Of a stretch of 64,000 nt of DNA, positions 1-64,000 are shown piece after piece. Within the stretch, counting starts at the first letter, position 1; each line of letters starts with the position of its first letter. This DNA comes from Fusobacteriales bacterium. GTDB taxonomy: Bacteria > Fusobacteriota > Fusobacteriia > Fusobacteriales > Fusobacteriaceae. The stretch lies in the NCBI GenBank assembly GCA_020063625.1, contig JAICDD010000001.1, positions 124,001 through 188,000 on the forward strand. Reading direction: 5' to 3'. The position numbers and the translations under genes were made by a program. The notes under the pieces were generated by a model. The model saw only the letters and a list, made by a program, of their open reading frames with translations, was not told where the DNA came from and made no database searches.

Positions 1-2
1 TT

Positions 3-977
3 GCTAAAATATTTATGGCTTTTGGTTTAATTTTTATAGGACTTGAATATATGAAAGAAAGTATAATTCCCATTAAAAATAGTACAAATTTTATAAAATT
101 ATTTCAATTATTTAATGCAAGTAATTATTTTGGAGTTATTCTTAGTATATTTTTAGGAGCTTTTTTAACTGCTATTTTACAAGCATCTGCAGCTACAATA
201 GGAGTAACTATAGCTCTTGCATCTCAAAATCTTATCACACCATATACTGCTATTGCATTAGTTTTAGGTGAAAATATAGGGACTACTATTACTGCATATT
301 TAGCTTCTTTAGGGGCTTCTAAAAATGCAAAATCTACTGCTTATTCTCATATTTTAATTAAAATAATTGGAGTTGCAGTTATTATTCCTTTATTTTATAT
401 TTACTCTAATTTTATAAATTATATTTCACCATTTTCAAATGGAATTAAGTATATTCCACTTGCTCATACTATATTTAATGTTACTAATTCACTTATTTTT
501 ATCCCTTTTATACCTAAATTTATATTATTATTAAATAAATTTATTAAAATTGATGAAAATGAAAAAAAATCTACTATTATTCAGAAAAAACTTTTTGAAT
601 CACCATTTATAATTTTAGAAAAATCTAATATCCAACTAAAAAAAATGAATAAACTATTTTTAAACAGTCTTAATAATTATAATTTACTATTAAATAATAA
701 AGACTTAAAACTATTAGATATTATTTTAAAAAATGAAAAAAAACTAGATACCCTTGAAGAAAAACAAAATATTTTGTTAACTTCATTTGTAAATTATAAT
801 CCATATGATAATAGTATAATTGATATTCAATATTATTTAAGATTATCAAGTATTTTAGAATCTATGGGGGATTATATTGCAAGTCTTGGTAAAATAACTC
901 AAAAAGCTTATAATAATAAAATAAATTTTTCTGAATCACAAATACATAAAATAAATTCTATTCATAAAAAAGTATAA
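3..977 (+). CDS. Na+/phosphate symporter family protein (NptA/YjbB-like), 5' end outside window
   Basis: The frame is open from the first bases, so the gene begins upstream. The visible part has hydrophobic helices with the QASAAT-type motif (Q-A-S-A-A-T, about residues 52-57 of the visible frame) and a second G-E-N-I-G-T-T motif, both typical of the inverted repeats of the Na/Pi cotransporter family. A charged helical region from about residue 195 onward looks like the cytoplasmic PhoU-like domain. The family imports phosphate with sodium at the inner membrane. The frame stops at TAA 975-977 in the middle of the PhoU-like domain, and the same frame then continues open to 1202 with recognisable family sequence, so the gene is probably interrupted by a nonsense change. 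Family assignment is firm; activity is doubtful. Confidence 0.8.
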   Translation, partial: AKIFMAFGLIFIGLEYMKESIIPIKNSTNFIKLFQLFNASNYFGVILSIFLGAFLTAILQASAATIGVTIALASQNLITPYTAIALVLGENIGTTITAYLASLGASKNAKSTAYSHILIKIIGVAVIIPLFYIYSNFINYISPFSNGIKYIPLAHTIFNVTNSLIFIPFIPKFILLLNKFIKIDENEKKSTIIQKKLFESPFIILEKSNIQLKKMNKLFLNSLNNYNLLLNNKDLKLLDIILKNEKKLDTLEEKQNILLTSFVNYNPYDNSIIDIQYYLRLSSILESMGDYIASLGKITQKAYNNKINFSESQIHKINSIHKKV

Positions 978-1202
978 AAAGTAGCATTTAAAGTAGCTAT
1001 TTTATTTGAAAGTAATCAAAACAAAGAACTAATAATTGAATGTAAATATATAATCAATAAAAATAATAAAATATTAAATAATAATATTAAAATCTCTAAA
1101 AAAAATTCTGCTGATTTTATTTATTCTGAAATTTTGGCTAAATATCGTAGAATAAATAGACACCTTTTATATATTACAGAAATTTTAGAAAATTATAATT
1201 AA
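978..1202 (+). pseudogene. In-frame continuation of the symporter's PhoU-like C-terminus after a TAA
   Basis: After the TAA at 975-977 the same reading frame stays open for 74 codons and ends at TAA 1200-1202. It reads K-V-A-F-K-V-A-I-L-F-E and ends in R-R-I-N-R-H-L-L-Y-I-T-E-I-L-E-N-Y-N. The R-R-I-N-x-H-L-x-x-I pattern is the normal C-terminal end of PhoU-like domains in this transporter family. The piece has no start codon or ribosome-binding site of its own. It is best read as the severed C-terminus of the preceding gene; a sequencing error or stop readthrough would restore one protein. Confidence 0.65.
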
Positions 1203-1230
1203 AAAAGATTGAAAAATCCCCATAAAAAAT

Positions 1231-1262
1231 AAACGAGTTCTTAGTTTTTAAAGAACTCGTTT
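1231..1262. terminator. Bidirectional terminator, ACGAGTTCTT stem
   Basis: Perfect 12-bp stem AAACGAGTTCTT (1231-1242) / AAGAACTCGTTT (1251-1262), with a T run on the right and an A run on the left. It sits between the converging symporter and purine permease genes and can serve both. The same stem recurs at three other gene ends in this window. Confidence 0.85.
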
Positions 1263-1294
1263 TTGATTATTTTTTTAATCTCTCAGATTTTATA

Positions 1295-2599
1295 TTAATG
1301 TCCTGTTACTACAAAGTTTAATAATGATAATAATGCTATTATCCACATTGTAGGTTTTATTTTCTTAATATCTCCTGCAGCTACTGTTACTACAACATAA
1401 GAGATAAATCCTAAACTAATTCCAGTACTAATAGAATAAGTTAAAGGCATCGCTACTATTGTAATAAATGAAGGTACTGCTACTTCAAAATCTTTTAAAT
1501 CAATGTTTTTTACATTTTTAAACATATACACTCCAACTACTATAAGTGCTGGTGATGTTGCAAATGCTGGTACTATTCCTATAATTGGTGTAAATATTAA
1601 TGCTAATAAAAATAACAGTCCTGTTATAATAGAAGCAAGCCCTGTCCTAGCTCCTGCAGCTATTCCTGATGATGATTCTACATATGTAGTTGTTGTACTT
1701 GTTCCTAGTAACGAACCTACTACTGTAGCTATTGCGTCAGCTTCTAATATTTTACCTATTTTGTCTATTGTCCCATCTTCTTTTACTAGTTCTGCTTCAT
1801 ATGCACATGCCATAATTGTACCAACTGAATCAAATAAATCTACAAACATAAATGAAAATATTGCTCCAAGCATACTTACTTGTAATGCTCCCATTATATC
1901 AAGTTTAAATGCTATTGATGAAATAGCAGGTGGTGTAGATATAATTGCTGTTGGTAATGCTATCTGTTTTGTTAGTATTCCTAAAACTGTTGTTGCTAAT
2001 ATTCCTATTAATAATGAACCTCTTACATTTTTTATTTCAAGTACAGTAATTATTACAAGACCTATAAGACCTAAAATTACTGGTGTTGTTAATTTCCCTA
2101 AACCTACAAGTGTTGCTGGATTATCTACTACTAATCCCATTCCTTGTAATCCTATAAAAGTAATAAATAGTCCTATTCCTGCTGATACAGCAAGTCTTAA
2201 AGAAACTGGAATTGCATTTACTATTTTTTCTCTTACTCCAATAATTGTTAATAATAAAAAGATTATTCCTGATAAAAATACTACTCCTAATGCTTGTTGC
2301 CAAGTAGCACCTTTTCCTATTACTAATGTAAATGTAAAAAATGCATTAAGTCCCATACCTGGTGCCATAGCAAATGGTACATTTACCCATAATCCTGCTA
2401 ATACTGTCCCAATAAATGATGCTAAACATGTAACTGTAATTAACGCTCCCTTATCCATTCCAGTAGCACTTAGTATATTTGGATTTACAAATATAATATA
2501 AGCCATAGTAATAAATGTAGTAAATCCTCCTATTACCTCTCTTTTGATTGATGAATGATGTTCCTCAATTTTGAAAAAATTCATTAAAAAATTTTTCAT
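1295..2599 (-). CDS. NCS2-family purine permease (guanine/hypoxanthine type)
   Basis: A 434-residue polytopic membrane protein of the AzgA/PbuG branch of nucleobase:cation symporter-2. It starts with a short cytoplasmic segment (F-F-K-I-E-E-H) followed by G-G-x-T-T-F-x-T-M-A-Y-I, then F-A-M-A-P-G-M-G-L-N-A-F-F near residue 80, and later a D-L-F-D-S-V-G-T segment and E-S-S-S-G-I-A-A-G-A-R-T-G-L, all hallmarks of that branch. It takes up hypoxanthine, guanine or adenine. Start codon 2599 is preceded by GGAGG. Upstream lie a guanine-class riboswitch, its terminator and a strong promoter, so uptake is expected to be shut off when guanine or hypoxanthine is plentiful, which supports the substrate guess. 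Confidence 0.93.
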   Translation of the reverse strand: MKNFLMNFFKIEEHHSSIKREVIGGFTTFITMAYIIFVNPNILSATGMDKGALITVTCLASFIGTVLAGLWVNVPFAMAPGMGLNAFFTFTLVIGKGATWQQALGVVFLSGIIFLLLTIIGVREKIVNAIPVSLRLAVSAGIGLFITFIGLQGMGLVVDNPATLVGLGKLTTPVILGLIGLVIITVLEIKNVRGSLLIGILATTVLGILTKQIALPTAIISTPPAISSIAFKLDIMGALQVSMLGAIFSFMFVDLFDSVGTIMACAYEAELVKEDGTIDKIGKILEADAIATVVGSLLGTSTTTTYVESSSGIAAGARTGLASIITGLLFLLALIFTPIIGIVPAFATSPALIVVGVYMFKNVKNIDLKDFEVAVPSFITIVAMPLTYSISTGISLGFISYVVVTVAAGDIKKIKPTMWIIALLSLLNFVVTGH

Positions 2600-2621
2600 C
2601 TCTACCTCCTATTTTTATATT

Positions 2622-2692
2622 AAAAAAACCTAGTTGATACACAACACTTAAAAAAACTCATTTCTAAGTGAAATACACCAACTAGGTTTTTC
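2622..2692 (-). terminator. Riboswitch expression-platform terminator
   Basis: On the minus strand, AAACCTAGTTG (2682-2692 end) pairs with CAACTAGGTTT (2622-2640 end) around a long partly paired loop and is followed by a T run. It lies between the purine aptamer and the permease start, the usual position for ligand-induced termination. Confidence 0.75.
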
Positions 2693-2693
2693 C

Positions 2694-2758
2694 ACTCATA
2701 GTAGGCTATTTACGGTAGCCTGTAGAGACTTCTGACCATATTACAGAATTATATGAGT
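2694..2758 (-). ncRNA. Purine riboswitch aptamer, guanine/hypoxanthine class
   Basis: Reading the minus strand, P1 is ACTCATA (2758-2752) closing with TATGAGT (2700-2694). Between them are the conserved J1/2 ATATGG, the L2-side TCTCTAC, CCGTAAA for L3 and J3/1 ACTATGAG. The specificity base before TATGAG is C (C74 in xpt numbering), which pairs with guanine or hypoxanthine; adenine aptamers carry U. The aptamer sits between the promoter at 2779-2807 and the terminator at 2622-2692. Confidence 0.93.
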
Positions 2759-2778
2759 TACTATTCATTTTATGACAA

Positions 2779-2807
2779 ATTATATCATTAATTTTAGTTT
2801 TTTTCAA
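2779..2807 (-). promoter_or_regulatory. Promoter of the purine permease transcript
   Basis: -35 TTGAAA (2807-2802), 17-nt spacer, -10 TATAAT (2784-2779) with an extended TGA before it. The predicted start falls about 12 nt before the aptamer. Confidence 0.8.
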
Positions 2808-2825
2808 TAGTTCATATTATATATA

Positions 2826-3695
2826 TTATAAATGTTTAATATTTTTGTTATTAATATATTTTTTAAAATAATCTGGGATATCTGTTTTAATGTCTATTTT
2901 ATTAAATGATATACTATATGAATTCAAATACATATATTTATCTTTTCTTCCACCATATTTCTTATCTCCTATAATAGGATGTCCTATACTTTGCATTTGT
3001 ACTCTTATCTGATGTTTTCTTCCTGTTAAAATTTCTGCTTCAAGTAAAGTAAAATCTTTATACCTTTCTATTACTTTATATTTTGTTATAGCTGTTTTCC
3101 CTCTATCATCTACTACTATTTTGTCACCATTATTAAATAACTTATTTTTTATTTCAAACCTATTTTTCTCTATATCACCTTCTACTAATAAATAATATTT
3201 TTTACTTATATCTCTTTCTCTTATAATCTCTGTTAATTCTCTAATTTTAGGAAGTGTTTTTCCACCAATTATAAGTCCTGAAGTATCTTTATCTATTCTA
3301 TTAACAAATGAAAAATCTTTATTTTTTAGATAGCTTTTTAATTTTTCGCTAATTCCTGTTTCATGACCACTTCCCTTATGCATTACTTCTTGTGGATTTT
3401 TAAAAAATATTAATATCTCTTTATCTTCATAAATTATTCTATTCTTTATATCCTGTTTTTCTTTCTCACTAAGTTTATAATAATTATATTCATCATTTTC
3501 ATAATTAAAATATAGAGATAGTTCATCTCCTATACTTAATCTATAATCTTGTTTTACTTTTTTACTATTTACTTTTATTTTACCATTTCTTAAAAACTTA
3601 AATATCTCTCCTAATTTTAATTTTGGATAATTTTTCCTTATATATTTATCAATCCTACTATTTTCATATTTTTCATCTATTATTATTTTTATCAT
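2826..3695 (-). CDS. RluA/RluC/RluD-family pseudouridine synthase
   Basis: 289 residues. An S4-type RNA-binding region covers about residues 1-60 (S-R-I-D-K-Y-I ... L-R-N-G-K-I-K-V-N) and the catalytic domain follows. The catalytic motif reads N-R-I-D-K-D-T-S-G-L near residue 138 (family: HRLDxxTSGL), with the aspartate present and the first residue N rather than H. Later G-R-K-H-Q-I-R-V-Q and G-H-P-I-I-G-D-K-K-Y-G are the standard C-terminal motifs. It isomerises specific uridines in rRNA or tRNA; the target base cannot be read from sequence. It lies just beyond the rodA terminator and may depend on readthrough or its own weak promoter. Confidence 0.9.
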   Translation of the reverse strand: MIKIIIDEKYENSRIDKYIRKNYPKLKLGEIFKFLRNGKIKVNSKKVKQDYRLSIGDELSLYFNYENDEYNYYKLSEKEKQDIKNRIIYEDKEILIFFKNPQEVMHKGSGHETGISEKLKSYLKNKDFSFVNRIDKDTSGLIIGGKTLPKIRELTEIIRERDISKKYYLLVEGDIEKNRFEIKNKLFNNGDKIVVDDRGKTAITKYKVIERYKDFTLLEAEILTGRKHQIRVQMQSIGHPIIGDKKYGGRKDKYMYLNSYSISFNKIDIKTDIPDYFKKYINNKNIKHL

Positions 3696-3723
3696 TTTGT
3701 CCTCTCTTTAATATAAAAATTAA

Positions 3724-3754
3724 AAACGAGTTCTTAATTATAAAGGACTCGTTT
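3724..3754 (-). terminator. Terminator after rodA, ACGAGT stem
   Basis: Stem AAACGAGTTCTT / AAGGACTCGTTT with one G-T wobble, followed on the minus strand by a T run. It closes the alr-to-rodA gene series. Confidence 0.8.
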
Positions 3755-3767
3755 AACTAAATTATTT

Positions 3768-4880
3768 TTATTTAGAACCATATATTTTTACACTTTGAAC
3801 TATTCCTAATATCATTGCTGTAAATAAAAGTGAACTTCCACCATAACTCATAAGTAATAACGGCAGTCCTGTCACAGGCATTATCCCTATAACCATTCCT
3901 ATATTTACTATACTATGAAAAAATATTATTCCTGCTATCCCATATGCTACTAAACTTCCATATCTATCTTCACTTTTATTTCCTATTTTTATAATTGAAA
4001 ATACTAAAAAAGCATATAGTATTACTAAAAATCCTGAACCAATAAATCCTAATTCTTCACTAAGTACTGCAAATATAAAATCTGTATGTGATTCTGGTAG
4101 AAATTTTAATTTATTTTGAGTTCCTTGAAATAAGCCTTTTCCAAATACTCCTCCAGAGCCTACAGCTATCATTGATTGAATTACATTCCAACCACTACCT
4201 AAAATATCTGCCTCAGGATTTAAAAAAGTTAATATTCTTTTTCTTTGATACTCTTTTAAAAAGAAAAAATATCCAATTGGAATAGATATAATTCCTAAAA
4301 ATATTAAACTGAAATATGTTTTTAAATCTATATTATTTAAGAATATAAGCTCCATATATAAAAATACTAAAACTAATGAAGTTCCTAAATCTGGTTGATT
4401 TACTATAAGTAAAAATATTGGAAGTAAATGTAATCCTGAAATAAAAATAGCTCTTATTCCATAAAAATTTTTATTATATCCATTTACTAAATGTTCTGAA
4501 AATGTCAGTATAAAAAATATTTTAGCAAATTCTGAAGGTTGAATATTTATAGGCCCTAATTTAATCCATCTAGTAGCTCCTAATATTTTACTTCCAAATG
4601 CATATACTGATAATAAAAACAAAATATTAAATATATATATAAGTTTTGCATTTTTTGAGTAAACTCTATAATCTATAAGAGAAAAAACTAAAAATACTCC
4701 TATTGACATAATACCAAATATTACTTCTTTTATAATAAAGGTATCTGTTTTAACTCTTGTAGCACTATATATTGTAACTAGTCCAAAAGCAAAAATTATT
4801 AATATATTAATAATAAACATATAATCTAGTTTTTTTAATCTTTTATTCAATCTAGAAATAGTTCTACTATTAGTCTTCAT
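3768..4880 (-). CDS. rodA: Rod-shape SEDS peptidoglycan polymerase RodA
   Basis: About 370 residues with ten predicted membrane helices of the FtsW/RodA/SpoVE (SEDS) family. The signature R-W-I-K-L-G-P-I-N-I-Q-P-S-E-F-A-K is present near residue 104, and the C-terminal G-M-V-x-G-x-x-P-V-T-G-L-P-L-L-x-M-S-Y-G-G-S-S segment is intact. SEDS proteins polymerise glycan strands with a class B PBP; RodA serves cell elongation, fitting a rod-shaped cell. ATG 4880 lies inside the end of minE (11-bp overlap) and is preferred over an upstream TTG, so the two genes are translationally coupled. Choice of RodA over FtsW rests on overall resemblance and the lack of other division genes nearby. Confidence 0.85.
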   Translation of the reverse strand: MKTNSRTISRLNKRLKKLDYMFIINILIIFAFGLVTIYSATRVKTDTFIIKEVIFGIMSIGVFLVFSLIDYRVYSKNAKLIYIFNILFLLSVYAFGSKILGATRWIKLGPINIQPSEFAKIFFILTFSEHLVNGYNKNFYGIRAIFISGLHLLPIFLLIVNQPDLGTSLVLVFLYMELIFLNNIDLKTYFSLIFLGIISIPIGYFFFLKEYQRKRILTFLNPEADILGSGWNVIQSMIAVGSGGVFGKGLFQGTQNKLKFLPESHTDFIFAVLSEELGFIGSGFLVILYAFLVFSIIKIGNKSEDRYGSLVAYGIAGIIFFHSIVNIGMVIGIMPVTGLPLLLMSYGGSSLLFTAMILGIVQSVKIYGSK

Positions 4881-5142
4881 CAAAAATATTTCCTCTTCTT
4901 TTTACTTTTTTTATTGGAATTGTAATTGATAATCCTATATTTTTTTCTCTTTCTCTTTGTACATTACATTCTAAACCATTTTCTTCTATTACTAAATATT
5001 TTTGAAATACCTTTATCATATCTTTTTTTAAATCATCCATTACTTCTTGACTTATACTTGCTCTATCTTGTGTAATTACAACTTTTAGTCTATTACTTGC
5101 TACACTAGCACTATTTTTACTTTTTTTAAACATACTTAACAT
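4870..5142 (-). CDS. minE: Cell-division topological specificity factor MinE
   Basis: 90 residues, the usual MinE length. The N-terminal part has the amphipathic membrane/MinD-contact segment (S-A-S-V-A-S-N-R-L-K-V-V-I-T-Q-D-R) and the rest is the dimerisation domain ending in S-I-T-I-P-I. MinE displaces MinD from the membrane and drives Min oscillation. It follows minD by 14 bp. No minC lies next to the pair. Confidence 0.93.
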   Translation of the reverse strand: MLSMFKKSKNSASVASNRLKVVITQDRASISQEVMDDLKKDMIKVFQKYLVIEENGLECNVQREREKNIGLSITIPIKKVKRRGNIFDED

Positions 5143-5156
5143 AACCCAACATCTCC

Positions 5157-5948
5157 CTATACTCGAAATATATTTAATACACGATCCATAAATTTAGTTC
5201 TTTCTATATTTAAAAATTCTACTTCATCTCCAAGTAATCTTCTTACAATATTTTTATAAGCTTTAGCTGCTTTAGTTTCTTCATCTTTAATTACAGCTTC
5301 TCCTCTATTAGTAGAAATTATTACAGCTTCATCGTCTGGAATAAGCCCAAGCAAATCAATTTCTAGTGTATCTTTTATTTCTTCTACATTTATCATTTCA
5401 CCTTTTCTTACCATTTCTGGCCTAATTCTATTAATGATAAGCTTAAGGTCTAATTTTTCATATGAATCTAAAAGTCCTATTATTCTATCAGCATCTCTTA
5501 TAGCTGAAAGTTCTGGATTTGTAATTATTATTATTTCATCAGCTCCAACAACTGCATTTCTAAATCCTTGTTCAATTCCAGCAGGTGAATCAATTAAAAC
5601 AAAATCAAACTCCTTTGCTAATTCTTCAGTAAGTTTTTTCATATCTTTTGGTGATACTGCTGTCTTATCTTTTGTTTGTGATGCAGGTAAAAGTTGTAGC
5701 TTTGATTTTAATTTTTTATCTTTTATAAGCGCTTGTTTTATTGTTGCTCTTCCTTCAATTACATCTACTATGTCATATACTATTCTGTTTTCTAATCCCA
5801 TTACTAAATCTAGATTTCGAAGTCCAATATCAGCATCTATTACAGCTACGTTATACCCTTCAAGTGCTAATCCTGTGCTTATGTTACATACTGTTGTAGT
5901 CTTTCCTACTCCACCCTTTCCAGATGTAACTGCTATTACTCTCCCCAT
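5157..5948 (-). CDS. minD: Septum-site-determining ATPase MinD
   Basis: 263 residues. The deviant Walker A motif G-K-G-G-V-G-K-T-T is at residues 10-18, switch I/II motifs include D-A-D-I-G-L-R-N-L-D and L-I-D-S-P-A-G-I-E, and the C-terminal amphipathic membrane-targeting helix reads F-M-D-R-V-L-N-I-F-R-V. It binds membrane as an ATP dimer and recruits MinC. It sits between dut (17 bp upstream) and minE. Confidence 0.96.
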   Translation of the reverse strand: MGRVIAVTSGKGGVGKTTTVCNISTGLALEGYNVAVIDADIGLRNLDLVMGLENRIVYDIVDVIEGRATIKQALIKDKKLKSKLQLLPASQTKDKTAVSPKDMKKLTEELAKEFDFVLIDSPAGIEQGFRNAVVGADEIIIITNPELSAIRDADRIIGLLDSYEKLDLKLIINRIRPEMVRKGEMINVEEIKDTLEIDLLGLIPDDEAVIISTNRGEAVIKDEETKAAKAYKNIVRRLLGDEVEFLNIERTKFMDRVLNIFRV

Positions 5949-5965
5949 TAAATTTCCTCCTTTTA

Positions 5966-6409
5966 TTATTTTCCAGTGTGGCCAAAACCTCCACTATCTC
6001 TTTTAGACTCTTCTAATGTCTCTACTATTTCAAATTCTGCTCTATATACTTTCTGTAACACTAGCTGTGCTATCCTTTCTTGTGGATTAATTGTATATTC
6101 TTCATTACTTAAATTCACTAATATTATTTTAATTTCTCCTCTATAATCAGAATCTATTGTCCCAGGTGTATTTACCATTGTTATTCCATGTTTTATAGCT
6201 AAACCACTTCTAGGTCTTACTTGTATCTCATATCCATAAGGAATTTCAAAATAAAGTCCTGTAGGAATAAGAGCTCTTTCAAGTGGTTTTAATTTTATAG
6301 GAGAACTATTATTTGAATACACATCCATTCCAGCAGAACCTTCTGTCATATATTTAGGTAATTTTATATTCTCATTTTCTTTTTTTACTTTTACTATTAC
6401 TTTATTCAT
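5966..6409 (-). CDS. dut: dUTP diphosphatase (trimeric dUTPase)
   Basis: 147 residues with the five dUTPase motifs in order: A-G-M-D-V-Y (motif 1), P-R-S-G-L-A (2), G-T-I-D-S-D-Y-R-G (3, uracil site and catalytic Asp), R-I-A-Q-L-V (4) and the flexible arm R-D-S-G-G-F-G-H-T-G (5). It hydrolyses dUTP to dUMP and PPi. The start overlaps the end of the upstream M16 protease gene by 8 bp. Confidence 0.96.
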   Translation of the reverse strand: MNKVIVKVKKENENIKLPKYMTEGSAGMDVYSNNSSPIKLKPLERALIPTGLYFEIPYGYEIQVRPRSGLAIKHGITMVNTPGTIDSDYRGEIKIILVNLSNEEYTINPQERIAQLVLQKVYRAEFEIVETLEESKRDSGGFGHTGK

Positions 6410-7628
6410 TTACATCACCTAGTATCGTAACAGAGTAATACCTCTCATGAAAAATTTTATTTGCATATTTCTTTACTGCTTCTCTATCTATAGATTTAAT
6501 TTTATTTTCTATCTCTTTTAAAGGTATTATTTTATTATATGTTATATATGAAGATGCTAATCTTGACATTCTAGCTCTTGTTGTTTCTAATCCTAATATA
6601 AGAGAACTTAAAACTTGATTTTGTGCTTTTATAAGCTCTTTTTCTGTAACACCATTCTCTTTTATATCTTTCCACTCTTCATATATCATATTTATTACTT
6701 CATTATAGTTCTCTTTTGTTGTTCCTGCATATACTGAAAATGCTCCACCTTCATAAAATGATGTATTAAATGTATATACTGAGTATGCAAGTCCTTTTTC
6801 TTCTCTAATCTTTTGAAAAAATCTAGAACTCATATTCCCGCCAAGAATAATAGAAAGTATTGAATTAATATATCTATCTTCACTTGCATAAGAGCTTCCT
6901 AAAGTATTAACACATAAATGTACTTGGCTTATCTCTTTTTTAAGTACATTTTTTACTGTATTTAATTTGAATTCTGATTTTTTTATTCTATCTCTTTTAA
7001 CTGTGATAAAATTTTTAAAATATGTATTAAAAGTAGTTAATACTTCTTCTTCACTTAAATTTCCTACAACTACAATTGCAATATTATCACTTGTATACCT
7101 ATCTTTATAATAATCTAATACCATCTCTCTAGTTAGAGAATTAATACTATCCTCTGTTCCTAATATATTTTTTCCATAATTTCCAATAAATATATATTCA
7201 TTATTTATATCATGTATCTTTTCTTCTGGTATATCTTCGTACATTCTTATTTCTTCAATAACTACTTTTTTCTCTTTTTCAATATTTTCTTCTGTAAAAG
7301 TCGAATTTAAAAATATATCAGCTAATACATCTGTAGCTGTTTTAAAATGTTCTGATAAAGCTGTAATATAAAATGTAGTTGTATCTTTTGAAGTATAGGC
7401 ATTCATTTTCCCACCTATATTGTCTATTTCTTCTGAGATATCTTTTGCACTTCTTTTTTCTGTTCCCTTAAATAGCATATGTTCTATAAAATGTGATATT
7501 CCACTTTCATTTTCTTTTTCATCTATTGCACCAGTTTTTACATATATTCCCATTGAAAAAGAGTTAATATGTGTTATTTTTTCATATAATAATGGTGTTC
7601 CATTATCTAAATGAAGTATTTTCCCCAT
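6402..7628 (-). CDS. M16-family zinc metalloprotease (processing-peptidase-like)
   Basis: 408 residues, the two-domain half-size M16B form. The inverted zinc motif H-F-I-E-H is at residues 46-50 and the distal zinc-ligand glutamate region follows (E-E-K-I-H-D-I-N-N-E, about 130). The C-terminal half has the R-x-x-x-G-L-A-Y-S-V pattern shared with mitochondrial processing peptidase and bacterial YmxG-type proteins. Substrate unknown. Next to dut and lptG in a leftward series. Confidence 0.92.
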   Translation of the reverse strand: MGKILHLDNGTPLLYEKITHINSFSMGIYVKTGAIDEKENESGISHFIEHMLFKGTEKRSAKDISEEIDNIGGKMNAYTSKDTTTFYITALSEHFKTATDVLADIFLNSTFTEENIEKEKKVVIEEIRMYEDIPEEKIHDINNEYIFIGNYGKNILGTEDSINSLTREMVLDYYKDRYTSDNIAIVVVGNLSEEEVLTTFNTYFKNFITVKRDRIKKSEFKLNTVKNVLKKEISQVHLCVNTLGSSYASEDRYINSILSIILGGNMSSRFFQKIREEKGLAYSVYTFNTSFYEGGAFSVYAGTTKENYNEVINMIYEEWKDIKENGVTEKELIKAQNQVLSSLILGLETTRARMSRLASSYITYNKIIPLKEIENKIKSIDREAVKKYANKIFHERYYSVTILGDVNE

Positions 7629-7637
7629 TAAGTCCTC

Positions 7638-8720
7638 CTAATATTCTGCTTTATTTAAAAAATATATTCCAATTACTAAAAATAATATATTTGGTATCCA
7701 GGCTCCTATTAAACTATTTATTTTCCCGCCAATTGATAAAGCTTCTAATGTTGCCTGAATTACATAATAGCTATATCCTAATATAATACTAAGTGCTAAA
7801 CTAATTGCAGATGCTCCTCTTACAAATCTACTTCCTAATGCTAATCCTAAAAAACTAACTACAAATGTAGCAAATGGATAAGCTATTCTTTTATTAAGTT
7901 CTACTAATAATTTGCTTACATCTCCACCAGTTCTTTTAATAAAATTTGCACTTTCTCTTAGATTTTTTAATTTAGCTTCTTTTAATATTATTTTGTCTCT
8001 TAAAAAATCTGCTGGTTTTTCTTTTATTATATCATATATTTTTTCATTAAAAAAGGTTGTTTCGTTATTTTCTAAATTATTTTCAACAACATCTTTTAAT
8101 ACCCAAATATTTTTTTTACTATCATAGTATCCTTTTTTAGCTACTATTATTTTTTTTATATTTTTTAATTCATTATCAAACAATACTAATTCCATATTAT
8201 CAATACTACTTTTTTCACCATTTATTATTCGGATATAATAAAGATAATTACCTTCACCTTTTAAAAAAACATCTGCTTTCACTTGGGAAATTTTAAGGTT
8301 ATTATATACTTTTTCATATCTTAATTCTCTAGATTTTTTGTTAGAAATTGGTACAATATTATTATAAAACCAAAATCCACCTAAAGATACCATAAATGCA
8401 AATATTAATGGATATCTTACTATTCTAAAAAAACTTATCCCTGATGTTTTTAAAGCAGTAATTTCAAGAGTTGTTGCCATTTTATTAACAGTTATAAGTC
8501 CACCTAATAATATAGAAAGTGGTAAAACTGTCATTATCATTTCTGGGATAATTGTTAATGTATATAATAATGCTTCCTTATAAGTCATATCTCCTTGAGT
8601 AATATAACCAATAATTCTAAATATTTGACTTAAAATAAAAATTACATTAAATCCTATTAAACTCATACTCCAATTTTTTATAAAATTTTTTAATATATAT
8701 GCATCAATTTTTTTTAGCAT
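7638..8720 (-). CDS. lptG: LptF/LptG-family LPS export permease (second copy, LptG-like)
   Basis: 360 residues: three N-terminal membrane helices, a periplasmic beta-jellyroll-like region (about 120-260) and three C-terminal helices, the YjgP/YjgQ layout. The segment L-P-L-S-I-L-L-G-G-L-I-T near residue 64 contacts the LptB ATPase in this family. LptF and LptG form the inner-membrane channel that passes LPS to LptC and LptA. Its ATG directly abuts the stop of the preceding lptF-like gene. Assignment of F versus G is by order only. Confidence 0.88.
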   Translation of the reverse strand: MLKKIDAYILKNFIKNWSMSLIGFNVIFILSQIFRIIGYITQGDMTYKEALLYTLTIIPEMIMTVLPLSILLGGLITVNKMATTLEITALKTSGISFFRIVRYPLIFAFMVSLGGFWFYNNIVPISNKKSRELRYEKVYNNLKISQVKADVFLKGEGNYLYYIRIINGEKSSIDNMELVLFDNELKNIKKIIVAKKGYYDSKKNIWVLKDVVENNLENNETTFFNEKIYDIIKEKPADFLRDKIILKEAKLKNLRESANFIKRTGGDVSKLLVELNKRIAYPFATFVVSFLGLALGSRFVRGASAISLALSIILGYSYYVIQATLEALSIGGKINSLIGAWIPNILFLVIGIYFLNKAEY

Positions 8721-9803
8721 CTATCTACTCCTAGCTTTTCTTACATATAAAAACAGTGTAAATAATAAAAGTAGCATATTTGGTATAATCATAGCAATAC
8801 TTGGTTTAATATTTCCTTTTTGGGATATCATATAAAAAATATTAATAAGTGTAATATATATAAAAATTATAAATATACTTATTCCAAAACTTGCACCTTT
8901 TCCACTTCTATTATTATTTACAGATAAAATTACTCCTAATACTGATAATATTAATATCGAACTAGGTATATATAATTTTTTATACATTTCAAGCTCATAT
9001 TTAATTGTTTTTTTATTTTCTTGTTTTAAATATTTTACTTTTTTAAAAAGTTCTGTAATACTCATATTTTCAGGTTTTTCTACTGTTGTATTAAAATCTC
9101 CAAAAAAAGTATCAATTGGAATCTCTTGTTTTTCAAAATCCCCTTTTAATGCTAATTTCCCTTCTGAATTTACTTTATAAAAATTTGCATCTTCTAAATA
9201 CATTTTAGAATTTTCCCATTTAGCTTTTTTAGCTAAAATTACTTGTGGATAAATAGTGTCAGTTTCTTTTTTAAAAACTATTAAACTATCTGCTATTGTA
9301 CCACTTGGTTCTAAATGATTTATATAAACATTATAATCATTTATTCCTGTAATAAATATTTTTTCTTCTAATTGTACAGAAGGCTTTGTATAAGCTATTT
9401 TTCTAGAAATTTTTATAAGTTTTTCTCCCGAACGAGGTATTACACTTTGATGTAAAAAATATACAAAACACATAATGATAAATGCTAATAATAGCGTAGG
9501 TTTTATTATTCTTTTTAAACTTATACCTATTGATTCCATAGCTATTATTTCACTTGTTGTTGATAAAGAACTAAATGTTATCATTATCCCTAAAAAAACT
9601 CCCATAGGTATAGTTTCTGCAAAAATAGGAGGTAATGTATAAGATAAAAGTTCCAGTACATCTAGTACTGGTACACTTTTAACTAATATATTTTCCATCA
9701 TACTTACTAAAATATCTATTAAAAAAATAAAACTAAATAAGCTAATTCCAAAAATAATTGGTAATGTGAGCTCTTTATATATGTATTTATCTATTAGCTT
9801 CAT
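8721..9803 (-). CDS. lptF: LptF/LptG-family LPS export permease (first copy, LptF-like)
   Basis: 360 residues with the same 3+3 helix layout and a periplasmic domain from about 120 to 265. The coupling-helix region reads E-T-I-P-M-G-V-F-L-G-I-M-I-T-F-S-S-L. Paired with the next gene it gives the heterodimeric LPS flippase; the ATPase partner (lptB) and the bridge protein are encoded separately at 19,571-23,517 and the outer-membrane translocon at 32,387. Confidence 0.88.
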   Translation of the reverse strand: MKLIDKYIYKELTLPIIFGISLFSFIFLIDILVSMMENILVKSVPVLDVLELLSYTLPPIFAETIPMGVFLGIMITFSSLSTTSEIIAMESIGISLKRIIKPTLLLAFIIMCFVYFLHQSVIPRSGEKLIKISRKIAYTKPSVQLEEKIFITGINDYNVYINHLEPSGTIADSLIVFKKETDTIYPQVILAKKAKWENSKMYLEDANFYKVNSEGKLALKGDFEKQEIPIDTFFGDFNTTVEKPENMSITELFKKVKYLKQENKKTIKYELEMYKKLYIPSSILILSVLGVILSVNNNRSGKGASFGISIFIIFIYITLINIFYMISQKGNIKPSIAMIIPNMLLLLFTLFLYVRKARSR

Positions 9804-9806
9804 TAT

Positions 9807-10358
9807 CTATTTTCCCCTTTTATCAAGTGCTTCTTTTAATACTTTCTTTATCTCTTTTTCATCTGTATATTTTTTTACTGTATCTGATATTTCTTTTGGT
9901 ATCATTGGTAAAATAACATTTTGTGCTTTTGCGTATATTTTTGATATTCTACTACTATCTAATTGTTTTTCTACATTTTCTTGATATTTTGCAACAAAAG
10001 TAATTATAAACAATAAAAATATTGATAATATAATTCCTTTTATAATTCCAAGTATCATTCCTAATATTTTATCTAAACTTCCACTAACACTTTTAGTTAT
10101 AACAAATCTAAATAGTTTTAATACAAATCCAAATACTATATACACAGCTATAAAAAGTAAAGTATATACTATTGTACTAGCTATTCCTTTATCAACGCTA
10201 ACATTAAGTTTTGAATATACTATAGGTGTTAATTGTTTTGATATTACTATATTTAATCCTAAGAAAAATATTGATAATATCTCATAAATAATTCCTTTTC
10301 TATAACTAAGGAATGCAAAAACCAATAAAATAATAATAAACAATAGATCTAAATACAT
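9807..10358 (-). CDS. CvpA-family membrane protein
   Basis: 183 residues with four hydrophobic segments in the first 125 residues, including the family's S-V-S-G-S-L-D-K-I-L-G-M-I-L-G-I-I-K-G segment, and a charged tail. CvpA proteins are inner-membrane proteins linked to colicin V export and envelope stress in other bacteria; the molecular role is unsettled. It is 3 bp from lptF and likely co-transcribed. Confidence 0.85.
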   Translation of the reverse strand: MYLDLLFIIILLVFAFLSYRKGIIYEILSIFFLGLNIVISKQLTPIVYSKLNVSVDKGIASTIVYTLLFIAVYIVFGFVLKLFRFVITKSVSGSLDKILGMILGIIKGIILSIFLLFIITFVAKYQENVEKQLDSSRISKIYAKAQNVILPMIPKEISDTVKKYTDEKEIKKVLKEALDKRGK

Positions 10359-10367
10359 ATATACCTC

Positions 10368-11552
10368 CTATTTTTTATATACTCTTACCCATAAACATTT
10401 TAAATATAAAGTTTCTGGTATATGAAGAATCCATGGATGATCATCAGGTTGATAATTTACTCCTAGCACTTCTAATATTTGACCATTTTCTGAAGCTGCC
10501 ATTCTACTAGTTTCTATTAAATCTTGTAATGTTATATTATATGCACAAGTTATTACTCCTACTATACCACCATTTTTTACAATTTTAAAGCTATCTAAAC
10601 ATAAATTATAAAAGAAATCTCTTCCTTTTTTTCTCTCTGATTTCTTTTTAATAAGAGATGGTGGGTCTAATGTAATTACATCGTATTTTTCTCCACTTTT
10701 TACAATATCCTTTAAAACTTCAAAAGCATCTCCTTCAATAGTTTTAAATTCATTTTCAAAATTATTTAGCTTATAATTTTCATGACATAATTTTAATGCG
10801 TATTCATCTTTATCTATGGCAACTACTTTTTTACAGTCTTCTTTTAATGCTGCAATAGAAAATCCTCCACTAGACGAAAATACATCTAAAAATTTAGTGT
10901 CTTTATTTAAATATTTTCTTATAAACTTTCTTGATTCTCTTTGGTCTAAGAAAAATCCAGTCTTTTGACCATTTATAATATCTACAGTATATTTTAAGCC
11001 ATTATCTTGCATTATAATCTTATCTGGAATTTCGCCATAAATAATTCCTGTTTGTTCTCCTACTCCTTCTATAACTCTATTTTCTACATCTGACCTTTCA
11101 TAAATTCCTTTAGGTTTTACTATTTCTAGTATAGCTTTTATTATAATATCTTTATACTTTTCTATTCCCTCATTTCTAAATTGAACTGATAAATAACCAT
11201 CAAAATCATCAGCAATAAATCCAGGGATTCCATCCGCTTCTGCAAAAAATATTCTTTTAGAATTTGTTTCTTTATCTAAATACTTTCTTTTTTCATATGC
11301 TTCTTTAATTCTTTTATAAAAAAATTCATAATCTATATTCTCATTTTTTGTAGTAAGTACTCTAACTAAAATATTTGTATTATCATTTATATAGCCTTTA
11401 CCAATAAAATTTAACTTTTCATCACATACATCAACTATATCTCCTATACTATATTTACCCATTACTGCTTTTACTTCATCTTTAAATACATTTGGATAAA
11501 AATTTTTAATTTTTTTATCCTTATCTTTATTTAGTATTACTCTTGTAGCCAT
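10368..11552 (-). CDS. Class I SAM-dependent rRNA methyltransferase (RlmI/RlmK-like)
   Basis: 394 residues: an N-terminal PUA-like domain (about 1-75), a central region with F-F-L-D-Q-R-E-S-R, and a Rossmann methyltransferase domain with motif I D-V-F-S-S-S-G-G-F-S-I and motif IV T-L-D-P-P-S-L. This layout matches the YccW/RlmI family that methylates C5 of 23S rRNA cytosine. The exact target is inferred by family only. Confidence 0.88.
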   Translation of the reverse strand: MATRVILNKDKDKKIKNFYPNVFKDEVKAVMGKYSIGDIVDVCDEKLNFIGKGYINDNTNILVRVLTTKNENIDYEFFYKRIKEAYEKRKYLDKETNSKRIFFAEADGIPGFIADDFDGYLSVQFRNEGIEKYKDIIIKAILEIVKPKGIYERSDVENRVIEGVGEQTGIIYGEIPDKIIMQDNGLKYTVDIINGQKTGFFLDQRESRKFIRKYLNKDTKFLDVFSSSGGFSIAALKEDCKKVVAIDKDEYALKLCHENYKLNNFENEFKTIEGDAFEVLKDIVKSGEKYDVITLDPPSLIKKKSERKKGRDFFYNLCLDSFKIVKNGGIVGVITCAYNITLQDLIETSRMAASENGQILEVLGVNYQPDDHPWILHIPETLYLKCLWVRVYKK

Positions 11553-11575
11553 TTTATTCCTTTCTTATACTATAA

Positions 11576-12421
11576 TTATCCTATTATTACCATATTGTCT
11601 ATTCTTACGTATTTCCCACCAAATATTCTTTGTACATTTCCTTCTAACTCTATTTTTTTATAAATACTTATCTCTCTTCTTTCTTGATTTATAATTTTTC
11701 CAAGAACTATTGTTACTTTTTCATCAGTAAATAAACCACCTGTTGTTTTACTAATAACTTTTCCTATTACTAAAGAACCAGTTTTTGCTATACCCTCTAT
11801 ATCTTTTTCTAAGTTAAATTCTAATATTTCCCCAACTTCCAAAGAACCATAATTTCTAACCGTTCTTATTTCTATTACTCCTATTTCTCGTTTTAAGAAT
11901 TGTCCTTTTTTAATAAAATCTTTATCTGTTATAAGTAAATATGAATATATATCATTTATTCTATCTAATAATGCTTCTCCATTTTTTCTATCACTATAAA
12001 GATATTCTTCTATTTTTTCTATTCTAGTTTGAAGGTCTAGCTCTGAATCTCTTTCTTGAAATATATAATCTTCTAAATTATCTACTTTTGTATTTAAACT
12101 ATAATAGCTTCCATCTAAAAATACTAAGTCATATAGTTTTCTTTGTCTAATAAGTATATTATCATTACTTCTATTTCCTATTATTCTATCTTCTAAGAAA
12201 CCTATTCTATCTTCATAGCTCATTCCACTTGTTTCCATACTTATTCCTATTACTTTTTTCTCTAAATAATTAATTCCTTGAAATTTTGAATTATCAATAG
12301 ATTTTGTTTGTACAGGTGTGTTATTAGTAACTCCACCTTGTTTTACTGCAGTTTGTAAAGGAACATTATTAGTACAAGCTAAAACCACTAATCCTAATAC
12401 TAATAATAATATTTTTTTCAT
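11576..12421 (-). CDS. Putative lipoprotein with helical R-I-x-x-L-E repeats
   Basis: 281 residues. The signal sequence ends in the lipobox V-V-L-A-C with Cys16. From about residue 65 to 165 there are three to four related units of about 30-40 residues with the pattern R-I-x-x-L/I-E-x-x-L/I followed by a charged linker (D-R-I-G-F-L-E-D-R-I, K-V-D-N-L-E-D-Y-I, R-I-E-K-I-E-E-Y-L, R-I-N-D-I-Y-S-Y-L). The last 100 residues are beta-rich and glycine-containing. I do not recognise a named family. It starts where the BsuPI-like gene stops, so the two are probably co-translated and may act together in the envelope. Confidence 0.75.
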   Translation of the reverse strand: MKKILLLVLGLVVLACTNNVPLQTAVKQGGVTNNTPVQTKSIDNSKFQGINYLEKKVIGISMETSGMSYEDRIGFLEDRIIGNRSNDNILIRQRKLYDLVFLDGSYYSLNTKVDNLEDYIFQERDSELDLQTRIEKIEEYLYSDRKNGEALLDRINDIYSYLLITDKDFIKKGQFLKREIGVIEIRTVRNYGSLEVGEILEFNLEKDIEGIAKTGSLVIGKVISKTTGGLFTDEKVTIVLGKIINQERREISIYKKIELEGNVQRIFGGKYVRIDNMVIIG

Positions 12422-12924
12422 TAATTTTCCTCCTCTATTATCTCTATATCATAAGTATGCTTAATATCTAAATCTAAACTATATATAGTTATTTTATAAC
12501 TTCCACTTGTTATTTCTTCTTCAAAATTTGAGGATAAATCCCATTCATAGGATAATTTCAACTGTCCTCTTTGTGGTAATTTTATCTTTTTTGCTCTTTC
12601 TCTTTTATTATCCAATATATCACTTTTAAATACAACTTTATTATCTTTTTCTACTATAATATTAAATATATTTTTTCTGTTTATCTCTATAATTTTATCT
12701 TTTCTAGTAGTATTTTGTATACTTAAATTAAGTATTACAAAATTATCTTGAGTTATTTTTTTATTTCTTATTGTTGATGTTATTTTCAAACCATTTTTAT
12801 TAGTTGTATAAGAATACTTATGAACTGAAAAATAACTCTTTAAAAAAATAAACATAAATACAATAACTACTATATCTAAAAGTGTTATTAATTTTGAAGA
12901 AATCTTTAGTCTTTGAAATATCAT
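12421..12924 (-). CDS. Membrane-anchored protein with BsuPI-like domain
   Basis: 167 residues. One membrane segment lies at about 15-32, followed by an extracytoplasmic beta-sandwich-like domain: L-N-L-S-I-Q-N-T-T near residue 70, a K-x-x-Y-E-W-D segment and S-G-S-Y-K-I-T near the end. These resemble the BsuPI (intracellular proteinase inhibitor-like) domain pattern of N-x-T, W-x and G-x-Y blocks. Function unknown. It overlaps the end of alr by 4 bp and abuts the repeat lipoprotein. Confidence 0.65.
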   Translation of the reverse strand: MIFQRLKISSKLITLLDIVVIVFMFIFLKSYFSVHKYSYTTNKNGLKITSTIRNKKITQDNFVILNLSIQNTTRKDKIIEINRKNIFNIIVEKDNKVVFKSDILDNKRERAKKIKLPQRGQLKLSYEWDLSSNFEEEITSGSYKITIYSLDLDIKHTYDIEIIEEEN

Positions 12925-13982
12925 AAATATACCCTCTTAACTCTTTTTGATAAAGATGTCAATAATTCATATGGTATAGTATCTATCATATTAGCTAATT
13001 CAACTATATTTTCATCATATATTATTACTTCATCACCTAATTTTACTTTATCTATAATTGAACTATCTATACTTACCATAAATTGATCCATACATACTAA
13101 TCCTACTATTTTACATTTTACATTATGTATTTTCACATATCCTTTATTTGAAAAAGCTCTTTTTACTCCATCAGCATACCCCGCTGATATAGTAGCTATT
13201 AACTCTCCTTCTTTAGCTAGATACTTTTTCATATATGATATATATCTTGGTTTATCTATTTTTTTTAAATGCACTATTCTAGATTTAAATTTTAATACAT
13301 TTTTCAAATCTAATTTTTTGTTAGTTGTATTTATTCCATAAAGTGCTATTCCTGGTCTTATTAAATTACAATTTATTTTATCTAAATAATTAATCATTCC
13401 TGCACTATTTGATATATGTTTATATTTTACATCTATATTTTTTGTTAATCTCTCAAATTCATTTAATTGATTCATTGTATATTCTTTTTCCTCTTCTACA
13501 TCTGCAACAGAAAAATGAGAATATACACCCTCAATTTTAGCTATTTTAGTTTTTTTTATATAATTATAAGCCTCTAAAAAACTTTCTGGAAAAAAACCTC
13601 TTCTTCCCATACCTGTGTCTATTGCTATATGTATTTTAGGATAAATTTTAGTTTTTTCTATATTTTTTATATCGTCAAAAGATGCTACTGTAATACTTAT
13701 ATTATATTTTATAATATCGTCATATTCATCACTAAGTATACACCCTAATATTAAAATATCATCTTCTATACCATTTTTTCTAAGTTCTATTGCTTCTTCA
13801 ACTGACGCTACTCCAAATATTTTTATCCCATTTTTTTTTAAAACTTTAGATATTTCTACTACTCCATGTCCATATGCATCAGCTTTTAATATCCCTAGTA
13901 TATCTTTATTATTTGAAATTTTTTTTATTAAATTAATATTATGCTCTAAATTTTTAATATCTATTTCAGCCCAAGCTCTCAT
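12921..13982 (-). CDS. alr: Alanine racemase
   Basis: 353 residues. The PLP lysine lies in I-L-K-A-D-A-Y-G-H-G (Lys33), the phosphate-binding R-P-G-I-A-L-Y-G is near residue 218, and the second catalytic tyrosine is in S-A-G-Y-A-D-G. C-M-D-Q-F-M-V follows. It supplies D-alanine for peptidoglycan. It is the first gene of the leftward series that ends with rodA. Confidence 0.96.
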   Translation of the reverse strand: MRAWAEIDIKNLEHNINLIKKISNNKDILGILKADAYGHGVVEISKVLKKNGIKIFGVASVEEAIELRKNGIEDDILILGCILSDEYDDIIKYNISITVASFDDIKNIEKTKIYPKIHIAIDTGMGRRGFFPESFLEAYNYIKKTKIAKIEGVYSHFSVADVEEEKEYTMNQLNEFERLTKNIDVKYKHISNSAGMINYLDKINCNLIRPGIALYGINTTNKKLDLKNVLKFKSRIVHLKKIDKPRYISYMKKYLAKEGELIATISAGYADGVKRAFSNKGYVKIHNVKCKIVGLVCMDQFMVSIDSSIIDKVKLGDEVIIYDENIVELANMIDTIPYELLTSLSKRVKRVYL

Positions 13983-14010
13983 TAATTTGTATCCCTCTTT
14001 CTTTAATTAT

Positions 14011-14056
14011 CTTGCTTTTTAGTATATTTTTCTAAAAAAACATACTAAAAAGCAAG
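14011..14056. promoter_or_regulatory. 15-bp palindrome over the presumed alr promoter
   Basis: CTTGCTTTTTAGTAT (14011-14025) and its exact complement ATACTAAAAAGCAAG (14042-14056) flank 16 nt. On the minus strand the inner arm contains TATACT, a plausible -10 for alr. The outer arm shares GCAAG with the terminator of the upstream operon, so the two hairpins exclude each other. Could be an operator, an RNA 5' hairpin or chance terminator reuse. Confidence 0.5.
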
Positions 14057-14080
14057 CGAGAGAAAAACTCTCTTGCCTGC
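14050..14080 (-). terminator. Terminator of the alaS-secDF-wHTH operon
   Basis: On the minus strand GCAAGAGAG - TTTTT - CTCTCGCTTGC is followed by TTTTT. The stem has a 2-nt bulge. It follows the stop of the small wHTH gene. Confidence 0.7.
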
Positions 14081-14082
14081 TT

Positions 14083-14289
14083 TTATTTTAAGTAAAATTT
14101 AGTTCCTCTTCCAACTATTTCATAATTTAACTTATCTTCTTTTATAAGCCAACCTATAGCTAATAAAACCTCATCTCTTTTAAGTTTTGTTGATTTTTCT
14201 AATTCACTAATAGATTGTTTTGGCTTATCTGCTAAATTTTGCCATATTATCCCTGCATTTTTCCCTATCATTTCAAACGAATACTTCAA
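14083..14289 (-). CDS. Small winged-helix protein (DUF2582 type)
   Basis: 68 residues, a single winged helix-turn-helix: N-A-G-I-I-W-Q-N-L near residue 10, then S-I-S-E-L-E-K-S-T and an A-I-G-W-L-I-K-E-D-K-L wing-proximal helix. This matches the short DUF2582 family, in which no ligand or target is established to my knowledge. It is the last gene after secF (24 bp) and may be a DNA-binding regulator. Confidence 0.8.
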   Translation of the reverse strand: MKYSFEMIGKNAGIIWQNLADKPKQSISELEKSTKLKRDEVLLAIGWLIKEDKLNYEIVGRGTKFYLK

Positions 14290-14313
14290 TATAATCCCTC
14301 CCTTTTTTGCTTA

Positions 14314-15195
14314 CTAAGCTTTTATTTTTTTATTTTTCTCTAATACATATACTAATGGACTTGCTACAAAAATAGATGAATATGTCCCTGATATTATTCC
14401 TATTAGTAATGTAGTAATAAATGTTTGTAAGCTTGCTCCTCCAAATAAAAGAATTGCAAGTACTGCTAAGAAAGTAGTTAATGAAGTATTTATTGATCTT
14501 ACCATTACATCATTTATACTTTCATCAATTATATCTCCTAATTCTCTTGCTTTATTTCTTCTATATACCTCTCTTATTCTATCAAATACAACTATTGTAT
14601 CATTTATAGAATATCCTAATATTGTAAGAACTGCTGCTATAAATGGTGTGTTTACTTCATAATTTAAAAGTGCTATTCCACCTACAGCTATAATTACATC
14701 ATGTAAAAGGGCAAGTATTGCTGCAATTGCAAAAATAAATTCAAATCTAAAAGTAATATATATAACTATTAATATTGACCCTATTATAAGTGCTGATATT
14801 GCACTTGTTTTTAATTCTTTTCCTATTGTTGCTCCTACTTTATCTACTTTTAATAAATCAAATTTTGAATATTTTTCTTCTAATTTTGTAAGTAATGAAT
14901 TTGTTTCTTGTTCTGATAATTCAGGCACTCTAATAATAACAGAATTATCATCAGCAATTTGAACTTTTCTACTTGTAGAAGATACTTGAGATATTTCAGT
15001 TGAAATTTCATCAAATACACTATTAAGTTCTTTTAAATCTGCTTGTTTTTCAAATTTTACTTGTACTAAACTTCCACCTGTAAAATCTATTCCTAAATTT
15101 AAACCTTTTATTATTCCTATTAATGCTATAATTATTAAAAATGCTGAAAAACCTAACCATAATTTTGTTTTGTTAATAATTTCTAGTCTTTTCAA
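14314..15195 (-). CDS. secF: Protein-export membrane protein SecF
   Basis: 293 residues, six helices with one periplasmic domain. The motif G-I-D-F-T-G-G follows the first helix and later Y-S-I-N-D-T-I-V-V-F-D-R-I-R-E is the conserved cytoplasmic-side signature. With SecD it uses the ion gradient to pull exported proteins across the inner membrane. Directly follows secD (2-bp gap). Confidence 0.96.
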   Translation of the reverse strand: MKRLEIINKTKLWLGFSAFLIIIALIGIIKGLNLGIDFTGGSLVQVKFEKQADLKELNSVFDEISTEISQVSSTSRKVQIADDNSVIIRVPELSEQETNSLLTKLEEKYSKFDLLKVDKVGATIGKELKTSAISALIIGSILIVIYITFRFEFIFAIAAILALLHDVIIAVGGIALLNYEVNTPFIAAVLTILGYSINDTIVVFDRIREVYRRNKARELGDIIDESINDVMVRSINTSLTTFLAVLAILLFGGASLQTFITTLLIGIISGTYSSIFVASPLVYVLEKNKKIKA

Positions 15196-15197
15196 TT

Positions 15198-16418
15198 TTA
15201 TTTCCCCCTAACACCAAAGAATTTCGGATTTTTTATATTAGTATAAAGAACAAGTACTTTTAACATAAATCTAGTTGCTGTAATAGCTGTAAACATTGAT
15301 GCAAGTATACCTATTGTTAATGTAACAGCAAAACCTTTTACAGGTCCTGTACCTAGAGAAAATAAAATTGCTGTTATTATAAGAGTAGTAATATTTCCAT
15401 CTAAAATTGCAGAATATGCTTTTTTAAATCCATTTTCCACACCTTTTAAAATTGAATTTCCTACTCTTAATTCTTCTTTTATTCTTTCAAATATTATTAC
15501 ATTTGCATCTACTGCCATTCCTAATGTTAATATAAGTCCAGCTATTCCAGGTAATGTAAGTGTTGAATCAAAATAATTTAATGTACCAAATATAATTACT
15601 CCACATATTACTAATGCTACATCTGCTATAAGTCCTGGTAATCTATAGAAAATTGCCATAAATGCCATTACCAATACTATTGCAATTATTCCTGCTTTTT
15701 TACTTTGAGCTATTGATTCATCTCCTAAAGTTGCTCCTACTGTTCTTGTTTCTAATATTTCTGCTTTTACAGGTAATGCACCTGCATTAAGTAAAGTTTT
15801 TAAACTTTTAGCAGATTCTATAGTATAGTTTCCTGATATTGTTCCTTTTCCACCAGGAATCTCACTTTGAATTGTTGGAGCAGTTTGAATTTCTCCATCA
15901 AGTGTAATAGCTAATTGTCTTCCTATATTATTTCTTGTTAGTTCAGCAAATTTTTTAGCTCCTTCTACTGTTAACTCAAATACTATTTGAGGTCTTCCTA
16001 AATTATCATAACTAACATCTGCTTGTTTTAAATCTTTTCCATTTACTCCTGTTTCTGTTAATGAACCATCAGATTCTACTAATTTAAATTCTAAAAATGC
16101 TGTTTTACCTATTGTTTCTATTGCTTTTTGAGTGTCTTTAACTCCAGGAAGTTCTATTATTACTCTTTTATCTCCTGATTTTTGTACTACTGCTTCTGAT
16201 ACTCCAAATCCGTTTACCCTTCTCTCTAAAACTTCTACCAATCTGTCCATATCATCTGAAGTTATAGTTTTTCCATCTTCAGCTACTGCTTCCATTACTA
16301 CATATGCTCCGCCTTTTAAATCTAATCCCATTTTTACTGGCTTTTTAAAAGCAAAATATGCAGCACCTAACAGAACTATTAAAATAATAACAAAATCAAA
16401 TACTAAATTCTTTTTCAT
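15198..16418 (-). CDS. secD: Protein-export membrane protein SecD
   Basis: 406 residues, the short form seen outside proteobacteria. D-L-K-G-G follows helix 1, P1-type periplasmic sequences include R-R-V-N-G-F-G-V-S-E and I-E-L-P-G-V, and M-A-V-D-A-N-V-I-I-F-E-R-I-K-E is the TM4-5 signature. Works as a complex with SecF. Confidence 0.96.
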   Translation of the reverse strand: MKKNLVFDFVIILIVLLGAAYFAFKKPVKMGLDLKGGAYVVMEAVAEDGKTITSDDMDRLVEVLERRVNGFGVSEAVVQKSGDKRVIIELPGVKDTQKAIETIGKTAFLEFKLVESDGSLTETGVNGKDLKQADVSYDNLGRPQIVFELTVEGAKKFAELTRNNIGRQLAITLDGEIQTAPTIQSEIPGGKGTISGNYTIESAKSLKTLLNAGALPVKAEILETRTVGATLGDESIAQSKKAGIIAIVLVMAFMAIFYRLPGLIADVALVICGVIIFGTLNYFDSTLTLPGIAGLILTLGMAVDANVIIFERIKEELRVGNSILKGVENGFKKAYSAILDGNITTLIITAILFSLGTGPVKGFAVTLTIGILASMFTAITATRFMLKVLVLYTNIKNPKFFGVRGK

Positions 16419-16448
16419 GCTTGCCTCCTAATTGTATTATAATAAAAT

Positions 16449-16868
16449 TTATTTTTTACTATCTAAAAATGTTTGTAAAATAATTGCTGCAGCTACTTTA
16501 TCTACAACTTTTCTTTTTTCTTTTGCTCCTTTTTTATTCATAGCAGTAAGTGCTTTATCAGCACTTACTGTTGAATATCTTTCATCTATTTCTATTATTT
16601 CTAAATTATTCATCTCTTTTTTTAGTTTAGATATAAACTCTCTAACTTTTTCAGCTTGTCTTTTTTCACTTCCATCTAAACTTTTAGGTATTCCTACAAC
16701 TATAGATGATATGTTTTCTGTTTGTAATATCTCTTTTATTCTTTTTACTGCTTTTGTTTTTCTTCTATCTATTACCTCATATGGTGTAGCTGTAATACCT
16801 AAAATATCCGACTTTGCTACTCCTATTCTTACATCTCCCACATCAAGAGATAAATATTTTTTATACAT
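16449..16868 (-). CDS. ruvX: Putative pre-16S rRNA nuclease / Holliday junction resolvase-like RuvX (YqgF)
   Basis: 139 residues with the RNase H-fold motifs S-L-D-V-G-D-V-R-I-G-V-A (start), V-V-G-I-P-K-S-L-D-G-S (middle) and D-E-R-Y-S-T (catalytic acid region). YqgF proteins trim the 5' end of 16S rRNA in E. coli. It lies between alaS and secD, consistent with the common alaS-yqgF pairing. Confidence 0.93.
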   Translation of the reverse strand: MYKKYLSLDVGDVRIGVAKSDILGITATPYEVIDRRKTKAVKRIKEILQTENISSIVVGIPKSLDGSEKRQAEKVREFISKLKKEMNNLEIIEIDERYSTVSADKALTAMNKKGAKEKRKVVDKVAAAIILQTFLDSKK

Positions 16869-16891
16869 TTTTTTATCCTTTTCTTATTTTA

Positions 16892-19489
16892 TTATAGATT
16901 TTCATTTAATATTTTTCTTGCTAATTCTAATGCATCAGTAACTTTATCTCCGTCTGGACCTCCAGCTTGTGCAAAATCCGGTCTTCCTCCACCTTTTCCA
17001 CCAGCTACTTCAGCTATTTTTCTTACTAAATCTCCTGCTTTTACTTTATTTGTTAAATCTTTTGTTACTCCTACTGCAAATACAGCTTTATTATTATTTG
17101 TTCCTAATACTACTATACATGAATTTAATTTTTCTTTTGCTTTATCTACTATTTCTCTTAATTCTCCAGCTTCCTTATTTTTAAAAGCTTTTAATAGTAC
17201 TTTTACTCCATTTATCTCTTCTATTTCATCAAATAAACTATTTGCTTCATATGTTGCTAATCTTGATTTTGCTACTTCTAATTCTTTTGTTAATTCTTTT
17301 TGAGTTTCAATTAATTTAATTATTTTATCCTCTATATGATTTATATCTGTTTTTAATAATTCTGCTACTTTTAATATTTCTCTTTCCATTTCATTTACTA
17401 CTTCAAAACTTTTATATCCTGTAGTAGCTTCTATTCTTCTAACTCCAGCAGCAATTCCAGATTCATGCAAAATATTAAATAGTCCAATTTCTCCTGTTCT
17501 ATCTACATGTGTTCCTCCACATAGCTCCATTGAAAATTCATCTACTGATACCACTCTTACTATATCACCATATTTATCTCCAAATAAAGCCATAGCTCCT
17601 TTTTCTTTTGCTGCTTCCATATCCATATATTCTATTTTTACTTCAAGATTTTCAAATATTTTTTTATTTACAATTCTTTCTACTTCTTCTACTTGCTCTC
17701 TTGTAAGTCCCTCATAATGTGTAAAGTCAAATCTAAGTCTATCTTCTGATACAAGTGACCCTGCTTGATTTACATGCTCTCCTACAACTTCTTTTAAAGC
17801 TTCATGTAATAAATGTGTTGCTGTATGATTTCTCTTTATAGAATCTCTTTTTTCTTTGTCTACTTTTAAAACAAGTTCATTTCCTTTTTCTACTTGTCCC
17901 TCTTCTACTTCAACTACATGTAAATAAATATCTTTTCTTTTTTGTACATCTATTACTTTTCCTTTAAAATTATTTCCTGTTATTATACCACTATCAGATA
18001 CTTGTCCTCCTGATTCAGCATAAAATACAGTTTTATCAAAAATAATTTGTAATTTATTATCTTCTAATTCTTGTATATCATATACAATAGCTTTGGTTTC
18101 TAATAAATCATATCCTTCAAAATTTGTTTTACCATATTTATCATAGAATTTTTCAATAAATTCATCTTGACCTTCTTCTTTAATAACTTCTCTACTGTTT
18201 CTAGCTCTATTTTTTTGTTCTTCCATTTTTTCATTAAATTCATCAACACTTACTTCTATTCCGTGTTCTACAGCTATTTCTTCTGTTAATTCAAATGGAA
18301 ATCCATATGTGTCATAAAGTTTAAATACTGTCTCTGCATCAAATTTTGTTTTTCCTTGTGATTTTAATTTTTCGATTTCTTGTGTTGCTATTTCTATCCC
18401 TTGGTCAAGAGTTTTTGAGAATTTTTCTTCTTCTATTTCTATTACTTTTTTTACATGCTCTTTTGTTTTTTCTAATTCAGGATAAGCTCCTTTCATTAAA
18501 TCAACAACAAAATCTACTAATTTATATAAGAAATTATCTTTTATATTTAACAATCTTCCATGTCTTACTGCTCTTCTTAAAATTCTTCTAAGTACATACC
18601 CTCTTCCTTCATTTGAAGGTAATACTCCATCAGATATTAAGAAAATAATTGCTCTTATATGGTCTGTTATTACTTTTAAAGAAAAATCTATTTTTTCACT
18701 TTGTTTATATTTTACATTTGCTATTTCTGCTATTTTTTCTAAAATAGGAAATAATAAATCTGTTTCAAATGTTGTATGAGTTTTATTTAAAGCTGCTGTA
18801 AGTCTTTCAAGTCCTGCTCCTGTATCTATATTTTTCTTTGGAAGTGGTTCTAAACTACCATCTTCTAATCTATTATATTCTGTAAATACAAGGTTCCAAA
18901 TTTCTAAATATCTATCACAATCACATCCTACTCCACATGTAGGACTATCACACCCAAATTCTTCTCCCATATCTACATATATTTCACTACATGGTCCACA
19001 ACTTCCAGTAGGTCCTGCTGCCCAAAAGTTATCTTCTTCTCCAAGTCTTACTATTTTTTCAGCTGGTATTCCTACTACTTCTTGCCATATTTTAGCTGTT
19101 TCATCATCTTCATTAAATACTGACACCCATAATTTTTCTTTATCAAATTTTAATACTTCTGTTACAAATTCCCATGACCATTCTATAGCTTCTCTTTTAA
19201 AATAATCTCCAAAAGAAAAGTTTCCTAACATTTCAAAAAATGTATGATGTCTAGCTGTTCTTCCTACATTTTCAAGGTCATTTGTTCTTATACATTTTTG
19301 ATAAGTTGTTACTCTTGGATATGGAGCTTCTTTTTGACCTAAAAAGAAAGGTTTAAAAGGTACCATTCCTGCAACAGTTAATAAAAGTGTCGGATCATCA
19401 GGTATAAGTGATGCACTCTCAAAGTGCTTATGCGTTTTATCTTTAAAAAACTCAATAAATTTACTCCTAATTTCATTTCCAGTAAGCAT
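16892..19489 (-). CDS. alaS: Alanyl-tRNA synthetase
   Basis: 865 residues, full length. The N-terminal class II core begins N-E-I-R-S-K-F-I-E-F-F and has R-T-N-D-L-E-N-V-G-R-T and G-A-G-L-E-R. The editing domain carries H-T-A-T-H near 560 and the zinc motif C-G-G-T-H near 665. The C-terminal C-Ala domain ends with G-K-G-G-G-R-P-D-F-A-Q-A-G-G. First gene of the operon alaS-ruvX-secD-secF-wHTH. Confidence 0.97.
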   Translation of the reverse strand: MLTGNEIRSKFIEFFKDKTHKHFESASLIPDDPTLLLTVAGMVPFKPFFLGQKEAPYPRVTTYQKCIRTNDLENVGRTARHHTFFEMLGNFSFGDYFKREAIEWSWEFVTEVLKFDKEKLWVSVFNEDDETAKIWQEVVGIPAEKIVRLGEEDNFWAAGPTGSCGPCSEIYVDMGEEFGCDSPTCGVGCDCDRYLEIWNLVFTEYNRLEDGSLEPLPKKNIDTGAGLERLTAALNKTHTTFETDLLFPILEKIAEIANVKYKQSEKIDFSLKVITDHIRAIIFLISDGVLPSNEGRGYVLRRILRRAVRHGRLLNIKDNFLYKLVDFVVDLMKGAYPELEKTKEHVKKVIEIEEEKFSKTLDQGIEIATQEIEKLKSQGKTKFDAETVFKLYDTYGFPFELTEEIAVEHGIEVSVDEFNEKMEEQKNRARNSREVIKEEGQDEFIEKFYDKYGKTNFEGYDLLETKAIVYDIQELEDNKLQIIFDKTVFYAESGGQVSDSGIITGNNFKGKVIDVQKRKDIYLHVVEVEEGQVEKGNELVLKVDKEKRDSIKRNHTATHLLHEALKEVVGEHVNQAGSLVSEDRLRFDFTHYEGLTREQVEEVERIVNKKIFENLEVKIEYMDMEAAKEKGAMALFGDKYGDIVRVVSVDEFSMELCGGTHVDRTGEIGLFNILHESGIAAGVRRIEATTGYKSFEVVNEMEREILKVAELLKTDINHIEDKIIKLIETQKELTKELEVAKSRLATYEANSLFDEIEEINGVKVLLKAFKNKEAGELREIVDKAKEKLNSCIVVLGTNNNKAVFAVGVTKDLTNKVKAGDLVRKIAEVAGGKGGGRPDFAQAGGPDGDKVTDALELARKILNENL

Positions 19490-19535
19490 TTTTTTCTATC
19501 ACCTCAATTAAAATTGTTAATGGATTAACAAAAAT

Positions 19536-19564
19536 ATAATATATATTTTCTGCTATATTGTCAA
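19536..19564 (-). promoter_or_regulatory. alaS promoter
   Basis: -35 TTGACA (19564-19559), 17-nt spacer, -10 TATTAT (19541-19536). It lies just downstream of the lptB stop, so alaS starts its own transcript. Confidence 0.7.
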
Positions 19565-19570
19565 TAAATA

Positions 19571-20296
19571 TTAATCTAATTTAAATTTTTCTCCTAAATA
19601 TACTTTTCTAGCTTGCTCATTTTCTGCTATCTCTTTTGGTGTTCCTTGAATAAAAACTTTTCCTTCAGCCATTATATAAGCTTTTTCTGTTATATTTAAT
19701 GTTTCTCTTACACTATGGTCTGTAATTAAAATTCCTAATCCTCTTTCTTTTAAATATCTTATAATATTTTGTATATCCTCTACTGCTATTGGGTCTACTC
19801 CTGCAAAAGGTTCATCAAGAAGTATAAAATCTGGATTATTAGCAATAGTTCTAGCTATCTCTACTCTTCTTCTTTCACCACCTGATAAGGAATATCCAAA
19901 TGATTTATATACATGTGTTAATTTAAACTCTTCTAAAAGTTCATCTTTTATTGCAAATCTCTCTTTTTTGCTAATATTTCTCATTTCAAGTACTGATAAA
20001 ATATTTTCTTCAACTGTTAGATTTCTAAAAACTGATGGTTCTTGAGCTAAATAACCTATTCCAAGTCTAGCTCTTTTATACATTGGATATTTAGTAATAT
20101 CTTTTTCATTAAAATATACTATTCCTGATTCTGGTTTTACTATCCCCACTATCATATAAAAAGTTGTAGTTTTCCCTGCTCCATTTGGTCCTAGAAGTCC
20201 AACAATTTCACCTTTTTTTACTTCTAAGCTTACTCCATTTACAACTTTTCTTTTTTTATATATTTTTACTAAATCTTGAGCTGCTATACTTTTCAT
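19571..20296 (-). CDS. lptB: LPS export ABC transporter ATPase LptB
   Basis: 241 residues, the normal LptB length. Walker [10 protein letters not shown] near residue 38, Q-loop A-Q-E-P-S, signature S-L-S-G-G-E-R-R-R, Walker [14 protein letters not shown], and the LptB-typical I-T-D-H-S-V-R-E-T. Powers extraction of LPS by LptF/G. Start ATG overlaps the stop of the LptC-like gene (ATGA). Confidence 0.95.
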
Positions 20297-23200
20297 TGTA
20301 TATCTCCTACAATCTCTATTTTATTATTTTTTCTATCTCCAATATATTCTATCTCTTTTTCTATATCTTCAAATTTATATTTTATTTTAAATCTAAATTC
20401 ATCATCTAATATATTTTTATTCATATCTATTTTTTCTATATTTTTAAATTCATAAATTAATTCTGGATTTTCAATTATTAATTTATCTTCTACTATCTCT
20501 AATTTTGTTTTTAATATTTTTTCATAAAGATAGCTATTTTTACTTTGTTTTTCTACTTCTACAACATATTCTTTTTTTACTTCTGTATCATAAAGCTTAT
20601 AATTTGCTGTAAGTATTATTATCTCATTATTTGCTAAATATTTTGGATGTTTTACTTCTCCATATTTAGAGATAATATTTTCATTGCTACTACTCCACAC
20701 TATTATAACATTTCCATCTCTTTTTTTTAAGTCTATACTTTTTATTTTTTCATCCAATATTTTTGGAATATCTATTTTTTCTATAGTTTTATTAATTATT
20801 TCTATATTTTTCTTTTCAGTTTCTTCTTTATTTTTTTTCTGTTCTAATGTTTCTATATCAAATGTAAATGCTATATTTCCTTTACCATATAGCTTATTTT
20901 GTTTTAAATCATACACTCCAGAGTCAGCTAATATCTTAGTATCTCCTTTATAAGATATCACATTTCCATTAAGGTCAATTTTATCAATATTATTATTAAA
21001 AACAGCCTCATCTGCTCTAGTATTTACATCTCCTGTTTCTTTACTTATATTAAATATTTTTACATTTTCTTTCATTTTTGCTATTTCATTATTTATATCA
21101 AACTCTAAATTTTGAGAAGATATTTTATCTGTTTTATCTATTTCTAATATTGATTCTCCAGTTGAAAAAACAGTTTTTTCAAGATTATCTAACTCTATAT
21201 AATTAGAATTTAAATATAAATTTTTATAATAAAAATCTACTTTATCTTTTATTTCCGCTCTAGTAAGTTGTTGATTTTCATTTTCAGTAGTAAAATATAT
21301 TTTTGCTGTTTCTCCTTGAAAATTGATAATATTTTTTGTTTTTTCATCTACAATTTTAGCATCTAATCCATCATAAAAATTAAACTCATTTTTATCATAT
21401 TCTCCATAAATATAATTTCCTTTAATAATATCTCCATTAGTTGAAGTAAATAAAGGATTTTCACCCTCTACAATTTTTTTATCTAAATTTATCTTAGCAT
21501 TATCTAAGGTAATTGTTAAGTTATCTTTTTTAAAAATTATAGGTTCTGGTGAATCAATATATTCTGTTAATCTATAATAAATCATATTATTTGTTGATAT
21601 CTCAATATTATCTTTTTTATATTTTACATTTTTATTTAAATATGCAATATCATTTTCTATATCATATTTTATTTTATCACTAAAAATTTTACTTTCTTGA
21701 TTATCTCCAATAAAATTAGTTCCTATAAATTGATTAGAATTTAAATCTATTTCTCCATTATATATTTCACCGTTTATTTTTTCATCTTTTGATGAAATAT
21801 ACGCTTTTACTGGTAATTCTATTACTTGATTTTCATTGCTATATACAGCTTTTTCTGTATAAGCTATATAATTATCATATGTTATCTCTATATTGTTTTC
21901 TAATAACATATCATTTGTTTCTTGAAAATATAATCCATTTTTAGCTTTAAATTGTATATTCTCTTTTATATTTTCTCCATCTATATTTTCTAAAGATAAT
22001 TTATTATTTTCTAATTCATATCTATACTTTAAAAAATCAATATCAAACTCTTTATCTTTAAAATTTGATTTTTCACTACTTTCTAAAATTTTATCAGTAT
22101 CATTATATATTGCATTTTTCCCTATAAGTTTACCTTTTTCATTAATCAATACATACTCATTTGGAATATATATTATATTTTCATCATACATCTCTATTTT
22201 ATTAGTTTTTAAATTGTACTCATCATTTTCTATATTTACGTTATTTTCTAATATATATTTTTTATTACTATAATTAATAAAAATATTATCACTTGTAGCT
22301 TTATTATTTTCATTAATTACAGTTATATTTTCTGCATTTCCTTTTTCACTACTAGAATTATAATTTAATTTCTCACCATATATTTCTATTCCATTATTTT
22401 TTTCTATTAATTCAAATCTATTAGATACTTGAAATTCTGAGTTATTTAAGTTATATTCTGCTATAGTTGAAGTTAAATCATAGTTTTCAAACTCTGCTTT
22501 TAATTTATTTCCTGTTAATAATAATTTTTTAGTTTCTTCATTATAAACAACTTTATCACTAAAAATTTTATTATTCTCTTTATTTATAATAATATTATCA
22601 TATAAATATAACTCTTTTGAATCTGTAAAAGCTTCTCCATTATCAGCTATAAAACTAAACTCTTCATAATTTCCATGTATTTCTCCACTCATAATTAAAT
22701 GTTCAGTATTTAAATTGTATTCTAGTTTACTCATTTCTAAATTTTTGGTATTATCATATATTTTTACATCTTTTTCAGCTACAAGATTTTGAATTATATT
22801 ATCATATTCAAATTTTTTAGCTGTAAGAGTATAATTATCTATTTCTAATTTATATGCTAAATCACTTGTTAATTTTTCTTTTTCAAGATCATAGTTTAAT
22901 TTTGTGAATCTTCCTATTAGCATTTTTTCTTGTGATTTATAATTTATTATTATATTTCCTACTATTTCTAAATTTTGATTTTTTTCAGAATAAATAGCTC
23001 TATCCGCATATATTATAGAATCACCACGATAAATTTTAACATTTCCTATTAATTCAAAATATGAAAACTCAGAATTTGTTTTAAAAGTATCAGATATTAA
23101 CTTTAGATCTTCTTCTTTATTGATAGCTGTTACTTTTCTATTTCCAATAATTGTTTCAGATTTTGCTAGATATTTTATCTCTTCTGTTTCTAATTCCCAA

Positions 23201-23517
23201 CCATTTTCACTATTAGTTCCTTTTATATTTCCTCTAAGGAGCATATCACTATTTTTATCTATTTCTGCTTTATTTCCTTTTAAAATACTATTTTTAAAAT
23301 AAGCTAAAGTTCTTTCAAATATCTGTTTTTTACTAACAGATTCATTTGTTTGAATTTCTGCTTCAATTTTATAGTTGTCAAATTTATATGTAATATTAGT
23401 TGTTTTTATATCATTATTAAACTCTATTTTTATCTCTTTTTCTTGTTTTATATATGTATTATAGATAAAAAATATTAGTAATAATAATATAAATAGATTT
23501 AAACCTTTTTTTAACAT
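20293..23517 (-). CDS. Giant LptC/LptA-like periplasmic LPS bridge protein
   Basis: 1074 residues, several times longer than E. coli LptC or LptA (each about 190). One N-terminal membrane anchor (5-22), then about 850 residues of short alternating strands with recurrent patterns such as I-x-A-D-x-A-x-Y-S/N, x-L-E/Y-x-x-G-N-I/V and S-D-K-V-x-Y, the hallmark of the OstA/LptA beta-jellyroll. Residues about 900-985 ([15 protein letters not shown], then L-T-A-N-Y) resemble an atrophied bacterial Ig-like domain. Adjacent to lptB, so it is the expected LptC, and it is long enough to supply the LptA bridge as well; no separate lptA is in the window. The promoter region is the mosaic repeat block 1. 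Confidence 0.8.
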
Positions 23518-23549
23518 TTTGCCCCCAATAATTTGATTTATATTTTTGA

Positions 23550-24350
23550 GTTACACAAAGAATACTGAGAAAACACTAAGTTTTTTTGAAACCACGGGAT
23601 TCACATGAGATATCTTAGAATTTTGCCACGAATTGCACTGATTTTTTGTTACACAAAGGGCACAGAGAAAAAGCACTAAGGACCACTAAGAAGTTTTGAA
23701 AAATTACTTTAAAACCACAAGATACACACGGGCACAGCTTTCGATATTTTTCTGTGAAAAACATCTTAGATATACACAGGATTTTATCTTGAGTTCATCT
23801 GTGTCTATCACGTGGTTCCAATTATTTTTCTCTTTTCTTTGTGCTGAGTTAAATCCGCGTTTTTCCGTTGCTAAATTTTAATTCTTTTCACTTCTCACTA
23901 CTTACTTCTCACTATTTTTTTATCCTGTGCTTATCTGTGTTAATCTAGTGGTTCCTAGTCTTTTGTCTTTGTGATTCTTTTTTTATCTTTGTGTTCTTTG
24001 TGTAATTTTTTCTATTTCGCCTTTGGCGACTTACTTTTTTAAAGATAAAAAAGTAAGCAAAAAATCTTTGCGCTGGTTTCTACGGATATTGATTTTCTAT
24101 AACTCATTCGCTTTTTCTATGCCTATCTGTGTTAATCTAGTGGTTCCTAGTCTTTTGTCTTTGTATTCTCTTTTCTTCGCGCTAAATTAAATCCGCGTTT
24201 TTCCGTGGCTAACTTTTAATTCTTCTCACTATTTTTTCTATGCCTATCTGTGTCTATCACGTGGTTCCTAGTCTTTTGTCTTTGTGGTTCTAATTTTTCT
24301 ATCTTTGTGTTCTTCGTGTAATTTTTTCTATTTCGCCTTTGGCGACTATC
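23550..24350. repeat. Mosaic repeat block 1 (between mutS and the lptC-like gene)
   Basis: The 837-bp gap is filled with short modules in both orientations. The left part (23582-23690) has GAAACCACGGGATTCACA, CCACGAATTGCAC and a 45-bp unit at 23646-23690 (TTGTTACACAAAG ... GACCACTAAG) that recurs in blocks 2 and 3. The right part carries inverse-orientation modules in tandem: a unit of about 100 bp beginning ATCTGTGT and containing GTGGTTCCTAGTCTTTTGTC occurs at 23933, 24124 (shortened) and 24245. AAATCCGCGTTTTTCCG occurs at 23851 and 24190. Short open frames here are by-products; I see no gene. Confidence 0.85.
24030..24057. repeat. Perfect 12-bp hairpin in repeat block 1
   Basis: CTTACTTTTTTA - AAGA - TAAAAAAGTAAG, preceded by CGCCTTTGGCG. 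The identical hairpin with flanking sequence is found at 29775-29802. Confidence 0.85.
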
Positions 24351-24354
24351 AACT

Positions 24355-26961
24355 CTATTTAACATTTTTTAATTTCATAACTATTTCATTTAAATAATTC
24401 ATAGCTTGTATTGGTGTAGTGTTATTTATATCAATATTTTCAATATATTTTGTTATTTCAAGAATATTTTCTGGAATAACTTCTTTTATTTCTACAATTT
24501 TTTCAGGCTCAATCTCTATTTCTTCTTTTACCCCACCAAAAAGTGCAAGTTGTGTTCCTTTTATTTTTTTCTCTATTAAAGCTCTTCTATCTTCTAGTGT
24601 TCTCAATATTTTTTTTGAATTTTCTAATATTTCATTTGGAAGTCCTGCAAGTCTAGCTACTTCTATTCCATAAGACTTATCTGCTCCACCTTTTACTATT
24701 TTTCTTAGAAATATAACACTATCATCTGTTTCTTTTACTTCTATTCTATAATTAATTACATTTTTATATTTATTTTCTAACTCTGTAAGTTCGTGATAAT
24801 GTGTTGCAAATATAGTTTTTGCTTTAACATTATCATGTATATACTCAGTAATAGAGGTAGCTATTGATATTCCATCAAATGTAGAAGTTCCTCTTCCTAC
24901 TTCGTCAAGTATAATGAAAGAGTTTTCTGTAGCATTATTCATAATATTTGCTACTTCACTCATCTCTACCATAAATGTAGACTGTCCACTTACAAGGTCA
25001 TCACTAGCTCCTATTCTAGTAAATATTTTATCTACTATTCCTATATTTGCATAATCTGCTGGTACATATGCACCCATTTGAGCTAATATTAAAATTAGTG
25101 CTACTTGTTTCATATACGTAGATTTTCCAGCCATATTAGGCCCTGTAAGAATTATCAAACTTTTTTCCCTATCAAAATATACATCATTTGCAATAAAATC
25201 TTCATCTACTAAAAGTTTTTCAACAATAGGGTGTCTTCCCTCTTTTATTTCTATATTATACTCAGTATTTAGTTCTGGTTTAATATAGTTATTTTTTATT
25301 GCAACTGATGCAAGAGATATTATTACATCTAAATAACTTATATCATTAGCTACTTGTTGTAATAAATTCTTCTCTTTTCTTATTTTTTCGCTAATATTTT
25401 TAAATAATTCATATTCTAAATTTTCTATTTTATCTTTTGCATTAATTATTTTATTTTCTATTTCTTTTAATTCCTCAGTAATATATCTTTCAGCATTTGA
25501 TAAAGTTTGTTTTCTAATATATGTGTCTGGTACCATATCTATATTTGATTTTGTTACTTCTAAAAAATAACCAAATACTTTATTGTATTTGATTTTCATA
25601 TTTTTTATACCAGTTTTTTCTCTTTCTCTTGCTTCAATGTTTATTATTATCTCTTTTGCATTTTTAGAAATTTTTCTAAGCTCATCAAGCTCTTTATCTA
25701 TACCATCTTTTATAATTCCACCCTCTCTTATTGAAAAAGGTGGCTCTTCTACTATTGTATTTTCAATTAATTTATATAAATAATCTAATTTTTCTATATC
25801 TATTTTAATTATTTTATCATTATTTAATATTTTAGCTATTTCTATTGCTGATATTATTGATTTTTTTAACGCTATAAGGTCTCTTCCATTTTCTGTACCA
25901 AGTATTATTTTTCCTATAAGTCTCTCTATATCATATATATTTTTTAAATTTTCTTTTATTTCTTCTCTTTTAATAATATCTTCTATAAAAAAAGTCACAT
26001 CATTTTGTCTTTTTTTAATTTTCTCAATATTTGTAAGCGGATTTTTTATAAATTTTTTTAATAATCTAGAACCCATAGCTGTTTTACATTCATCAAGTAC
26101 CCAAACTAAAGTTCCTATACTATTTTTATCACTACTAAAAAGTTCTAGATTTTTTTGAGTAGCTACATTTAGTTCCATATATTCTACTCTATTTTCATAA
26201 CTAAGTTTTGTTATTGGCAACTCATTATATTTATGCAATTCTAAAGCGTATTTTAAAATAATACCACTAGCTTCAATAGCTAAAGGTTTATCATCTATCC
26301 CAAAACTTTCTAAAGATACTACATTAAAATACTCTTTTAATAATTCTTCTGAACTTTTTAATCTATTTACAATAGTATAATTTATATCATTTATTTCCAA
26401 AAATTTATCTAATTCATTTTTTATTTCATTATAACTTTCTTCTTCTATTAAAATCTCTTTTGGTGAAATTTTATATATTTCATTTAAAACCTTTGTTTTT
26501 TCTATTTCAAAAGTTTTAAATTCACCTGTTGTAATATCTAAATAACTTATTCCTGCTAATTTTTCTTTTATAATTAATGATAATAAATAGTTATTACTTT
26601 TTTCATCTAAAAAATCTGTATCTATAACAGTACCAGGAGTAATTATTTTTACTACTTCTCTTTTTACTATTCCTTTTGCTTGTTTCGGGTCTTCTACCTG
26701 CTCACAAATTGCTACTTTATATCCTTTATTTACTAATTTTGATATATAACTAGCGGCAGAATGAAAAGGAACTCCTGCCATTGGAATATCTACACCTTTT
26801 TCTTTATTACGAGATGTAAGTGTAAGACCTAACTCTTTTGATACTATTACAGCATCATCAAAAAACATCTCATAAAAATCTCCCAATCTAAAAAAAAGTA
26901 TATTATCTTTATTTTCTGATTTTATCTGCTTATATTGCTTCATTAATGGAGTTTCCGCCAT
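24355..26961 (-). CDS. mutS: DNA mismatch repair protein MutS
   Basis: 868 residues. Mismatch-reading motif G-D-F-Y-E-M-F (Phe29, Glu31), domain II-III region, then the ATPase with Walker A G-P-N-M-A-G-K-S-T-Y-M-K-Q, D-D-L-V-S-G-Q-S-T-F-M-V-E-M and D-E-V-G-R-G-T-S-T-F-D-G, and the His-containing T-H-Y-H-E-L. The C-terminal tail resembles the tetramer/beta-clamp region. Recognises mismatches. Last gene of an nrdG-like - dusB - mutS series; its 3' end runs straight into repeat block 1 with no classical terminator seen. Confidence 0.97.
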   Translation of the reverse strand: MAETPLMKQYKQIKSENKDNILFFRLGDFYEMFFDDAVIVSKELGLTLTSRNKEKGVDIPMAGVPFHSAASYISKLVNKGYKVAICEQVEDPKQAKGIVKREVVKIITPGTVIDTDFLDEKSNNYLLSLIIKEKLAGISYLDITTGEFKTFEIEKTKVLNEIYKISPKEILIEEESYNEIKNELDKFLEINDINYTIVNRLKSSEELLKEYFNVVSLESFGIDDKPLAIEASGIILKYALELHKYNELPITKLSYENRVEYMELNVATQKNLELFSSDKNSIGTLVWVLDECKTAMGSRLLKKFIKNPLTNIEKIKKRQNDVTFFIEDIIKREEIKENLKNIYDIERLIGKIILGTENGRDLIALKKSIISAIEIAKILNNDKIIKIDIEKLDYLYKLIENTIVEEPPFSIREGGIIKDGIDKELDELRKISKNAKEIIINIEAREREKTGIKNMKIKYNKVFGYFLEVTKSNIDMVPDTYIRKQTLSNAERYITEELKEIENKIINAKDKIENLEYELFKNISEKIRKEKNLLQQVANDISYLDVIISLASVAIKNNYIKPELNTEYNIEIKEGRHPIVEKLLVDEDFIANDVYFDREKSLIILTGPNMAGKSTYMKQVALILILAQMGAYVPADYANIGIVDKIFTRIGASDDLVSGQSTFMVEMSEVANIMNNATENSFIILDEVGRGTSTFDGISIATSITEYIHDNVKAKTIFATHYHELTELENKYKNVINYRIEVKETDDSVIFLRKIVKGGADKSYGIEVARLAGLPNEILENSKKILRTLEDRRALIEKKIKGTQLALFGGVKEEIEIEPEKIVEIKEVIPENILEITKYIENIDINNTTPIQAMNYLNEIVMKLKNVK

Positions 26962-26963
26962 AA

Positions 26964-27905
26964 TTAATCCTCTTTCTGTAATAATTTAAACTCTTCTAAT
27001 TTATCTAATAGTTCATCATAATTTTCAATATGATTAATTTCATTTTTAAATTTTGTTGCATTTTTCATTCCTTTTATATACCAACATAAGTGTTTTCTTA
27101 TCTCATAATAAAAAGGTTTATCTATATATTCTCTAGCATAATTAACATGCTTAATTGCCATATTTATCTTATCTAATTTAGTAGGATTAGTTTTTACTTC
27201 TCCAAATTCTAATTTTTCTCTTATTTGCTTAATAAGCCAAGGATTTCCAAATATACCTCTAGCTAACATTATTCCATCTACATTTGAATAATTTATTTTT
27301 TCTATTGCATCTTCTGCTGTAAAAATATCTCCATTTCCAATTACTGGTATATTTACTTTTGATTTTATATCTTTTATAATACTCCAATCAGCAGTTCCAC
27401 TATACATTTGCTCCCTTGTACGACCATGTATAGTTATATGACTTAATCCTAATTCTTCTGCTAATTTAGCAAAAAATAGTGGGTCTTTACTATCTTTATA
27501 ACCCACTCTTATTTTTATACTTAATTTTGTTTCATCTTTTAGTGCATTTTTTATAGTTGTTAATAATTTTTTTACATGTTCTTTGTCCTCTAAAAGTGCC
27601 GAACCATAACCATTTTTTGTTATTTTAGGCATAGGACAACCCATATTTATATCAATATTCTTTACACCTTTTTCTTCTAAAAAAAGTGCTGTCTCTTTCA
27701 TTAATTCAATATCTCTACCAAACATTTGAACTCCATCATTTTCATGAAGTCTAAGCATAACATCTACTGTTTTTTTATTTCCCATTTGTACAGCATTTAC
27801 ACTTACCATTTCAGTAAACATAAGGTCAGGATGAAATTCATTTAAAATCTTTCTATATATATAATCTGTAACCCCTGCAATAGGTGCTATATAGATTTTT
27901 TTCAT
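26964..27905 (-). CDS. dusB: tRNA-dihydrouridine synthase (DusB family)
   Basis: 313 residues. FMN TIM barrel with A-P-I-A-G-V-T at the start, N-M-G-C-P-M-P-K-I-T-K (catalytic Cys), S-I-K-I-R-V-G, T-I-H-G-R-T-R-E-Q and V-I-G-N-G-D-I. Reduces uridines in tRNA. Two bp upstream of mutS, so co-transcribed. Confidence 0.93.
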   Translation of the reverse strand: MKKIYIAPIAGVTDYIYRKILNEFHPDLMFTEMVSVNAVQMGNKKTVDVMLRLHENDGVQMFGRDIELMKETALFLEEKGVKNIDINMGCPMPKITKNGYGSALLEDKEHVKKLLTTIKNALKDETKLSIKIRVGYKDSKDPLFFAKLAEELGLSHITIHGRTREQMYSGTADWSIIKDIKSKVNIPVIGNGDIFTAEDAIEKINYSNVDGIMLARGIFGNPWLIKQIREKLEFGEVKTNPTKLDKINMAIKHVNYAREYIDKPFYYEIRKHLCWYIKGMKNATKFKNEINHIENYDELLDKLEEFKLLQKED

Positions 27906-27920
27906 TTAATAAACCTCTTT

Positions 27921-28592
27921 CTATCTTATCTCTGCATCAATACTTTTTTTCTCAAATTTTTTTCTAAATTTTTCTAATGTTCCAAGTGAATAATATTCCT
28001 CTACTCCTTTATATGCATGTTGATATTGTTGAAGATATATTTTTTTCACTCCTATTGTATTTAGCTTCTCTACAATTTTATCAAAATCCTCTTCTTTTAT
28101 ATATTCTGGATACATTGTTATTCTTATTTCATAATCTATTCCTAATTCTATTATCTCTTTTATATTATTTAATATTTCTTTTATATCAAAATTTGAAAAT
28201 TTTGAATAATCTAATGATTTAAAATCTATTGCTATATAATCTAAATACTCTTTTAACTCTTTTACAATATCTGCATTACTTCCATTTGTATCAAGTTTTA
28301 TTAAAAAATCTTCTCTAACTTCTGTTTTTATTTTTTTTATAAATTTAACTAACTCTTTTCCTTGTAAAGTAGGTTCTCCTCCACTTATACATATACCATC
28401 AAGTAAATTTTTACGTTTTTTTAAAAATTCTATTACTTCTGTTTCTGAGATATATTCAATATTAGTAGGCGAAATGAGTTCATAATTTTGACAAAATTCA
28501 CAATCAAAGTTACAACCTGCTAAAAAAATAGTAGCTACTATTTTCCCTGGGTAATCTACTGTACTACTTTTTATTAAACTCGCTATTTTCAT
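27921..28592 (-). CDS. Anaerobic ribonucleotide reductase activating protein (NrdG-like radical SAM)
   Basis: About 223 residues from the preferred start. The radical SAM motif is C27-N-F-D-C31-E-F-C34, preceded by S-S-T-V-D-Y-P-G-K, the usual opening of this family, and followed by G-I-C-I-S-G-G-E-P-T-L-Q. I chose ATG 28592 because family members begin M-K-I-x-x-L; an ATG at 28604 is also in frame but has poor ribosome-binding spacing. It would generate the glycyl radical of class III ribonucleotide reductase or a related enzyme, implying anaerobic growth. No nrdD is nearby. Confidence 0.85.
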   Translation of the reverse strand: MKIASLIKSSTVDYPGKIVATIFLAGCNFDCEFCQNYELISPTNIEYISETEVIEFLKKRKNLLDGICISGGEPTLQGKELVKFIKKIKTEVREDFLIKLDTNGSNADIVKELKEYLDYIAIDFKSLDYSKFSNFDIKEILNNIKEIIELGIDYEIRITMYPEYIKEEDFDKIVEKLNTIGVKKIYLQQYQHAYKGVEEYYSLGTLEKFRKKFEKKSIDAEIR

Positions 28593-28632
28593 ATCTCTTT
28601 CCATCCCTTTTTCAACATTTTAACTAAACCAA

Positions 28633-28661
28633 ATTATATCATAATAATAAACTTTTTTCAA
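28633..28661 (-). promoter_or_regulatory. Promoter of the nrdG-like - dusB - mutS operon
   Basis: -35 TTGAAA (28661-28656), 17-nt spacer, -10 TATAAT (28638-28633) with an extended TGA. Confidence 0.8.
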
Positions 28662-28670
28662 ATAAAGAAA

Positions 28671-28692
28671 AATCCCCTATTTTTAGGGGATT
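28671..28692 (-). terminator. Terminator after the BI-1 gene
   Basis: AATCCCCTA / TAGGGGATT perfect stem followed on the minus strand by TTTTTC. It separates the BI-1 gene from the next leftward promoter. Confidence 0.88.
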
Positions 28693-28697
28693 AGCTA

Positions 28698-29399
28698 TTA
28701 ATCATCTCTTCTAAGTCCTACTATTCTTAATATATAGATAAATAAATTAATAAAATCTAAATAAAGCATTAAAGCTCCAAATACAGAAAATCTTTCTATT
28801 AATTCTTCATCTCCATTTGACATTACTAAAAGATTATTTTTTATAGTATTCATATCATATCCAATAAATCCTATAAATATTAATACACCAAGATATGATA
28901 CCATCCAATAAATAGCTGCTGTTCTAAAAAACATATTTACTAAAGATAATACAATTAAAGCTATTATTCCTACTCTTAAAAGACTTCCAAATTTTGATAA
29001 GTCCTCTTTTGTTGTATATCCATATATTGCCATTACAGAAAATATAACTACTGTAATAATTAATGCATATATAATAGATGCTGTACTAAAAAATAACATA
29101 AGCAATGATAATGTAGCTCCTGTTAAAGCTGAGTATACTACAAATAGTATCTTAGCAGTTTGTACACTTATTTTTTTTACCATTCCAGACATTGCTACAA
29201 CTACTCCAAATTGTGCAATTACTAATAATAAGAATGATCTTGATACTACCATTGCCATTCCTGGATTAGTCATTATAGAAAATGCTACTCCAAAAGTTAT
29301 TAAAAGTCCAGCTACCATCCAAGTAAGAATTTTAGATATTGTATTTGCCATTACTTTTTCACTTACGTTATAATATCCTCCTCCATTAAATCCATACAT
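28698..29399 (-). CDS. Bax inhibitor-1 / YccA family membrane protein
   Basis: 233 residues with about seven membrane helices: M-A-N-T-I-S-K-I-L-T-W-M-V-A-G-L opens the first helix, and the C-terminal F-G-A-L-M-L-Y-L-D-F-I-N-L-F-I-Y-I-L-R-I is the BI-1 signature. Bacterial BI-1 proteins are implicated in ion leak and FtsH modulation (YccA). Mono-cistronic, with repeat block 2 upstream. RBS AGGAGGGG precedes ATG 29399. Confidence 0.92.
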   Translation of the reverse strand: MYGFNGGGYYNVSEKVMANTISKILTWMVAGLLITFGVAFSIMTNPGMAMVVSRSFLLLVIAQFGVVVAMSGMVKKISVQTAKILFVVYSALTGATLSLLMLFFSTASIIYALIITVVIFSVMAIYGYTTKEDLSKFGSLLRVGIIALIVLSLVNMFFRTAAIYWMVSYLGVLIFIGFIGYDMNTIKNNLLVMSNGDEELIERFSVFGALMLYLDFINLFIYILRIVGLRRDD

Positions 29400-29661
29400 A
29401 TATATCCCCTCCTATAAATTTTTTTAATATTTTTTTAGCTTTATGGCATAAAGAATTTTTAAAACTACTTTATTTACACATGATTATTTATCACAAATTT
29501 TAAAATCTCAGTACTAAGACTCTAAAGATATAATATTCAACACAGAGACTCAGAGCACACTGAGATACACAGAGTTTTAGTTTTTTGAAACCACGAGATT
29601 TACACAGGATAGCACACTAGATTTTTTGTCACGAATTGCACGAATGAATTCTAATTTTTTG

Positions 29662-29750
29662 TTACACAAAGTACACGGAGAAAAGCACTAAGAACCACTA
29701 AGGGTTTTCTCTTTGTGGTTCTGATTTTTTATCTTTGTGTTCTTGTGTAA
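29662..29750. repeat. 89-bp imperfect palindrome in block 2
   Basis: Begins TTACACAAAGTACACGGAG, has AAGAACCACTAAG and CTTTGTGGTTCT near the centre and ends CTTTGTGTTCTTGTGTAA. The two halves are near reverse complements. Confidence 0.75.
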
Positions 29751-29774
29751 TTTTTTCTATTTCGCCTTTGGCCA

Positions 29775-29802
29775 CTTACTTTTTTAAAGATAAAAAAGTA
29801 AG
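29775..29802. repeat. Perfect 12-bp hairpin in repeat block 2
   Basis: Same CTTACTTTTTTA - AAGA - TAAAAAAGTAAG hairpin as at 24030-24057, with matching flanks on both sides. Confidence 0.85.
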
Positions 29803-30146
29803 CAAAAAATCTTTGTGCTAAATAAATCCGCGTTTTTCCGCGGCTAATTTTATTTAATCTTTTTCTCTGCGATACTCTGATTACTCTGTTACTCTGCGTT
29901 GATTTTTTTATTCTCCTCACTCTTTACTTCTTACTGCTTTTTCTATCTTTGTGATACTTTGTGTTCTCTTTTCTTTGTGCTGAATTAAATCCGCATTTTT
30001 CCGTGGTTAATTTTTATTTCCTCTACGATACTCTGATTACTTCGTTACTCTGCGTTGATTTTTTTATTCTCACTACTTACTCTTAACTTCTTACTCTTTA
30101 ATATCTAGCCAAATTTTAAATTTAAAAACTTAAAAATTTATTAAAA

Positions 30147-30182
30147 TTAGCAGAGCATATATCAAATAATTACTCTGCTAAT
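30147..30182 (-). terminator. thrS terminator
   Basis: TTAGCAGAG (30147-30155) pairs with CTCTGCTAA (30173-30181); AT-rich loop of 17 nt, and the minus strand continues TTTTAATAAATTTTT. Confidence 0.75.
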
Positions 30183-30190
30183 TTTTTATA

Positions 30191-32104
30191 CTAATTTTTA
30201 AATACAGGTTTTGACTCAGTTTTTATCATTTCTACAAATTCATTTATATCCATTTCTACTTGTTCTTTTGAACCAAATCTTCTTACATTTACTTTTCTAT
30301 TTTCTACTTCTGATTTTCCTACTATTAATTGTACTGGTATTTTTTGTTTTGCATTTGCTTCTCTTATTTTGTATCCTATTTTTTCAGCTCTATCATCTAT
30401 TTCTACTCTAATTTCCTCATTTTCTAATATTTCTTTTAATTCATTTGCATAAGGTATTACATCATCATTTAATGTAAGTATTTTTACTTGAACTGGTGCA
30501 AGCCAAGTAGGGAATGCTCCTGCATAATGTTCTATAAGTATTCCTAAAAATCTTTCAATACTTCCATACATAGCTCTATGTATCATTATAGGTCTATGTT
30601 TTTCTCCATCTTCACCTATGTATGACATGTCAAATCTTTCAGGAAGATTCATATCTAATTGAATTGTTCCACATTGCCAGATTCTTCCAATAGCATCTTT
30701 TAATTTAAAATCAAGTTTTGGTCCATAAAATGCACCATCTCCAGGATTTAATTTATAATCTTTTCCTGCTTTTGTTACTGCATTAGCAAGGGCTTTTTCT
30801 GAGATATCCCAAATTTCATCACTACCTATTGCTTTTTCTGGTTTTGTAGATAATTCTATATGATATTCTAATCCAAATAGTGAATAAAATTTATCATATA
30901 AAGAGATTACATTTACAACTTCATCTTCAATTTGCTCTTTTGTCATAAATACATGTGCATCATCTTGAGTAAATGCTCTTACCCTAAATAATCCATGAAG
31001 TGCTCCTGAAAATTCATGTCTATGTACATGACCAAACTCTCCCATTCTAAGAGGTAAATCTTTATATGAGTGTAATCCATTTTTATACGCTAATATTCCC
31101 CCTGGACAGTTCATTGGTTTTATTGCAAATTCAAATTTATCTATTTCTGAAGTATACATATTTTCTCTATAGTTAAACCAATGTCCAGAAGTTTCCCAAA
31201 GTTCTTTATTAAGCATCATTGGAGTTTGAATTATTTTATATCCAGCTTTTTTATGTTCTTTTTCCCATATTCTCATTAAAATATTTTTTATTTCCATTCC
31301 TTTTGGTAAGAAAAATGGAAATCCTGGTCCATATTCAGAAATGAAAAATAGTTCTAATTCTTTTCCTAATTTTCTATGATCTCTTTTTTCTGCTTCTTCT
31401 AATAAAGTTAAATAAGCTTTTAAATCTTTATCATCCGCAAAAGCAAATCCATAAATTCTTTGTAGCATTTTGTTATTAGAATCACCTCTCCAATAAGCTC
31501 CTGCTACAGATTTTAATTTAAAAGAACCTAAATATCTAGTAGATGGTACATGCGGTCCTCTACATAAATCAATAAATTCTCCTTGTTTATAAAGTGATAA
31601 TACTTCTCCTTCAGGAATTGCTTTTATTATTTCTACTTTATAAGTTTCTCCCATATTTTCAAAAAATTCTATTGCTTCTTCTCTAGTTTTTTCTTCTCTT
31701 TCTATTTTGATATCTTCTTTTACAATTTTTTTCATTTCAGCTTCAATTTTTTCTAAATCTTCATCTGTAAATTGCTCTTTTGGATCAAAATCATAATAAA
31801 ATCCATTTTCTATAGCTGGACCTATAGTTACTTTTGTTTCTGGAAAAAGTCTAATTACAGCTTGTGCCATTAAATGAGCTGTACTATGTCTAATAATTTC
31901 TAATCCTTCTTCAGTTTCTGGAGTAATTAACTCTACAGTTGCATCTCTATCTAATACATATGTCATATCAACTAATTTTTCATCTACTTTTGCTGCTATC
32001 GCTTTTTTAGCTAAAGAATTACTTATACTTTTAGCTATTTCAAACATATTTACACTATTTTCAAAACTCTTGACATCTCCACTAGGAAGTTTTACGTTTA
32101 TCAT
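30191..32104 (-). CDS. thrS: Threonyl-tRNA synthetase
   Basis: 637 residues, full length. TGS domain (1-60, V-K-L-P-S-G-D), editing domain with R-H-S-T-A-H-L-M-A-Q-A and G-P-A-I-E-N-G-F-Y-Y-D-F, class II core with M-N-C-P-G-G (zinc Cys), R-x-G-E-F-G-x-V-H-R-H-E, D-D-A-H-V-F, and the C-terminal anticodon domain. Charges tRNA-Thr. Preceded by an apparent attenuator with a Thr-containing leader peptide (32166-32344), which fits control by threonyl-tRNA supply. Confidence 0.97.
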   Translation of the reverse strand: MINVKLPSGDVKSFENSVNMFEIAKSISNSLAKKAIAAKVDEKLVDMTYVLDRDATVELITPETEEGLEIIRHSTAHLMAQAVIRLFPETKVTIGPAIENGFYYDFDPKEQFTDEDLEKIEAEMKKIVKEDIKIEREEKTREEAIEFFENMGETYKVEIIKAIPEGEVLSLYKQGEFIDLCRGPHVPSTRYLGSFKLKSVAGAYWRGDSNNKMLQRIYGFAFADDKDLKAYLTLLEEAEKRDHRKLGKELELFFISEYGPGFPFFLPKGMEIKNILMRIWEKEHKKAGYKIIQTPMMLNKELWETSGHWFNYRENMYTSEIDKFEFAIKPMNCPGGILAYKNGLHSYKDLPLRMGEFGHVHRHEFSGALHGLFRVRAFTQDDAHVFMTKEQIEDEVVNVISLYDKFYSLFGLEYHIELSTKPEKAIGSDEIWDISEKALANAVTKAGKDYKLNPGDGAFYGPKLDFKLKDAIGRIWQCGTIQLDMNLPERFDMSYIGEDGEKHRPIMIHRAMYGSIERFLGILIEHYAGAFPTWLAPVQVKILTLNDDVIPYANELKEILENEEIRVEIDDRAEKIGYKIREANAKQKIPVQLIVGKSEVENRKVNVRRFGSKEQVEMDINEFVEMIKTESKPVFKN

Positions 32105-32165
32105 AATAATCTCTCCTTTATATGAATTTATATTTTAATTATTTTTTGATAAATTTATATAACAT

Positions 32166-32196
32166 AAAAAAATACCCAGGTTTATACCAGGGTATT
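32166..32196 (-). terminator. Attenuator terminator of the thrS leader
   Basis: Minus strand AATACCCTGG - TATAAA - CCTGGGTATT, one T-T mismatch, followed by seven T. It is 62 nt before the thrS ATG and cannot be needed by lptD, whose transcript ends upstream of the leader. Confidence 0.85.
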
Positions 32197-32251
32197 ATTA
32201 ATTAAATCATTAAATAAAATAAATAAGCCCTCATACAAACCTAATCCGCAA
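32179..32251 (-). promoter_or_regulatory. Antiterminator and anti-antiterminator arms of the thrS leader
   Basis: On the minus strand GGTTTGTATGAGGG (32241-32228) can pair without gaps with CCCTGGTATAAACC (32192-32179), 13 of 14 positions counting two G-U pairs, and this destroys the terminator's 5' arm. The overlapping TTGCGGATTAGGTTTGTA (32251-32234) can instead pair with leader codons 7-13 (32313-32293): TACAA/TTGTA, ACCTA/TAGGT and CCGCAA/TTGCGG. The two pairings exclude each other, giving a threonine-sensitive switch. Confidence 0.72.
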
Positions 32252-32268
32252 TTTTTGCAATCTAACAT

Positions 32269-32286
32269 AGAGGGAATTTGCCCTCT
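32269..32286 (-). ncRNA. Internal hairpin of the thrS leader
   Basis: AGAGGG - CAAATT - CCCTCT, starting just after the leader peptide stop; it nests inside the leader:anti-antiterminator pairing. Confidence 0.7.
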
Positions 32287-32287
32287 T

Positions 32288-32332
32288 TTATTTTGCGGTA
32301 TAGGTAATTTGTATATTAATAAACTTATTCAT
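32288..32332 (-). CDS. thrS leader peptide, MNKFINIQITYTAK
   Basis: A 14-codon frame with an ideal ribosome-binding site: GGAGGT (32344-32339), 6 nt, ATG. It contains two Thr codons, ACC-TAT-ACC (codons 10 and 12). These ACC codons form part of the 5' arm that pairs with the anti-antiterminator, so a ribosome halted there would free the antiterminator. The transcript starts only a few bases before the RBS, as in classical attenuation leaders. Peptide function beyond sensing is unlikely. Confidence 0.75.
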   Translation of the reverse strand: MNKFINIQITYTAK

Positions 32333-32355
32333 TTTATTACCTCCAATTTTTATTG

Positions 32356-32384
32356 ATTATACTATTTTAAACTATTTTTGTCAA
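32356..32384 (-). promoter_or_regulatory. thrS promoter
   Basis: Consensus -35 TTGACA (32384-32379), 17-nt spacer, consensus -10 TATAAT (32361-32356). It lies immediately after the lptD stop, so the thrS leader is made independently of lptD. Confidence 0.9.
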
Positions 32385-32386
32385 GT

Positions 32387-35300
32387 TTAAATACCTGCCT
32401 CTAATTTTAATCCATTTTCATTAGAATCTTTACCTAGTCCAATAGATTTATCTGGAAATGTAAACAGATTAAAGCTAAATGAGATAGTATAGTCATATCT
32501 TAAATATGTCTGATTCCAATCTAATTCATATGATGTTTGCCACTGTCCAAATTCTATCTCTTTTCCTAATGTAGCTCTTATTTCATCTAAATTTTCTTCA
32601 CTACTGCTATCCTTTAATTCTGTTTTATATTTTGTAGCAAATTTATATATCCATTTTTTATCAATTTCTCCAATTTTTTTAGTAAACTCTAAATAATGTA
32701 TTTTACTTGTACTTAAACTTTTTACACTATTATAAATACTATTTTCTTCATCATAAGAATATATTAATTTATTTTCATCTCTATGAATCTCTAATCTTAT
32801 TTTAAACAACTCTAATGCATTTATAAAATTTGTTTCTTTTGTGTAATTTTTATCAGATTTTAAAGTAAGTGTAAATTTATTATATTTTTTATAAATAGTA
32901 TCATCAGCAATATTATCAATACCAAAAATATCAGTAGTAATACCTCTTTCTTTTTTTACTTGTTCTAAGAATTTTCTTTGAAGTTCTTCTTCTTCTGATT
33001 TTGTTAACTCTACTTGATATTCACCTGTACTATCTGTATATACTACTTTTTCATCTTCCTCTTTTTTTAGATCATTATATTCATAACTAATTTCATTTTG
33101 ATAATAAGAATAATTATTATCAACTTTATTATTATAATCAATTAATTCATAACTATAATTATTATATTCAATTGATTTATCACCAACTAAATAGTTGATT
33201 TTAAATTGATTTTTTAAAATATTTTCACTATAACTATTTACAGCACTTCCTGTACTATCATTATAATCATAAGTAGTATTTGTAGTTATACTATAATTTA
33301 GTGTCCACCATTTATTATTTTTTTCTCCAAAAGAGTATTCAAAACTATTTGTAATATCTTTATCTATATATTTCAAAAAGTTATATGTTCTAATTCTATC
33401 TGAATAATCAAGAGATGTATCAATACTCTCATCTCTTACTTTATTTTTATAATATGATATATTATATTTAAACTCTCTATTATCATCATAAAGTTCTAAC
33501 TTATATTTTTGATTATCTATATTTTTATAATTATCTTCTTGATATGAATTATTTATATCATAAGATGTATAAATTGTTTTTTTATTATCAATACTAAAAT
33601 CTATACTATTTTTTAATGATAAACTTTTTAACCAATCATTTTTATATGCATCATTATATGTTATTAAATTTATATTATATATTGTATCTGTATTTCCAAA
33701 TGCTATTTTTAATTCATTTGATATATCTTTTTTTAAATTTTTTCCATTTAATCTATAATATTCTGAATCTTTAGCATCTGAAATATATGTTACACTGTCA
33801 TTAAAATCTCTATTTCCACTATTATATACAAAATAATTCATATAATAGCTAAATTTATTATCAATTTTAAGGTCATAGTCTCTATAAAAATCTCCTGTAT
33901 TATCATAAATATTTTTAGTTAAAATCTCTTTAGTACTAAATTCTTGTAAAGTATCTTTTTCAAAATATTTATCATATCTTCTATTAATTAAAAAATCTAA
34001 ATTTCCTAGTTTTGTATTTATTTTACTATCTTGATACTCTATTATGTTATAATTAGAATTATTTATAAATTCATCATATCCAGTATCTTCATATAAATCT
34101 CTATCTTTAATAGTTGATTTATAATCTCCCAATACAAGTTTTAATCTTTTACTATTTTTACTTAATTCTGTCTGATATCCATTTTGTTCTATATTTTTTT
34201 CAATAATATCAATAGTTCTATTATATTGTCTATCTCTTGCATTAGTATAACTACTTCTAAATGGATCTTCATCTAAATTAAGTTTTTCATAATTTTTATC
34301 ATAATTATAACTAAATTTTAAATTAAACTTATCATAGATATTATAGTTCCCAATAGTCGCATTAAAATCTTTTGAAGATTTTTCATCATACTGTGCTGTT
34401 GTATAAGGATTATAAGATGTATTAGTATATTTTTTTAATTCTTCATCATCATTATATCTCTCACTATCAGATAAAGTTCTCCATACATCATAATTTGTAT
34501 TTTTATAATAAAAATCTAATTTATATTTTTTATCTACTACTTTATATTCATCCACATTATTATATGATTTTGTATCACTTTTACTAGAACCTGTATCTAA
34601 ATCTTCAAATCTTTCATAATATCCATAAAGTTTATATCTCAAATTATCTTTATCAAATTTTAATTTTGTTTGTATCTCATTATCTACTTCACTTTTATCA
34701 TCTTTATTTAAAATATTTTCATTATTACTATTTATAATTTCTTTTAAAACATCTGTATTATCTACATATTGTATATATGCATATATTGATGTATCTTTAT
34801 TTTTACCAATTTTATCAAAATTTGTAGATAATTCATATCTAGACATTTTTTGTTCATAATTACTATATGGGTCACTTTCACCTGAATCTTCTGCATTACT
34901 TCTTGCATCTTCTACAGCATTTATTGTATTAATTGTCTGATTTTTATATTTCCAGTTTAATTCTCCATTTTTAGTTTTATATGTATGTTCATGTTCAAAA
35001 TCCCATTGCTCTTCATAATCTCCTCTTGGAAAAACTAGAGTATCATAAAACGAAACTTTTCCTTTATTTTCATCATTTACTTTATATACATTTTCAAAAC
35101 TTTCTATAAAAGTTCCTTTTTTAGTAGATTGCTTTAGTGCTAAACTTCCATTTAAATTTTCATTTTCTATACCATAATCAAATCCCCAAATAATATAAGT
35201 TCCATCATCACTATTTGAACCTATTTTAGGAAAAAGTGGAGCTTGTGTTTCTGATTTTAATGAGCTTGCATACCATGGCATCCAAAATATAGGAATTCTT

Positions 35301-35851
35301 CCTGCATATAAAATGTTATTATACGCTACTACTTTTTTACCAGGATATACTAATATTTTTTTTGAGCTCATATGGTAAGGTAATTTAAATCTATCATCTT
35401 GTTCTTTTACTTCTAATGCTTTATGCGAAGTAGTAAACCATGCATTTTTTACCTCAGCTTTATCTGGATAACTAGCTACAAATTGTTCTCCACCATAGTA
35501 AAGTCTATTATGTCTTTTTGGAGCTCCAGATACTTCTACATATGATATTCCATCTTGTATTATAGCTATATTTTTATCTATATTTAAAGTTAATTTATAA
35601 GATTCTACTTTATTATCACCTTTATTAAATATAACTCCATCTTCTGCAATAATTATATTTTTATCTTTTAATTTTCTTAATTTATAAGCTTTTAATTTTA
35701 TATCATCATAATTAAAATTCACTCCACCGCCAGCTTGAAACTCTTCATTTTCAAAGTCTATAATAGCTTCATTAGTATTTATATTAAGTTTATCTCCTGC
35801 TAAAATATTTATTGATAAAATAATATATAGCAATAATATACGTTTTTTCAT
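32387..35851 (-). CDS. lptD: LPS-assembly outer membrane protein LptD
   Basis: About 1154 residues from ATG 35851, which begins the signal peptide M-K-K-R-I-L-L-L-Y-I-I-L. The frame stays open further upstream, but those 46 codons come from repeat block 3. Residues about 20-130 form the OstA/LptA-like periplasmic domain (I-D-F-E-N-E-E-F-Q-A-G-G-G-V, A-E-D-G-V-I-F-N-K-G). Then comes I-P-I-F-W-M-P-W-Y, the conserved LptD entry segment, and a very long Tyr/Asn/Asp-rich beta-barrel ending in S-F-S-F-N-L-F-T-F-P and L-K-L-E-A-G-I. Inserts LPS in the outer leaflet. Larger than E. coli LptD (784). Partner LptE was not seen. Confidence 0.9.
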   Translation of the reverse strand: MKKRILLLYIILSINILAGDKLNINTNEAIIDFENEEFQAGGGVNFNYDDIKLKAYKLRKLKDKNIIIAEDGVIFNKGDNKVESYKLTLNIDKNIAIIQDGISYVEVSGAPKRHNRLYYGGEQFVASYPDKAEVKNAWFTTSHKALEVKEQDDRFKLPYHMSSKKILVYPGKKVVAYNNILYAGRIPIFWMPWYASSLKSETQAPLFPKIGSNSDDGTYIIWGFDYGIENENLNGSLALKQSTKKGTFIESFENVYKVNDENKGKVSFYDTLVFPRGDYEEQWDFEHEHTYKTKNGELNWKYKNQTINTINAVEDARSNAEDSGESDPYSNYEQKMSRYELSTNFDKIGKNKDTSIYAYIQYVDNTDVLKEIINSNNENILNKDDKSEVDNEIQTKLKFDKDNLRYKLYGYYERFEDLDTGSSKSDTKSYNNVDEYKVVDKKYKLDFYYKNTNYDVWRTLSDSERYNDDEELKKYTNTSYNPYTTAQYDEKSSKDFNATIGNYNIYDKFNLKFSYNYDKNYEKLNLDEDPFRSSYTNARDRQYNRTIDIIEKNIEQNGYQTELSKNSKRLKLVLGDYKSTIKDRDLYEDTGYDEFINNSNYNIIEYQDSKINTKLGNLDFLINRRYDKYFEKDTLQEFSTKEILTKNIYDNTGDFYRDYDLKIDNKFSYYMNYFVYNSGNRDFNDSVTYISDAKDSEYYRLNGKNLKKDISNELKIAFGNTDTIYNINLITYNDAYKNDWLKSLSLKNSIDFSIDNKKTIYTSYDINNSYQEDNYKNIDNQKYKLELYDDNREFKYNISYYKNKVRDESIDTSLDYSDRIRTYNFLKYIDKDITNSFEYSFGEKNNKWWTLNYSITTNTTYDYNDSTGSAVNSYSENILKNQFKINYLVGDKSIEYNNYSYELIDYNNKVDNNYSYYQNEISYEYNDLKKEEDEKVVYTDSTGEYQVELTKSEEEELQRKFLEQVKKERGITTDIFGIDNIADDTIYKKYNKFTLTLKSDKNYTKETNFINALELFKIRLEIHRDENKLIYSYDEENSIYNSVKSLSTSKIHYLEFTKKIGEIDKKWIYKFATKYKTELKDSSSEENLDEIRATLGKEIEFGQWQTSYELDWNQTYLRYDYTISFSFNLFTFPDKSIGLGKDSNENGLKLEAGI

Positions 35852-35879
35852 AAAAGAAATATTTCCTCCATTTATTTTT

Positions 35880-35909
35880 ATTATACAAAATTTACAAAGA
35901 ATTTTTGAA
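35880..35909 (-). promoter_or_regulatory. Candidate lptD promoter at the edge of repeat block 3
   Basis: -10 TATAAT (35885-35880); 18 nt upstream is TTCAAA (35909-35904), which belongs to the repeat module TTTTTGAAACCAC. The repeat may therefore provide the -35 element. Only the -10 is convincing. Confidence 0.4.
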
Positions 35910-36410
35910 ACCACTGGATTAACACAGGATATTATACAAGATTTTTTATCATGTATTTCACAAATAAATACTAGTTTCTTGTTACACAAAGAACACAGAG
36001 AAAAGCTCTAAGGACCACTAAGGAAGTTTGCCACGGATTACACGGATTTTTTTGAAACCACAAGATAAACATGTGATATCTTGGTCAAGAATTACACGAA
36101 TGAACTCTAATTTTTTATTACACAAAGAGCACGAAGAAAACCATTAAGAACCACTAAGAATTCTCTTTGTGGTTCTGTTTTTATTTCTTTGTGTTCTTCG
36201 TGTAACGCATTTACCAAGAAAATCTAATATCCTCCGAAAATGCACATTTTAATTCTTCTTACTCCTCACTTCTTATTTCTCTCTATAATCAGTGATAATC
36301 CGTGTTTTTCCGTGGCTATTTTTTAATTATTAATTTTTTCCTATCTTGTGTTTATCTGTGAATATCTAAGGTGTTTTTCGTAGAAAAATACCGAAAGCTG
36401 TGTACATGGT
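35886..36410. repeat. Mosaic repeat block 3 (between the phosphoesterase gene and lptD)
   Basis: The gap 35852-36538 holds the third block. The left end (35902-36022) parallels blocks 1 and 2: TTTTTGAAACCACTGGATTAAC, then the 44-bp unit at 35979-36022. GCCACGGATTACACGG, another GAAACCACAAGAT copy (36053) and an 88-bp palindrome follow, then inverse modules TAATCCGTGTTTTTCCGTGG (36297) and CTTGTGTTTATCTGTGAATA. The right edge TTTTTCGTAGAAAAATACCG is the inverse of block 1's CGATATTTTTCTGTGAAAAA (23752). No gene seen. Confidence 0.85.
36118..36205. repeat. 88-bp imperfect palindrome in block 3
   Basis: Starts TTACACAAAGAGCACGAAG, centre AAGAACCACTAAG ... CTCTTTGTGGTTCT, ends CTTTGTGTTCTTCGTGTAA. 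The counterpart of the 89-bp palindrome at 29662-29750. Confidence 0.78.
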
Positions 36411-36503
36411 TCCCATTCTTTTTTTATCACTAAAAATTTTTATTTTTCCAACTATGATTATATCATATTTTCTACTTATTAAAAATAAAAAAACTCTTAA
36501 AAT

Positions 36504-36531
36504 AAAAAAGAGAAGTAAAATATTACTCCTC
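36504..36531 (-). terminator. Terminator after the phosphoesterase gene
   Basis: GAGAAGTAA (36510-36518) / TTACTCCTC (36523-36531), a 9-bp stem with one G-T, followed on the minus strand by TTTTTTATTTT. Confidence 0.75.
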
Positions 36532-36538
36532 TAAAATA

Positions 36539-37219
36539 TTATGCTATTACCTTTCCTAATCTAAGCTCTTCTATGTGTTTTTCTGATAATCCTTTCTTTT
36601 TCATATCCTCACACATTTTATCTACATCATACTCTACATATTTTATTTCAAACTCTTTTTTTTCTGTATCAAAAACTATATAATTTGGAGTTGGTGTTCC
36701 TATTTTAGGCTTTCCTACACTTCCAGTATTTACTATGATTTTATCATCTATTTTTTTTATGTATGGAAAATGTGTATGTGCACACACAAGTACATCTTCT
36801 TCTAAATTTTTTGCTTCTTTTTCTAATAACTCGCTAGTTTCAAATAAATATTCAGCTATATCTCTACTACTGCCATGTACAATTTTTATTTTTATATTAT
36901 TTTTAGAAATAACTAAATTTTCAGGTAAATTTCTTATATATTCTCTATTTTCTTCTGTTAAATTTTTATAAGTCCATGTTTTAAAATCTTTTATACTTTC
37001 ATCAAAAAGTTTATTAATTATATCATAATCATGATTACCTTTTATTGAAATTATATTATTTTCTTTCATTAATTTAATTACTTCATTTGGCATAGAATGA
37101 TATCCAATTATATCTCCTGCAGAATATATTTCATTTATATTTTCTTTTTTTAAATTTTCTAATACACTTTTTAATGCATAATAGTTGCTATGAATATCTG
37201 ATATAAAAGCTATTTTCAT
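36539..37219 (-). CDS. Metallophosphoesterase (YfcE/MJ0936-like)
   Basis: 226 residues with the calcineurin-like metal motifs in order: S-D-I-H-S-N at 8-13, G-D-I-I-G-Y near 38, K-G-N-H-D-Y near 60, C-A-H-T-H-F near 146 and N-T-G-S-V-G near 162. Probably a cytoplasmic phosphodiesterase; substrate not deducible. Single gene with its own promoter and terminator. Confidence 0.9.
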   Translation of the reverse strand: MKIAFISDIHSNYYALKSVLENLKKENINEIYSAGDIIGYHSMPNEVIKLMKENNIISIKGNHDYDIINKLFDESIKDFKTWTYKNLTEENREYIRNLPENLVISKNNIKIKIVHGSSRDIAEYLFETSELLEKEAKNLEEDVLVCAHTHFPYIKKIDDKIIVNTGSVGKPKIGTPTPNYIVFDTEKKEFEIKYVEYDVDKMCEDMKKKGLSEKHIEELRLGKVIA

Positions 37220-37253
37220 AAAACACTCCTTATTTTTTATATGTTTTTTACTA

Positions 37254-37262
37254 ATTATATCA
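37254..37262 (-). promoter_or_regulatory. Extended -10 of the phosphoesterase promoter
   Basis: TGATATAAT on the minus strand; no clear -35 hexamer, as expected for extended -10 promoters. Confidence 0.55.
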
Positions 37263-37357
37263 TAAATTATATTTTATAAAAATATTTTAATAAAAATAAC
37301 AACTATTTCTAAAAAATATAGTATTATATTAATATTTATTATATAATTTAAGAAAAC

Positions 37358-38275
37358 TTGAAAGGAGTTAATCTTGACCAACAAAATGGATATAGTGAAG
37401 ATAACTATACAGAAAAAGCAAAATCCAATATAAAAAAATATATAAATGGTAAGTGTGATATACACTTTATTCCAGGAGGAACTCAAACAAATCTTATTGC
37501 AATTACTGCTTTTCTTAGACCTCATGAAGCTTGTATTGCTGCAAAAACTGGACATATCGTAGACCATGAAACAGGAGCATTAACTCCAACTCTTATAAAA
37601 CCTATATTAGACTATCACCATTTTGAACATATGGTAAAACCAAAGTTAGTGTATATATCAAATTCCACTGAAATTGGTACTGTTTATACAAAAAATGAAT
37701 TAAAAAATTTATATGAATTTTGTCAAAATAATAATCTTTATTTATATATTGATGGTGCTAGACTTGGAAATGCTATATTAGCTAGTGATGTAAATCTACA
37801 AGATATGTATAATTATAGCGATGCTTTTTTCATTGGTGGGACTAAAAATGGTGCCCTATTAGGAGAAGCTCTTATTATTAAAAATTTAGATATAAAAGAT
37901 GAGATAAGATATATTATAAAACAAAGAGGTGCTTTAATTGCTAAAGGACGTATAATGGGAATTCAATTTAATGAATTATTTAAAAATAATTTATATTTTG
38001 AATTAGCAAGCCATGCAAATAAAATGGCTAATATTTTAACAACAGAATTAAAAAAATTAGGTTGTAAATTTTTAGTGGATTCTCCTACAAATCAAATATT
38101 CCCAATAATCGATAATAAAATAATTGAAAATTTATTAAAAGAATTTGATTTTTATGTTTGGGAAAAATTTGATGAAAACAGTTCTGTTATTAGACTTGTT
38201 ACCTCTTGGGCTACTCCAGTAAAAGAAGTTTATAATTTTATAGAAGAGTATAAAAATAATATAAAAAAAAGATGA
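37358..38275 (+). CDS. Threonine aldolase / beta-eliminating lyase-like protein, N-terminus missing
   Basis: Up to 305 residues. Fold type I PLP enzyme: G-G-T-Q-T-N (cofactor phosphate region), G-H-I-V-D-H-E-T-G-A, Y-I-D-G-A-R-L-G-N-A (PLP aspartate) and I-G-G-T-K-N-G-A-L with the Schiff-base Lys. Family members normally start about 20-25 residues earlier with a F-K-N-D-Y-S-E-x-x-H-P block; here the frame opens at T-N-L/V-N-L-D-Q-Q-N-G-Y and runs into TAA at 37349. The only start is TTG 37358, with no ribosome-binding site. AAAGGAG at 37361 is spaced for a TTG in another frame. It may be an N-terminally deleted pseudogene or a frameshift casualty. Stop TGA lies in the terminator stem. Confidence 0.7.
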   Translation: MKGVNLDQQNGYSEDNYTEKAKSNIKKYINGKCDIHFIPGGTQTNLIAITAFLRPHEACIAAKTGHIVDHETGALTPTLIKPILDYHHFEHMVKPKLVYISNSTEIGTVYTKNELKNLYEFCQNNNLYLYIDGARLGNAILASDVNLQDMYNYSDAFFIGGTKNGALLGEALIIKNLDIKDEIRYIIKQRGALIAKGRIMGIQFNELFKNNLYFELASHANKMANILTTELKKLGCKFLVDSPTNQIFPIIDNKIIENLLKEFDFYVWEKFDENSSVIRLVTSWATPVKEVYNFIEEYKNNIKKR

Positions 38276-38295
38276 GAAAATTAATCTCATCTTTT
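38267..38295. terminator. Bidirectional terminator between aldolase-like gene and arsR
   Basis: AAAAGATGAGA / TCTCATCTTTT perfect 11-bp stem, with A tract left and T tract right, between converging genes. Confidence 0.88.
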
Positions 38296-38310
38296 GTTTT
38301 ATAAAATTAT

Positions 38311-38607
38311 TTAAAATTTTACATTCCAAGTTTCTTTTATTAACTCTTCCATTAATTCAAAACTTTTCTTTACTTTTTCTAAATTTTGTATAGAGTAATG
38401 TACTTTTAATCCTTCTTTTCTTGAATTCACTATTCTTGCATCTTTTAATATTTTTAAATGTTGAGATAAATTTGATTGAGAAAATTCAATATCATCATTT
38501 AAATCACATACGCATAATTCAGTATTTAAAAGCTTTTTTATTATTTTTATTCTTACAGGATGTGCTAGGGCTTTAAAAAATTTCACTTCTAATTCATTTA
38601 AATCCAT
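38311..38607 (-). CDS. ArsR/SmtB-family metal(loid)-type repressor
   Basis: 98 residues, one winged helix. F-K-A-L-A-H-P-V-R-I opens it and E-L-C-V-C-D-L places Cys32 and Cys34 exactly where ArsR-type arsenic/antimony or thiol-metal sensors carry their ligands; S-Q-S-N-L-S-Q-H-L-K is the recognition helix. It is divergent from the sulP gene with 168 bp between, so it probably controls sulP and itself. The inducer cannot be read; two thiols suggest a soft metal, a metalloid or redox/sulfide sensing. Confidence 0.9.
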   Translation of the reverse strand: MDLNELEVKFFKALAHPVRIKIIKKLLNTELCVCDLNDDIEFSQSNLSQHLKILKDARIVNSRKEGLKVHYSIQNLEKVKKSFELMEELIKETWNVKF

Positions 38608-38775
38608 AAAATCACCTTTTTCACTATATTATTATTTTCTAATATATTTTAACTTATTTTTACTAGTTTTGTCAATAAAAATAATTTCTATTGCTTTTTA
38701 AATTGCTTGGTGATATATTAAATATGTTTTGATACTAGTTATTAAATTTTTTATTATAAAAGGAGATGAATTAAT

Positions 38776-40440
38776 ATGTCTAAAGTTTTTTATCCTAAAA
38801 CTTTAAAAGTCTTAAAAGAAGGATATGATTTTAATTCTCTTACAAAAGACTTAATTGCTGGAATAATTGTAGGAATTGTAGCTTTACCATTATCTATTGC
38901 TTTAGCTATTGCTTCTGGTGTAAAACCAGAACAAGGACTTTATACTGCTATAATTGCAGGATTTATAATTGCATTTTTAGGTGGTAGTAGAGTACAAATA
39001 GGTGGTCCAACCGGAGCTTTTGTTGTTATTGTTTATAGTATTGTACAAAAATTTGGTTATGATGGACTTGCTACTGCATCAGTATTAGCAGGAATAATCT
39101 TAGTACTATTTGGAGCGTTTCGTTTAGGAAGTTTTATTAAATTTATTCCTTATCCTGTAACTGTAGGATTTACTTCAGGAATTGCCCTACTTATTTTCAC
39201 ATCACAAATTAAAGATTTTTTAGGATTACACGAAAAGGCTCCTGCTGAATTTTTAGAAAAAATTCCATATTTTATAGAAAATACTTCAAACATTAATTTT
39301 TACTCTATATTTATTGGATTAATAACTATAATAATAGTATTATTTTGGTCAAAAAAATTTAAAAAAATTCCTGGTTCTTTAATTGCTATTATTGTTACAA
39401 CTATATTAGTAAATTTATTTAAATTACCTGTTGATACTATTGGTAGTGTATTTGGAGATGTCCCTAATTCATTTCCTCCTTTACATTTTCCACACATAAA
39501 CTTTTTAACCGTTAAAGAACTACTTCCTTCGGCTTTTACAATTGCAATGTTAGCTGGTATCGAATCTTTATTGTCTGCTGTTGTTGCTGATGGAATGATT
39601 GGTACAAAACATAATTCTAATACAGAGTTAATAGCTCAAGGTATAGCAAATATTTTTTCACCTATTTTTGGTGGAATCCCTGCCACAGGAGCTATTGCAA
39701 GAACCGCTACAAACATAAAAAATGGTGGTCGTACTCCATTTGCAGGTATGTTTCATTCTATTACTTTATTAATGATAATGCTATTTTTAGGAAAATTAGC
39801 TAAGATGATTCCTATGGCTACATTATCTGGTATTTTAATGATAGTAGCTTATAATATGAGCGAAATTCAACATTTTATAAAATTAAGAAAAGCTCCAAAA
39901 TCAGATTTCTTTATACTTTTAATTACATTTTTACTTACAGTTTTAGCTGACCTTACAGTAGCTATTCAATTTGGAATAGTTTTATCTGCTTTATTATTTA
40001 TGAAAAGAATGAGTGAAGTAACTGAAGCAGATTTTTTAAAAAAAGAATATTATGATACAGATGAAGAATTTATCGCTAGTGGAATATTAGAAAATAATAC
40101 TCCTATTCCAAAAGAAATAGAAATATTTGAAATAAATGGTCCATTTTTCTTTGGTGCTGCATCAATATTTAGAGATAATTTGGGAAATATTGAAACTTTA
40201 CCAAAATTTTTAATCTTAAGAATGAGAAATGTCTCTGTTATTGACGCTACTGGTCTTTCAGCTTTAGAAACTATTATTAAATCTTGTAAAAAAAATAATA
40301 TCCAATTAATAATATCTGGTATTAACAAACAACCTTTAAATGCCATACAAAAAATTGGACTAAATAAAGAAATTGGAGATCAATTTATATGTAAAAACAT
40401 TAATGACGCCATAACAATTGCTAAAAAACATTTAAAATAG
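38776..40440 (+). CDS. SulP-family anion transporter with STAS domain
   Basis: 554 residues. Membrane domain with D-L-I-A-G-I-I-V-G-I-V-A-L-P-L-S-I-A near residue 25 and G-G-P-T-G-A-F near 76, both SLC26/SulP signatures, followed by a C-terminal STAS domain (about 440-550, I-F-E-I-N-G-P-F-F-F-G-A and S-V-I-D-A-T-G-L-S-A-L-E). Imports sulfate, bicarbonate or another anion. RBS AAAAGGAG. The divergent ArsR-type repressor suggests metal- or sulfur-linked control. Confidence 0.92.
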   Translation: MSKVFYPKTLKVLKEGYDFNSLTKDLIAGIIVGIVALPLSIALAIASGVKPEQGLYTAIIAGFIIAFLGGSRVQIGGPTGAFVVIVYSIVQKFGYDGLATASVLAGIILVLFGAFRLGSFIKFIPYPVTVGFTSGIALLIFTSQIKDFLGLHEKAPAEFLEKIPYFIENTSNINFYSIFIGLITIIIVLFWSKKFKKIPGSLIAIIVTTILVNLFKLPVDTIGSVFGDVPNSFPPLHFPHINFLTVKELLPSAFTIAMLAGIESLLSAVVADGMIGTKHNSNTELIAQGIANIFSPIFGGIPATGAIARTATNIKNGGRTPFAGMFHSITLLMIMLFLGKLAKMIPMATLSGILMIVAYNMSEIQHFIKLRKAPKSDFFILLITFLLTVLADLTVAIQFGIVLSALLFMKRMSEVTEADFLKKEYYDTDEEFIASGILENNTPIPKEIEIFEINGPFFFGAASIFRDNLGNIETLPKFLILRMRNVSVIDATGLSALETIIKSCKKNNIQLIISGINKQPLNAIQKIGLNKEIGDQFICKNINDAITIAKKHLK

Positions 40441-40478
40441 TAAAACTTAGGACTAAAAAGCTAATTTTTATTAAATTA

Positions 40479-40512
40479 AAACGAGTTCTTCAAAAATTAA
40501 GAACTCGTTTTT
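40479..40512. terminator. Bidirectional terminator, ACGAGTTCTT stem
   Basis: AAACGAGTTCTT (40479-40490) / AAGAACTCGTTT (40499-40510), perfect, between converging sulP and esterase genes. Same stem as 1231-1262. Confidence 0.88.
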
Positions 40513-40522
40513 TAATTTATTT

Positions 40523-41338
40523 TTATAAAAAAAATAAATACTCTATCACTTTAGGAAATCTTTTAGCCCAATATAATTCATTATGTTTTGCTCCCTCATC
40601 TAAATAAAATTTTACATCAAAACTTTTTTCTTTTAATATTTCATACACTTTTTTATTCCCGTTTATATATATTTCATTAAAATTATCTACTCTATTATCA
40701 CTTGTTTCTTCTGTCCCTACATCTAAATATATTTTCATATTATTTTCTTTTTTTATATTTTTAACAAATTTTATCATATCTTCTTCTGCAAACCAAATTG
40801 CATTAGAAAGTCCTCCTATTTTTGAAAAAATATTTTGATATTTTAGTCCAATATATATAGATATAAATCCTCCCATAGAACTACCAATAATTGCAGTATT
40901 TTCTCTATCTGATAAAGTTTTATATTTCTTATCTATATAAGGTTTTAAATCATTTACAATAAAATCAGCATAATTATCACCTTTTCCTCCAAGGTCATAA
41001 CCATCATTATATTTGTCTGTTATTTTATAAAGTTCATTATTTACAAATGGTGAATACTCTGTTACTCTTTCTGCTCCATCTCTTTCAGAAGTATTATCAA
41101 TACCTACTACTATAAATCCTTTTTCTGTTTTTTCAAATATATCATCTAATGTTTTATCTACATCCCACTCCATTCCATAAGCTGATATTCCTATATTATA
41201 AATATTTTGTGCATCATGCATGTAAATAACAGGATATTTTTTATCATCTTTTTCATAATCATTTGGTAAATAAATTCTTATTTTTCTGTTTTTTTCTAAC
41301 TGTTTAATATAAATCTCCTCTGTAATTATTTTTCCCAT
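40523..41338 (-). CDS. Alpha/beta-hydrolase esterase (Fes/esterase D-like)
   Basis: About 271 residues. Strand-turn nucleophile motif G-S-S-M-G-G (Ser near 155), Asp in Y-L-D-V-G-T-E-E and a late His in A-K-H-N-E-L-Y-W give a plausible triad; Y-P-V-I-Y-M-H-D-A-Q-N is typical of the PF00756 esterase group. No signal peptide, so cytoplasmic. ATG 41338 is preferred over the in-frame ATG 41347 because AAGGAG sits 9 nt before the former and touches the latter. Substrate unknown; relatives cleave acyl or siderophore esters. Confidence 0.85.
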   Translation of the reverse strand: MGKIITEEIYIKQLEKNRKIRIYLPNDYEKDDKKYPVIYMHDAQNIYNIGISAYGMEWDVDKTLDDIFEKTEKGFIVVGIDNTSERDGAERVTEYSPFVNNELYKITDKYNDGYDLGGKGDNYADFIVNDLKPYIDKKYKTLSDRENTAIIGSSMGGFISIYIGLKYQNIFSKIGGLSNAIWFAEEDMIKFVKNIKKENNMKIYLDVGTEETSDNRVDNFNEIYINGNKKVYEILKEKSFDVKFYLDEGAKHNELYWAKRFPKVIEYLFFL

Positions 41339-41411
41339 TTTTACCATCTCCTTAATAATTTTTTCTGCAAACTCTATTTTAATATATCATTTTTTTTATT
41401 ACTTTTCTATA

Positions 41412-41446
41412 AAAATAAAAAATCAAGTGCTTCTTTACACTTGATT
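41412..41446 (-). terminator. Terminator after tRNA-Leu
   Basis: AATCAAGTG (41421-41429) / CACTTGATT (41438-41446), followed on the minus strand by TTTTTATTTT. Confidence 0.85.
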
Positions 41447-41449
41447 TTT

Positions 41450-41535
41450 TGGTGCAAGGAAAGGGACTCGAACCCTCACTGGCTATGCCAACTACCCCCT
41501 CAAAGTAGCGTGTCTACCAATTCCACCATCCTTGC
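41450..41535 (-). tRNA. tRNA-Leu (anticodon GAG), CCA encoded
   Basis: 86 nt on the minus strand: acceptor GCAAGGA / TCCTTGC plus A73 and CCA, anticodon stem CTACT / GGTAG around loop TTGAGGG (anticodon GAG, reads CUU/CUC), a long variable arm as in class II tRNAs, and T-loop GGTTCGAGTCC. Confidence 0.95.
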
Positions 41536-41615
41536 ATATTTTTTTTTGCACAAAATTTTATCATAATTTTTATAAAATTTCAAGAATTTTAAATTTTTAT
41601 AAAATTTAAAGAGTT

Positions 41616-41873
41616 TTATAAATACTTTGTAATATCTATTTTTTCTTTTGTAATAATTTCTTTTATACTATCTGTATGAATTTTTATATAATTATCTTTT
41701 ACTTTAAAATAATATCCATCAAACCATGAAAATAATTTCAAAAAAAAGAATTTAAAATTTTTTTCTAGTTTTACTAAGTCAACTTCTTCTAAATCTAAAT
41801 AATTTTTTTCTAATTTTACTTTTTTTATAAATTTTTCTTCATAATCTATACTAAATATTCCAATAAATATCAT
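41616..41873 (-). CDS. Small hypothetical protein, Lys/Phe-rich
   Basis: About 85 residues from ATG 41873 (GAGGTG about 6 nt upstream); a GTG nine bases further out overlaps that site. No signal peptide or known motif. The sequence has I-F-I-G-I-F-S-I-D-Y at the start, a charged middle and K-I-H-T-D-S-I-K-E-I near the end. Stands alone between the tRNA and the ABC operon. Coding status rests on the good ribosome-binding site. Confidence 0.55.
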   Translation of the reverse strand: MIFIGIFSIDYEEKFIKKVKLEKNYLDLEEVDLVKLEKNFKFFFLKLFSWFDGYYFKVKDNYIKIHTDSIKEIITKEKIDITKYL

Positions 41874-41958
41874 TTTTATCACCTCGAAGTATTATAACAA
41901 TTTTTATGTTATTCATCAATAAAATCAATTCTTTATTTTTTTTATAAAGAAAAATAAC

Positions 41959-41987
41959 TTGAAATCTTAAATTAAATATGAAATAAT
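41959..41987 (+). promoter_or_regulatory. Candidate promoter of the amino-acid ABC operon
   Basis: TTGAAA (41959-41964), 17 nt, AATAAT (41982-41987), 39 nt before the first start codon. Confidence 0.5.
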
Positions 41988-42025
41988 ATATTAGTGATAT
42001 TAAACTTAAAATAGGGGGAATTTTT

Positions 42026-42859
42026 ATGAAAAAAATTAAATCTTTGATAGTATTGTTACTATTATCATTATTTGTAATTTCTTGTAATAAAAAAAATGCA
42101 AGTAATTCAACAACTGTTACAAAAGAACCACCATTAAAAGTAGGAATGGAATTAAAATGGCCACCTTTTGAAACTATTACAGAAGATGGAAAAGCAACTG
42201 GTATTAGTGTTGACTTGGCTTATGAATTAGGAAAATATTTAAATAGAGATATAGAAATTGTTGATACTTCTTTTGGTTCTTTAATTCCTGCACTTGAAAC
42301 TGGAAAAATTGATATAATTATAGCATCTATGTCTATTACAAAAGAAAGAGCTGAAAAAATAAATTTTTCAAAACCATATTTTTATTTTTCATTAGTTACT
42401 CTTTTAAATAAAAATAGTAATATAAAAGATAAAAAAAAACTATTTTCAAGAGAAGGTGTCAGATTTGTAGGTCCAAAAAGTTTTGTATCTTTAAAAATAC
42501 CAAAAGAAAAAGCTAATAAACCAAAATTATTAGAATTTGATGATAAATCAAGTGCTGTTCTTGAAGTAGTTCAAGGAAAAGCAGATGCATTTATTATTGA
42601 TGCTATAGCTGCATCTGAATTTAATAATAAATATCCAGAACAAACTGAAATATTATGGGATCCTGTTCAACAAGCTAAAATTGGAATGGGTCTTAGAAAA
42701 AGTGATACTGAATTACTTAAAAAAGTTAATACTTTTATTGATGGATTAGAAAAAAATGGTGTTTATAAAAGATTAGCTGAAAAATATAATAGTACTATTG
42801 CAAAAAGTTTACCTGGACAAACACTTGATTTTTATACTAAACCTATAGGAGATGAGTAA
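42026..42859 (+). CDS. Amino-acid ABC transporter substrate-binding lipoprotein
   Basis: 277 residues. Lipobox V-I-S-C at Cys20, then a family 3 solute-binding protein: L-K-V-G-M-E-L-K-W-P-P-F-E, G-I-S-V-D-L-A-Y-E-L-G-K-Y-L, I-I-A-S-M-S-I-T-K-E-R, and G-M-G-L-R-K-S-D-T-E-L. Ligand is probably a polar amino acid. The stop overlaps the permease start by one base. Confidence 0.93.
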   Translation: MKKIKSLIVLLLLSLFVISCNKKNASNSTTVTKEPPLKVGMELKWPPFETITEDGKATGISVDLAYELGKYLNRDIEIVDTSFGSLIPALETGKIDIIIASMSITKERAEKINFSKPYFYFSLVTLLNKNSNIKDKKKLFSREGVRFVGPKSFVSLKIPKEKANKPKLLEFDDKSSAVLEVVQGKADAFIIDAIAASEFNNKYPEQTEILWDPVQQAKIGMGLRKSDTELLKKVNTFIDGLEKNGVYKRLAEKYNSTIAKSLPGQTLDFYTKPIGDE

Positions 42860-43620
42860 TGAATTTTAATAAAAAATTTCTAAAAGGCTTTAATTTCTTT
42901 TTAGCCTTTTTAGTTTTTACATACTTTGTATATTTCATAATAAAAAGAATACCTTCTAGTAATTTTAGTTTTTCATTTTTAGCACCATATAAAACCTTAA
43001 TTATACAAGGATGGATAAATAGTATCTTTATTAGTGTAATAGCGCTTTTTTGTAGTTTAATAATTGGGTTTGTTATTTATATAATGACAATAAATAACAT
43101 CCCTTTTTTACACTATTTTATAAAATATTTAGCTGTTATTTTTAATGAAATTATTTTTGGTTCTCCACTTCTTGTATTTGTATTAATAACTTATTATTTT
43201 ATTGGAACTGCATTTAACTATGAAAACAGAATGGTTCTTGGTACTGCAGCTCTTAGTTTTTATATGGCTCCTTATATGACAAATTTATTTAAAGGTGCTA
43301 TTGAATCAATAGACCAAAACCAACATATGGCTGCAAAATTATTTGGGTTTACTACTATACAAAAATATCGATATATAATTTTACCGCAAATAATAAAAAT
43401 CATTATGCCACCTCTAGCTGGAAACTTAACTTTTACAATAAAAGGTAGTTCTATCCTTTATATGATTGGATATAAAGAACTTTTTTATTCAATTTCAACA
43501 GCACAATCACGTACTTATGCATTTACAGAAGGATATATTCTAATGATGATTTCATATTTGCTAATAACAATTCCGCTTATTAGAATTACGAACTATCTTG
43601 AAAGAAGGTATGCAAAATGA
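42859..43620 (+). CDS. Amino-acid ABC transporter permease
   Basis: 253 residues, His/Glu/Gln/Arg/opine-type permease with W-I-N-S-I-F-I-S at the start of the core and the EAA-like loop A-K-L-F-G-F-T-T-I-Q-K-Y-R-Y-I-I-L-P-Q near 175. Single permease gene, so a homodimer is likely. ATGA overlap with the ATPase gene. Confidence 0.93.
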   Translation: MNFNKKFLKGFNFFLAFLVFTYFVYFIIKRIPSSNFSFSFLAPYKTLIIQGWINSIFISVIALFCSLIIGFVIYIMTINNIPFLHYFIKYLAVIFNEIIFGSPLLVFVLITYYFIGTAFNYENRMVLGTAALSFYMAPYMTNLFKGAIESIDQNQHMAAKLFGFTTIQKYRYIILPQIIKIIMPPLAGNLTFTIKGSSILYMIGYKELFYSISTAQSRTYAFTEGYILMMISYLLITIPLIRITNYLERRYAK

Positions 43621-44345
43621 ACTTAACTATTAGTAATTTAAAAAAAGATTATGATAAAGCTGTCTTAAAAGGAATAGATCTTAATTTAGAAAATAAAAAT
43701 GTTATTGGTGTTATTGGTCCAAGTGGAGGTGGAAAATCAACTTTTCTAAGACTTATTGCTGGATTAGAAGAGCCAACTAGTGGTAGTATTATTGTAAATG
43801 GACTAGAAATAACAAAAGAAAAAATAAAAGATTATCATAAAAAAATAGGATTTGTTTTTCAAAGTCATAGTTTATTTCCTCATTTAACTATATTAAGAAA
43901 TATAACTTTAATTTTAGAAAAAATACATCACATTAATAAAAAAGAAGCAGAAGAAAAAACTATTTATTTATTAGAAAAATTTGGGCTTATAGAACATATG
44001 CATAAATTACCAGAACAACTAAGTGGCGGTCAATCTCAAAGAGCTTCTATTGTACGTTCTCTTGCTATTAATCCTGACATACTATTTTTTGACGAACCTA
44101 CAAGCTCTTTAGATCCAATTCTTACATATGAAGTATTAGAAACTATCTTAAAATTAAAAGATGAAAAAAAAGATTTTATAATAGTTACACATGAAATAGG
44201 GTTTGCTAGAGATGTTGCTGATTATATTCTTTTTATTGATGAAGGCAAAATTATTGAGCATGGTCCACCATCTATATTATCAGAACCCAAAAGTGAAAAT
44301 CTAAAAATATTTTTATCTAAAGTTTTAAGTTGGAATAAAAATTAA
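43617..44345 (+). CDS. Amino-acid ABC transporter ATPase
   Basis: 242 residues. Walker A G-P-S-G-G-G-K-S-T, Q-loop V-F-Q-S-H-S-L-F-P-H, signature L-S-G-G-Q-S-Q-R, Walker B I-L-F-F-D-E-P-T-S-S-L-D-P, switch T-H-E-I-G-F-A. GlnQ/HisP class. Completes the three-gene importer. Confidence 0.95.
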   Translation: MNLTISNLKKDYDKAVLKGIDLNLENKNVIGVIGPSGGGKSTFLRLIAGLEEPTSGSIIVNGLEITKEKIKDYHKKIGFVFQSHSLFPHLTILRNITLILEKIHHINKKEAEEKTIYLLEKFGLIEHMHKLPEQLSGGQSQRASIVRSLAINPDILFFDEPTSSLDPILTYEVLETILKLKDEKKDFIIVTHEIGFARDVADYILFIDEGKIIEHGPPSILSEPKSENLKIFLSKVLSWNKN

Positions 44346-44374
44346 GAACTTTTTTAATTAATTTTACTTTATTA

Positions 44375-44407
44375 AAAAACCTTCTAAATTCAATTTAGAA
44401 GGTTTTT
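44375..44407. terminator. Bidirectional terminator
   Basis: AAAAACCTTCTAAATT (44375-44390) and its exact complement (44392-44407), between the converging ATPase gene and GH13-like lipoprotein gene, whose stop codon lies inside it. Confidence 0.88.
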
Positions 44408-46419
44408 ATTAATACAATTCCATATTTATTTACATTTAATTCAACTTTATTATCTATTACATTTAATTTTTCTTCTTTTATTTCATTGTCTTTAAATATT
44501 ATTTTACTATTTTTACTTGCATCTAAAATTATTTTTTTCTGTTCATTACTTTTATTTATTACTAATTTCAAATTATTTTTTTCTAAAATTATAGTATCTT
44601 TATCATCATTATTTATTATTTTAGATATTTTATTTAAAGAATCTTTTAATTCTTTTCTTAACTTTATTATTTCTTTATAATAATCAAACAGATCATTATT
44701 TGCTAATACTTTATAATATATTTTTTTATTTACTTCATCTATTACAACTTTTTCATTTAATTTTGTTTTTATTTTTTCATATTTAAACAAATCATCACTT
44801 TCATCTAAATATATATACTCTTCATCCCAAATCATAGCTTTTCTATTTCTAGGAATATCTCCTCCCCACATCCCTTTTTCATCTCCATAATAAATATCAA
44901 AATTTTTACCTATCCACATTTGTAAAAATATTATCTGTTTTAATTCATTAATTTTATTTTCTGAAATCAAATCTGGTCTTATCTCTAAAAAATTATCTCC
45001 TTTTATAGATTTATTACTATTATCATATATATTTTCATTAATTAACGCTGAGTAAGCTCTTTCTACATATTTATCACTTAATATATCTATTTGATTATCT
45101 AAAAATTCATTAAAAATAATTTTTGATAAAAATTCATTTTTACTAATTTTATTTTTATAAAATTTCAAACTCTCAATAACAAAATTATAACTTATATTTT
45201 TATCATCTAAAATTATTTTATAATTTAAATTTTCTTTTAAATAATCTACTATCTCTTTATCTCCAGATATTTTTACTCCTAAAAGTTTACTCTCTTCCCA
45301 TTTTTTTAATGAAGTTACTAAGTACTCTTTTACTTCTATATTTTTTGTATTTAAAACAGGCTTACCTAATACATTTTTATATTTAATATTTTTTAGATTT
45401 AATAAAATTAACTCTTTTTTCTTTTCTTCTGATAATTTTTCATCTATCTCTTTAAATCCTTCTTGTATATCAGAAATATAAAACCAACTAAAATATTTTG
45501 AATTTTTACCTTTTTTTAGTACATCTAAAAATGCAAAAAAATACTCTGATACATAATTTAAATTTACATCTATTAAAATATTAATATTATTTTCATAGAA
45601 ATTATCTATTAATTCTATAAACTTTTTATCAGAGTTAGTATAAATGTTTTTATTAAAATCAATATTTTCAAAATCATTAATATCAAAATAATTTGGTGAA
45701 ATATATCTATAATCTATTACATCACTTTTATCAGCTGAAAAAGATATAAACGGCGAGGATAATTCAACTGTATCTATCCCTAATTCTTTAAAATACTCTA
45801 TTTTTTTCTTAACTCCTACTAAATCTCCTCCATATATAATATTATCTATATTTTTTAGATTATCTATATTTTCCTCAAAATTTATAACTTTAAATTTTTC
45901 ACTGTATAAATTACCTTTTGCACTATATTTAGGGTCATTAGTTTTATCTCCATTATAAAAACTATCAATTTCTAATTTATATAAAATATCTCCCAAACTT
46001 TTTAAATCATCAGTTTTTATATTTTTTTCTATTTTTATTTTATTTATATTATTTTTATCATTTTTTACTCCAATATAATCATAAAATCTTATAAGTTTTC
46101 CGTCAATTATTTCAAAATAACACTCTTTTATTTTTTCTAATTCTGTATAATAATAATCATTTAATCTATCACTACTCAAATATTTTAATTCTTTTTTTTC
46201 TTTATCTGTGATTAAATATATTTTTTCTATATCATCTTTTTTAGTTTTAAAAATTATATAATCACTATTATTTTTATATTTTATCTCATATGATAAATCA
46301 TTTTCAAATATATATCCATCACCTTTTTTACTATTTTTAGGTATGAAATTATCAAAATTTTGTTTTCTAACACTAAAACATCCTGAAAATAATAACAATA
46401 ATAAAAATATTTTTTTCAT
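44395..46419 (-). CDS. Lipoprotein with degenerate GH13 (alpha-amylase-like) domain
   Basis: 674 residues from ATG 46419 (GGAGGATAA upstream); the longer frame adds an implausible 23-residue head. Lipobox F-S-G-C at Cys14. A CBM34-like N-terminal region (about 30-130) precedes the barrel: Y-G-G-D-L-V-G-V-K-K-K-I-E-Y-F is the neopullulanase-type entry motif and Y-Y-G-D-E-K-G-M-W-G-G-D-I-P-R-N-R-K the late one. The catalytic regions are eroded: region I reads L-I-D-V-N-L-N-Y (His lost), region II G-V-K-I-S-G-D (Arg and nucleophile Asp lost), region III I-I-L-D-D-K-N (no Glu-x-Trp). Probably a surface carbohydrate-binding pseudoenzyme. Paired with the next lipoprotein. Confidence 0.75.
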   Translation of the reverse strand: MKKIFLLLLLFSGCFSVRKQNFDNFIPKNSKKGDGYIFENDLSYEIKYKNNSDYIIFKTKKDDIEKIYLITDKEKKELKYLSSDRLNDYYYTELEKIKECYFEIIDGKLIRFYDYIGVKNDKNNINKIKIEKNIKTDDLKSLGDILYKLEIDSFYNGDKTNDPKYSAKGNLYSEKFKVINFEENIDNLKNIDNIIYGGDLVGVKKKIEYFKELGIDTVELSSPFISFSADKSDVIDYRYISPNYFDINDFENIDFNKNIYTNSDKKFIELIDNFYENNINILIDVNLNYVSEYFFAFLDVLKKGKNSKYFSWFYISDIQEGFKEIDEKLSEEKKKELILLNLKNIKYKNVLGKPVLNTKNIEVKEYLVTSLKKWEESKLLGVKISGDKEIVDYLKENLNYKIILDDKNISYNFVIESLKFYKNKISKNEFLSKIIFNEFLDNQIDILSDKYVERAYSALINENIYDNSNKSIKGDNFLEIRPDLISENKINELKQIIFLQMWIGKNFDIYYGDEKGMWGGDIPRNRKAMIWDEEYIYLDESDDLFKYEKIKTKLNEKVVIDEVNKKIYYKVLANNDLFDYYKEIIKLRKELKDSLNKISKIINNDDKDTIILEKNNLKLVINKSNEQKKIILDASKNSKIIFKDNEIKEEKLNVIDNKVELNVNKYGIVLIKTF

Positions 46420-46471
46420 TTTATCCTCCAACAATAAAAAATTACTAGGAGACCTATCTATTGAATAAATA

Positions 46472-46506
46472 AAAAACGAGTCTTTCATAATTAAAAACTC
46501 GTTTTA
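46472..46506 (-). terminator. Terminator after the glucodextranase-like lipoprotein gene
   Basis: AAAACGAGT / ACTCGTTTT stem related to the ACGAGTTCTT family, with TTTTTTATTT on the minus side. Confidence 0.7.
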
Positions 46507-46545
46507 TTAATTCATTTTTTAATGCTATTTTTGGTCTCCCTCTAT

Positions 46546-47352
46546 TTATTTAACTTTTATTAATTCAATTTCAGCAAACTCTTCATTTCCCTCTTCTGAA
46601 ACATAATTTTTCATTAAAGAGTTATCACCTAAAATATCTATTACATTACTGTCACCATTATAATCAGTTCCACCACCAAAATTATTTACTCCAACAAACT
46701 CTTCAACTTCAGTATTAAAAGTCCCTTTACTTGAAGTATCAAATCCCATACTAAATACTTGAATTCCTTTTAATTTACTATAATCTATTTTATCTTTTGA
46801 TACAGATACTATAAATTTATCTCCTTGAACTACAACATTATCTGGATAAATTAATCCCTCTGTTATATTTTCATAACTAGTAGTATTATCTTTAATATCT
46901 GTATTTTCTTTTAAAAATTTTGTTTTAAAATCAACATTTCTTATAGGTGCTACAACTATCACTTTATCCCATTTATCTTTTATTTTTAAGTTTCTTCCAT
47001 AAACAGTATTGTAATATTTATTTTCATTAAAATTTAAATATATATCAAACATTTGAGCTTCCCAGCCAAAATCATTATTTGAATAATTATTAATAAAACT
47101 TCCTACTGTAATAATAAAATTATACTCTTTTTCTGTTTCTATTATTTCTATTGAATTAATATCCAATGATTTTGAAGTATATTTTTTATCTGTTGGATAT
47201 CTATAAGTTCCATAACCATTATCATCATTTATTTTATCTTTATAAAAAAATAAACTTTGTCCTTGTATATTATTTGATTTTGGTTCTATTACACTACATG
47301 CACTAAGTGATAATATAGATAATGCTAATAAAATTTTGCTTATTCTTTTCAT
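46546..47352 (-). CDS. Lipoprotein with glucodextranase C-terminal-like domain
   Basis: 268 residues, lipobox S-L-S-A-C at Cys19. The mature part matches the pattern of the glucodextranase C-terminal / DOMON-like domain: D-D-N-G-Y-G-T-Y-R-Y-P-T-D, S-L-D-I-N-S-I-E-I, then W-E-A-Q-M-F-D-I-Y-L-N and Y-G-R-N-L-K-x-x-x-x-W-D-K-V. Such domains sit at the C-terminus of glycoside hydrolases and bind sugar or surface. Here it is a free lipoprotein next to a degenerate GH13. A consensus promoter suggests high expression. Ligand unknown. Confidence 0.72.
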   Translation of the reverse strand: MKRISKILLALSILSLSACSVIEPKSNNIQGQSLFFYKDKINDDNGYGTYRYPTDKKYTSKSLDINSIEIIETEKEYNFIITVGSFINNYSNNDFGWEAQMFDIYLNFNENKYYNTVYGRNLKIKDKWDKVIVVAPIRNVDFKTKFLKENTDIKDNTTSYENITEGLIYPDNVVVQGDKFIVSVSKDKIDYSKLKGIQVFSMGFDTSSKGTFNTEVEEFVGVNNFGGGTDYNGDSNVIDILGDNSLMKNYVSEEGNEEFAEIELIKVK

Positions 47353-47387
47353 GTTTTCCTCCTAAATGTTGCAATTTAAACATAACA

Positions 47388-47416
47388 ATTATATACTAAA
47401 GTTTACTATCTGTCAA
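47388..47416 (-). promoter_or_regulatory. Promoter of the glucodextranase-like lipoprotein
   Basis: Consensus TTGACA (47416-47411), 17 nt, TATAAT (47393-47388). The -35 lies in the T run of the preceding terminator. Confidence 0.88.
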
Positions 47417-47448
47417 AAAAATTAGGCTTTTATTCTGTCTAATTTTTC
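47414..47448 (-). terminator. Terminator of the fliD unit
   Basis: AAAAATTAG (47417-47425) / CTAATTTTT (47439-47447) with a T7 run on the minus strand; overlaps the stop codon of the fliD-companion gene. Confidence 0.7.
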
Positions 47449-48021
47449 TTCTTCAATTAAATACTCCAATATTATAGGAGTTTTTTCTTGGATTTCCATT
47501 AAAAATTCTTTTAAATTAAATTTAAAAAAGATTAATAATTGTTTCTTTTTCTCTTTTTCTACATATTCTAAAAAAGTATTAAATATATCTTCAAATTTTA
47601 AATATGTCTCTTCTATACCTAATTCTCTAAAACTTATATTACTTAAATTTAATACAGAAGAAAAAACATTAAATACCCATTCAAGTCCATCAATATTGTC
47701 TTTTAAATATTTATCTAATTCCTCTTCTATATTATTATTTAAATCTACATTTGACAAAGTTTTAATAAATTTTTTTAAAAATTTTTCCATTTCATTTACT
47801 GTTTCTATAAGTAAAATTTTAGTTCTTTTACTCTTTATTTCTATTGTTAATATTTTATTTATATCTACTTCAACATTTTCATTTACACTCATTCCATCTA
47901 CTATAATTTCACTTATAATTTTATTTTCTTTACTTAATATTTTACTTATTTCACTTAAAATCCCCTTAAAACTATTAAAATTTTTTAATTCTATTTTTTG
48001 ATTATCTAAAATTATATCCAT
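47422..48021 (-). CDS. Hypothetical protein co-transcribed with fliD
   Basis: 199 residues, not recognised. Residues 1-65 alternate short strands and a helix (M-D-I-I-L-D-N-Q-K-I-E-L, then I-I-S-E-I-I-V-D-G-M-S-V and K-I-L-T-I-E-I), which suggests a small beta-grasp-like domain; the rest is helical and acidic (L-L-I-E-T-V-N-E-M-E-K-F-L, K-K-K-Q-L-L-I-F-F-K-F). No signal or membrane segment. It starts 10 bp after fliD, the slot where fliS or fliT chaperone genes usually lie, but it does not look like either. A flagellar export chaperone or regulator is a guess from position. Confidence 0.6.
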   Translation of the reverse strand: MDIILDNQKIELKNFNSFKGILSEISKILSKENKIISEIIVDGMSVNENVEVDINKILTIEIKSKRTKILLIETVNEMEKFLKKFIKTLSNVDLNNNIEEELDKYLKDNIDGLEWVFNVFSSVLNLSNISFRELGIEETYLKFEDIFNTFLEYVEKEKKKQLLIFFKFNLKEFLMEIQEKTPIILEYLIEEEKLDRIKA

Positions 48022-48031
48022 AAATTACTCC

Positions 48032-50131
48032 CTACAATCCAGCTATTTGTCCATTTAACCAGCTACTAAGTGAATTACTATTTTGAAGTGCACCTTCCAT
48101 TGTTCCAAACTTTGCTTTATACATATCTTCTTTTCTACTTATTCTCTCATTTGATTCATCTATCCAATCATTAATTGTTTCTATTCTTTCATCATAATAT
48201 TTTATTCTATTTTTTAAAGTTCCTCCATATCTAGTATATGGTGCTAAAAAAGTTTCCATTCTTCTAGATATTCCTTCATCAGTCCCTGTTTTTTTTGTAG
48301 TTGATACTTTTTTAGATTCAACATATATTTTTTCACCTTTTTTAGGTGGTGTACCAAATTCTATTTTACCAGTAACATCATCTATTATTACTGCATTTGG
48401 AGGTAATTTTTTCCCTAATTTTGCTAAAGCTTCATCTTTAGTTTTTACATCTCCATTAATAATATATTTTATTAAATCAAGTCTAGAAACTGTATATTTA
48501 TATAATTCACTTTTTTTGATTATCGGATTTTTTTGATTATCTAGTGAATAACTTTTATCTCCTACCACTACTCTTATATCTTCTATATCTCCTGGAAGTG
48601 GTTCAGTTGGGTCAAATACAGACTTAGTACCATTTCCTATACCTAAATCCAAAGGTTTTGCATCATTTGCTTTTTGTGTAAATAATTTTTTTATTTCAAG
48701 TGGATTTTCAGAAATTGCTTGTCTTAATTTAGCTTCATTAACTGTTAATTTACCACTTTTAGCATCAGTTTCTACTCCAATTAAAGCAAGTTGATTATAT
48801 TTATCCTCTATACCATTTACACTAGCTGTCATTTTATTTCTTAAATTAACAAGTAGTGATGTAGCTGTTGTATCACCTTGCAATATTCCATCTTTTTTAG
48901 TTTTTTCTTCTATAGTTTCTACTACCTGATTATAAGCATATAAAAAATTTGCTATTTCTTCTAAAGCTGCCTCTGTATTATAATCTACTTTTATTGTTAC
49001 TTTTTCACCATCTTTAGTTTCATTTTTTAAGTTTATTTTTAAACCATCTAATTCTATACTATTTGAACTTCTTTCATATGTTACTCCATCCATTTTAAAA
49101 CTAGCTTTTTGACCTTTAAAAAGTGATGTTATTTTATCTCTTCCACTTTTAGTTTGTTGCATTACTTTTAATTTTTCTAAAAGTCCACTATTATCATTTT
49201 CTATTATCATATCTTCCCCTGGAATAGTGGATATAAAACTTATTTTTTTAGATCCTTCATCATATACTGCTCTTACATTTGCTCCTGAATTATTTACTTT
49301 ACTAATTATACTCTTAAGACTATCTCTAGTAGGGTCTACATTAAAAGTATAACCATTTATTGTAAAATATCCATTTTTTACATCTCTAAAATAATCAGAA
49401 TCTTTTAAAAGTTTAAAACTTTCTGATTTTACTCCATTTTTTACTTCTTTTCCATTATATTGATCAAGACCTAATTCTCTTAAAAATCCTTTATCATTTG
49501 CTTCTATTTTTATTGCTGCTGTTTCATTCTTTGATTCAAATATAATTCTTCTTCTTTTTGAATCATACATTGCTTTTACTCCAGCATTTGATTGATTAAT
49601 TTTATTTAGAAATAATCCAACAGTATCTTCTGGTGTTACACTTATATTTACTCCATTTATTTTAAATCCAATATTTGAGTAATCAGTTCTATTTATAAAA
49701 CTAAAAAATACATCTAAAAACTTATCATTTGGATTACTTATTTTAGTACGACTACTAATAATTGTAGAATTTCTTCCCTCTTTTAAAGGTAACTCTTCTC
49801 TTGAACTTACTTGAGCTGGTCTTGCAAGTTTTATATCTTCTATTACATATACTCCATTTTTTACATTTGCACTTGCTTCTGCAGTTACTAAAGCTTCATT
49901 ACTTACAGATGTCTCTTTATTATTAAATTTAGCACTTGTATTTAATGTTTGTGCTGCTGTTTTTATTGCACCTACTTTTTTCTCTATATCCATCCACTCT
50001 TTTTTTTGTTCTTCTAATTTACTAATCTCTACTTTTTTAGTCTCAATAGGCTTTTTTTCTACTTCAACTAATTTTTTAACCATACTATTAGTATCCATTC
50101 CAGATGCTAATCCAGTTAATTGTATTCCCAT
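48032..50131 (-). CDS. fliD: Flagellar hook-associated protein 2 (filament cap) FliD
   Basis: About 699 residues. ATG 50131 is chosen because GAAGGAGAG is correctly spaced before it and the product opens M-G-I-Q-L-T-G-L-A-S-G-M-D-T-N-S-M-V, the standard FliD N-terminus. A heptad region with V-E-V-E-K-K-P-I follows. The FliD_C half has D-G-L-K-I-N-L, A-Y-N-Q-V-V-E and the ending S-L-S-S-W-L-N-G-Q-I-A-G-L. It caps the growing filament. Preceded by a sigma-28-type promoter. No other flagellar structural gene is in the window. Confidence 0.94.
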   Translation of the reverse strand: MGIQLTGLASGMDTNSMVKKLVEVEKKPIETKKVEISKLEEQKKEWMDIEKKVGAIKTAAQTLNTSAKFNNKETSVSNEALVTAEASANVKNGVYVIEDIKLARPAQVSSREELPLKEGRNSTIISSRTKISNPNDKFLDVFFSFINRTDYSNIGFKINGVNISVTPEDTVGLFLNKINQSNAGVKAMYDSKRRRIIFESKNETAAIKIEANDKGFLRELGLDQYNGKEVKNGVKSESFKLLKDSDYFRDVKNGYFTINGYTFNVDPTRDSLKSIISKVNNSGANVRAVYDEGSKKISFISTIPGEDMIIENDNSGLLEKLKVMQQTKSGRDKITSLFKGQKASFKMDGVTYERSSNSIELDGLKINLKNETKDGEKVTIKVDYNTEAALEEIANFLYAYNQVVETIEEKTKKDGILQGDTTATSLLVNLRNKMTASVNGIEDKYNQLALIGVETDAKSGKLTVNEAKLRQAISENPLEIKKLFTQKANDAKPLDLGIGNGTKSVFDPTEPLPGDIEDIRVVVGDKSYSLDNQKNPIIKKSELYKYTVSRLDLIKYIINGDVKTKDEALAKLGKKLPPNAVIIDDVTGKIEFGTPPKKGEKIYVESKKVSTTKKTGTDEGISRRMETFLAPYTRYGGTLKNRIKYYDERIETINDWIDESNERISRKEDMYKAKFGTMEGALQNSNSLSSWLNGQIAGL

Positions 50132-50171
50132 TTTCGACTCTCCTTCCAAAAACCTTCTTATTCATCTCTTT

Positions 50172-50199
50172 TTATCGTCTTTTTTTCTGTTTTTCTTTA
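50172..50199 (-). promoter_or_regulatory. Candidate sigma-28 (FliA/SigD) promoter of fliD
   Basis: On the minus strand TAAA (50199-50196), 16 nt, GACGATAA (50179-50172). The flagellar sigma consensus is TAAA-N15-GCCGATAA, so the -10 matches 7 of 8 and the spacing is one longer. It ends about 40 nt before the fliD start, after the terminator of the preceding gene. Confidence 0.65.
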
Positions 50200-50203
50200 A
50201 TAA

Positions 50204-50241
50204 AATATAAAGACTAGAAATATAATAATTTCTAGTCTTTA
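50204..50241 (-). terminator. Terminator of the sensor kinase / HD-GYP operon
   Basis: TAAAGACTAGAAAT (50208-50221) / ATTTCTAGTCTTTA (50228-50241), perfect 14-bp stem that includes the TAG stop of the HD-GYP gene. Confidence 0.85.
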
Positions 50242-51317
50242 TATTTGTTTGCAATAGTTTTAAATACTTCTTCTAGAGCTATAAAAGCATCGACTATATC
50301 TGGATCAAAATGTGTCCCTTTTCCAGCTAATATTATCTCTTTTGCCTTTTCATGAGAAAAAGCAGGTTTATAAACTCTCTTAGAAATAAGTGCATCATAT
50401 ACATCAGCAAGAGCCATTAGTCTCCCTGAAACTGGTATATCCTCTCCTTTTAATCCCCTTGGATATCCACTTCCATCCCATTTTTCATGATGTGTATATG
50501 CTATTTCCATGGCATAATGTAAAAAGCTTTCTCCATGCAATGCTTTATCCGCCTTTAAAAGAGCATCTCTTCCATATATTGCATGTTTTTTCATCTCTTC
50601 AAATTCTTCAAAAGTAAGTTTTCCTGGTTTTAATAAAATTTTATCAGGTACTCCTACTTTTCCTATATCATGAAGTGGTGCTGATTTAAATATATATTTA
50701 ATTACTTTTTCATCTCTCAATTCACTATATTTAGGATTATTTTTTAAATATTCTGCTAAAACCTTTACATAATATTGTGTTCGTAAAATATGCTCACCTG
50801 TTTCATTATCTCTAGTTTCTGCAAGTGACGCTAATGTTCTTATTGTTAATTCTTCAGTTTGAGCTATTTTTTCAGTTCTTTTCTCTACCTCTTTTTCCAG
50901 TTCTTTATTTTGTTTTTCCAATTTCTCATTTGCTATTTTTAACATAAGATGTGTTTTTACTCTAGCTTTTACTATCTCTGGATTTATTGGTTTATTAATA
51001 TAATCTACTGCCCCTAATGATAAACCATATGCTTCATCTTCTGTATTAGTTTTAGCTGTAATAAATATTACTGGAATATTTTTACTTCTATAATCTTGTT
51101 TTAATATTTTACAAACCTCATATCCATCCATCTCTGGCATCATTACATCTAAAAGTATTAAATCTGGAGGATTGTCAGAAAAAACTTTTTCTAATACTTT
51201 TTTTCCATTTAATGCAAAAGTTCTCTTATAATCACTCAAAACTCCAGCTAAAACATCTATATTTTCAGGAGTATCATCTACAATTAATATTTTTTGATTT
51301 TTTAATAGCTCTTCCAT
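50232..51317 (-). CDS. Response regulator with HD-GYP phosphodiesterase domain
   Basis: 361 residues. Receiver domain 7-125 with phospho-acceptor Asp57 (L-I-L-L-D-V-M-M-P) and Lys in Y-I-N-K-P. A coiled-coil linker lies at 128-160. The HD-GYP domain carries H216-D217 (H-D-I-G-K-V-G-V-P-D), H-H-E-K-W-D-G-S-G-Y-P with GYP at 284-286, and F-D-P-D-I-V-D-A. The intact motifs predict hydrolysis of cyclic di-GMP, which commonly favours motility. Starts 12 bp after the hybrid kinase gene, its likely partner. Confidence 0.94.
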   Translation of the reverse strand: MEELLKNQKILIVDDTPENIDVLAGVLSDYKRTFALNGKKVLEKVFSDNPPDLILLDVMMPEMDGYEVCKILKQDYRSKNIPVIFITAKTNTEDEAYGLSLGAVDYINKPINPEIVKARVKTHLMLKIANEKLEKQNKELEKEVEKRTEKIAQTEELTIRTLASLAETRDNETGEHILRTQYYVKVLAEYLKNNPKYSELRDEKVIKYIFKSAPLHDIGKVGVPDKILLKPGKLTFEEFEEMKKHAIYGRDALLKADKALHGESFLHYAMEIAYTHHEKWDGSGYPRGLKGEDIPVSGRLMALADVYDALISKRVYKPAFSHEKAKEIILAGKGTHFDPDIVDAFIALEEVFKTIANKYKD

Positions 51318-51329
51318 AATAATCCTCCA

Positions 51330-54300
51330 CTAATCATTTAGTATTTTTCTTAATTTTTCTAATGCTTTATCAAATTCATAATTATCAATTAAAACTTTTA
51401 CTATATTAATTTCCTTTTCATCAAAATTTTTAAAGTCAATAGAATTAAAATACTCTACAGCTTCTATATCTTCATCTTCTAACATTTTAATCAGTTTATC
51501 ATAATTATTTACCTTTACTTTAATTTCTTCTTTTTCATTTTCCTTCTCTTTTTCTAGATAAAGTTCTATCTCTTTATATGTTTTTTCATATATTTCTAAA
51601 AATTCTTCAAAAGTTTCTTTTAAATTAGAAAAACTTTTTTCTTTAATTATATTTTCTATCTCTTTACAAATAGCATTTAACTTATTAGCAGATATATTTC
51701 CTGATACTCCTTTTAATGTATGAATTAATTTAGAAAGATTTTCAAAGTTTTTTGTATTATACTCTTTTTTTAATTCTAATTCTAAATTAAAATTATTTTT
51801 AATAAATTTTTCTAATATCTCTTTATAAAGTTTTAAACTACCTATTCTATTTATTCCTTCTATATAATTTAAATATTTAAACTCAATATCTATTGATTTT
51901 TTTATATTTTTTTCAAGATTAACATCTTCGATTTTTAATATTTTTCCCTCTTTTAACCAATTAGATATTATTTCTATCATTTTTTCAGGAACAATAGGTT
52001 TACTAATATAATCATTCATTCCAGCAGCTAAACATTTTTCTTTTACTCCAGATAGTGCATCAGCTGTAAGAGCTATAATTGGTATATCTATACCTAGTAA
52101 TCTTAGTTCTTTTGCAGCTTCTATTCCATCCATTACTGGCATTTGTAAATCCATTAATATAATATCATATTTGTTTTCTGTTACTTTTTCTATTGCTTTT
52201 CTACCATTATCTACTACATCTACCCTAAATCCTTTTTTCTCTAATATCTCTTTTGCTACTACTTGATTTATTTCATTATCTTCAGCTAAAAGTACATTAA
52301 CTCCATTTGCTATATAAACAGGTTTCATTATTTTATTATTTTCTAATTCTTCAAAAACATTAATTATAGCATCAAATATTGTTGACTCTGTAACTGGCTT
52401 TAACAATACATCATTAATTTGTGATTTTAAAAATTCATTTTTTTGATATTCTAAACTTTCATTATAATTCATAAGGCATATTATTTTTATTTCTTTATTT
52501 TTTATTTTTTCAAAAGTTTCCTTTGAAAAATTCTTAATTATTTCATATTCTATTATTAATAATTGATAATTATTATTTTTTATAAAAATTTTAAACTCTT
52601 CATTATTTATAACTGTATCTACTTTAAATTTAAATCGTTTTAAATATAAATCTAATACTTTTGCTATATTAATATTTTTTTCAAATAATAAAGTATTTAT
52701 CTTTTCTAAATCTATAGAAGGCAGTACATATTCTGCTTTTTTTCTAAAACTTTTTAAAAATTGGATAGTAAATGTAAATTTTGTACCTTTATTTTTTTCA
52801 CTTTCAACAAATATTTTTCCCCCCATCATTTCTACAAGACGTTTTGATATAGTAAGTCCTAACCCAGTTCCTCCATATCTTCTAGTAATACTAGCATCTT
52901 CTTGTGTAAAAGGGGTAAATAAATTATCTATATATTTTTCATCTATTCCTATTCCTGTATCTTCTACCTCAAATTTTAATACTATAAATTCTCCATATTC
53001 CTTCTCTTTTTTTATTCTTAGAGATACTTCTCCATTTTCAGTAAATTTAAGAGCATTATTTGATAAATTTAAGAGTACTTGTCCAACTCTAGTTGGATCT
53101 CCTATTACATAATCTGGTACATCTAAATCTTTTTCTATTATTATTTCTAAATTTTTATTTTGTAATTTTACACTTAATATATTTGAAATGTTTTCTAATA
53201 CTTTATTTATGTCAAACTCTGTATTTTCTAATGTAAGTTTTGATGCTTCAATTTTAGAAAAATCAAGTATATCATTTATTATTCCTAATAAATTATTTGC
53301 TGCTTGTTCTACTTTTTTTAAATAATCTATCTGTTTTCTATTAAGTGTTGTATTCATTAAAAGATGTGTTATTCCAATTATTGCATTCATTGGAGTACGT
53401 ATTTCATGACTCATATTAGCTAAAAAACTACTTTTAGCATTATTTGCTAATTCAGCTTTTTTCTTAGCATCTTTTAGTCTTTCTTCCATCTCTTTTCTAA
53501 CAATAGCATTTGCAAAAATATCTCCAAATATTTTTAATACTGATATATCTTTTTGTGTCCAACTTTTATTTTCATATACTGTATCACATGCAACAAATCC
53601 CATTAATTCATTTCCATATCTTATAGGTACACAAAGAAGTGATTTTATATTCGCTTGTAGAAGATACTCTTTTTCTACTCCGTTTTCCATTTTATTTACA
53701 TTTGTTATATAAATATTTCTAAATCTTTCAAAATTTTCCATAAAATAAGAAAATGGAAATATCCCTTTTAAGATATCAATATTTGAATCAACTTCAGTTT
53801 TCTTCCATTCATAATGTTTATAGATATGATTTTTTTCTCCAGAAAATAAAAATAGATATGCTCTATCTGTATTTATAAATTCTCCTAATTTTTCTAACCC
53901 ATATTTAATTTCTTTATCAATATTTTTTCTAGTGTGTATAACAATATGTGTTGAAATATCTGCAAAAAGTTTTTCTATTGCTATTTGATATTTTGTTTCT
54001 TTTTCTAATTCTTTATCTGAAGTAACATCAAAAATATATATAGCTATATATGTTTTTGATACTCTTTTCATATACAGATTAATCCATTTTTTTTCACCTT
54101 TTGCAGTAAAAAATTGAATCTCTTTTTCATATTCTCCAGTTAAAAAGCCACTAGATAATTGTTCATTTATTATATTAATCATATTTTCATCAGTTATTAC
54201 TTCCCCAAAAAATCTTCCAACTAAATCCTCTTTATAATATCCAGTAACTCTTTCAAATATATTGTTTAAATAATGAATTATTTTTTGATTATCTATTAAA

Positions 54301-56516
54301 ATTAATCCTACTGGATTAAATTTTAACAATGTTTCATAATTTTTTAATTCCTCTATTTCATTTTGATATAAAACTATTTTTTTATTAAAAATTACTAAAT
54401 AAATAAAAGTTATAATAAGAAAAACTATTAATATTCCTATTATTATATAATAATATTTATGTTCTAGATGTGCTACTTCACTAGTTTTTAATTTATAATT
54501 ATCATATATATCTTTTTCTATTTGTCCATTTAAACTAAATACACCTTTTGATATTATACTGTCTAATAATTTATTATTTTTTGAAACATAATAAAAAATT
54601 GGGTAATCTTGTTCAAATACTTTATTTATTTCCAGTTTTTTATCTTTTATTTTTTCAAAGTAATTTATTTTATCTACAATAAAAAAATCTATTTTATTTT
54701 TTTCAAATAGTTCTAGCATTTCATCTATATTATTTACTAAAAATATTTTTAAATTTGGATAATTTATCCTTAAATCTTTTTCTATTTTATAATCTTTTAA
54801 CAATGCTATTTTTTCATTATTTAATTCAATGTTATTTATTGAAAATTTATTTCCTATTAAAAATAATGAATTTTTTGTATATAAAGGTATTTTTTTAAAA
54901 AATTTTTCTTCATTTAATATTTTATTTGAATTAACTATTATATCATATTTATCTATATCACTACCTTCTTGGATATCTTCTATTGAATAATTTAACCCTA
55001 TACTATTAAATACTTTATCAAAATATTTTTTTATTATTTTATATTCATTATTATCTACACTATTTACTAATGAACCTATTTTTACTGTATTTAATTCATT
55101 TAAACTATTAATCTCATACTCATTTAATAAAAAATATAAATTATTTTTTAAAGAGTATTCTCTAAGTAACTCCTCTTTAAACTCTCTTGGTTCATTTAAA
55201 ATCAGTTTATTTATTATCTTTTTTAGTTTTTTATCTTCACTTTCTATTTTTATATTTAAATATTTTATTAAATTATATTTAATTACTTTTACATTTTTTA
55301 AAACATTATTTTTTAAAATATTATTTATTGTTAAATTATTTCCTATATATATATAATTTTCATTTTCATTTACAAGTGACAATGCATCATATATATTTTC
55401 TACTACTTTTATTTCTATATCTTTATAAATTTCTCTTAATTTTTCTATTTTTTTATTATTTCTTTCTACTACTATTTTTTTATTTTTTAAGTTCTCTTCA
55501 TCAATTTCACAGCTATTTTCATTTATTACCATATTCATATCAGAAAAAATTATTCCATCAGCATTATTACTATAATCAAAATCTAATTCTAACTCTATCT
55601 CTTCTTTATTTGTATAACTATTTAAAAAATAAAAATTTGCTTGTGTTTCTACTGCTAGTTTTTCAAAAATCTCTATAAATATTCCATCATATTCTCCGAA
55701 ATTATTTTTAAAAGAGTATGGTGGAAAATCTTTTTTTACTAAGACATCTATCTCTTTTAAGTTTTTTAAGTATTCTCTTTCTTTTTGACTAAAAAATACA
55801 GTATTAAAATCCATTTTCCATTTTTTTTCTAAAATATCTATATCTATTATTTTTAGCCTGTCTATTGACTCATTTATAAAATTTATTAGTTTTTTATCTT
55901 TTAATAAAATTCTAAATCCTAAACTCAACTTAAAATTTTCTAGCTTATTTAAATTTATTCTTCTATTAAAATTTTTTAAAGCATTTTTTATTTCTAAATC
56001 ACTTGAAATTACTCCATCTATTTCATGATTTAATAAAGCTTTTATCATATCTTCTGTATTTTTATATATAATAACTTTTCCTGTAGCATTTGAATAAATA
56101 AAATAATCCCTTAAAAAACTGTTATTTAAGATACCTATTCTATCTTCTGCTAGATTAAAATCAAATTTATCTAAATAATATGCGTTTATATTTAATTCAT
56201 AAATTATATTTGAAAAAATATAATTTTTTGTTAATTCTCTATTATATACATAGTAAGCTAATCCATCTACTTTTTCATCTTTCATCATGTTTTCCATATT
56301 TTGAAACTCTGTTTTAATAAAATTAATTTTAACTTTATTTTTTTCACTCCATATTTTCAAAAAATCTACTGCAATACCATCTAATTCATTATTATCATTA
56401 ATAAATGAAAATGGTTTATTATCAATTGGAATAGCCAAATTAAGTTCTGTTATCTCTATTGCATTTACAAAATATATATATGTCATAAATAATATTAAAA
56501 CTAATATTTTTCTCAT
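51330..56516 (-). CDS. Hybrid sensor histidine kinase with three periplasmic solute-binding-like domains
   Basis: 1728 residues. Signal peptide 1-18; two SBP_bac_3-like domains at about 20-245 ([19 protein letters not shown]) and 245-455 (F-P-P-Y-S-F-K-N-N), and a third, more divergent one at about 470-690. TM helix near 700, PAS, GAF-type domain (about 860-1010), HisKA with His near 1037 ([11 protein letters not shown]), HATPase (D-T-G-I-G-I-D, G-G-T-G-L-G-L), a degenerate receiver lacking its Asp (about 1270-1390), an intact receiver (Asp near 1456, I-L-M-D-L-Q-M-P) and an Hpt domain (His near 1599, H-T-L-K-G). A BvgS-like phosphorelay, possibly sensing amino acids. Confidence 0.92.
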
Positions 56517-56607
56517 CTATTTTCACCTCATTATTATTTTACTTTAATTATAGCTTATATCCTTTAATAAAATCAAAAAAATATATATGGTAATTTTCTT
56601 ATATAAA

Positions 56608-56616
56608 TGATATACT
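56608..56616 (+). promoter_or_regulatory. Extended -10 of the typA promoter
   Basis: TGATATACT, 35 nt before the typA start, in the divergent gap with the sensor kinase gene; weak -35. Confidence 0.6.
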
Positions 56617-56650
56617 AGCATGTAATTTAAAAAATGAAGGAGTTATATGA

Positions 56651-58456
56651 ATGAGTAATAAAATTAAAAACATTGCAATTATTGCACACGTTGACCATGG
56701 TAAAACAACATTAGTTGATGCTATGCTTAAACAAAGTGGTATCTTTAGAGATAACCAAAAAATTGAAGAAAGAGTTATGGATAGTAATGATTTAGAAAAA
56801 GAGAGAGGAATAACTATTTTTTCTAAAAATGCTTCAATATTTTATAAAGACTATAAAATAAACATTGTTGATACACCTGGACATGCTGATTTTGGTGGAG
56901 AAGTACAAAGAATTTTAAAAATGGTAGATAGTGTTCTTTTACTTGTAGATGCATTTGAAGGAGCTATGCCTCAAACAAAATATGTATTAAAAAAAGCACT
57001 TGAACATGGACATAGACCTATTGTTGTTATAAATAAAATAGATAGACCAAATTCAAGACCTGATGAAGTTGTTGATATGGTATTTGATTTATTTGTAGAA
57101 TTAAATGCTAATGAATATCAACTTGATTTTCCTGTAATTTATGCATCAGCTAAAAATGGTTTTGCAAAACATAACTTAAATGACCCCGACGAAAATCTTA
57201 TCCCATTATTTGATACAATTTTAGAAAATGTTGATGACCCTGAGGGAGATATTAATGCTCCATTTCAATTTTTAATAACAAATATTTATTATGATAATTA
57301 CTTAGGTAAAATTGGAACTGGTAGAATATATAATGGTAGTGTAAAACTAGGTGAAGAAGTTGTTCTTTTAAAACGAGATGGCGAAAGATTATTATATAGA
57401 ATATCTAAATTAATTGGATATGAAGGACTTAAACAAGTTGAATTAAAAGAAGCTTTTGCAGGAGATATTATTTCTATTGCTGGTCTTGAAAAAGTTGATG
57501 TAGGAGAAACTATAGCTTCAAAAGAAAGTCCTATTCCTCTTCCATTAATAGAGATTGATGAACCTACTCTTGCTATGACATTTATGGTAAATGATTCTCC
57601 ATTTGTTGGACAAGATGGAAAATTCCTTACTTCTAGACAAATACTTGCTAGACTTGAGAAAGAAGTTCAAACTAATGTTAGTATGAAATTAGAGATGACT
57701 GATTCTCCAGATGCATTTATTGTTAAAGGTAGAGGAGAGCTTCAATTATCTATACTTATTGAAAATATGAGAAGAGAAGGATATGAATTACAAGTATCTA
57801 AACCTCAAGTTATATTTAAAGAGTTAGAAGGACAAAAAACAGAACCTATTGAATTAGCTACTATTGATGTTGCTGATGAATATGTAGGAACTATCATTGA
57901 AAAAATGGGAGTTCGTAAAGGTGAAATGATAAACATGACTCAAGGAAATGATGGTTATACTAGACTTGAATTTAAAATCCCTGCTAGAGGTCTTATTGGA
58001 TTTAGAAATGAATTTTTAACAGATACAAAAGGAACTGGTGTTTTAAATCAATCATTTTATGAATATGAGTTTTATAAAGGAGATATCCCTACAAGAAATA
58101 GAGGAGTTTTAGTAGCAACAGAGCCTGGTGTAAGTGTTGCTTATGCTTTATTTAATATACAAGAAAGAGGAACTCTTTTTATTGAACCTGGTGTTGAAGT
58201 ATATGAAGGAATGATAGTTGGAGAACACAGTAGAGAAAATGACCTTATTGTAAATGCTTGTAAAGGTAAAAAACTTACAAATATGAGAGCAGCTGGAAGT
58301 GACGAAAATGTTAAGCTTGCTCCTCCAAGAAAATTTTCTTTAGAACAAGCTCTTGAATATATAGAAGATGATGAATTATTAGAAATTACTCCTATTAATA
58401 TTAGAATGAGAAAGAAAATATTAAAAGCTGGAGAAAGAAAAAGAGCAAAAAAATAA
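56651..58456 (+). CDS. typA: Ribosome-associated GTPase TypA/BipA
   Basis: 601 residues. G1 A-H-V-D-H-G-K-T-T (12-20), G2 E-R-G-I-T, G3 [13 protein letters not shown]4 N-K-I-D-R, then EF-G-like domains with the BipA-specific R-K-G-E-M and [17 protein letters not shown] segments. Acts in 50S assembly and stress translation. GAAGGAG 8 nt before ATG. Confidence 0.97.
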
Positions 58457-58466
58457 TAATATTTTT

Positions 58467-58501
58467 AGAGAAAAAACAGAAGGTTTTTTCTCTTTTTTTT
58501 T
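58467..58501 (+). terminator. typA terminator
   Basis: AGAGAAAAAAC - AGAAG - GTTTTTTCTCT followed by T8. Confidence 0.88.
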
Positions 58502-58533
58502 GTATAGTATAAGTAAGAAAGGGGATGAAAAAA

Positions 58534-59838
58534 ATGAAAAAGAATTTTATATTAGACACTAACGTACTAATTCATGACCCAAATGCAATATATAATTTCT
58601 CTGATAATCGAGTTATTATACCTATTTATGTTATTGAAGAAATCGATAAATTAAAAAGAGCAGAAGGAGAAAAAGGTAGAAATGCTAGAGTTACTGCTAG
58701 ACTTTTAGATAATCTAAGAAAAAATGGTAATCTTAATAATGGAGTAAAACTAGATAATAATGGTACATTAATAGTAGAAACAAAAGGTTCTTTGACTTCT
58801 TTACCTGAATTTTTAAGAGAGGATAAAGTAGATAATAGAATTTTATCTGTTGCAAAAGAGATTTCAGATAATAAAGAACAAACAGTTTTAGTTACAAAAG
58901 ATATAAATATGAGAATAAAAGCTGATGCATTAAAAATTTCAGTTGAAGATTATGAAACTGATACTATAAAAATTGATGAACTTTATAGTGGACTTACAAG
59001 TCTAGAAATTGATGAATCTTTATTTAATATAATAACTAAATCTGGAAAAATTAAATACAATGAAATTTTAAAAGATGAACCTTATCCAAATGAGTTTGTT
59101 AATCTCACTAATAACGGAAAATCTTTTTTAACAAAATATAATAGCTCAAAAAAAAGATTAGAAAAACTATCTTTTAATCATAATACTCCTTGGACAATTT
59201 CTGCTAGAAATCTAGAACAGCAATGTGCACTTGAGCTACTTTTAAATAAAGATATACAAATAGTAACTTTAGTTGGAAAAGCTGGTACAGGTAAAACTCT
59301 TCTTGCACTTGCTAGTGCTTTAGAACAAACTGTTGAACAAAAAATATATAAAAAAATACTTGTTGCTAGACCTATTATTCCAATGGGAAAAGATATTGGA
59401 TATCTTCCTGGTAGTGAACAAGAAAAATTAAAACCTTGGATGCAACCAATTTTTGATAATTTTGATTATTTATCAGAAACAAAAGAGGATAAAGCAGGAG
59501 AAAAAGTAGTTGAAGCACTACAAAGTATGGGATTATTAAAAATAGAAGCTCTTACATATATAAGAGGTAGAACTATTCCAAAAGGAATTATAATTATAGA
59601 TGAAGCACAAAATTTAACTCCACATGAAATTAAGACAATTGTCACAAGAGCTGGAGAAGATACAAAACTTATATTTACTGGAGACCCTTATCAAATTGAT
59701 AATCCATATTTAGATTCAAATAGTAATGGTCTTACGTATTTAGCTGAAAAATTTAAAAATGTTGATTTAGCTGGACATATTACTTTAGTAAAAGGAGAAC
59801 GTTCAAAATTAGCTGAAATAGCTTCTAAATTATTATAA
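58534..59838 (+). CDS. PIN + PhoH-type ATPase (YlaK-like)
   Basis: About 434 residues. N-terminal PIN domain (1-130: F-I-L-D-T-N-V-L-I-H-D, E-E-I-D-K-L-K, V-T-K-D-I-N-M-R) is an RNase fold; the C-terminal PhoH domain (about 200-434) has Walker A G-K-A-G-T-G-K-T and I-I-I-D-E-A-Q-N-L-T-P-H-E. An RNA helicase/nuclease role is inferred for such PhoH2-type fusions. ATG 58534 is preferred over 58525, where AAAGGGG touches the start codon. Confidence 0.88.
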   Translation: MKKNFILDTNVLIHDPNAIYNFSDNRVIIPIYVIEEIDKLKRAEGEKGRNARVTARLLDNLRKNGNLNNGVKLDNNGTLIVETKGSLTSLPEFLREDKVDNRILSVAKEISDNKEQTVLVTKDINMRIKADALKISVEDYETDTIKIDELYSGLTSLEIDESLFNIITKSGKIKYNEILKDEPYPNEFVNLTNNGKSFLTKYNSSKKRLEKLSFNHNTPWTISARNLEQQCALELLLNKDIQIVTLVGKAGTGKTLLALASALEQTVEQKIYKKILVARPIIPMGKDIGYLPGSEQEKLKPWMQPIFDNFDYLSETKEDKAGEKVVEALQSMGLLKIEALTYIRGRTIPKGIIIIDEAQNLTPHEIKTIVTRAGEDTKLIFTGDPYQIDNPYLDSNSNGLTYLAEKFKNVDLAGHITLVKGERSKLAEIASKLL

Positions 59839-59861
59839 AACTCTTTTAATTCCTCTCTTTT

Positions 59862-59894
59862 TATAGTAAAATGTATATGATAAATTTTACTATA
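59862..59894. promoter_or_regulatory. 11-bp palindrome before manC
   Basis: TATAGTAAAAT (59862-59872) and exact complement ATTTTACTATA (59884-59894) around 11 nt that include TATGAT. Could be an operator over a promoter or a weak terminator of the phoH-like gene. Confidence 0.45.
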
Positions 59895-59913
59895 ACTTTT
59901 AAGGAGGACTATA

Positions 59914-60981
59914 ATGCTAACAGCTTTTATTATGGCAGGAGGTAGTGGACAAAGATTCTGGCCTCTTTCAAGAAATAATAAACCAAAACAATTATTGAAA
60001 TTAGTATCTGAAAAATCTATGATTAGAGAAACAGTTGATAGAATTTTACCTATAATTCCAGCTGAGAGAATATTTATAGGAACAAATATTATTCAAGCAG
60101 AATCAGTAAAAAAAGAGCTTCCTTTTATTCCAGAGGAAAATATAATTATAGAGCCACTTTTTAAAGATACTGCAGCAGCTATTGGATATGGTACTATGAT
60201 TATAGATAATAAATATAAAGAATCAGAAATAATTGTTTTAGCTTCTGATCACCTTATAAAAAATGAAGAAAATTTTAGAAAAAGACTTCAATCTGCTGCT
60301 GAAGAAGCTAAAAAAGGTGGTATTATAACTCTTGGAATAAAACCTAGTAGACCTGAAACTGGGTATGGTTATATTGAAACAAATGGTGAATGTTATATAG
60401 GAGAACCTGCCCCTGTAAAAAGATTTTGGGAAAAACCAAATCTAGAAAGAGCAGAAGAGTATGTTGCTGCTGGAAATTATTTATGGAATAGTGGTATGTT
60501 CATATTTTCATCTGAAGTTATGCTTTCATCAATTGAAAAATACATGCCAAAACATTATTCTATATTATGCAATATAAAAAATAAAATCTGCACAGGAAAA
60601 TATGGCTTAGAATTATCTGAACTTGTAAAAGAGGATTTTGAAAAATTTGAAAAAATATCAATTGATTTTGGAGTTATGGAAAAATCAAGTGATATAAAAG
60701 TTATTCCTGTTGATTTTGGATGGAATGATATTGGAAGTTTTCCTGCTCTTGATGATGTATTTCCTAAAGATGAAAATGGCAATGTAGTAAAAAATAGTCA
60801 TGCTATAAATATAAACAGTAAAAATAATATTATTATTGGAAATAACAAAAAAATTATTGCAACATTAGGAGTTAAAGATTTAGTAATTGTTGAAACTGAT
60901 GACGCATTATTAGTTTGTGATAAAAATAGTGCGCAACAAATAAAAAAACTTATGCCTTTTCTACCAAATGAGAATAAATAG
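59914..60981 (+). CDS. manC: Mannose-1-phosphate guanylyltransferase
   Basis: 355 residues, short single-domain form without the isomerase extension. [16 protein letters not shown] at the N-terminus is the nucleotide-binding signature, K-P-K-Q-L-L follows, and then [26 protein letters not shown] and N-S-G-M-F. Makes GDP-mannose for LPS, capsule or glycoprotein sugars. RBS AAGGAGG. Confidence 0.95.
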
Positions 60982-60990
60982 GTATATACT

Positions 60991-61026
60991 GGGAATTAAT
61001 TTTGATAATTAATTCCCTTTTATATT
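60991..61026 (+). terminator. manC terminator
   Basis: GGGAATTAATT / AATTAATTCCC perfect 11-bp stem, then TTTTATATTTTT. Confidence 0.88.
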
Positions 61027-61080
61027 TTTTTTATAATATTACCATTAATCAGATATATAATTGGTGCAAAAATAATATAT

Positions 61081-61109
61081 TTGATATTTTTTTAGTATTC
61101 TTGTATCAT
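61081..61109 (+). promoter_or_regulatory. gltB promoter
   Basis: TTGATA (61081-61086), 17 nt, TATCAT (61104-61109). A small palindrome AATTAC-AT-TGTAATT (about 61119-61133) follows near the expected start point and could be an operator. Confidence 0.65.
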
Positions 61110-61154
61110 ATAAAAAAACAATTACATTGTAATTTTAAGATTGGAGGATATACT

Positions 61155-64000
61155 ATGAAAAGAGGAATAGGAATTCCTGAGGCACAGGGATTATACTCAC
61201 CTTTATACGAAAAAGATAACTGTGGTATAGGACTTGTTGCTAATATTAAAGGAATCAAAAGTCATGATGTCGTAAAAAATGGGATACATGTTTTAGAAAA
61301 AATTGAACATAGAGGAGCTGTTGGTGCTGACCCTACTACTGGTGATGGAGCAGGTATTTTATTACAACTTCCTCATAAATTTTTTACTAAAGTAGTTGAT
61401 AATCTTCCTGAATTTTCTGAATATGGAGTAGGAATGATGTTTTTCCCTCAAAATGAGAATTCTAGAAAGGTATGCAAAGAAACAATAGAAAATATAGTTA
61501 AAAATGAAGGTTTTGAAATTATAACTTGGAGAGAAGTTCCTGTAGATACAAAAGAAGTGGGGAAAACTGCAGAACTAACAAGACCATATATAAAACAATT
61601 ATTTATAAAAAATAATGGAAGTACAAATTTTGAATTAAAATTATATATATTAAGAAAACAAATAGAAAATGCTATCAAAGAATTAGAAATAGAAGAAAAA
61701 GAGTATTTTTATATTCCATCAATGTCTAGTAAAACTATTGTATATAAAGGGCTTTTACTTGCAGATCAAGTACATGGTTTTTATTTAGATTTACAAGATG
61801 AAGATGTAGAGAGTGCTATTGCTTTAGTTCATCAAAGATATAGTACAAATACTTTTCCTTCTTGGGATTTAGCACAACCTTTTAGATATTTAGCACATAA
61901 TGGGGAAATAAATACAATTAAAGGAAATGTTAACTGGATGTTAGCAAGAGAACCTGAATTATTTAATGATATAATTGGTGAAGATATAAAAAAATTATTT
62001 CCTATTAACGATCCTATAAAAAGTGATTCTGCTAACTTAGATAATGCTTTAGAACTGTTAATTGCTTCTGGAAAATCTTTATTAGATGCTGCAAGTATCT
62101 TAGTTCCTATGGCATGGGAAAATAATCCAGATGTATCTGATGATTTAAAAGCATATTTTGAATACTACTCTGGTCTTGTAGAGCCTTGGGATGGTCCTGC
62201 TGCTTTAGCTATGACAGATGGTAGATATATATTAGGAAAACTTGATAGAAATGGTTTAAGACCTGCTAGATACCTTATAACAAATGATGATACTATTATT
62301 TTAGCTTCTGAAGCTGGAACTTTAGAAGTTGAACCAAAAAATATTAAATTAAACAGTAGATTACAACCTGGAAAAGTTTTATTAATAGATACTGAAACTG
62401 GAAAAATCTTTAGTGAAGATGAAATAGAAAAACTTCTTGTTGAATCTAAACCATTTAAAAAATGGCTTGAAAGAAAGAAAACAATAAATGACTTACCAGA
62501 ACCAGAACTTAAAGATGACTATAATGAAAGTGAATTAATAAAAAAATTTAGAGCATTTGGTTATACAAGAGAAGAATTAAAAGAAATTATTGCAAATATG
62601 GCAAATAATTCAAAAGAACCAATTGGTTCTATGGGAAATGATGCAGCTCCTGCTGTACTTTCTAATAAATCAAAAAATTTATTTGCTTACTTCAAACAAT
62701 TATTTGCACAAGTAACTAATCCACCTATTGACCCAATAAGAGAAGAGATTGTAATGTCTCTTACTACAAATATTGGTGTTCATGGAAATATTCTTATAGA
62801 TAAAGAGGAAAATTGTGATTTAATAAAATTAGATACACCTATTTTAGATAATGTTCAATTAGCTAAAATTAAAAATTTAGACACTACTGAAGTAATTGAT
62901 ATATGTTTTGATAAAAATCTATCTTTAGAAGAAGGTTTAAATAATTTATTTGAAAATGCTAAAACAGTAATTAATTCTGGTAAAAGAATTCTTATTTTAT
63001 CTGATAAAAATATCTCTAAAAATAAAGTAGCTATTCCTTCATTACTAGCTACTGCTGGATTACATCATTATTTAATAGAAAATCACTTAAGAAATGGTAT
63101 AGATTTAGTTATTGAAACTGGAGAAGCAAGAGAGGTAATGCATTTTGCACTTTTAATTGGATATGGTGCATTAGCTGTAAATCCTTATTTAGCTTTAGAT
63201 AGTGTTAGATATTTATGTGAAAATGAAATGTATTTAACTAATTCAAATATCGATAAAAAACAAGCAAAATATATAAAAGCTGTTGGAAAAGGATTATTAA
63301 AAATAATGTCAAAAATGGGTATCTCTACAATTCAAAGTTATAGAGGAGCCCAAATATTTGAAGCACTTGGATTAAAAAGCGAATTCATTAATAAATATTT
63401 CAAAGGAACTCCTTCAAGAATAGAAGGTGTTGGAATAGATGTAATAGAAAAAGAAACTAGAATAAGACATGATTATGCATATGATGAATTTTTAGATAAA
63501 CCTGATTTATTAGTAAATGAAGGTGAGTATAAATGGAGAAAAAAAGGTGAAAAACATCTATTTTCACCAGAAGCTGTAGCCACTCTACAACATTCTACTA
63601 GAAGTGGAAATTATGAAGAGTATAAAAAATATTCTAAAATTATAAATGAACAAAGTGAAGCTTTAGCTACAATAAGAGGATTATTTAAATTTAAAAAATC
63701 TAATCCTATTCCTATTGAAGAAGTAGAGCCTATTGAAAATATCATGACTAGATTTGTTACTGGAGCAATGTCATTTGGTTCTATATCAAGAGAAGCTCAT
63801 GAAGCTTTAGCTATTGCTATGAATACTATTGGTGGAAAATCTAACTCTGGAGAGGGTGGAGAAGATCCTGCTAGATTTTTAGATAACAGAAGAAGTGCTA
63901 TAAAACAGATAGCTTCTGGTAGATTTGGAGTTACTACTCACTATCTTGTAAATGCTGATGAACTTCAAATTAAAATGGCTCAAGGAGCTAAACCTGGAGA
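61155..64000 (+). CDS. gltB: Glutamate synthase large subunit, 3' end outside window
   Basis: 948 codons are visible and the frame is open at the window edge; the family is about 1500 residues. ATG 61155 follows TTGGAGGA. A short propeptide ends before Cys23 (D-N-C-G-I-G), the N-terminal nucleophile of the glutaminase domain. [20 protein letters not shown] and A-H-N-G-E-I-N-T are class II amidotransferase motifs. The central domain and the start of the FMN synthase domain ([19 protein letters not shown]) follow. It makes two glutamates from glutamine and 2-oxoglutarate. Confidence 0.96.

Follow-up and report, generated by a model that had tools for sequence, protein, structure and literature searches.

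We estimate at about 0.9 the probability that thrS, the threonyl-tRNA synthetase (ThrRS) gene of the Fusobacteriales bacterium analyzed here, is controlled by a ribosome-mediated transcription attenuator sensing charged tRNA-Thr, a reading drawn from the sequence and from folding models. The putative attenuator lies in a 64,000-nucleotide stretch of DNA, hereafter the window, whose positions are used below. At the scale of the family, we consider it quite likely that leader-peptide attenuators, each specific to one amino acid, form a regulon in one branch of the Fusobacteriaceae, comprising thrS, tyrS, valS, trpS and possibly a methionine transporter gene, alongside T-boxes at another synthetase gene; such a regulon would be the first described in Fusobacteriota, and its attenuators the first at thrS, tyrS and valS.

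The elements follow one another on the minus strand in the order promoter, GGAGGT, leader frame, post-stop hairpin, segment 2, terminator and thrS; the elements themselves, their conservation, their cognate codons and their exclusive pairings were all computed. The regulated gene (30191 to 32104) encodes a 637-amino-acid threonine--tRNA ligase, with a score of 729 bits against NCBIfam TIGR00418 (cut-off 384). The TTGACA-17-TATAAT promoter at 32384-32356, already proposed in the initial annotation, matches the consensus at 12/12 positions, and the sister species differs from it at one spacer base. Promoter-like sites taken together are not above chance in the region (12 vs 11.3 in shuffles); the 12/12 site is unique. 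A Shine-Dalgarno sequence, GGAGGT (32339 to 32344), precedes a leader frame of 14 codons, MNKFINIQITYTAK, which runs from its ATG at 32332 to a TAA ending at 32288 and reads ATG AAT AAG TTT ATT AAT ATA CAA ATT ACC TAT ACC GCA AAA TAA. The frame, its ribosome-binding site and its two ACC codons are thus as first annotated, except that the codon coordinates then given were off by about one nucleotide. The control codons are ACC TAT ACC, and these hold the only two Thr codons of the leader. Both are ACC, a codon that accounts for 1.7% of Thr codons in the long frames of the window. In the genome to which the window belongs, tRNA-Thr(UGU) was the only tRNA-Thr detected, with no tRNA-Thr(GGU) to match the ACC codons of the leader; this genome is incomplete and lacks several other tRNAs as well.

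Directly after the leader stop codon lies a hairpin, AGAGGG-CAAATT-CCCTCT (32269 to 32286, minus strand), which was absent from the initial list of elements. Further downstream, an intrinsic terminator (32166 to 32196, minus strand) combines the hairpin AATACCCTGGTATAAACCTGGGTATT with a T tract, giving the U7 end that had been reported for it. The region contains two terminator-like sites for 0.1 expected, the other being the post-stop hairpin read on the plus strand.

Competition among pairings is the core of the proposed switch. Segment 1 (leader codons 7-13, 32294 to 32314) pairs in the minimum-energy fold with segment 2 (32228 to 32251), and the post-stop hairpin is nested inside this 1:2 duplex. 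The initial proposal that leader codons pair with a downstream segment is borne out by the duplex energy of -27.0 kcal/mol, vs -10.5 +/- 3.0 in shuffles (p = 0.001); the 184-nt leader as a whole folds with -54.4 kcal/mol (z = -6.1), and 0/200 shuffles do as well. Alternatively, segment 2 can pair with segment 3 (32179 to 32192), that is, with the 5' arm and loop of the terminator. This 2:3 pairing, between 32228-32241 and 32179-32192, involves 13/14 positions as first described, two of these being G-U, and 1% of spacer sequences shuffled by dinucleotide give a match as good. When 1:2 and 2:3 are required jointly, 0/1000 shuffles equal the window. By computation, the 2:3 antiterminator and the 3:4 terminator are mutually exclusive.

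Using a partition-function model, we obtained a 2:3 probability of 0.04 without a ribosome, before the 3' arm of the terminator is made, and of 0.93 in the same pre-terminator transcript when a ribosome footprint masks either ACC codon. The initial view that stalling would free the antiterminator agrees with these values. In the full-length equilibrium fold, the terminator is favored in every ribosome state (0.86-0.96), so that the switch must be kinetic. The companion proposal, that completed translation brings about termination, calls for a refinement: segment 2 begins 37 nt past the leader stop codon, and in a simple footprint model a ribosome parked at this codon leaves segment 2 uncovered and the 2:3 pairing possible, hence termination depends on ribosome release. 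In terms of this model, what termination needs is release of the ribosome, or no initiation at all, rather than completed translation as such.

From these elements we infer that the leader is translated, that the ribosome stalls and that transcription terminates, as well as how strongly and in which sense thrS responds. RNA polymerase would start at the promoter and a ribosome would begin the leader frame. When threonyl-tRNA is plentiful, the ribosome would pass the two rare ACC codons and leave; segment 1 would then pair with segment 2, leaving segment 3 free to form the 3:4 terminator, and thrS would be off. When threonyl-tRNA is short, the ribosome would wait on ACC-10 or ACC-12 and cover segment 1, segment 2 would pair with segment 3, the emerging terminator arm would be occupied, and transcription would continue into thrS. 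Threonine shortage should thus increase transcription of thrS.

We searched for ThrRS in 61 family genomes, that of the window included, and in 24 genomes from other families of the order. Upstream regions of thrS were read in 57 of the 61 family genomes. A leader frame is present in 15 of these 57, distributed over six genera, in line with the expectation that relatives would carry the leader ORF, and a terminator follows the frame in all 15 loci. The remaining 42 genomes have no thrS leader, including those of the sister genus g6. A genome of this genus also carries a second, more distant ThrRS fragment (G006:C104:3-860, 59% identity). The leader reads MNKFINIQITYTAK in both species of the window's genus (g1), MNSYMIKSTTTTSTTS in g4, MLYGVFFDTTTTLTNK in g14, MLGYFSSTTKTTI in g9, MRLLTTTTDTFI in g12 and, in part, MFKITTTTTNTF... 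in g2. In all five genera other than that of the window, the leaders hold Thr runs, stronger than the window's own.

Comparison with the sister species L002 shows no difference in the Shine-Dalgarno sequence, the 42 leader coding bases, segment 2 or the terminator arm; the differences, indels among them, lie in the hairpin loop, in the spacers and just past the terminator. The stem of the post-stop hairpin is kept with an altered loop length, and a hairpin is found at the same place in relatives; the terminator is likewise kept, with deletions in the DNA just downstream. At larger distances, the pairing architecture recurs across the six genera although the sequences differ almost completely: in each, a hairpin or other structured stretch after the stop codon can be drawn, together with a 1:2 pairing of the Thr-codon segment and a rival 2:3 pairing. 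Since a single MAFFT alignment across genera misaligns the leader frames, we relied on shuffle tests run per lineage. With one representative per genus, the joint 1:2 and 2:3 test gave p values of 0/1000, 0.002, 0.008, 0.041, 0.039 and 0/1000, which Fisher's method combines into about 1e-8 (0/1000 counted as 0.001). Pairing of the control-codon segment with segment 2 is clear in the window, L011 and L016, and weaker in L012, L013, L020 and L026; the joint p value of L012 is 0.14. For g9, g12 and g2, folding to minimum energy gives the 2:3 pairing even when no ribosome is present. On the ThrRS tree, the distribution of the thrS leader needs three changes, two of which are forced by well-supported branches, and the leader was therefore lost or gained more than once.

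Leaders of the same kind are found at other synthetase genes, and their codons follow the gene: Tyr-rich before tyrS, Val-rich before valS, Trp-containing before trpS, as they are Thr-rich before thrS. Tyr-run leaders are present at 9 of 10 tyrS loci read from g1, g4, g6, g9, g12 and g14; at the tenth (L229) there is a terminator, and the leader position falls at the edge of the stretch read. The tyrS leaders with terminators (L213-L217, L224-L228, L230-L233) span six genera including the window's (L216/L224), where the leader reads MHRNYYYSYYYNKINKK, other genera having YYYY to YYYYYY. No Tyr leader was seen in 20 tyrS loci read from another family, f4. Val leaders precede valS in g1, g12 and g14. 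In the window's genome (G000, contig C1; L163 / L254), the leader is MIKFLAVVKVVKNNILFSK, with a terminator and an ATG about 198 nt before valS; it uses GTC twice, a codon that represents 0.9% of Val codons. The sister species (L164) has the same leader, and the sequences in g12 and g14 differ from it. Those tyrS and valS leaders that were put to the joint 1:2 and 2:3 test gave p values from 0 to 0.013. Trp leaders occur before trpS in some genomes only (L219, L220 and L223, with WIHWWC, TWWW and NWIH), and the scan found a terminator in L219 and L223.

The ileS, leuS, metG, serS, proS, hisS and pheS loci showed no cognate leader, and a scan for three identical residues followed by a terminator returned none at Lys/Asn/Asp-type synthetase and homoserine dehydrogenase loci. 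Elsewhere (L302:1-795, minus strand), a frame, MRNFEFRQLNMMMMLWKGL, contains four consecutive Met codons and is followed by a strong terminator and then by a metN-like ABC transporter ATPase gene; judging from its codons, this frame is a possible methionine leader peptide.

Another account of the thrS locus would make the terminator the plain 3' terminator of the upstream, outer-membrane-protein-like gene; thrS would then be transcribed constitutively, and the small frame would be incidental. That gene indeed ends at 32387, directly before the promoter; many relatives have thrS immediately after the upstream gene, with no leader. However, the promoter precedes the terminator, and no minus-strand promoter-like site is listed between the terminator and thrS. 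Furthermore, every base of the leader frame is conserved as its surroundings diverge, and leaders with cognate codons recur at the same place in six genera, as well as at tyrS, valS and trpS, which makes this account very improbable. The codon match also bears on two readings in which a regulatory leader is accepted with another sensor. ThrRS could bind its own leader RNA, much as the E. coli enzyme represses its own synthesis through its mRNA (mentioned in PMC2965389), so that the ribosome would not be the sensor; this would leave unexplained both the Thr runs and the matching Tyr, Val and Trp codons found before the genes of other synthetases, and we regard it as slightly less probable still. 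Alternatively, the leader could report translation stress in general, in the manner of erm-type leaders, rather than threonine, for stalling on segment 1 would free segment 2 whatever its cause. In a general sensor, a match between control codons and the downstream gene would be superfluous, yet such a match is observed at thrS, tyrS, valS and trpS, and this reading is more improbable again.

The least probable of the rivals, to which we give almost no weight, is a divergent T-box riboswitch reading uncharged tRNA-Thr directly. It would have precedent, in that thrS of Firmicutes is among the classic genes under T-box control (PMC2494555); in a 2008 survey, no T-box was reported from the two Fusobacteria/Thermotogae genomes included (PMC2494555). 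T-boxes do seem to exist elsewhere in the Fusobacteriaceae: matches below the Rfam cut-off were obtained at G001:C1:27680-27857 and at places in G004, G014 and G031, several of them immediately preceding a Lys/Asn/Asp-type synthetase gene (PF00152). Against a T-box at thrS, RF00230 has no match over the leader, either at the Rfam gathering threshold or at E values up to 10, nor at the thrS loci, nor anywhere in the window's genome, and a translated frame with runs of cognate codons is foreign to T-boxes. The Rfam Thr_leader model (RF00506) was equally silent at gathering and at E up to 10. The initial annotation was right in seeing no T-box over this span. Sub-threshold Rfam matches to small RNAs in the leader region were taken as chance. 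Elsewhere in the window, a purine riboswitch aptamer was detected at 2679-2776 (minus strand, 72.7 bits). Ribosome-mediated attenuation thus stands as our preferred reading for thrS. Judging from the matches above, T-boxes and leader peptides seem to occur side by side in some of these genomes.

The mechanism proposed here is the one by which the enterobacterial thr, his and pheST attenuators work. In the enterobacterial thr operon leader (thrL, RF00506), a short leader with Thr codons, mutually exclusive hairpins and an intrinsic terminator respond to threonine. The fusobacterial leader has the same layout and would have the same signal; however, thrL controls thrABC biosynthesis and not thrS, its sequence is unrelated and from a different phylum, and its Rfam model finds no match here. 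The E. coli pheM-pheST system is an instance of leader peptide attenuation at an aminoacyl-tRNA synthetase gene, and differs from the thrS leader in its Phe codons and in belonging to the Gammaproteobacteria. More generally, leader peptides have been described in Proteobacteria, in Actinobacteria and at a few genes of Firmicutes, where synthetase genes are usually controlled at the RNA level by T-boxes. The Firmicutes thrS T-box (RF00230) shares with the fusobacterial leader its gene, and would share its signal (threonyl-tRNA charging) and its output (terminator readthrough), but there the tRNA binds the RNA directly and no leader peptide is involved.

Other cases concern other amino acids and other phyla. 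For the uORFC-8-2 motif of cysS in Rhodobacterales, ribosome-mediated attenuation at cognate codons has been proposed (PMC8632094); this case differs from the thrS leader in being Cys-specific and alphaproteobacterial. The survey that described it included a Fusobacteria genome, and its main text does not mention thrS (PMC8632094). Outside the Proteobacteria, as the thrS leader is, lie two further cases of leader peptides carrying cognate codons ahead of genes for synthetases or synthetase-like proteins: those of hisS*/hisZ in bacilli (PMC2965389) and the trpS/leuS attenuators of Streptomyces (PMC1262725). In the open-access literature we found no attenuator of the leader-peptide type described, whether in Fusobacteriota, including Ilyobacter, or at thrS, tyrS or valS, in keeping with the initial impression that control of thrS by a leader peptide would be new in such a bacterium. 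Ribosome-mediated attenuation itself is known; what is new, as far as this literature shows, is the phylum and the genes.

These observations have several implications for the Fusobacteriaceae. A single clade appears to equip several synthetase genes with leader switches matched to their amino acid, and some of the same genomes appear to have T-boxes before another synthetase gene; as far as we found in the literature, neither system had been described for these synthetase genes in Fusobacteriota. Such switches can be found by their runs of cognate codons, though their RNA sequences share almost nothing between genera. As leader peptides and T-boxes seem to coexist in some of these genomes, the interchange of the two sensing systems becomes directly testable.
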